A stretch of DNA of 32,367 nt from Gammaproteobacteria bacterium (lineage in GTDB: Bacteria > Pseudomonadota > Gammaproteobacteria > Arenicellales > CAJQKF01). Location: positions 1-32,367 of the forward strand of contig JAUIDF010000009.1 in assembly GCA_030429125.1 (NCBI GenBank), read 5' to 3'. A model generated the notes under the pieces. The model did not search any database, was not told the DNA's origin, and saw only the letters and a program-made list of their open reading frames with translations. A program made the position numbers and the translations under genes. Of the stretch, positions 1-32,367 are shown piece after piece (position 1 is the first letter of the stretch; each line of letters starts with the position of its first letter).

Positions 1-163
1 CCCAGCGGCCGTGAACCGAGTCAAACGCAAGAAGGTGTGCGGCGCCTGCGCCATCCATGGAGATATCGTTAATCCGGCAAAAGGAAATAGCGGCATCCGA
101 CCCGGCGGCCCGAAGCGCCAGCCGTCCCATTCGTCCGAAGCCATTGATGCCGACTCGTATCAT
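1..163 (-). CDS. gap: Type I glyceraldehyde-3-phosphate dehydrogenase, N-terminal part (truncated by window edge)
   Basis: Manual reverse-strand translation from ATG at 163 gives [54 protein letters not shown], the classic GAPDH Rossmann start ([15 protein letters not shown]) and [11 protein letters not shown] motif. It is absent from the ORF track because it runs off the window. Confidence 0.92.
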
Positions 164-239
164 GATCCCGTCCTGAAAAGCGCCGAAGACTCGCAGGTCT
201 TCGTTGCAGCCTGATGACATTGCCGATCCGAGGTCGACG

Positions 240-614
240 ATGACGACCAGTGTACCGCGTCCGATTCTTGGTCTCATCGCGGCGCCCCTCGCCTCGGCCC
301 TGGTGCACGGAGTGTACGTGCAGGACATCGCTGCCGCCTTCCCGGCGCTGTTCATCGCCGCCGCCGGTTGCCTGTGCCTGGGGTTGCCGTCAGTTGCCCT
401 GCTCTCGCGTTTCGGTCGCGTGAGCGCCTGGCGGGTCGCGCTTGCGGGAGTTTGCGCGGGCGTCGTTGCAGCGGTGTTCCTGTTTATTTACATTACCATG
501 GCCCAGGGTGAGTCCGTTTCCAGTGTGTTGGCGCGGCACCTTCTCACGCTGTTTGCGATGCATGGCGCGATCGTGGCGACGGTGTACTGGATCGTCGTGC
601 TGCGCAGTGCGTGA
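240..614 (+). CDS. Small integral membrane protein of unknown function
   Basis: ORF with about four hydrophobic segments ([69 protein letters not shown]). ATG at 240 chosen over 204. Confidence 0.65.
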
Positions 615-703
615 CACCCGCCGTACGTTGTCCCGCAGCGTTCCGGGCCGTCGCCACCCGTGTCGCGGTGCGGCCTTCCACGTCTTTCCCATAGTCCGCC
701 GAC

Positions 704-1093
704 ATGGTTTCGCAGATCAGAACGCACTTGATGTTCGACGGCAACGCCGAGGAGGCGATGGAGTTTTACGTCGACTTGTTTACGAACGCGACGATTCTCG
801 AACGCGTGCACTATGCCGACGGCGACCTCGAAGGGCGGCTTCACTTCGCCCGTTTTGTGCTTGCCGGCACGGAGTTCATCTGCATCGACTCGCCGGCAAA
901 GCACGAATTCGGTTTCACGCCGGCGATCTCGCTGTTCGTCGACTGCGAGTCGGCCGACGAGCAGGCGCGGATTTTCGATACGCTGGTGGGCGACGGTTCG
1001 GTGCTGATGCCGCTCGACGACTACGGGTTCAGTACGCGCTTCGGCTGGGTCAGGGATCGATTCGGCGTGTCGTGGCAATTGAACCTGCCCTGA
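704..1093 (+). CDS. VOC family (glyoxalase/bleomycin resistance, PhnB-like) protein
   Basis: Translation MVSQIRTHLMFDGNAEEAMEFYVDLFTNATI...GWVRDRFGVSWQLNLP has the PhnB-like start (LMFxGxAEEAMxFY) and end (RFGVSWQL). Confidence 0.88.
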   Translation: MVSQIRTHLMFDGNAEEAMEFYVDLFTNATILERVHYADGDLEGRLHFARFVLAGTEFICIDSPAKHEFGFTPAISLFVDCESADEQARIFDTLVGDGSVLMPLDDYGFSTRFGWVRDRFGVSWQLNLP

Positions 1094-1102
1094 GTACGCA
1101 CG

Positions 1103-1594
1103 ATGGTTGATATTCGACCCTTTGCGTCCGCGGACTGGCCCGAGGTGTGGGCCATTCTCGAGCCGGTATTTCGCGCCGGCGACACGTACAGCTTCCCCGC
1201 CGATATCGACGAGGCCGAGGCCTACCGGGTGTGGATCGAGCTGCCCGTTGCGACCTTCGTCGCCGTCGATCCGGCAGGGTGCGTGCTCGGCACCTACTAT
1301 CTCAAGGCGAACCAGGCGGGCCCGGGGGCGCACGTTTGCAACTGCGGCTACGTGACCGGTGACCGCGCGCGGGGTCGGGGGGTGGCATCGGCCCTGTGCG
1401 AGCATTCCCAACGCCAGGCCGTCGAACACGGGTTCCGTGCCATGCAGTACAACATGGTGGTGTCGACCAACGCCGGCGCGGTTCGCCTGTGGCAGCGGCA
1501 TGGTTTCGAGATCGTCGGCACCTTGCCCGGCGCGTTCCGGCATCCCGGGCAGGGCTTCGTGGACGCCTACGTCATGTACAAGACGCTCGCCTGA
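1103..1594 (+). CDS. GNAT family N-acetyltransferase
   Basis: VDIRPFASADWPEVWAIL start, CNCGYVTGDRARGRGVASALCEHSQ acetyl-CoA loop, NAGAVRLWQRHGFEIVGTLPGAFRHPGQGFVDAYVMYKTL end. Confidence 0.9.
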   Translation: MVDIRPFASADWPEVWAILEPVFRAGDTYSFPADIDEAEAYRVWIELPVATFVAVDPAGCVLGTYYLKANQAGPGAHVCNCGYVTGDRARGRGVASALCEHSQRQAVEHGFRAMQYNMVVSTNAGAVRLWQRHGFEIVGTLPGAFRHPGQGFVDAYVMYKTLA

Positions 1595-1609
1595 CCCGGG
1601 GCCGACATC

Positions 1610-2662
1610 GTGACCGTGCGGGTACGCGCCGAGATTCCCGAAGACGCCGCGGCGATTGCCCGGGTGACGCAAGCGGCATTCGCGGTCGCGGAACACGCCG
1701 ACGGGACGGAGCAGTTCATCGTCGCCGCACTGCGCGATGCCGGCGCCCTCGCGGTATCCCTGGTCGCCGAGGCCGACGGCCTGATCGTCGGTCACGTCGC
1801 CGTCTCGCCGGTCGCTGTCGATGGTGTCGCGTGCGGCTGGCTCGGACTCGGGCCGGTCTCGGTGATGCCCGGCCGCCACGGGCGGGGCATTGGAACGGCG
1901 CTGATCGAGGCGGCGCTGGATCGCCTTCGTCGCCGCGGCGCCGCGGGCTGCGTGGTGCTCGGCGAGCCGGCCTACTACGGCCGCTTCGGGTTTCGGGCCG
2001 ACCTCCGCCTCTCGCTCCCGGAGGTGCCGCCCGACTACTTCCTCGCTCTGGCGATTTCCGACTCTCCGCCCGCGGGGGTCGTATCCTTTCACGAGGCATT
2101 CGATACCGTGCCGCCGGACGGCATCATCCGGCTGCGACCGGCGAGCGGGGACGACCTGGACCTTCTGCGTCGCTGGGACGAGCAGCCTCACGTCATTGCG
2201 TCCGACCCCGATAGCGACTGGCAGTGGGCCTCGGAACTGCCCAGGAATCCGCCGTGGCGCGATCAACTGATCGCCGAGCTCGACCGCGCGCCGATCGGCT
2301 TCGTGCAGGTTATCGATCCGGCCCGCGAGGACAGCCACTACTGGGGCGACGTGCCGCCGAACCTGCGCGCGGTGGATATCTGGATCGGCGAAGCCGACCA
2401 GCTCGGCCGCGGCCATGGCACGCGCATCATGAACCAGGTGCTGGCACGATGCTTCGCCGATCCGGCCGTCGACGCCGTGCTCATCGATCCGCTGGCAGGC
2501 AATATCCGCGCCCACCGGTTCTATCGGCGTCTCGGCTTCGAGTTCGTCGAGAAACGGTATTTCGGGCATGATCATTGCGCGGTGCATCGGCTCGATCGCG
2601 CCCGCTTCGAGCGCGCGGTCGGCGGGACATTGCGGGTTGACTCGGACGGCGCATTGCGCTGA
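1610..2662 (+). CDS. Tandem GNAT protein: N-terminal YhbS-like domain fused to C-terminal AAC(6')/IucB-like acetyltransferase domain
   Basis: First domain has GPVSVMPGRHGRGIGTALIEAAL and EPAYYGRFGF. Second has RLRPASGDDLDLLRRWDEQPHV...DIWIGEADQLGRGHGTRIMNQVL...NIRAHRFYRRLGFEFVEKRYFGHDHCAVHRLDR. Confidence 0.85.
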   Translation: MTVRVRAEIPEDAAAIARVTQAAFAVAEHADGTEQFIVAALRDAGALAVSLVAEADGLIVGHVAVSPVAVDGVACGWLGLGPVSVMPGRHGRGIGTALIEAALDRLRRRGAAGCVVLGEPAYYGRFGFRADLRLSLPEVPPDYFLALAISDSPPAGVVSFHEAFDTVPPDGIIRLRPASGDDLDLLRRWDEQPHVIASDPDSDWQWASELPRNPPWRDQLIAELDRAPIGFVQVIDPAREDSHYWGDVPPNLRAVDIWIGEADQLGRGHGTRIMNQVLARCFADPAVDAVLIDPLAGNIRAHRFYRRLGFEFVEKRYFGHDHCAVHRLDRARFERAVGGTLRVDSDGALR

Positions 2663-2759
2663 ACTCGCGCCCCTTCGATTTTCCGGGCGCCGATCTGCCG
2701 GTCGCCCGCCCGCGCACGGCGTCCACCGTGCGCGCCGCAACCACACCAAGGAGCGCCGA

Positions 2760-3056
2760 GTGACCGAGTCCAGACCCGAGGCCGTATCGACCGTGCAGAT
2801 CAACAACGAGGCGGTCGTCGTCACCGAGTGGCGGTTCCCGCCGGGCGCCGAAACCGGCTGGCACCGCCACACCCGGGACTACGTCGTCGTGCCCCAGACC
2901 GACGGTAACCTGCTGATGGAGACCCGCGACCAGGAAGTCATCGCCGAGTTGGCCGCGGGCCGCTCCTACTTTCGCAACAAGGGGGTGGAGCACAACGTGG
3001 TCAACGACAACGAGCACGAGTTCGTGTTCATCGAGATCGAGGTCAAAACCGGCTGA
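2760..3056 (+). CDS. Small cupin-domain protein
   Basis: GTG start at 2760 within ORF 2568..3056: MTESRPEAVSTVQINNEAVVVTEWRFPPGAETGWHRHTRDYVVVPQTDGNLLME...GVEHNVVNDNEHEFVFIEIEVK, with cupin-type GWHRH and EHNV. Confidence 0.8.
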   Translation: MTESRPEAVSTVQINNEAVVVTEWRFPPGAETGWHRHTRDYVVVPQTDGNLLMETRDQEVIAELAAGRSYFRNKGVEHNVVNDNEHEFVFIEIEVKTG

Positions 3057-3096
3057 GGGCGCGCGGCGGCACGGCTGCCTGTCGAGGCCAAGTCGC

Positions 3097-3102
3097 TATA
3101 AT
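3097..3102 (+). promoter_or_regulatory. Candidate sigma70 -10 element (TATAAT) upstream of the exported-protein gene
   Basis: Perfect TATAAT hexamer 45 bp upstream of ATG 3147. The upstream -35 candidate (CTGCCT, 3075-3080) is weak. Confidence 0.4.
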
Positions 3103-3146
3103 ACGGCACGAGATCAGCACCGCGCGGCGTTGCCCGGGGGTGTCCG

Positions 3147-5108
3147 ATGGTTCCTCGAGTTTCGATGTGTCGCCTGCTGGGCGCGTTCATGCTGCTGGGG
3201 GTGGTGCATGCCGCCACGGCAGCGGTCGAGCCCCGTCTGCTCAGCGCCTGGCGCGCCACCATCAGCAACGCGACCGGTACGTGGATTCTCCAGTTCAGGC
3301 CGGAGTTCGACGGTCGATACCGCACCCGTTTCTCCGGTCCGGCCCCGGTGCCCGACGAAACCGGCCTGCTCGAGGCCATCGACGGCCGCTGGTCGGTGCT
3401 CAAGGATGACGGCCGCACCGACGGCGGCACCTACGTCTTTGCCACCGACGACGTCGTGACCTTCACCGGGCGCGACGGAACGGTGGTCTGGCAGCGCGAA
3501 TCCTCCCTGCCACCGGTGCCGGGCGCCCCGGCCGCGGCCATTCCGGGCGCCGGTCCGGTGCCTCCCTCGCCACCCGGCCTGCCGCCGGCGGCAGGCGCCC
3601 CCCCGGGCGACTGGCCGCCGGGCGATTTACCGGCCCAGGCCGCGGCGCTGCTCGATCGTGCACGCGAATGGCGCACCGATGCCGTGCTCGAGGGCATCGA
3701 GACCGATCTCCTCGGCAGCGGCAGCGCCGTGGTCTCCAACCTCGATACCGCCGCGGGCCGCGCCACGCTGAAGTTCATCTATTGCTCGCCAGCGGACCGG
3801 CGTCGCCTGGTCATCTCGCCCGGCATGGCCTTCGGCGAAACGTTCGAGGCCGAGTCGCCGCGTTGCGACGGCGCGCGCACGCCGCCGCCGGATTTCATGG
3901 ACCTGCCGGAAGCCGTCCGTCGGGCGCGCGGTCGCGGACTGGTGGACGGCGATCCGCGGTCCGCCAGCCTCGGCTACGTTACCGGCGTCGAGGGCGAGGA
4001 ACCGAGCGGCTGGATGTGGCGCATTCATCCACCCCGTTACAGCAACGACCCGGTGTACGAGATTCCCGTGACAAGCCGAACCGGTGCCGCGGCGCGACAA
4101 GTCGATGCCTGTGCGTTGCTGACCGCCGAGGACGCCGCCGGTTTGATCGGCGCCGTGCAATCGATTGATCCCGGCTACCTCGTCGCGGGTACCTGGGGAT
4201 GCACCTGGCAGGCGTCCGGCGATGCCGGCCGCCGCGTGTCGCTCGTCGTCGACCAGGACCCGCATCGCGATGCCGGTGCCTACCTGGATCGCCAGGCGCG
4301 GGGCGGGCGAACGCCGGTCGAGGGACTGGGCGATCGCGCGGTGCTGTTCGACTCGCCCGCCGGCGCGGCGTTTCTCGACATACTTGTCGGTGAAACTCTC
4401 CTGCAATTGACGCTGGGGCGCGAAGAGGCGGGACGCGACCCGGCGATCCGCGATCTCGGTCGTGCGGTCACCGAGCGCTTTAACGCGGGCATTGGCGTGA
4501 CCGTGACGGCGAGTCCCCTTCACGTACTGCGGGGCCGGTGGCGGACCACGGTCGGCGGCGACCGGCTTGCCCTCACGGTCGACGAATTCGACGCCTTTAC
4601 GCTGGTTGCGGACGATGGCGCGACGACGCTCGGCAGCGGATCGATTCGCCACCAGGATCGCCGCGCGAGGATCATTTTCGATCCGTCGCCGACCCTCGTG
4701 TCGGCCGCGCAAAAGAATGGCCTGCGCGGGTTCTATGGCGCCATGGTGGTGGAGGAGCGACGCGTGTCTCGCGATGCCATGGACATGCGGGGACACGACC
4801 TGGCGACGATCCGCTGGACGAGGGAGGCGTCGACCGGGCATCTCCCGGCGCCGGCTGCCGGACAGCCACCGGCCGCGGACATCGCCGGCCCGGGTGCTCC
4901 CGTCATCGGACCGGCACCGCCCGCCAGGGCGGTCGCGACGCCTGCGGCGGGCGACGCCACGGGCGCCGTCGATCCCGCGTCCCGGCAGCCGTCCGGCGTC
5001 GACGGGAAGATCGAGCGCGCGGGCGAGAAGATCCAGGACTGGGCGGACAAGGCCGGCCGCAAGCTCGGCGGATTTCTCGATCGGCTGGGGGGGTCGGGCG
5101 GCGACTGA
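3147..5108 (+). CDS. Large exported multidomain protein of unknown function
   Basis: Signal-peptide-like N-terminus (MCRLLGAFMLLGVVHAATAA), Pro/Ala-rich linker (PAAAIPGAGPVPPSPPGLPPAAGAPPGDWPPGD), internal VDACALLTAEDAAGLIGA...GTWGCTWQ segment, amphipathic C-terminus (KIERAGEKIQDWADKAGRKLGGFLDRLGG). Confidence 0.75.
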   Translation: MVPRVSMCRLLGAFMLLGVVHAATAAVEPRLLSAWRATISNATGTWILQFRPEFDGRYRTRFSGPAPVPDETGLLEAIDGRWSVLKDDGRTDGGTYVFATDDVVTFTGRDGTVVWQRESSLPPVPGAPAAAIPGAGPVPPSPPGLPPAAGAPPGDWPPGDLPAQAAALLDRAREWRTDAVLEGIETDLLGSGSAVVSNLDTAAGRATLKFIYCSPADRRRLVISPGMAFGETFEAESPRCDGARTPPPDFMDLPEAVRRARGRGLVDGDPRSASLGYVTGVEGEEPSGWMWRIHPPRYSNDPVYEIPVTSRTGAAARQVDACALLTAEDAAGLIGAVQSIDPGYLVAGTWGCTWQASGDAGRRVSLVVDQDPHRDAGAYLDRQARGGRTPVEGLGDRAVLFDSPAGAAFLDILVGETLLQLTLGREEAGRDPAIRDLGRAVTERFNAGIGVTVTASPLHVLRGRWRTTVGGDRLALTVDEFDAFTLVADDGATTLGSGSIRHQDRRARIIFDPSPTLVSAAQKNGLRGFYGAMVVEERRVSRDAMDMRGHDLATIRWTREASTGHLPAPAAGQPPAADIAGPGAPVIGPAPPARAVATPAAGDATGAVDPASRQPSGVDGKIERAGEKIQDWADKAGRKLGGFLDRLGGSGGD

Positions 5109-5263
5109 GCGCGCGGTGTCTGCTGCAAGCCGGGGCGGACCGATCGCGCGGCTGTTCGATTCGTCCCCGGGCATCGAATCCGGTCGCCTCCTCGAGCAGG
5201 GTTTCCACGGCGGTGCGAACCGCGTGCACGCGCGTGTCTTCGGGTTGGACGGATTCGGCCGCT

Positions 5264-5860
5264 TCAGTGCTGCGCCAGCAGGCACCACACGGCGAGCAGC
5301 GGCGATGGCCCCGAGCGCATGGCGTGCCTGACGCCGGGCGGATTGTGGACCGCGCCGCCCATTCCCGGCGCATGCCAGTCGAGGCCGTCGCGCCGCCATT
5401 CGCCGTCGCTCAGCACCACGTAGATCTCTTCCGGCGGATGGCTGTGGTCAGGATAACGGATGCGGGGCGCGGTCAGCGTCACCCCAACGATGACGTCGGA
5501 GCGTCGTTCGATACCGTTCGGCGCGATGGCCCAGGCATTGGCATGTCCGTCGTGAAAGGCGGCGCCGTGCGAGTCCGATCCCGCGCGTCGATGCCACGCC
5601 AGCAGCGGCAGCAGTGCCTCGAGCGATGCGGCGACTTCGCCCGCCGTGCCGCCCGCCGCGCGTGCGTTGGCGATGGCCGCAGACAGGAATTGGCAGACCG
5701 GGAGGGTCGATGCCGGCCGGCGCGTTTCGATCGGCCCCGGTGCGCGAAGCGCGGCGAAAATCCGTTCGCCCGCGGCGCAGGCATCGTCGTGCGGACGCGC
5801 GGCGAAGAAGGCACCGCGAGTCGCGTCGATGAACCGCTGCAGGGAATCGGGACGCGCCAT
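5264..5860 (-). CDS. DMSP lyase-like cupin protein (DddL/DddQ family)
   Basis: YPDHSHPPEEIYVVLS followed by AVHNPPGVRHAMRSGPSPLLAVWCLL. Spacing Y..H.H...E.Y...(32 residues)...H fits the DddQ metal/catalytic residue pattern recalled for that family (Y120/H123/H125/E129/Y131/H163). Confidence 0.75.
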   Translation of the reverse strand: MARPDSLQRFIDATRGAFFAARPHDDACAAGERIFAALRAPGPIETRRPASTLPVCQFLSAAIANARAAGGTAGEVAASLEALLPLLAWHRRAGSDSHGAAFHDGHANAWAIAPNGIERRSDVIVGVTLTAPRIRYPDHSHPPEEIYVVLSDGEWRRDGLDWHAPGMGGAVHNPPGVRHAMRSGPSPLLAVWCLLAQH

Positions 5861-5986
5861 GGAGGTTTTTCGGGCAGGGAGGACACGAGTCTACCTGTTT
5901 CGGCGTGCCGACCCCAGTTTGCGACGGCGCCATCGGGCGCCCGGCACAGTGAACGCGACCGGCGACTGACGCCGCGCTGCTCGTCG

Positions 5987-7897
5987 CTAGCCACTCTCCG
6001 TGCGCGCCTCCCCCATCCATTGCGGCGCGACGCCGACGGCGGTCAATGCCAGGCCGACGGCGAAATACCAGGGTTCGACGAACAGGAACAGGATGCCGGC
6101 GGCGAGCAGGACGATGCGTGGCAGGGCGCTGATCGGCTTGCGCAGGTAGCCCTCCACCGCCATGCCGACGACGATCATGCTGATGGCGACGTTGATCGTG
6201 GCAAAGGCAATCTCGAACGTGGTGCCGTTGAGCAGCAGCGCCTCGTTGTAGACAAAGCTGAACGGCACCAGGAAGGCGGCAATGGCGATCTTCACCGCGT
6301 TGGCGGCAATGGTGAGCGGGTTCTCGTCGGCGATGGCGCTGGCGGCATAGGCGGCGACCGCCACGGGCGGCGTCAACGCCGACATCACCGCGAAATAGAG
6401 CAGGAACATGTGCCCCGCCATGGGCGAGATGCCGAGATCGGCCATCACCGGTGCGATCAGCACGGCGGCGAGAATGAAGGCGCTCGGCGTCGGCATGCCC
6501 AGGCCCAGCAGGATGGTGAGCCCGGCGGCCACGAGCAGGGAAAGGAACAGGTCGGCGCCCGAGATGAGAAACACGAGGTGGGAGAACTTGGACGCCAGGC
6601 CGGTCATGGTAATGCCGCCGATCACCAGGCCCGCGGCCGCGCAGGCGCCGGCCACGGCCACCATGCGCAGGCTGGACTCGGCGAGAATGTCGAGGACCGC
6701 CCGCGGGGTCAGGCGCGTGGCGCGCTTCAGCGACGAGACCACGATTACGGCCGCGGTGCCATACACGGCCGCATAGGTCGGCGTGTAGCCTTCCAGCAGC
6801 GCCCAGGTGATGACCACCAGCGGCACGATGAACAGGCCACCGTCCCTGAGTGTCGCCAGCAGGGTCGGCACCTGGCTTTCGGCGAGTCCGGACAGGCCGA
6901 TGCGCTTGGCGCGCAAGTGCACCTGGAAATAGATCGGCACGTAGTAGAGCAGGGCGGGGATGAGGCCGGCCAGCGCGATGTCGACGTAGGCGATGCCGGT
7001 GTATTCGGCCATGATGAACGCCGCTGCCCCCATGACCGGGGGTAGCAGGCTGCCGCCGGTGGAGGCCGCGACTTCCACCGCGCCGGCGAAGGCGCCGCTG
7101 TAGCCGAGTCGTCGCATCATGGGAATGGTGACCGCGCCGGTGGTGACCACGTCCGAGGTCGGGCTGCCGGAAATGGTGCCGTACAGCCCCGAGGAAATTA
7201 CCGCGATCTTGGCCGGTCCGCCCTGCGCGCGTCCGGTCAGCGAGGCGGCGAGGTTGAAAAAGAAGTCGCCGCCGCCGGTCTTGGCGAGCGCGGTGCCGAA
7301 CAGTACGAACAGGAAGGCATAGGTGGCCGCCACGCGCAGCGGTACGCCGAACAGGCCGTCCGTGGTGAACACCATGATGTCGAGAAAATGCGGGACGGTG
7401 ATCTCGCCGTGGGTCAGCGGGCCGCTGAGGCGATCACCGAACAGGTTATAGACGATGAAGCCGATGACGATCAGCGTCAGCCCCGGGCCCACCGTGCGGC
7501 GCATGGCCTCGATGGTGAGCAGGATGACGAGACTGGCGAAAAACACGTCGAAGGTCGACAGCGGATCGAGCAGCGTGATGCGCTGGGCGATGGTGTCGGC
7601 CTGGGTGAGAAAGTAGATGCCGCAGGCGGCGGACAGCGCCGAGAGCGGCCAGTCGAACCAGTCCACGCGCTCGGCGTCGGCGTGCGGACCGTGGCCGATC
7701 ATCAGGAAGGTGAGGACCAGCATCAGCGCGAGGAACGTGATGGTCAGGGACAACACGTCCTCGGTGGAGAATGCCGCCGCGTATACCGTCCACACGGCGG
7801 TGAGGGCGGCGAACACCTTGATGCCGCCGCCCAGGCGGCCACCGGGCCGCCTTCGAACGCCTGTGTCGAAGGCGAACCGGGTGATCGCCCTGAGCAT
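5987..7897 (-). CDS. TRAP transporter permease, fused small+large membrane subunits (DctQM type)
   Basis: 636 aa polytopic protein with TRAP motifs: GLYGTISGSPTSDVVTTGAVTIPMMRRLGYSGAFAGAVEVAASTGGSLLPPVMGAAAFIMAEYTGIAY and GLGMPTPSAFILAAVLIAPV. Confidence 0.95.
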   Translation of the reverse strand: MLRAITRFAFDTGVRRRPGGRLGGGIKVFAALTAVWTVYAAAFSTEDVLSLTITFLALMLVLTFLMIGHGPHADAERVDWFDWPLSALSAACGIYFLTQADTIAQRITLLDPLSTFDVFFASLVILLTIEAMRRTVGPGLTLIVIGFIVYNLFGDRLSGPLTHGEITVPHFLDIMVFTTDGLFGVPLRVAATYAFLFVLFGTALAKTGGGDFFFNLAASLTGRAQGGPAKIAVISSGLYGTISGSPTSDVVTTGAVTIPMMRRLGYSGAFAGAVEVAASTGGSLLPPVMGAAAFIMAEYTGIAYVDIALAGLIPALLYYVPIYFQVHLRAKRIGLSGLAESQVPTLLATLRDGGLFIVPLVVITWALLEGYTPTYAAVYGTAAVIVVSSLKRATRLTPRAVLDILAESSLRMVAVAGACAAAGLVIGGITMTGLASKFSHLVFLISGADLFLSLLVAAGLTILLGLGMPTPSAFILAAVLIAPVMADLGISPMAGHMFLLYFAVMSALTPPVAVAAYAASAIADENPLTIAANAVKIAIAAFLVPFSFVYNEALLLNGTTFEIAFATINVAISMIVVGMAVEGYLRKPISALPRIVLLAAGILFLFVEPWYFAVGLALTAVGVAPQWMGEARTESG

Positions 7898-7903
7898 GTG
7901 GAG

Positions 7904-8896
7904 TTACATCAGGCCCTTGTCTTTATAGACTGCCTCGGCGGCCGGGTGGTACGGCACCGTCGAGGCGCCCGCCATCAACTTCGCATCTAGGGGCGACATG
8001 GCCTTGTGCACGCCCTGCATCTGGTCGACGTGGTCGATCAGCGCCGCGGTCACGTCCTTCACCATCTCGGGATCGGCATCCTCGTGGGCGAACAGCTGCG
8101 CGGACAGGGTCACCGTCAGGGTGTCGTTGTCGGCCCAGTCGTAGGCGTCGGCGGGAATCGTGTACTTGCCGATGCTCCACTCGGCGGCGACGGTGTCGGC
8201 GGTCGCCTCGGTGATGGGCACCAGCGAGAGCTCGATGGCCTCGGCGAGCTGGCGGATGGAGCTGTGGTTGACGAACAGGGAATTGAGGATGGCGTCGGCG
8301 CGACGGTCGCGCATCATCTCACCCTGTTCCTTGGAGGCGGCGAAGGTCACCGAGCCGCCCCAGGCCTCGAGATTCTCGATGCTCGCACCCACCGCATTGA
8401 GCATGGACTCGCCGACGCCGCTCGCCACGTTGCCGCGGCGGTTGAGCAGAATGCGCGCCGGCACCTGCTTGGCGGCGATGTCCTCGAGGGTGGAAATGCC
8501 GTGCTCCTCGGCGAAGTCGCGGTTGACGATGAGCTGCATCGGCGCCCAGGTGTAGATCACCGCCACGGTCTTCATGGAGTCGATGGGCCCGGAGAACGGC
8601 TCCTCGCCGTTCAGCGCCGCCTTGGCCTCGGCGTCATGGATCAGCGCCAGGTCGCACTTCTTCTGCTCGATCTGCATGACGTTGGCGAAGCCGCCGCCGG
8701 AGGTCTGGTAGGTGACCGTGGAACCGGGGTGCGCGGCTTTCACGGCGTTGTCCACGCCGGCGCCGATCAGCGACCACAGCCCGCCGGGACTGGCGCCGCA
8801 CAGCGTCAGCGAATATTGCGCGGACGCGGCGCCGCTGAAGGCGATGCCGGTGGAAAACGTGGCGCAAAGGGCGAGCAGTTTCAGCGATCGTTTCAT
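7904..8896 (-). CDS. TAXI family TRAP transporter solute-binding protein
   Basis: Start at MKRSLKLLALCATFSTGIAFSGAASAQYSLTLCGASPGGLWSLIGAGVDNAVKAAHPGSTVTYQTSGGGFANV (signal peptide plus TAXI-type GASPGGLWSLIGAG). Directly upstream of the permease. The ORF track's start at 8986 is probably too long. Confidence 0.92.
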   Translation of the reverse strand: MKRSLKLLALCATFSTGIAFSGAASAQYSLTLCGASPGGLWSLIGAGVDNAVKAAHPGSTVTYQTSGGGFANVMQIEQKKCDLALIHDAEAKAALNGEEPFSGPIDSMKTVAVIYTWAPMQLIVNRDFAEEHGISTLEDIAAKQVPARILLNRRGNVASGVGESMLNAVGASIENLEAWGGSVTFAASKEQGEMMRDRRADAILNSLFVNHSSIRQLAEAIELSLVPITEATADTVAAEWSIGKYTIPADAYDWADNDTLTVTLSAQLFAHEDADPEMVKDVTAALIDHVDQMQGVHKAMSPLDAKLMAGASTVPYHPAAEAVYKDKGLM

Positions 8897-9036
8897 GGCG
8901 GTCTCTCTCCTGGTGTGATCCTCGGCCAGCGTTCGACTGCGTGAACCGCTGGGCGTTCGGGTTATCGTCCGGTCATTATGGGTCAAGTCGGATTTCCGCT
9001 CCCGAGCGCCGGTCAGTTGCCGGCTTGCCGATTAAC

Positions 9037-9048
9037 TTAGAAATCTAA
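9037..9048 (+). promoter_or_regulatory. Candidate MarR operator, site 1 (TTAGAAATCTAA), between the TAXI and class II aldolase genes
   Basis: Inverted repeat TTAGA-N2-TCTAA. Shares the 15-mer AACTTAGAAATCTAA with site 3 and is preceded by CCGGCTTG at 9020-9027. Confidence 0.72.
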
Positions 9049-9154
9049 CTTGTGGTTACAATAGCGTCTCTGGAAATCGCGTGTCAACCGACCCGGGTGG
9101 ATGGTCGCGGAGGCCAGCGCGGGCCAGAGCCAGTGTACGACGGAGCCAGCCGAT

Positions 9155-9964
9155 ATGAATGAAAACACAGCCCATGCCGGCCGCGACGGCCTGCCGGTGA
9201 GCATCCAGGCGGACCGCGGCGAACCGGCCGAGACACCCTCGCGGACCCTGGTCGAGGAACTGGTCGCCGCCAATCGCATCCTCTTCCGGCATCGGGTCGT
9301 CGATGCATTCGGACACGTGAGTGTGCGCCACGACAAGGACTCCTCCCGTTTCCTGCTGGCGCGCAACATGGCGCCGGCGCTGGTGACCGAACTGGACCTG
9401 GTCGAGTTTCACCTCGACGGCACGCCGGTGGATGCCCATGGCCGATCCGTGTACCTGGAGCGGTTCATCCATGGTGAGATTTACCGGGCGCGCGAAGATG
9501 TCATGGCCGTCGTGCACAGTCACGCGCCCGCGGTGGTACCGTTCGGCGTGTCGCGCAGTGCGACGCTGATGCCGGTCTGGCACATGAGCGGGTTCCTCGG
9601 CCTCGAGACACCCGTGTTCGAGATTCGCGAAACGGCAGGCGATGCCAGCGATTTGCTGATTCGCGACAACGCGCTGGGAGAGTCACTCGCCGGTTCGCTC
9701 GGCGATGCCTGCGTGGTGCTGATGCGAGGCCACGGCGCCACCGTGGTCGGCGCGTCGATTCGCGAGGCGGTTTTCCGGGCGGTGTACACTCAGCTCAATG
9801 CCGAGCTTCAGCTCAACGCCCTGCAACTCGGCGACGTCAACTACCTGACCGAGGGCGAAACGCACACTACCACGGCGTCGGTGGGCAGCCAGGTGGACCG
9901 CGCCTGGAACCTGTGGAAGCGCGAGGTCGAGGCCGACCACGACGGCGAGGACGGCGGGGCGTGA
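9155..9964 (+). CDS. Class II aldolase/adducin family protein (possible aromatic decarboxylase)
   Basis: ELVAANRILFRHRVVDAFGHVSVRH, EDVMAVVHSHAPAVVPFGVS and VVLMRGHGATVVGASIREAVFRAVYTQLNAE, with the HxH and later His metal ligands of the family. Confidence 0.9.
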   Translation: MNENTAHAGRDGLPVSIQADRGEPAETPSRTLVEELVAANRILFRHRVVDAFGHVSVRHDKDSSRFLLARNMAPALVTELDLVEFHLDGTPVDAHGRSVYLERFIHGEIYRAREDVMAVVHSHAPAVVPFGVSRSATLMPVWHMSGFLGLETPVFEIRETAGDASDLLIRDNALGESLAGSLGDACVVLMRGHGATVVGASIREAVFRAVYTQLNAELQLNALQLGDVNYLTEGETHTTTASVGSQVDRAWNLWKREVEADHDGEDGGA

Positions 9965-10120
9965 ACGGCATGTTGTCGGCGGCGCCGGGGGTGCCTGGCG
10001 GCGAGGCGCAGAGCGCGACACCGCCGGGCGACGGCGAAACGGCGACCTGCTGCCCGGCGAGGATGGCAGGCAGCGACACGGCTTGCGAATTGATCGGGTA
10101 GAACACGAGGGAGCCACTGC

Positions 10121-10741
10121 GTGGACAACAAGGCACGAGCAGGACTGATCGCGAATCGACTCGAGGAAGTCGACGAGACCACGCGCTCGATACTCGAGCA
10201 CTGGATGAAGATCGCGCCGGACGATCGCCTCGCACACCTGCTTCGCGACGCCTCCCGCGGTCTCATGCGTTCGCTGCAGCTGCGCCTGTCCGAGCACGGC
10301 ATCTCCTTCGGCCACTGGGTCTTCCTGCGCGTGCTGTGGACCTTCGACGGTCTCAGCCAGCGTGAGCTCAGTATCCAGGCGGGTCTGATGGAGTCCACCA
10401 CCCATACCGCGCTCAACCGCATGCAGGAACTCGGCTTGATCGAACGCCGTCACAAACCCGGCAACCGTCGAAAGCTCCACGTGTTCCTGACCGCGCATGG
10501 CCGCGAGCTGGAGTCGGTGCTGGTTCCACTGGCGGAAGAGGTGAACCAGGTGGCGGTGGCGGGTCTGACATCGGCCCAGGTCGAAGCCGTTCGCAGCGCG
10601 CTTTTCACCATCATCACCAACCTGGCCGTGGACGAGGTGGAGGCCGCCGGCCGGGGCCAGCGGATCGTCTCCACCCGCGAACTGGCGCGTCACGGCCGGC
10701 GCCGCGGACGGTCGGACAAGTCCCCGGAACCCGATAACTGA
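10121..10741 (+). CDS. MarR family transcriptional regulator
   Basis: Winged-helix core: FGHWVFLRVLWTFDGLSQRELSIQAGLMESTTHTALNRMQELGLIERRHKPGNRRKLHVFLTAHGRELESVLVPLAEEVN. GTG start. Confidence 0.93.
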   Translation: MDNKARAGLIANRLEEVDETTRSILEHWMKIAPDDRLAHLLRDASRGLMRSLQLRLSEHGISFGHWVFLRVLWTFDGLSQRELSIQAGLMESTTHTALNRMQELGLIERRHKPGNRRKLHVFLTAHGRELESVLVPLAEEVNQVAVAGLTSAQVEAVRSALFTIITNLAVDEVEAAGRGQRIVSTRELARHGRRRGRSDKSPEPDN

Positions 10742-10769
10742 TCCCGCCGAACCGCGATTGTGCGTTGTC

Positions 10770-12062
10770 TCAGCCGGCCTGTTCGTGGTGCGCCGATTCC
10801 TCGCGGGCGGCGCCCAGTTCGCGCCAGTTCGTCTGCTTGCTGACCACGCCCTGGTAGGAGGCGATGCCGGTGTGGGGGATGCGCGGTTCGGTGGTGCCGA
10901 GCGCCTGGCCGCCGGCGGCCACCTCGCGGGCGGCGGCGACCATCAGTCGCCGGAATTCCACCACGGCAATGTCGCTGGCGCCGAGGACCTCCCGGGTACG
11001 GTCGATGATGGGGCCCATGGACGTCCACATGGCGATATCCTGGTTGGGAATGCCGGGAATACCCGTGAAGTCGTCGCCCTTCATGGCCTCGCGGTCCTGC
11101 AGGAAGTCGTTACCGAGATGGCGTGTGCTGGTGAAATCGGCATTGAGGTCGACGCCGGGCACGGCGCGACCGAACTCGCGCCACGTCTGCGTGTCGGGGC
11201 AATCGGTACCGCCCCAGGCGATGAAATGAAACACCGAGTTTTCATCGTCCTCGGGCACGATCACGCTGGCGACGTTGTACGAGGTGTTCGGCGGGATGAG
11301 TGCGACAAAGGGCGCGATGTACACGGTGACGCGCACGTAGTCGTGGGTCGCCGCGTTCTTGATCGGGCGACGCAGCGCCGCGTAGCGAAAGCCGAACGAG
11401 GTCGGCTGGGTCACCAGTCGCGGCGACTTGTCGGTTGACGGGCGAAGCCAGTGCGATTCGTTGGCGGCGGCGCTGTCGATGCGCGCCGGCACCATGTCGC
11501 TGGAGTGCAGGCTCGAGGAGTGGGCGGAGTCGATCTGTCCCTCCATGATCTGTGCCCAGTTGGCCGGTACCTTGATCTTGAGGATCGATACCGGCGTGTC
11601 GTCGTCGGGCGAGAACGACGGCCGCTGGAATGCCGGCACGTCGTCGGCCGGGCCCATGTACACCCACACCAGCCCGCCGCACTCCGTCACCGGGTAGGCG
11701 CGGTGGCGTACTTTCTCCTTGAGCTTGCTCTCGGGCGGCTCCGACAGCATGTCGACGCAGTTGCCCTCGACGTCGAACTTCCAGCCATGGTACAGACAGC
11801 GCAGGCCGCATTCCTCGTTGCGTCCGTAAACCAGCGAGGCGCGCCGGTGGGGGCAGAGTTCGTCGAGGGCGCCGAGCCGACCTTCCGAGTCCCGGAAGAT
11901 GACGAGGTTATCGCCCAGCAGTCTCGACCGCACCGGCTTGCCATCGGGCACGGCGACTTCTTCCGAGAGCAGCGCCGGAATCCAGTGGCGGCGCATGAGC
12001 TGGCCCATGGGGGCATCGCCGGTGACGCGGGTGAGCAGGTCGTTTTCTTCGGCGGTCATCAT
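10770..12062 (-). CDS. Rieske non-heme iron oxygenase, phthalate 4,5-dioxygenase-type large subunit
   Basis: Rieske motif CPHRRASLVYGRNEECGLRCLYHGWKFDVEGNCVDMLSEP, and MEGQIDSAHSSSLHS in the catalytic domain. Start, Rieske region and partner genes resemble the Pht3/OphA2 group. Confidence 0.9.
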   Translation of the reverse strand: MMTAEENDLLTRVTGDAPMGQLMRRHWIPALLSEEVAVPDGKPVRSRLLGDNLVIFRDSEGRLGALDELCPHRRASLVYGRNEECGLRCLYHGWKFDVEGNCVDMLSEPPESKLKEKVRHRAYPVTECGGLVWVYMGPADDVPAFQRPSFSPDDDTPVSILKIKVPANWAQIMEGQIDSAHSSSLHSSDMVPARIDSAAANESHWLRPSTDKSPRLVTQPTSFGFRYAALRRPIKNAATHDYVRVTVYIAPFVALIPPNTSYNVASVIVPEDDENSVFHFIAWGGTDCPDTQTWREFGRAVPGVDLNADFTSTRHLGNDFLQDREAMKGDDFTGIPGIPNQDIAMWTSMGPIIDRTREVLGASDIAVVEFRRLMVAAAREVAAGGQALGTTEPRIPHTGIASYQGVVSKQTNWRELGAAREESAHHEQAG

Positions 12063-12109
12063 AGTCGTCGTCCCGTGGCCGGTGGCATCTGTGGGTGGAA
12101 GGTAAAATA

Positions 12110-12121
12110 TTAGATATCTAA
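12110..12121 (-). promoter_or_regulatory. Candidate MarR operator, site 2 (perfect 12-bp palindrome TTAGATATCTAA), upstream of the Rieske oxygenase
   Basis: Self-complementary 12-mer. In the minus direction it lies in TTGATT-17 bp-TAATAT (-35 at 12135-12130, -10 at 12112-12107), preceded by CCGACTTG (12140-12133). Confidence 0.75.
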
Positions 12122-12190
12122 GTCATTCGAATCAAGTCGGTCCGACAAGCCCGCGAAACACGGCACGGGTACCGACTTGCACAAATAAAC

Positions 12191-12202
12191 TTAGAAATCT
12201 AA
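12191..12202 (+). promoter_or_regulatory. Candidate MarR operator, site 3 (TTAGAAATCTAA), upstream of the oxygenase reductase
   Basis: Same inverted repeat as site 1. It lies in TTGCAC-17 bp-TAAACT (-35 at 12177-12182, -10 at 12200-12205), preceded by CCGACTTG (12172-12179). Confidence 0.75.
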
Positions 12203-12217
12203 ACTATTTGGTCATTC

Positions 12218-13228
12218 ATGTCATCACCACCGTCGGCGCCCGACCCGGGAAACACGAACATGACTACACCTGCGAATGCCAGGGATTTCATGTCCCTCAA
12301 GCTTGACCGAAAGATCCCGCTGGCCGAGGACATCTGGCTGTTCGAGTTCGTGCGGCCACAGGGCGGCGCCCTGCCTGCCTTCGAGGCGGGGGCGCACGTG
12401 ACCGTGATCACACCGTCGGGCGCGCGTCGGAACTATTCGCTGTGCAACGATCCTGCCGAGAACCAGCGCTACCAGCTCGGTATCAAGGCGGAGCGAAACG
12501 GTCGCGGCGCTTCGCTCAGCATGGTCGAGCAGACCGAGGTCGGGGACGTGTTGCCGGTCGCTGATCCCGAGAACTCCTTCGAACTGGTCGACGCCGAGGA
12601 GTACATTTTTATCGCGGGAGGCATCGGCATCACGCCGATCATGTGCATGGTCCGCTCGCTGATGGCGCGCGGGCACGCCGGGTTTCACTTGTACTACGTG
12701 ACCCGCAGCCCCGAGTTGACGGCGTTCGGTGAAGAACTGGCCGACGGCGCGCTGGCCGATCGGGTGACCGTGCATCACGATGGCGGCGACCCCGACAACG
12801 TGTACGACTTCTGGCCGTTGTTCGAAAAGCCCGGCAAGGCCCACGTGTACTGCTGCGGGCCTCGCGCGCTGATGGAAGAGATTCGCGGCGTGTCCGGGCA
12901 CTGGCCGCAGTCGCGCATCCACTTCGAGGACTTCGCCTCCGACGTGCAGGCGGTCCGCGAGGACGACCGCGCCTTCACCGTGAGACATGCCGATACGGGC
13001 GAGACGATCGAGGTGCCGGCCGATGCCACCATCCTCGATACGCTACGCCACGCCGGCCACGATTTGCCGAGTTCCTGCGAGAGCGGTACCTGCGGTACCT
13101 GCCGCACGGAGCTGGTCGAGGGCGAGGTCGACCATCGCGACATGGTACTGGAGGCGCACCAGCGCGAAACGCACATCATGATCTGCGTTTCGCGCGCACG
13201 TGGCGACGAACTCGTCCTGCGCTGGTGA
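12218..13228 (+). CDS. Phthalate dioxygenase reductase-type oxidoreductase (FMN, NAD and C-terminal 2Fe-2S domains)
   Basis: ARRNYSLCND (flavin), AGGIGITPIMCMVRSL (NAD), CESGTCGTCRTELVEGEVDHRDMVL (plant-type 2Fe-2S). Alternative start at 12260 (MTTPANARDF). Confidence 0.93.
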   Translation: MSSPPSAPDPGNTNMTTPANARDFMSLKLDRKIPLAEDIWLFEFVRPQGGALPAFEAGAHVTVITPSGARRNYSLCNDPAENQRYQLGIKAERNGRGASLSMVEQTEVGDVLPVADPENSFELVDAEEYIFIAGGIGITPIMCMVRSLMARGHAGFHLYYVTRSPELTAFGEELADGALADRVTVHHDGGDPDNVYDFWPLFEKPGKAHVYCCGPRALMEEIRGVSGHWPQSRIHFEDFASDVQAVREDDRAFTVRHADTGETIEVPADATILDTLRHAGHDLPSSCESGTCGTCRTELVEGEVDHRDMVLEAHQRETHIMICVSRARGDELVLRW

Positions 13229-13235
13229 CCGGGCA

Positions 13236-14438
13236 GTGAGCGGCGGTCGCACCATCGGCCTGGGCGTGATCGGCCTCGGCCGCGGTTTCACGTTGATGCT
13301 ACCGACGTTCGTGCGCGATCCGCGCTTTCGCCTGGTGGCCGCGACCACGCCGGGCGCAGAGGCACGCGCCGCCTTCGAGCGCGATTTCGGCGCCCGTTCC
13401 CACTTGTCGGTCGACGAACTGCTTGCCGATCCGGCGGTGGATGCGGTTTACGTCGCCAGCCCCCACCAGTTTCATTGCGAGCACGTCTGCGCAGCGGTGG
13501 CTGCCGGCCGTCACGTGCTCGTCGACAAGCCGTTGGCGGTCAGCCTGGAAGAGGGCGAGCGCATGGTGGCGGCGGCGTGTTCGGCGCCGGTGCACGTCGT
13601 CGTCGGCCCCAGCCACAGCTTCGACGCGCCGGTGTTGAAGGCGTGCGAGATCATTGCCTCGGGCGCGGTCGGCAGTCCGCGCATGATCCACGCGTTCAAT
13701 TACACCGACTTTCTCTACCGGCCGCGACGCCCGGAAGAACTCGACACGGCGCGCGGCGGCGGCGTGGTCTACAGCCAGGCGGTGCACCAGGTCGACGTGG
13801 CGCGTGCACTGGCCGGGACACGGGCGACACGCGTCACCGCCCTGACCGGCAACTGGGACCCGGCGCGACCGACAGAGGGCGCATACAGCGCCTTGATGGA
13901 GTTCGAAGACGGCGCCTTCGCCTCGCTCACCTACAGTGGTTACGGTCGCTTCGACAGCGACGAGTTCATGGACTGGCATGGCGAGCTGGGTCGACGCAAG
14001 GACCCCGCGGACTACGGCGGCGCCCGCCGAGCCCTGGGGCGCGGTCTCGACGCTGCCGGGGAAACGGCGCGCAAGCGCGCACGGAACTACGGGCACGTCG
14101 ATTCGTCACGGTTCCTCGAGGCGCCGTTGCCGCACGCCCACGAGCACTTCGGCGTTGTCACGGTGTCGTGCGAGCGAGCGGATCTGCGGCTGAAGCCCGA
14201 CGGCGTGGAAGTGTTCGGCGACGACAGGCGTGAATTCGTCGCCCTGGCGGCGCCCAAGGTGCCTCGTATCGAGGTCATGAACGAGCTGTATGACGCGGTG
14301 ACAGGCACCGCGCCACCCGTACACTCGGCCGCGTCGGGGCTCGCCAGCCTCGAAGCGGCCGTCGCGATCCTGAACTCGGCCAGGGACCGCGGTCCGGTCA
14401 GGTTGTCGAGGCAGGTCGCCGTCAACGAATCCCACTAA
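13236..14438 (+). CDS. Gfo/Idh/MocA family oxidoreductase (Pht4-like dihydrodiol dehydrogenase candidate)
   Basis: GTG start at 13236: TIGLGVIGLGRGFTLMLPTFVRDPRFRLVAATTPG...VYVASPHQFHCEHVCAAVAAGRHVLVDKPLAVSLEEGERMV. Follows the reductase gene by 7 bp. Confidence 0.88.
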   Translation: MSGGRTIGLGVIGLGRGFTLMLPTFVRDPRFRLVAATTPGAEARAAFERDFGARSHLSVDELLADPAVDAVYVASPHQFHCEHVCAAVAAGRHVLVDKPLAVSLEEGERMVAAACSAPVHVVVGPSHSFDAPVLKACEIIASGAVGSPRMIHAFNYTDFLYRPRRPEELDTARGGGVVYSQAVHQVDVARALAGTRATRVTALTGNWDPARPTEGAYSALMEFEDGAFASLTYSGYGRFDSDEFMDWHGELGRRKDPADYGGARRALGRGLDAAGETARKRARNYGHVDSSRFLEAPLPHAHEHFGVVTVSCERADLRLKPDGVEVFGDDRREFVALAAPKVPRIEVMNELYDAVTGTAPPVHSAASGLASLEAAVAILNSARDRGPVRLSRQVAVNESH

Positions 14439-14450
14439 CGAGGAGCGAAC

Positions 14451-15443
14451 GTGTCCAACCTTCAACTCTCCGTCGCCATCGGCGACTACGACCGTAACCG
14501 GCCCCTGATCGACGGTCGCGTGAAGATCGACGGCGTCGATCCGGTGTTCATGACCCTGTCGCCGGAGGAGATCTTCTTTCGCGCCTTCCGGCAGCAGGCA
14601 TTCGACGTGTGCGAGGTGTCGTTCGGTTCTTATGTCGTGACCGTCGACCAGGGCAATCCGCACTACGTGGCGGTGCCGGCGTTTCTCTCGCGCGCCTTCA
14701 GGCACTCGTCGATCCTGGTGCGCACCGACACCGGGATCGAGCGGCCGGAGGATCTGAAGGGGCGCCGCATCGGCATCGCCGAGTACCAGCTGAGCGCCAA
14801 CGTCTGGGCGCGGGCATTGCTCGAGGACGATCACGGCGTGAAGCCATCCGACATTCGCTGGGTGCGCGGCGGCATGGAGGCGAGCGGCCGCCCGGAGAAG
14901 CTCAAGCTCGAGTTGCCGGCCGACGTCTCGATCGAGGATGCGCCCGACGGCAGATCCCTCAACGACCTGCTGTCCGCCGGCGACATCGACGGCTTCATCG
15001 GGCCGCGCACGCTGTCGTGCTTCGATCGCGGTCATCCGCACGTGGGTCGCCTGTTCGTCGATTCGGCTGCCGCGGGTGCCGAGTACTACCGGCGCACCGG
15101 CATCTTTCCGATCATGCACCTGCTCGGCGTCCGGCGTCGGCTCGCCGAACAGCATCCCTGGCTGCCGACGGCGCTGTTCAAGGCCTTCGACGCGTCGAAA
15201 AAGCAGTGCCTGGCCAGCCTGTCGGATACGTCGGCAACGAAGGTCACGCTGCCCTTCGTCGAGGAACGACTGGCCGCCGCCCGGCATCTGCTCGGCGACG
15301 ATTTCTGGTCCTACGGCGTGCCGGCCAACCGCCAGGTACTCGATACGTTTCTCGACCATCACCACCGGCAGGGCCTGTCGAGTCGGCGCATCACCGTCGA
15401 AGAGCTGTTCCATCCCTCCACGCTGGAGTCCTACAGCATCTAG
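14451..15443 (+). CDS. 4,5-dihydroxyphthalate decarboxylase-like protein (Pht5 family, periplasmic-binding-protein fold)
   Basis: LQLSVAIGDYDRNRPLIDGRVKIDGVDPVFMTLSPEEIFFRAFRQQAFDVCEVSFGSYVV...LKGRRIGIAEYQLSANVWARALLEDDHGV...FPIMHLLGVRR, typical of the family. No signal peptide. Confidence 0.88.
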   Translation: MSNLQLSVAIGDYDRNRPLIDGRVKIDGVDPVFMTLSPEEIFFRAFRQQAFDVCEVSFGSYVVTVDQGNPHYVAVPAFLSRAFRHSSILVRTDTGIERPEDLKGRRIGIAEYQLSANVWARALLEDDHGVKPSDIRWVRGGMEASGRPEKLKLELPADVSIEDAPDGRSLNDLLSAGDIDGFIGPRTLSCFDRGHPHVGRLFVDSAAAGAEYYRRTGIFPIMHLLGVRRRLAEQHPWLPTALFKAFDASKKQCLASLSDTSATKVTLPFVEERLAAARHLLGDDFWSYGVPANRQVLDTFLDHHHRQGLSSRRITVEELFHPSTLESYSI

Positions 15444-15474
15444 TCACCGTAACCGGCACGTCGGGAACGCGTTC

Positions 15475-16341
15475 ATGCGCACGGGCGACCAGCCACTTCG
15501 GGGCGTCGGCTTCCTGGTTTCGAGCCTCGTCCTGATGGCGTTGATGAGCGCGCTCGTGAAACTGGTGTCGCCACGGCAGCCGCTGGCGGAGGTGGTGTTC
15601 TATCGGTTCGCGGGGTCGTTGCCGCCCCTGTTGTGGATCCTGTACCGCCACGGCGGCCTCGGACTGCTGCGCACGACACAACCGGCGCAACACCTGGTGC
15701 GGTCGCTGTTCGGCGTGCTCGGCATCGCGCTGTACTTCTATGCACTGGGCGTCATTCCCATGGCGGACGCGACCGCGTTGACATACTCCGCGCCGTTGTT
15801 CCTGGCCGTGTTCGCCGTGGTTCTCCTCGGCGAGCGAGTCCACGCGGCCGCGTGGCTGGCGGTCGGCGCGGGATTCGTCGGCATGCTGCTGGTGGCGAAT
15901 CCGCGCGGTCACGGCATTGGCGTGGGTACGGCGGCGGCGATCGGTTCGGCGGTGTTCGGCGCCCTGGTGTCGGTATGGATCCGTCGCCTGAGCGCCAGCG
16001 ACGCCCCGGTGACCATCGCGGTTTTCTACAATACGTTCGGCATGATCGTGGCCGCCGCCTGGCTGGTGACGTCGGTCGGATCTCCGGGATTCGACATGGA
16101 TACCATGTACATGGGCGTCGCCGGATTGCTGGGCGGTGCACAACAGTACCTGATGACGAGCGCGTTTCGCTATGCCGAGGCCAGCTTCCTGGCGCCGCTG
16201 CAGTACCTGCTGCTGGTGTTTGCCGCCGTGGTGGGGTGGCTGTTCTGGGACGAGGTGCCGACCCTGGCGGCGGTTGCCGGTGCACTCATCATCAGTGCGA
16301 GCGGCGTGTACATTGTTCGCCAGCAGGGCCGTCGGGCATAA
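15475..16341 (+). CDS. EamA/DMT family transporter
   Basis: ATG at 15475, MRTGDQPLRGVGFLVSSLVLMALMSALVKLVSPRQPLAEVVFYRFAGSLPP; about ten TM segments in two EamA repeats. Confidence 0.9.
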   Translation: MRTGDQPLRGVGFLVSSLVLMALMSALVKLVSPRQPLAEVVFYRFAGSLPPLLWILYRHGGLGLLRTTQPAQHLVRSLFGVLGIALYFYALGVIPMADATALTYSAPLFLAVFAVVLLGERVHAAAWLAVGAGFVGMLLVANPRGHGIGVGTAAAIGSAVFGALVSVWIRRLSASDAPVTIAVFYNTFGMIVAAAWLVTSVGSPGFDMDTMYMGVAGLLGGAQQYLMTSAFRYAEASFLAPLQYLLLVFAAVVGWLFWDEVPTLAAVAGALIISASGVYIVRQQGRRA

Positions 16342-16376
16342 TCGCGGACCGCCCAGACGACCGTTCCGTACCCGCC

Positions 16377-17237
16377 ATGTTCGAACACAACGAGACCCTG
16401 GAAGCCGCGCGCCGCCGCAATGTAAACGATGCATTGTACGAGGATGTCGGTCGTTGCGACTGGACCGCGCGGCTGGTGCCGCCCGGGCGCGCGATCGCGG
16501 CGCGGGTCGTGGCAAAGGAAGCCGCGGTGCTGTGCGGCAGTGCCTGGTTCGAAGACTGCTTTCGCGCGCTGGACCCCGGTGCCGGGATCGACTGGCATCA
16601 TGCCGACGGCGACGATGTCGCTTCCGGCGATACGCTGTGCGAACTGCGCGCCGATGCCCGCGCGGCGTTGAGCGCGGAGCGCTCGGCGCTCAATTTTCTG
16701 CAGATGCTCTCTGCCGTCGCCACCGAGACGCGCCGCTATGCGCGCGCCATCGAGGGCCTGTCGCCCAATCCGCGCGGCTGCCTCATGCTCGATACGCGTA
16801 AAACGCTGCCCGGACTGCGCCAGGCGCAGAAGTACGCCGTGCGCACCGGGGGTGGCACCAACCATCGAATGGCATTGTGGGACGGCATCCTGATCAAGGA
16901 AAACCACATTGCCGCCGCCGGTGGCGTCGCCGCCGCACTGGACGCGGCGCGCGCGCTCGATGCCGGTGTCGATATCCAGATCGAGGTGGAGAATCTCGCC
17001 CAACTCGACCAGGCGCTGGACGCCGGCGCGCCTTACGTGCTGCTCGACAATTTCTCGCTCGAGGACATGCGTCGTGCCTGCGAGGTCAACGGCGGTCGTG
17101 CCATGCTGGAAGTCTCGGGCGGCGTCGATATCGACAGCGTGCGCGCCATTGCGAAGACGGGCGTCGATCGAATCTCCAGCGGCAAGCTGACCAAGGACGT
17201 GCGCGCGGTCGATTTCTCCATGCGCGTCATCGATTGA
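16377..17237 (+). CDS. nadC: Nicotinate-nucleotide diphosphorylase (carboxylating) / quinolinate phosphoribosyltransferase
   Basis: DTRKTLPGLRQAQKYAVRTGGGTNHRMALWDGILIKENHI, EVENLAQLDQALDAGAPYVLLDNF and LEVSGGVDIDSVRAIAKTGVDRISSGKLTKDV are NadC hallmarks. Confidence 0.96.
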   Translation: MFEHNETLEAARRRNVNDALYEDVGRCDWTARLVPPGRAIAARVVAKEAAVLCGSAWFEDCFRALDPGAGIDWHHADGDDVASGDTLCELRADARAALSAERSALNFLQMLSAVATETRRYARAIEGLSPNPRGCLMLDTRKTLPGLRQAQKYAVRTGGGTNHRMALWDGILIKENHIAAAGGVAAALDAARALDAGVDIQIEVENLAQLDQALDAGAPYVLLDNFSLEDMRRACEVNGGRAMLEVSGGVDIDSVRAIAKTGVDRISSGKLTKDVRAVDFSMRVID

Positions 17238-18423
17238 CGACCAGGCGCGGCAGCGCCCACGTCAACGCCAGCGCCAGCACCGAGAGCGCCGCCATCACCT
17301 GGAACATCAGCACGTAATCTCCCCCCACGTCGAAGGCGGCGCCACCGGCGTAGGCGCCTAGGCCGCCGGCACCGTGGTGGACCATGGTCACGATGCCCGT
17401 GAGAGTGCCGAGTTTCGCGTCGCCGAAGTGATTGCGCGTGAACACCACCGTCAGGGGTGCGGTTATCCAGAAGGTCATGCCGTAGAGCAGCGCAAACGCG
17501 CCGATGGCGACGGGATGATCACTGGCCAGCACGAGCATGAAGATCACGATCCGCACGGCGAAGCACAAGGCGGTCGGCAGGAGCGGGCCCACCCGGTCGG
17601 CCAGGTATCCGGCAAGGAGCACGCCGCCGAGGCCCATCAGTCCCATGAAGGCATACAGGTTGCCCGCGAGCAGCGGGTCCATGCCCTGGTCGCGGGCATA
17701 GGCGACGACATGGGTGGCGACGAAGAAGTCCTGGAACCCGCACACGGCGTACAGCGCCAGCAGGCCAATGAAGTACGGGTCGGCAAAGGGCCGGCCGGTG
17801 GCGGTGACGACCGGCATCGCGGCGCCGGCCCGCCGCCCGTGTGCGCGGGTGACGGGCAGTGCGGCCAGCAGCGCCAGCGGAACCACGAGCGCCACGCCGG
17901 CGAGGCCAAGCACCGTGAAGGAACCGCGCCAGCCGATGGCCGCGAGTTGTTGCGTCAACACCAGGATGATCATCAGCTGACCCACGCCCATGCCGGATAT
18001 CGCGATGCTGTTGGCGAGACCGGCGCGGTCGGGAAAGTAGCGGCTCACGACGACGCCGATGGGCGTGATGGAGGTACCGGCCGATGCCAGCGCGAACACG
18101 ATGCCGTAGAGCACGATGGCTTCGGCGGGCGCATCGATGCCCCGCATCAACGCGATGGAGACACCCGACACGAACATCGCGAAGGCGAGCACCGTCCACG
18201 CGTTGAAGCGATCGACCAGGCGGCCGGTGAACGGCAGCGCGAGGGCGGAGACGATCATGAACAGCGTGACCGTCAATGACAGCGTGGATCGCCCCCAGTC
18301 GAGATCATCGGCCATGGGCCGCAGCATGAGTCCCATGGTGAAACGGGAGCCGCCGTTGTAGAGCAGCACCACGAAGCCGATGACGAGCACCAGCAGGGCG
18401 GGGCGTACTCGCAGGCCGGCCAT
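17227..18423 (-). CDS. MFS transporter
   Basis: 398 aa polytopic protein with about 12 TM segments; LDWGRSTLSLTVTLFMIVSALALPFTGRLVDRFNAWTVLAFAMFVSGV, and YLADRVGPLLPTALCFAVRI in the second half. Confidence 0.9.
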   Translation of the reverse strand: MAGLRVRPALLVLVIGFVVLLYNGGSRFTMGLMLRPMADDLDWGRSTLSLTVTLFMIVSALALPFTGRLVDRFNAWTVLAFAMFVSGVSIALMRGIDAPAEAIVLYGIVFALASAGTSITPIGVVVSRYFPDRAGLANSIAISGMGVGQLMIILVLTQQLAAIGWRGSFTVLGLAGVALVVPLALLAALPVTRAHGRRAGAAMPVVTATGRPFADPYFIGLLALYAVCGFQDFFVATHVVAYARDQGMDPLLAGNLYAFMGLMGLGGVLLAGYLADRVGPLLPTALCFAVRIVIFMLVLASDHPVAIGAFALLYGMTFWITAPLTVVFTRNHFGDAKLGTLTGIVTMVHHGAGGLGAYAGGAAFDVGGDYVLMFQVMAALSVLALALTWALPRLVVNR

Positions 18424-18427
18424 GTGC

Positions 18428-19336
18428 TCAGCCCACCATGACGATCAGCACGATGGCCGCGGCCACCATCGCGATGCCCAGCGTCTCCAGCGCGCTGATG
18501 CGTTCGCGGAATACGAATACCGTGGCGAGGTAGGTGAACACCAGTTCGATCTGCCCCAGGGCGCGCACGAAACTCGCGTTGACGATGGTGAAAGCCGTGA
18601 ACCAGCCGATCGACGCCAGCATGCCCGTGATCCCCACCAGCCCGGCCCATCGCCAGTTCTTCAGCACGCGCGTGAACTCGCCGCGTTCGCGCCATAACAG
18701 GTAGGCGCCCATCAGCACGGTCTGGATTGCGAGACTCACCGCGAGCGTGAAGCCGGCGGCCATGACGAAGTTGTCGTGTTCCAGGGACAGCGAGGCACCG
18801 CGGAAACACACCACCGAGGCGCCCAGCCAGGCGGCGCAGGCGAGACCGATGAGCGTCGGCCGGGACAGGATGGCGCTGGCCAAGGCGCGAAAAGACAGTC
18901 CGGTGGCGCCCATGGTCAGGGCGATCACGCCGAGGGCGCTGATGACGATGGCGACGATGGCATAGGGCCCGAGCTCATCGCCCAGCACGAGGGCGCCGAG
19001 AATGGCGACCATCACCACCTCGAGCTTTGAGAACGTGGTGCCGACGGCGAAGCTGCGAAACGAGAACAGCCACAGCAGGAACACGGTGAACAGGATCTGG
19101 GAAACGCCGCCGAGCAGGCAATAGACTAGGAATACCGGATTCGCCACCGGGTAGTCGAAGCCGCCGACGAGCTTGAGCGCGGTCACGTAAAGGACCGCGA
19201 GCGGCAGCGCGTAGAAGAAGCGGGCATAGGCGGCGCCCGCGTTGGAGAGTCGCCCGGTCAGGTGTTTCTGTATCGCCGAACGCAGGTTCTGGAAGAACGC
19301 GGCGGCGATGGTAATCGGAATCCAGGCCTCGATCAC
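18428..19336 (-). CDS. EamA/DMT family transporter
   Basis: About ten TM segments; NLRSAIQKHLTGRLSNAGAAYARFFYALPLAVLYV and ALGQIELVFTYLATVFVFRERISALETLGIAMVAAAIVLIVMVG. Confidence 0.9.
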   Translation of the reverse strand: MIEAWIPITIAAAFFQNLRSAIQKHLTGRLSNAGAAYARFFYALPLAVLYVTALKLVGGFDYPVANPVFLVYCLLGGVSQILFTVFLLWLFSFRSFAVGTTFSKLEVVMVAILGALVLGDELGPYAIVAIVISALGVIALTMGATGLSFRALASAILSRPTLIGLACAAWLGASVVCFRGASLSLEHDNFVMAAGFTLAVSLAIQTVLMGAYLLWRERGEFTRVLKNWRWAGLVGITGMLASIGWFTAFTIVNASFVRALGQIELVFTYLATVFVFRERISALETLGIAMVAAAIVLIVMVG

Positions 19337-19393
19337 GCGGCGGCGCTCCCGGTGCAGTCATGGCCGCGAGCGACGCCGGCCCGGCTCGCCGCG

Positions 19394-19828
19394 TCAGCGT
19401 GCTTCATGGAGGATCACCGTACCGGAAAGGCGGTCGTGCAGCGCCTCGCGGCGCGCATTGAAAAGGATCCAGAGGTATCCCGCGCCGACCGGCAGCCAGG
19501 ACAGGATTGCGGCGGCGAAACGCACGGTCAGGGCCCGCGTACCCGGAGCACCGCCGTCGCGCGCCTGCAATCGCAGTCGCCAGGCTCGCATGCCGAGGGT
19601 CTGTCCGCCGAAGCGCCAGAAGCCGGCGAAATACGCGAAGCAGACCGTCAGCAGGTAGGCGCGGATACACCACTCCACCGGAGTCCACTCACGAACGGCC
19701 TCGTCGATGAAGACCAGCGGGACCGCGGCCAGCATGAGCACGGCGAACAGCAGCAATCCATCGTATAACATGGCGCCGAGACGACGCGGCAGCGATGCCG
19801 GGCCCGGTCGTGGGGGGGACGCCGACAT
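19394..19828 (-). CDS. RDD family membrane protein
   Basis: LPRRLGAMLYDGLLLFAVLMLA, FAYFAGFWRFGGQTLGMRAWRLRLQ and NARREALHDRLSGTVIL are RDD family signatures. Confidence 0.92.
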   Translation of the reverse strand: MSASPPRPGPASLPRRLGAMLYDGLLLFAVLMLAAVPLVFIDEAVREWTPVEWCIRAYLLTVCFAYFAGFWRFGGQTLGMRAWRLRLQARDGGAPGTRALTVRFAAAILSWLPVGAGYLWILFNARREALHDRLSGTVILHEAR

Positions 19829-20030
19829 GGCGATGTCAATGGCCGCGGGCGAAGAGTTTTACACAGGACATTAACAAAAATTTATTGTGGTACTTGCGCA
19901 TCATTGTTTTGAAAGCTCAAAAGATAGGGTTTGTATTTTGTTGAATTTATTAGTAAAAAAGCGGCGGCTTATATGCCTCGCGTTAATTCGCTTGCGACGA
20001 ACGGTACTTGACTCCCTCGTCGCGGACAAC

Positions 20031-20051
20031 TTATTCACAGAGTTATCCACA
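20031..20051 (+). promoter_or_regulatory. Tandem DnaA-box-like 9-mers (TTATTCACA gag TTATCCACA)
   Basis: TTATTCACA at 20031-20039 and TTATCCACA at 20043-20051, both matching TTATNCACA, 12 bp start-to-start, beside an AT-rich stretch (about 19857-19985). Confidence 0.6.
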
Positions 20052-20309
20052 GGCTGACGGGCACGTTGCACGCCCTGGCAGCGCGGCGTTTCACCGTAAA
20101 CCGGATCGGCGGGATCTGCCGATTGTAACCGCGAACGGGGGCGGCGTAACCGGCGCCCGTGGCGCGAGGCGCTGTTGAACCGGCGCCGATTCATTCTGCG
20201 GACAGCTTGTGCACGTTATCGTGCCGCCATTGCGCTGATCGGAGCGCCGAATTTCGATCCTGCGGCGGCCGCTTGCGGTCGCGCCATTCATCGTCAACGA
20301 GGGAGTTCG

Positions 20310-21128
20310 ATGGCACATCGCACAGTCTGTCTTGTCCTCGCCGCATCGCTGGCTTCCGCGCCGGCCCTGTCGTTCGCCGGGGAATCCTGGCAGGACAAGC
20401 TCAAGCAGCAACTCAAGAACGACAACGTATCGCGCACGCTGGGCACGGTTGCCGGCGCCTTGCTCGGTTCGCAGATCGGCGACGGTCGCGGGCAGGTCGC
20501 GGCCATCGCCGCGGGTGCGGTCGCCGGTTACTGGCTCGGCGGCAAGTTCAGCGCGAAATTGCGCCAAAGCGATCGCGCGGGAATCGCCAGCGCCACCGAA
20601 CGTGCCATCGAGACGGGCGAGACGACGACGTGGACGAATCCCGATACGGGGGTCAGCACGCGTGTATCGGTCGGCGAGGCCGAGCGCACGTCCGCGACAA
20701 TGGACGGCGTCGCGCCGATGGAGCGGATGCCACCCCTTGAAGTCATCGATGCCTACTACGTGCCGACGGTCAATCTCAACGTGCGCGGCGGTCCGGGCAC
20801 CGACTACCGGGTGCTCTACACGCTCAAGGAAGGCACGGCGGTGCCGGTCATCGGTCGGGTCAGCGGCAGCGACTGGTTCGCCATCGCCGAGGGTGGCGAG
20901 GCGGCTGGTTTCATCTACGCACCGATGACCGCGCCGGCGGGTCCGGATCTGCCCGCTTCGGGTGCCGTTCGCGATGCCATCGCTGGCAAGGTGCAGTCCG
21001 AACGCCACGAGGTGGCGGAAGTGACTTGCCGCGACGTGACCCAGGAAGTGACGCTGAACGACGGTTCCAGTGATTCCCATGCGTTTCGTGTCTGTCAGCA
21101 GCCCGACGGCAGTTGGGTGCAGGCATGA
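20310..21128 (+). CDS. Exported SH3-domain protein with glycine-zipper-like segment
   Basis: ATG at 20310; signal peptide MAHRTVCLVLAASLASAPALSFAG, TVAGALLGSQIGDGRGQVAAIAAGAVAGYWLGGKF, bacterial SH3 core YVPTVNLNVRGGPGTDYRVLYTLKEGTAVPVIGRVSGSDWFAI. Confidence 0.88.
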   Translation: MAHRTVCLVLAASLASAPALSFAGESWQDKLKQQLKNDNVSRTLGTVAGALLGSQIGDGRGQVAAIAAGAVAGYWLGGKFSAKLRQSDRAGIASATERAIETGETTTWTNPDTGVSTRVSVGEAERTSATMDGVAPMERMPPLEVIDAYYVPTVNLNVRGGPGTDYRVLYTLKEGTAVPVIGRVSGSDWFAIAEGGEAAGFIYAPMTAPAGPDLPASGAVRDAIAGKVQSERHEVAEVTCRDVTQEVTLNDGSSDSHAFRVCQQPDGSWVQA

Positions 21129-22090
21129 TGCGCGCGCAATGGGCCATGCAAAGGCGCCTCGGGGTCGGCATCGTTCTGGTCGTGGCGATGGCGCAACCGA
21201 CGACGTCGGTTGCGCGGGAACTGGTGATCGACGCCGGCGCGTCCGTCAGCGTCGACGACGCGTTCTCCTGCGAGCCGTCGGCCGGAATCACCGTGTATGC
21301 CGATTCGCCCGACGTGTTCCAGGCCGGCTCGGCGAGAATGCAACGGCTGGTCGACGTCACCCAGGCGATCCTGCGTTACGAATGCCCGTCGCTGGACTCT
21401 CTACACGTTACCGGCCGCCTGGCCGGTGTCGAGGCGAGCGTTTACGATGGCGTAGCCAACGCCGTCGACGACTGGATGGTCACCGCCCGCCGCGCCGTGA
21501 GTGCGAGCGAGGCCGGCGGGACGGTGCCGGCTCCAGCGCCGCCGGCGACGGACGAACGGGTCATCAGCGTGGCGTCGGTAAGACTGGACATGGGTGTCGA
21601 CACGGTGCGCCAACGAATCGACGAGGTATTCGGCGTCGAACCGGTTTACGAACCCGCCGACGGCATCATGCGACTCCATCGTCCCGGATGCCCCGAGGCA
21701 CCGCTGGCGCCGGGCGCCGGCGATCGTTACGACAGGCCCGAAGCGAATTGTGTGACGGCCTGGTTTACCGATCGCAGGCAGGCGGGTCTGTATCGGTTTC
21801 GCTACACGCAGTCGGCCGAGGGCAGCATCGAGGCGGTGCGTCGCGTGCTGGTGGAGAACTTCGGCGAGCCGCGGGCAGACGACTGGAACGAGGCGGGCGA
21901 CTACCAGTCGCTCCTGTGGACCGCACCCGCGGATGCGACGACGCCCGGCGAGGTGCTCGAGGCGCGTCTGTTCCGCGATGCGGGGGCCACCGTCATCGAT
22001 ATCATACTGGCCGACCCGCGACTGGCCGGCGGCGACGAATTACCCGGGCCGTCGGACCGCGACTCTGATCGCCCGGCGCTGAAACTCTGA
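21125..22090 (+). CDS. Exported hypothetical protein
   Basis: ATG at 21125 overlaps the upstream stop by 4 bp (ATGA). Signal-like MQRRLGVGIVLVVAMAQPTTSVARE; no recognised domain. Confidence 0.75.
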   Translation: MMRAQWAMQRRLGVGIVLVVAMAQPTTSVARELVIDAGASVSVDDAFSCEPSAGITVYADSPDVFQAGSARMQRLVDVTQAILRYECPSLDSLHVTGRLAGVEASVYDGVANAVDDWMVTARRAVSASEAGGTVPAPAPPATDERVISVASVRLDMGVDTVRQRIDEVFGVEPVYEPADGIMRLHRPGCPEAPLAPGAGDRYDRPEANCVTAWFTDRRQAGLYRFRYTQSAEGSIEAVRRVLVENFGEPRADDWNEAGDYQSLLWTAPADATTPGEVLEARLFRDAGATVIDIILADPRLAGGDELPGPSDRDSDRPALKL

Positions 22091-22260
22091 GGGCCTGGTC
22101 ACACGGTTCCGATCGAGCGGGATTTCGCGCCATCGTTTCCGTTCGGCCCGGCGCTTCGAGGCATCATGGTGAAGCCACGGCGACCGCAAGCAACGCCGTC
22201 AAACACGCAGAACAGACCGGGCGGTCGCCGCGAACGGGTTGGGTGGACAGACCCTGGCCG

Positions 22261-22281
22261 GCAGGCGTCGGTTTCGCCTGC
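22261..22281 (-). terminator. Possible hairpin downstream of tRNA-Arg (GCAGGCG / CGCCTGC)
   Basis: 7-bp perfect GC-rich stem with 7-nt loop, about 20 nt past the tRNA 3' end in the minus direction. No clear T-run, so it is only a weak terminator candidate. Confidence 0.3.
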
Positions 22282-22301
22282 GACATCGGGCCGTGGTCGA
22301 C

Positions 22302-22378
22302 TGGTGCCCCGACCAGGATTTGAACCTGGGACCTTCCGCTTAGGAGGCGGATGCTCTATCCAGCTGAGCTATCGGGGC
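22302..22378 (-). tRNA. tRNA-Arg (anticodon CCT), CCA encoded
   Basis: Reverse complement GCCCCGA-TA-GCTCAGCTGGATAGAGC-A-TCCGC-CTCCTAA-GCGGA-AGGTC-CCAGG-TTCAAAT-CCTGG-TCGGGGC-ACCA folds as a complete cloverleaf. Anticodon-loop positions 34-36 are CCT. Confidence 0.96.
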
Positions 22379-22436
22379 GGTGGTGGAGCCGTGAGGGCGA
22401 TCGTCATCGAACGACGCGCCATCGTCAAGCGAGAGG

Positions 22437-24791
22437 TCAACCGCGATCGTCGTCGGCGATCGCGCCGCTCGGGTAGAACTTGCTGTACCAACTCCAGTTG
22501 TGACTCTGGGTGAGCCAGTTGCGGTAGAACGGGTGGTTGAGGTGGTGGTCCCTGATCTCGAACCACCGCGAACCGATACCCTCGATCACCTGCATGGGGT
22601 CGATGCGGCCATCGTTGATCTCGAGATGGATGTGGGGATAGATCATCTCCGGCCGGGCACTGTTTTGTGTCACGTTGCCCGAGAGCCCCACGTTCGCGAT
22701 GACGTCACCCTTTCGAACCTTGGGTAGATTGCCCTGGCGAATGGCGCGGGTGGCGCGATCGAAGAGTGAGGCCGCGCGCAGGTTGTCGAGATCGAGGTCG
22801 GATTGACTCAGGGCTTCCATGGACTTTCCGAGAATGACCGATGCGTATCGCCGCAATGCCCTGTCGTATCCGCGCTCGGAGTCGTTGCCGAATTCGTTCA
22901 GCTCTTCGCGCGTGAGTAGCGGCTTGTAATTCGATCGTGTCGGTTCGCGCAGCAGGTGCATGTAAGTGACCTCGATGTTGTCCTGCGTCAACACCAGGTA
23001 GTTGCCGGCGCCGCCACGCTGGTAGCCCGCTCGCACGATGGTCCCGTCCATGACCGCGAGAACCGGCTCGCCCAGGTCACCGCCGATGTCCAGTCCCTCG
23101 TGCGAATAGCCGTTACGGCGCGCCTTGAACAGTCCCCACGGCTTGATGTCGTCGACTTCCAGGCTGTGCACGGGCAGGCCCATGCGGCCGAGGAACGGTC
23201 GCGCCTCTAGAACGCCTTCGGCGGCTTCGACCGCGGCGTAGGCATTGCGAAAGCGCGCCGCCTTGTAGACGAGGGAAAGCGCCACGCGGCGGGCGTTGGC
23301 ATCGCCCTCACTTGGCACGGAGAGATGCTCGTTGTCGGAAAACGCCTCGATGAACCGCTCCTCGCGCGTGGCGAGATTGTTTTCCTGCTCGATGTCGTTC
23401 GTTACCCACGATTCCGCTTCGCCCATCAGGCGGTCATTGGCGACGTCGCTGTACAGGCGCTGGTATCCCTCACCGCCGATGTGCAGCAGGTACAGGTGAA
23501 CCAGCGGCAGTTCCTGGGGGAGCTCCTCTGCCCCGTAGAGCAGGTCGAGCATCAGCAGGCGCAGTTCCAGAACGTTCCAGGTGCTGAAACGTTGTCGCTT
23601 CTCCTCGTAGAAGGCGCGGGTGAGATTGGTGGAGCTCCAGCCATAGGGCAGCTCGCGCAGCAGGGGACCGAGCCCGCCGGCGGCCAGCGACTCGAGGCGC
23701 TCGGCGCCGACGTCGCGAAAAATCGTATCGAGCATGTCGACGAACTTGTCCTGCTCGGCGTCCTCGGCGGCGATCAGGGCATTGCCCGCACCGACCACGG
23801 GCGTGTGCGCGGACAGCGACTGCACGATGGCGTCGACGCGGTGATCGTAGAACGCATTGGGTTCGGGTGGCTTGGGCAGGGTCACCCGCTCGACCAGGTC
23901 GGCGCGCCGGGTCGCATTGAAAATGGTATCCAGGCCCGGTGTCGCATTGTCCTCGCGGGCGATGGCGGCGACGGCCAGCACCATGTTCACGAAGCGCCGA
24001 TAGGCCTTCTCGTAGTCGCTTCCGAAATAAATGATGGTAGGGTCGCGCAGTCGGTTCTGGATCTTGTCGTTGGAGTAGGCCGGTTCGATTTCACGCACGG
24101 CCATCGCCTTCTTTTCCCTCAGGTAGGACAGCAGCTCGATGTCCCGATCGGCGTCGTCGAGACTGCGGGTGTAGATGGCATCCTCGATGTACCAGTCGGG
24201 CGAGAAGCTGGTCCATAACCAGGTCGGCAGGGTGGGGTCGACAGGATCGATGGCGACCGTCGTGTTGCTCAGTATGTTCCGGAACTGGTTCTCGAGCAGG
24301 GCGTCGTGTACCTGCTGTCGGCGCGGCTCGACGTAGAGCTCGTTGGCCGTGTAGAACATCGACGCCGCCGCCGCGATCATCATGATGGCGAGCGTGCCGA
24401 CCCACAGGGTCATCAGTCCGGAGCGTGTACGTACGCGCCGCATGTAGCGATGTTCGTCGTCGTCGGGCCGCACGCGCGGGAACATGAACCAGCGCTTGGG
24501 CAGGAGGACGACGTTGGGATCGATCAGTTCGGGCTTGAGGCCGTTTCGCTCGAGTTCCGTATCGAGGTCGGCGATGACCCGCAGGTTGCGGTGCGTCGGG
24601 AGCTGCAGGCCGGCGTCGTCGATCTGAAACTCGGGCGTCTCGCCGCCGCCCGCCTCGTCGTCATCGACCGAGTGCAGACCCTGGCGTGTCGTCGTCTGGA
24701 GCTTGGGTTCGTTCTTGATCAAGATCTTCTCGAATTCTACCGGCGGGTCTGGTGTTCGCCGATGGATGGTCGAATCCGGTCGTGCCCCCAC
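22437..24791 (-). CDS. Large membrane-anchored M23 (LytM) family peptidase
   Basis: C-terminal YSHEGLDIGGDLGEPVLAVMDGTIVRAGYQRGGAGNYLVLTQDNIEVTYMHLL and YPHIHLEI (HxxxD and HxH zinc-site motifs), TM segment LMTLWVGTLAIMMIAAAASMFYTANELYV, long unassigned middle region. Confidence 0.88.
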   Translation of the reverse strand: MGARPDSTIHRRTPDPPVEFEKILIKNEPKLQTTTRQGLHSVDDDEAGGGETPEFQIDDAGLQLPTHRNLRVIADLDTELERNGLKPELIDPNVVLLPKRWFMFPRVRPDDDEHRYMRRVRTRSGLMTLWVGTLAIMMIAAAASMFYTANELYVEPRRQQVHDALLENQFRNILSNTTVAIDPVDPTLPTWLWTSFSPDWYIEDAIYTRSLDDADRDIELLSYLREKKAMAVREIEPAYSNDKIQNRLRDPTIIYFGSDYEKAYRRFVNMVLAVAAIAREDNATPGLDTIFNATRRADLVERVTLPKPPEPNAFYDHRVDAIVQSLSAHTPVVGAGNALIAAEDAEQDKFVDMLDTIFRDVGAERLESLAAGGLGPLLRELPYGWSSTNLTRAFYEEKRQRFSTWNVLELRLLMLDLLYGAEELPQELPLVHLYLLHIGGEGYQRLYSDVANDRLMGEAESWVTNDIEQENNLATREERFIEAFSDNEHLSVPSEGDANARRVALSLVYKAARFRNAYAAVEAAEGVLEARPFLGRMGLPVHSLEVDDIKPWGLFKARRNGYSHEGLDIGGDLGEPVLAVMDGTIVRAGYQRGGAGNYLVLTQDNIEVTYMHLLREPTRSNYKPLLTREELNEFGNDSERGYDRALRRYASVILGKSMEALSQSDLDLDNLRAASLFDRATRAIRQGNLPKVRKGDVIANVGLSGNVTQNSARPEMIYPHIHLEINDGRIDPMQVIEGIGSRWFEIRDHHLNHPFYRNWLTQSHNWSWYSKFYPSGAIADDDRG

Positions 24792-24934
24792 AACGGCCCT
24801 GCGGCCGTCGGTACGCTGCCCCCGGCCTGACGCCCGGAATCGCCGGATACGTCTTGTTGTTTGTTATAAGTATAAACGTCCATTATCTCACTTTTGCAAG
24901 GGCGGGTGAACTGGGTCGTGCCGGCCGCGAGGCA

Positions 24935-26536
24935 TCAGAATCCGGCCGCGCAGCCGTCCTTGCGGGCATCGCTGGCGCCCTGGTAGCCCGCCGCGGTGGC
25001 GACGATCGCCTGGGCACCCCCGAACAGGCCGTGAGGCGGCGCCCGATCGACGAGGTGGCCGCGTGCCGCGAGTCCGTCGGCCGCCTCTTCGCTGACGCCG
25101 GCCTCGAGCGCCACGTCGAGGCCGTCGCCCACGAACCAGCGCGGCGCGTCGAGCGCCGCCTGCAGGTTCTGGCCGAAATCCTCCAGCCGGCTGACCAGTT
25201 GCAGGTGCCCCTGCGGCTGCATGTGGCCGCCCATGACGCCGATGGCGCTCAGCGACTTGCCGCCGCGGGTGAGAAATCCTGGGATGATGGTATGAAAGGG
25301 CCGACGGCCGCCGGCGACGCAATTGGCGTGTGCCGGGTCGAGGACGAACCCCGCCCCGCGATTGTGCAGGCTGATGCCTGTGCCGGGCACCACGACCCCG
25401 GAGCCGAAGCCCTGGAAGTTGGACTGGATCATCGAGATCATGGTGCCGTCGGCGTCCGCGGCGCACAGGTATACGGTGCCGTGATCGGCTGGCGGCAGGG
25501 CGTCGGGTGCCCGGGCCGATGCGGGGTCGATGCTGTCCGCGAGGCGTTGCAGTCGCCCGGTGTCGAGCAGGTCGGCCACCGCCACGCGCATGTGGTCGGG
25601 ATCCGCGACGTGTTCGAGGGCGTCGGCGAAGCCGAGTTTCATCGCTTCGATGCCGAGGTGCATGGCCTCGGCCGAATCCGGATCGTGGCGACCCACGTCG
25701 AGACGGGACAGGATGCCCAGTGCGATCAGGGCGGCCATGCCTTGTCCGTTCGGCGGCAGTTCGTGGACTTCCAGCGACCGGTAGCGCACCGCGACCGGAT
25801 CCACCCATGTCCCGCGGTGGCTGGCCAGGTCCTCGCGGGTCATGGCGGCGTCGTGACGGGCGGCGTCGCCGGCGATCGCCGCGGCGAGCTCGCCCCGGTA
25901 GAAGGCCTCGCCACGGGTTCGCGCGATCGCTTCGAGTGAATCGGCGGCCGCGGCATTGGTGAACAGCGCCCCCACCCCGGGGGCGCCGCCGCCCGGCATG
26001 AACGTATCGCGAAAGCCGTCCAGGTGTTGGTACCGTTCGATCGATGCCGACCACAGGTGCTGGATCACGGGCGTGACGGCGTAGCCGTCGCGCGCATAGT
26101 GCACGCCCGCCTCGAACAGTGACTCGAAGGGCAGCTTGCCGAACCGTTGCGACAGGGCGACCCACGTGTCCACCGCGCCGGGAACCGTGACTGCCTCCCA
26201 GCCCACCGCCGGCATTGCCGACAGGGTCGAGAATCGATCGCGAGACCAGGCGGCCGGCGCACGCCCCGATCCGTTATATCCGTACAGCTGGTTGTCGCGA
26301 CTGACGATGGCAAAGGCGTCGCTGCCGATGCCGTTGCCGGTGGGTTCCACCACGGTGAGGCAGATCGCGGCGGCCAGCGCGGCATCGACGGCGTTGCCGC
26401 CGCGGCGCATGGCATCGATACCGGCCTGGGTGGCCAGTGGCTGCGATGTCGCCACGATATTGCGGGCGTGAACGTCCGAGCGTCGACTCGGATAGGCGAA
26501 AAGGTCGGGACGGATGTAGGCGATCGACATGGGCAA
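24935..26536 (-). CDS. Gamma-glutamyltransferase family protein
   Basis: VATSQPLATQAGIDAMRRGGNAVDAALAAAICLTVVEPTGNGIGSDAF, PPNGQGMAALIALGIL, DHGTVYLCAADADGTMISMIQSNFQGFGSGVVVPGTGISLHNRGAGF (catalytic HGT). Confidence 0.95.
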   Translation of the reverse strand: MPMSIAYIRPDLFAYPSRRSDVHARNIVATSQPLATQAGIDAMRRGGNAVDAALAAAICLTVVEPTGNGIGSDAFAIVSRDNQLYGYNGSGRAPAAWSRDRFSTLSAMPAVGWEAVTVPGAVDTWVALSQRFGKLPFESLFEAGVHYARDGYAVTPVIQHLWSASIERYQHLDGFRDTFMPGGGAPGVGALFTNAAAADSLEAIARTRGEAFYRGELAAAIAGDAARHDAAMTREDLASHRGTWVDPVAVRYRSLEVHELPPNGQGMAALIALGILSRLDVGRHDPDSAEAMHLGIEAMKLGFADALEHVADPDHMRVAVADLLDTGRLQRLADSIDPASARAPDALPPADHGTVYLCAADADGTMISMIQSNFQGFGSGVVVPGTGISLHNRGAGFVLDPAHANCVAGGRRPFHTIIPGFLTRGGKSLSAIGVMGGHMQPQGHLQLVSRLEDFGQNLQAALDAPRWFVGDGLDVALEAGVSEEAADGLAARGHLVDRAPPHGLFGGAQAIVATAAGYQGASDARKDGCAAGF

Positions 26537-26658
26537 GGGGTCAGCTGGAGAAGGGGGTGGCTCCGGTGTCGGAGACGCGCTGCATTATAGGTCACGAAAG
26601 CGTCCATGCGGGCCGGGTTCTTACGCAGTCCGGTCGCGTGGCGAGTTACAATGGCGCC

Positions 26659-27585
26659 ATGTCCATTCTGTTTACCGGCAACGACGAAGACATCGATGTG
26701 TGGATGCGCGAGATTCGCGCGGCGGCACCCGGCATCGACCTGAGGCGGCCCGCCCAGATCGACGACCCGGGGTCAGTGCGTTTTGCCATCGTTGGACGCA
26801 CCCGCCCGGGCGAGCTGCGTGACTATCCCAACCTCGAGGCGATCCTGTCGATGTGGGCCGGGGTCGAGCACCTGCTCGCCGACGAAACCGTTCCCGATCA
26901 TCTACCCATCGTCCGCATGGCGGAGCCTTCGCTGACGCGGGGCATGGTGGAATACGTCTGCTGTCACGTGCTCAACACGCTGTTGCGTACCGACCGCTAC
27001 GACACGGATCGCTGGGACCACCCGCAACGGCTCGCGCCTCGGTTCGCACCCGACTGGCCAGTGGGCATCATGGGCATGGGCGTGCTTGGCAGTGCCTGCG
27101 CCCGGGCGCTTGCCGGTCTCGGCTTCCCCGTGAACGGCTACAGCCGAACACCGTCCGACGTCGCCGGGGTGCGCGGATTTTCAGGGCCCGAGCAGCTTGG
27201 GGCGTTTCTCGGCGCCTCGCAGGTCCTGGTCTTGCTGCTGCCGAACACGTCCGGCACGCGCGACATCCTCAATCGCGATACCCTGTCGCGCCTGCCCCCG
27301 GGGGCCGCGATCATCAATGCCGGCCGCGGAGAGCTGATCGACGACGAGGCGCTGCTTGGCGCGCTGGACAGCGGACATGTCGAACGCGCCGTTCTCGACG
27401 TGTTTCGCGACGAGCCGCTTGCCGATGATCATCCCTACTGGTCGCATCCGTCCGTGACCGTCACGCCGCACCTCGCCAGCATTACCAATCCCCGCACCGC
27501 GGCGCCGGTGCTGGCCAGGAACCTGGCACGGCTCGAGAGCGGAGAGCCGGCGGAGCCGCTCGTGGACCGGGGCCGTGGCTACTGA
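26659..27585 (+). CDS. D-isomer-specific 2-hydroxyacid dehydrogenase, glyoxylate/hydroxypyruvate reductase A-like
   Basis: ATG at 26659; WPVGIMGMGVLGSACARALAGLGFPVNGYSRTP, LLPNTSGTRDILNRDTLSRLPPGAAIINAGRGELIDDEALLGALDSG, AVLDVFRDEPLADDHPYWSHPSVTVTPHLAS. Confidence 0.93.
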   Translation: MSILFTGNDEDIDVWMREIRAAAPGIDLRRPAQIDDPGSVRFAIVGRTRPGELRDYPNLEAILSMWAGVEHLLADETVPDHLPIVRMAEPSLTRGMVEYVCCHVLNTLLRTDRYDTDRWDHPQRLAPRFAPDWPVGIMGMGVLGSACARALAGLGFPVNGYSRTPSDVAGVRGFSGPEQLGAFLGASQVLVLLLPNTSGTRDILNRDTLSRLPPGAAIINAGRGELIDDEALLGALDSGHVERAVLDVFRDEPLADDHPYWSHPSVTVTPHLASITNPRTAAPVLARNLARLESGEPAEPLVDRGRGY

Positions 27586-27639
27586 ACCTCGCCAGTCGCG
27601 GCGGGCCCGCCGCGCCGGCGCCTGACCCAGGGCGCGTCC

Positions 27640-28521
27640 GTGCATCCCGACATCGTGGCGCGACTCGCGCCCGCGCTGTTCGTGTTGTTATGGAGCACCG
27701 GCTACATCGCCGCCAAGTGGGGACTGCCCTATGCCGAGCCGGCCACGTTCCTGTTCCTTCGCTTCGTCGTTGCCGCCGCGCTGCTGGCAATCCTGGTGCG
27801 CTGGCGGCGCGCGCCGATGCCCCGCCGTGCGCGCGATATCGGCCATCTCGCGGTCACCGGCATCCTGGTGCACGGCATCTACCTGGGCGGCGTGTTCGTG
27901 GCCATCGAGTCGGGGATCAACGCCGGCGTCGCGGCGCTCATCGTCGGCATCCAGCCGCTGCTGACCGCGGTCATGGTCGGTCCGTTTCTCGGCGAAGTCG
28001 TCACGCGCCGGCAGTGGATCGGCTTTGCCGCCGGACTGGCCGGCGTGTTCCTGGTCGTGTTCGGCAGGTTCGATGTCACCGGACAGCACCTCGCGGGGCT
28101 GTCGCTTTGTATTGCCTCGCTCGTTGCCATCAGCATCGGCGCCGTGTACCAGAAGCGTTACGGCGCCGACATGGACCTGCTGTCCGGCTCGCTGGTGCAG
28201 TTCGTCGCCGCCGCCGTGTTCATCGGCGTCTTCGCACTGGCCTTCGAGACGGGTCGCATCGAGTGGCACCCCCGGTTCTGGATGGCGCTCGCGTGGTTGT
28301 GCCTGGTGCTCTCCATCGGCGCCGTCACGCTGCTCATGTGGCTGATTCGCCGTGGCGCCGCCTCGCGTATCGCCAGCCTGTTCTATCTCGTGCCGCCGCT
28401 GGTCGCGGTGGAGGCATGGCTGCTGTTCGGCGAGACACTCGACGGCGCCGCCATGGCCGGTATGGTCCTGTGTGCCGGCGGCGTTTGGCTGGTGCTGAAA
28501 CCCGGTGCGCCGCCGAGATGA
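27640..28521 (+). CDS. EamA/DMT family transporter
   Basis: ALFVLLWSTGYIAAKWGLPYAEPATFLFLRFVVAAALL and ASLFYLVPPLVAVEAWLLFGETLDGAAMAGMVLCAGGVWLV. Confidence 0.92.
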   Translation: MHPDIVARLAPALFVLLWSTGYIAAKWGLPYAEPATFLFLRFVVAAALLAILVRWRRAPMPRRARDIGHLAVTGILVHGIYLGGVFVAIESGINAGVAALIVGIQPLLTAVMVGPFLGEVVTRRQWIGFAAGLAGVFLVVFGRFDVTGQHLAGLSLCIASLVAISIGAVYQKRYGADMDLLSGSLVQFVAAAVFIGVFALAFETGRIEWHPRFWMALAWLCLVLSIGAVTLLMWLIRRGAASRIASLFYLVPPLVAVEAWLLFGETLDGAAMAGMVLCAGGVWLVLKPGAPPR

Positions 28522-29141
28522 CGCATCGCGCCGTCCAGCGGTCGTTGTTCGGGCAGTCGCGGTCCGCGGGCGGCGAGTATCTCGACGGGCTCCTCGCCTA
28601 CCTTCCGGCGCTGTTCGACGAGGCCGGAGCCGATGATCTGTTTGACCAGCTGCGGAGTGAAGTTGTGTGGCGACAGCCCCGGATAAGGCTTTTCGGACGG
28701 GACGTGAAATCGCCGCGGCTGGCGGCCTGGCACGGAGATCCGGATGCGGTATACACGTACTCGGGCCTGCGAAACGAGCCGCTGCCCTGGACGGAGCCCC
28801 TGGTGGCGGTGCGCCGCCGGGTGGAAGTCGCCGCCGGGGCGCGTTTCAACTCCGTGCTGCTCAACTTTTACCGGGACGGCGACGACGCCATGGGTTGGCA
28901 CAGCGATGACGAGCCGACGCTGCATCCCGAGGCGCCGATCGCCTCGCTCAGCCTGGGTTGCGAACGACGATTCAGCCTGAAGCACAGACGCCTGAAGAAT
29001 TCGCGACTGGACTTGCACCTGGGGCACGGTTCGCTGCTCATCATGCGCGCGCCGATGCAGCGCGACTGGCGACACGCGCTGCCCCGGGCGCGCGGTGTTC
29101 ACGATGGCCGCATCAATCTCACCTTCAGGTGCGTGGCATGA
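28518..29141 (+). CDS. AlkB-like 2OG-Fe(II) dioxygenase (DNA/RNA alkylation repair)
   Basis: FNSVLLNFYRDGDDAMGWHSDDEPTLHPEAPIASLSLGCERRFSLKHRR...HALPRARGVHDGRINLTFR carries HxD...H...R-x(n)-R of the AlkB family. 4-bp overlap with the upstream gene. Confidence 0.93.
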   Translation: MTHRAVQRSLFGQSRSAGGEYLDGLLAYLPALFDEAGADDLFDQLRSEVVWRQPRIRLFGRDVKSPRLAAWHGDPDAVYTYSGLRNEPLPWTEPLVAVRRRVEVAAGARFNSVLLNFYRDGDDAMGWHSDDEPTLHPEAPIASLSLGCERRFSLKHRRLKNSRLDLHLGHGSLLIMRAPMQRDWRHALPRARGVHDGRINLTFRCVA

Positions 29142-30442
29142 ATGAGATGACGACCCGACCGCTGGCCGACCGAATGCGGCCGCGCAGCCTCGAGGAATTC
29201 GTCGGACAATCGCAATTGCTCGCACCCGGCCGGGCGCTTCGCGCGGCCGCCGAGGGCGGACGGCTCGCGTCGATGATCCTGTGGGGGCCGCCGGGCACGG
29301 GCAAGACGACGCTGGCGCGGATCCTGGCAAGCCACGCCGGACTCGCCTTCGACACGCTTTCCGCGGTGACGGATGGCGTGCGCGAGGTGCGGCGCGTGGT
29401 GGAGGAGGCGCGCCAGCGGGATACCGGTACACTGCTGTTCGTCGACGAGGTGCATCGCTTCAACAAGTCGCAACAGGATGCCTTCCTGCCGCATCTCGAG
29501 TCCGGGTTGCTGGTGTTGATCGGTGCGACCACCGAGAATCCGGCCTTCGCCCTGAACAACGCCCTGTTATCGCGGGCGAGCGTGCACGTGCTCGAGCCGT
29601 TGACGGCGGACGACTTGCGCGCGATCGCCCAGGGCGCCCTCGACGATGCCGAACGCGGCCTCGCGGGCGACGGGATCACGCTCGAGGCGTCGGCCATGGA
29701 CGCGCTGGTGAGCGCCGCCGACGGAGACGCCCGCCGCCTGCTCAACCTGCTGGAGACCGCGGCGATGCTGGGGCGCCGGCGCGCGGACCCGGCGGTCGTG
29801 GACGTCGCCTGTGTTGCGGAGGCCGCCAGTGCCTCCGTGCGACGGTTCGACCGCGGCGGTGACGTGTTTCACGACCTGACGTCGGCGCTGCACAAGTCGA
29901 TTCGCGGCTCGAATCCGGACGCCGCCCTGTACTGGGTCGCGAGGTTGCTCGACGGCGGCTGTGATCCGCTCTACATCGCCCGGCGCCTGGTCAGGATCGC
30001 CAGCGAGGACGTGGGCAATGCCGACCCGCGCGCGCTGCCACTGGCGGTAGCCGCAGCCGACGCCTATCAGCGCCTGGGCAGCCCCGAGGGCGAACTGGCA
30101 CTGGCACAGGCGGCGGTCTACCTGGCGGTGGCCGCCAAGAGCAACGCGGTCTACACCGCGTTCAACGCCGCGCGCGAGGACGCGCGACGCCTCGGCACGG
30201 CGCCGGTGCCTCACCATCTGCGCAACGCGCCAACCCGGTTGTCGCAGAGCCTGGGGCATGGTCGCGGTTACCGGTACGCCCACGACGAGCCGGGCGGCTA
30301 CGCGGCGGGCGAGCACTACTTCCCGCAAGGCATGTCGCGCCGCTACTACGAGCCCGTCGATCGGGGCATGGAGTCGAAGATCCGGGACAAACTGGGGCAC
30401 CTGCGGGCGCTGGACGAAAAGTCGCCGGAGCGTCGCAAGTGA
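29138..30442 (+). CDS. rarA: Replication-associated recombination protein A (MgsA/RarA AAA+ ATPase)
   Basis: PLADRMRPRSLEEFVGQSQLL, Walker A WGPPGTGKTTLAR, LFVDEVHRFNKSQQDAFLPHLESGLLVLIGATTENPAFALNNALLSR. ATG at 29138. Confidence 0.96.
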   Translation: MNEMTTRPLADRMRPRSLEEFVGQSQLLAPGRALRAAAEGGRLASMILWGPPGTGKTTLARILASHAGLAFDTLSAVTDGVREVRRVVEEARQRDTGTLLFVDEVHRFNKSQQDAFLPHLESGLLVLIGATTENPAFALNNALLSRASVHVLEPLTADDLRAIAQGALDDAERGLAGDGITLEASAMDALVSAADGDARRLLNLLETAAMLGRRRADPAVVDVACVAEAASASVRRFDRGGDVFHDLTSALHKSIRGSNPDAALYWVARLLDGGCDPLYIARRLVRIASEDVGNADPRALPLAVAAADAYQRLGSPEGELALAQAAVYLAVAAKSNAVYTAFNAAREDARRLGTAPVPHHLRNAPTRLSQSLGHGRGYRYAHDEPGGYAAGEHYFPQGMSRRYYEPVDRGMESKIRDKLGHLRALDEKSPERRK

Positions 30443-31407
30443 GTGACGTTTCGCGCAAGCTGGTCGAGCAACTGGCCGCCGGCGGCTTCGTTTCCGGTGA
30501 GCACATGGCGGCCAGCCTGGGCGTGTCGCGCGCCGCGGTGAACCAGCACGTGGCGCGGCTGCGCGATCGGGGCGTGGTCGTTCACAGCGTGCGTGGACGA
30601 GGTTACCGGCTCGAGCGTCCCCTCGAATTGCTGGACGAAACGCTGATCCGGGCCGGGCTCGGCGCGCGCGCGGCCAGGCAGCTGGCCATGATCGAGGTGC
30701 TCGACGCCGTGCCCAGCACCAATCGCACCCTGCGCGAGGCGCGTGCCGGCGGCCGCGCCATCGACGCCTGCTTCGCCGAGTACCAGGGAGAGGGCCGCGG
30801 CCGACGCGGACGCACCTGGGTGGCCGCGGCCTACGGCAGTATCCTGATGTCGCTTGCCCACGAATTGCCCGGCGGGCCGGCCGCTAGCGCCGGCTTGAGC
30901 CTGGCGGCCGGCATCGCCGCCGCGCGCGCCGCGGGTCGGTGTGGCTGCCCCGATGTGGCGCTGAAATGGCCGAACGATCTCATGCTTGGCGGTGCCAAGT
31001 GCGGCGGCATCCTGGTCGAGATCGCGGGCGAACTGGGCGAGCGCTGTCACGCCATCGTGGGGGTGGGCATCAATGTCACCATGCCGTCCGCGCTCGCGGC
31101 ATCCGTGGGCCAGCCGGTGGCCGCACTGGCCGACCATGCCGTCGGCGCGGTGTCGCGCAACCAGCTCGCCGCGGCACTGGCGTCGGCGCTGGTGGAGGTC
31201 CTCGGTGATTTCAACCGCGACGGATTCGCGCCGTTCGTCAGGGAATGGACCACGCTTCACGCCAGCCAGGACGCGCCCGTTCGCGTGGTGCTCGGCGAGG
31301 AAACCATTACCGGCACGGCCCGCGGCGTCGCCGACGACGGGGCCCTGTTGATCGAGACCGGCGCCGGTGCCGTGCGCCGGATCACTACCGGGGAGGTGAT
31401 GTCGTGA
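30439..31407 (+). CDS. birA: Biotin--[acetyl-CoA-carboxylase] ligase / biotin operon repressor
   Basis: N-terminal HTH (SGEHMAASLGVSRAAVNQHVARLRDRG), GEGRGRRGRTWVAAAYGSILMSL, LKWPNDLMLGGAKCGGILVEIAGE. GTG start. Confidence 0.95.
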   Translation: MSDVSRKLVEQLAAGGFVSGEHMAASLGVSRAAVNQHVARLRDRGVVVHSVRGRGYRLERPLELLDETLIRAGLGARAARQLAMIEVLDAVPSTNRTLREARAGGRAIDACFAEYQGEGRGRRGRTWVAAAYGSILMSLAHELPGGPAASAGLSLAAGIAAARAAGRCGCPDVALKWPNDLMLGGAKCGGILVEIAGELGERCHAIVGVGINVTMPSALAASVGQPVAALADHAVGAVSRNQLAAALASALVEVLGDFNRDGFAPFVREWTTLHASQDAPVRVVLGEETITGTARGVADDGALLIETGAGAVRRITTGEVMS

Positions 31408-32156
31408 GCATGAATCGCTCGGCGCGACGCGCGCTGCTGGTGGACGTGGGCAACAGCCGCGTCAAATGGCGAGTCGCCGGCGGCGACGCCGAGGGCGTGT
31501 GCCCGATCGACGCGCTGTCGAAGGGTGCACCCCTGGCCTGGCATTCATTGCCTGAGCCGGACTGGGTGATGATCTCGCTGGTCAGCACCGGCGATCTGCG
31601 CGAGGGGCTGCGCCGATGGTGTGTCGATCACTGGGGCAAGGAACCGTCCTTTGCGGACAGCGTCACGCCGGTGCCGGGGCTGCGCAATGCCTACGCCGAT
31701 CCGGGACAACTCGGCGTGGACCGTTGGCTGGCGCTGGTCGCGGCCCGGCGCCTGGCGGAAGGACCGGTGGTGGTGGTCGATTGCGGTACGGCCATCACCA
31801 TGGATCTCCTCGACGAAGACGGCGTGTTCCGCGGCGGGATGATCGTGCCGGGCCGCAGCGTCTTCGAATCCGCGTTCCGAACCCGCGTACCCTACCTCGC
31901 CGCGGCGGCGGCGCGGGCGCCGGCATTTCCGGCGGACAACACCGCCGACGCCATCGCCCTTGGCATACAGACCGCCGTCGTTGCCTCCCTCGACCGATTC
32001 GTCGACAATGCGCGGGCCCTGGTCGGGTGCGCTCCCGCGGTGCGCCTGACCGGCGGAGACGGGCCGTGGCTCGACGCGTTGTGGAACGGCGAGTCGACGG
32101 TGCACGAAAACCTCGTGCTCGACGGACTCAGTTCGCTGATGGAGCTTTACGATTGA
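31404..32156 (+). CDS. coaX: Type III pantothenate kinase
   Basis: ALLVDVGNSRVKWRVAGG, YADPGQLGVDRWLALVAARRL, VVVVDCGTAITMDLLDEDGVFRGGMIVPG, AVRLTGGDG. GTG start at 31404. Confidence 0.95.
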   Translation: MSMNRSARRALLVDVGNSRVKWRVAGGDAEGVCPIDALSKGAPLAWHSLPEPDWVMISLVSTGDLREGLRRWCVDHWGKEPSFADSVTPVPGLRNAYADPGQLGVDRWLALVAARRLAEGPVVVVDCGTAITMDLLDEDGVFRGGMIVPGRSVFESAFRTRVPYLAAAAARAPAFPADNTADAIALGIQTAVVASLDRFVDNARALVGCAPAVRLTGGDGPWLDALWNGESTVHENLVLDGLSSLMELYD

Positions 32157-32367
32157 AGTGGCTGTTCTTTTCCCTCGTGCTGGTCAATATCGCGCTGTAC
32201 CTGTGGGCGACCGGCCACCCGGACAGCGCACCGGTCACGGCGGAGGCCGCCAGGCGGCAGGTGAATGCGCGCAGCATGATGTTGCTGTCCGAGCGCCCCG
32301 AGAACGCGGGCGCCGGCGGCCAGGTGTGCATGCGCATCGGTCCGTTCCTCACCCAGTCGACGTTCGC
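32153..32367 (+). CDS. SPOR-domain-type membrane protein, N-terminal part (truncated by window edge)
   Basis: TTG start at 32153 gives MKWLFFSLVLVNIALYLWATGHPDSAPVTAEAARRQVNARSMMLLSERPENAGAGGQVCMRIGPFLTQSTF: N-terminal TM then a CxRIGPF start of a SPOR-like domain. Position after birA-coaX is typical. Confidence 0.7.
   Translation, partial: MKWLFFSLVLVNIALYLWATGHPDSAPVTAEAARRQVNARSMMLLSERPENAGAGGQVCMRIGPFLTQSTF

Follow-up and report, generated by a model that had tools for sequence, protein, structure and literature searches.

The MarR family protein SlyA has a proposed operator consensus of TTAGCAAGCTAA (PMC5797941), and OphR and TphR, which are named together with phthalate genes, are listed in the motif group GTNCG-N5-6-CGNAC (PMC13273656). 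In a 2026 review only the isophthalate regulator IphR is singled out as characterised in detail and o-phthalate clusters are presented as an untapped source of sensors, while uptake of o-phthalate by TAXI-TRAP transporters has been described for denitrifying bacteria (PMC13040137). For Thalassospira, a phdK-pht cluster has been linked to the degradation of phthalate via the 4,5-dihydrodiol (PMC9604089). Among open-licence papers, none was found that contained TTAGATATCTAA or that dealt with a MarR repressor and its operator for phthalate 4,5-dioxygenase genes. Here, a 32,367-nt stretch of gammaproteobacterial DNA (the window) was analysed. Three palindromes of the TTAGATATCTAA type in this window are very likely the operators of an autorepressor of the MarR family encoded in the same cluster, which would be relieved by phthalate or an early intermediate.

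The first-pass annotation had spoken of an aromatic cluster. This held, and domain content together with relatives of pht genes allowed it to be specified as an o-phthalate 4,5-dioxygenase (pht/oph) cluster that also encodes a TAXI-TRAP transporter. A Rieske oxygenase of the phthalate 4,5-dioxygenase type (Pht3/OphA2-like; 10770..12062, minus strand) carries LigXa_C and Rieske domains, has PDB chain 7fjl as its closest structure (578 bits) and is 62% identical to a protein annotated pht3. On the plus strand follow a phthalate dioxygenase reductase-like protein (Pht2/OphA1-like; 12218..13228), assigned by its Fer2, FAD and NAD domains and by synteny, a GFO/IDH/MocA dihydrodiol dehydrogenase (Pht4/OphB-like; 13200..14438; PF01408, syntenic with annotated pht4) and a 4,5-dihydroxyphthalate decarboxylase-like protein of the periplasmic-binding fold (Pht5/OphC-like; 14451..15443), which is 66% identical to annotated pht5 over its full length. 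All four enzymes of the pht/oph gene set thus occur together, and close relatives annotated pht3, pht4, pht5 and ophA1 share one cluster. The transporter consists of a TAXI-type TRAP solute-binding protein (7904..8896, minus; TIGR02122 over cut-off) and a fused TRAP permease with a DctM domain (5987..7897, minus; PF06808), syntenic in the genus. Judged by sequence, the cluster genes are those of o-phthalate breakdown via the 4,5-dihydrodiol.

Two neighbouring genes were observed in addition. A DMSP lyase-like cupin gene (5264-5860, minus; PF16867, E=3e-43) follows the TAXI-TRAP genes directly downstream in the same orientation. The gene for quinolinate phosphoribosyltransferase, nadC (16422-17225, plus), adjoins the phthalate genes, and no second nadC was found either in this genome or in the complete relative G002; nadC is likewise found beside phthalate genes in clusters of Thalassospira, Phaeobacter, Salipiger and Massilia. 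Phthalate resembles quinolinate, and a phthalate-tolerant enzyme is one possible reason for this proximity.

The proposed owner of the operators is a MarR family regulator encoded at 10121..10741 on the plus strand (PF01047, E=1.3e-9), homologs of which are found in phthalate clusters. It exceeded the curated cut-offs of both PF01047 (38.2 bits, cut-off 24.6) and PF12802 (32.6 bits, cut-off 27) and is not SlyA, scoring 20.2 bits against the NCBIfam SlyA model NF002926 with a cut-off of 120. Upstream on the same strand lies the gene of a class II aldolase-fold protein (9155..9964; Aldolase_II, PF00596), likely a decarboxylase, and the two genes probably form one operon. The closest solved chain to the aldolase-fold protein is 2z7b, Mlr6791 (199 bits), which we take to be a pyridine-dicarboxylate decarboxylase. 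This raises the alternative that a related dicarboxylate such as pyridine dicarboxylate, rather than o-phthalate, is the natural substrate and effector, the mechanism being otherwise unchanged. Although two of the sites outside the cluster described below, one preceding the gene of a 389-aa protein and the other in the vicinity of a racemase/isomerase-like gene, could also be read in this way, the Rieske oxygenase, reductase, dehydrogenase and decarboxylase constitute the phthalate set and are syntenic with clusters annotated pht and with the Thalassospira cluster linked to phthalate conversion (PMC9604089). A pyridine-dioxygenase function for the 389-aa protein also found no support, and a dicarboxylate other than o-phthalate is accordingly considered unlikely.

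Exact 12-mers were found at all three places claimed in the first-pass annotation. Operator 1, TTAGAAATCTAA at 9037..9048, is positioned between the minus-strand TAXI-TRAP genes and the divergent aldolase-MarR genes on the plus strand; operator 2, TTAGATATCTAA at 12110..12121, lies in the Rieske oxygenase promoter and is conserved in the genus; operator 3, TTAGAAATCTAA at 12191..12202, lies in the reductase promoter. None of the three is assigned a strand. Allowing up to two mismatches to TTAGANATCTAA, only these three places were found in the window. They amount to 6 strand hits compared to 0.46 expected by chance and a maximum of 3 over 100 shuffles, which bears out the suggestion that such clustering is not accidental. 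The motif is short and promoters are AT-rich, as would suit chance AT-rich sequence within promoter DNA. The shuffle controls, the rarity of the motif genome-wide and the invariance of the palindromes amid diverged flanks however speak against this, and a chance origin, already contradicted by conservation, has a practically negligible probability.

Phylogenetic footprinting, which had been proposed as a check, returned exact sites at the equivalent promoters of two same-genus genomes whose MarR orthologs are 81% and 74% identical. In both relatives, palindromes were retained exactly at the aldolase, Rieske and reductase promoters and before the gene of the 389-aa protein. In aligned promoters, AACTTAGAAATCTAACTT before the aldolase gene was invariant across the three genomes of the genus. 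The palindrome of the reductase promoter was invariant except for one core base, while the surrounding DNA had diverged. In the one same-family genome compared, in which the best match to the MarR protein is 27% identical, no exact site was found, just scattered matches with one mismatch.

The geometry of the promoters points in the same direction. The hexamers TTGATT-17-TAATAT (minus) and TTGCAC-17-TAAACT (plus) could be read as claimed, with identical spacing at the divergent oxygenase and reductase promoters; in both, the palindrome takes up the space between -35 and -10, and its last TAA opens the -10. Across the three genomes of the genus the Rieske and reductase operators are separated by 81, 98 or 215 bp, a variability that speaks for independent operators. 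At operator 1 the layout differs, as TTGCCG and TAACTT on the plus strand are 15 bp apart, unlike the 17 bp of the other two copies, and TTGCCG is not conserved in the genus. The only promoter found there by a promoter scan was TTGACA-18-TATTGT on the minus strand (9087..9058), directed toward the TAXI-TRAP genes, with both hexamers kept in 3/3 genomes. Operator 1 begins nine bases beyond its -10, that is, just downstream of the promoter. As operator 1 is located both beside this conserved promoter and before the aldolase-MarR genes, one operator can govern transporter and regulator. A palindrome near its own gene, invariant in three genomes, is also what was looked for in a MarR family protein.

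The palindromes had originally been described as part of a composite operator headed by CCGRCTTG. The octamers are in place, with CCGGCTTG at 9020-9027 (plus) and CCGACTTG at both 12133-12140 (minus) and 12172-12179 (plus), and the 17-bp layout holds in two copies, but CCGR has diverged in the genus and is not a conserved unit. The window holds 8 octamers of this type, where 3.15 would be expected. The composite operator was rejected on conservation; only a TTGAC-like -35 recurs. This was quantified over 41 site orientations by taking the best hexamer 15–18 bp upstream, where the mean match to TTGACA was 3.68 of 6 positions compared to 2.65 in 500 shuffles of the upstream DNA (maximum 3.10).

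A genome-wide motif scan, likewise proposed earlier, was performed in order to see whether the motif is widespread at unrelated promoters. In the 3.69-Mb assembly (76% complete) TTAG-N4-CTAA occurs at six sites, all with the core AWAT, while a reversed control pattern occurs 18 times; half of the six fall in the phthalate cluster of the window. Searching with TTAGANATCTAA and at most one mismatch returned the identical six places and no other. The motif is accordingly not widespread at unrelated promoters. The site at C9:2854 is intergenic, roughly 380 bp upstream of a racemase/decarboxylase-like (racemase/isomerase-like) gene. The site at C119:11183 lies just upstream of the start of the gene encoding the 389-aa protein (L008:3995-5164, minus), beside TRAP transporter genes, and is kept in both same-genus relatives. 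The third, at C328:654, precedes an ABC ATPase gene, behind which lies the gene of a paralogous protein (L009:1897-3096, plus; 61% identical to the 389-aa protein).

This family of paralogous proteins of about 390 aa is present in 3/3 genomes of the genus, and searches of 399 genomes across the phylum, of plasmids and of viral contigs found no relatives outside the genus. No match to it was obtained in Pfam, NCBIfam or the PDB, and the structure model of the 389-aa protein (mean pLDDT 42) was too poor for structure search. A NicX-like look of the protein, together with the racemase/isomerase-like gene near the C9 site, prompted the idea of a pyridine-type pathway; it failed, as the protein had no BLAST or profile match to annotated 2,5-dihydroxypyridine dioxygenase.

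Phthalate clusters in Alpha-, Beta- and Gammaproteobacteria, many of them plasmid-borne, contain homologs of the MarR protein with 41–60% identity, and most of these clusters have TTAG-N4-CTAA ahead of Rieske, reductase or transporter genes. In an unbiased scan for palindromes, covering every 4-base half-site at spacings of 0–10 in intergenic DNA from eight plasmid clusters, TTAG-N4-CTAA ranked first, with 10 sites in 6 of the 8 clusters; dinucleotide shuffles gave an expectation of 0.075. These clusters share ancestry and so are not independent trials, while their flanking DNA differs widely. From 36 chosen sites an extended consensus of about CTTAGATATCTAAG with A/T flanks was obtained, in which the TTAG and CTAA arms are fixed by the choice of sites and the inner A (78%), inner T (69%) and outer C (54%) are not. 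Sites were also seen in larger stretches around two further loci with phthalate genes (L120 and L122). No strict palindrome was present in 18 kb at L119 (MarR 60% identical, phthalate genes present) or in 18 kb at L123 (MarR 46% identical), where no pht oxygenase genes were found. At L121 the larger stretch held neither a site nor pht oxygenase genes that could be found, L124 had one unlinked match, and short loci of 3.4 kb around MarR homologs of 41–60% identity had no site.

Two side observations were made in these loci. Several phthalate clusters with a MarR homolog (L083, L085, L088, L117 and L118) also hold a thiamine-diphosphate enzyme, in most cases with an aldehyde dehydrogenase; in L118 these are annotated as benzoylformate decarboxylase and 2-formylbenzoate dehydrogenase, and such a set could channel 2-carboxybenzaldehyde into phthalate. 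At L098:1022-1051, close to a MarR gene with just 31% identity, a tandem TTAG-N4-CTAA pair, TTAGTAAGCTAA and TTAGCAAGCTAA, was found, the second site of which equals the proposed SlyA consensus.

Since the palindrome travels with the MarR gene across many bacteria, the TTAGATATCTAA-type palindrome is very probably the docking site of the cluster MarR. That it is the operator of the protein encoded at 10121-10741, as first suggested, is strongly supported at the sequence level by phylogenetic footprinting, genome-wide rarity and promoter geometry. Weighing against this reading are the absence of a strict palindrome at L119 and L123, the 76% completeness of the assembly, a comparison without ortholog that covers n=1 genome, other MarR-like proteins and the location of 3/6 sites outside the cluster. 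Some of these points would fit binding of the palindrome by another MarR/SlyA-type protein encoded elsewhere, with the cluster MarR recognising a different sequence: the genome does encode other MarR-like proteins, L119 has the MarR gene and no strict palindrome, and TTAG-N4-CTAA is common to other MarR proteins, as in the proposed SlyA consensus (PMC5797941). The site nevertheless accompanies the cluster MarR in three classes and on plasmids, and the same-family genome that lacks a close ortholog also lacks an exact site, which makes an owner elsewhere quite improbable.

With the cluster MarR as owner, binding, sign of action and effector can be proposed from what is typical of the MarR family. 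A MarR dimer on the predicted operators would keep RNA polymerase off the Rieske and reductase promoters by occlusion and, through operator 1, placed where the TAXI-TRAP transcript would begin and ahead of the aldolase-MarR genes, would repress its own synthesis as well. Binding of o-phthalate or an early pathway product to MarR would lift repression and result in joint induction of uptake, ring dihydroxylation, rearomatisation and decarboxylation to protocatechuate. Activators usually bind upstream, and a palindrome between -35 and -10 that overlaps the -10 is in a position typical of repression. This argues against MarR acting as an activator or countersilencer instead of a simple repressor, as SlyA does with a similar site when it activates some E. 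coli promoters by antagonising H-NS (PMC5797941), and such a role is judged highly improbable here. A broader proposal is made tentatively, at somewhat less than an even chance: that this MarR-operator pair, so far undescribed, recurs widely as a regulatory module of o-phthalate 4,5-dioxygenase clusters, spanning three proteobacterial classes and plasmids, and that in the genus its regulon extends to the 389-aa protein of no known family, for which phthalate or a related dicarboxylate may be the substrate. Being compact and conserved in numerous o-phthalate clusters, the MarR-operator pair offers itself as a candidate phthalate sensor, and the motif is usable for finding phthalate-responsive genes outside the clusters.

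Compared to the systems described, the proposed pair resembles SlyA in belonging to the MarR family and in its 12-bp palindrome with TTAG and CTAA arms four bases apart. It differs in the core (CAAG in SlyA, AWAT here), in serving a catabolic cluster rather than a global regulon and in the protein itself (20 bits against the SlyA cut-off of 120). CouR of Rhodococcus jostii (PMC4737184) is also of the MarR type and represses genes of aromatic catabolism until a catabolite releases it, as is proposed here, but its effector is p-coumaroyl-CoA, whereas phthalate or an early intermediate is the candidate for the window MarR. OphR, TphR and the isophthalate regulator IphR (PMC13040137) likewise control catabolism of phthalate isomers; OphR and TphR however belong with the GTNCG-N5-6-CGNAC motif group, while the window has a MarR protein with another palindrome. 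The Thalassospira phdK-pht cluster is syntenic with that of the window and in the excerpted account combines pht genes, a TRAP transporter and a MarR family gene, the latter mentioned there merely as a neighbour with no operator given (PMC9604089). The T. lucentensis plasmid version of this cluster carries the palindrome.
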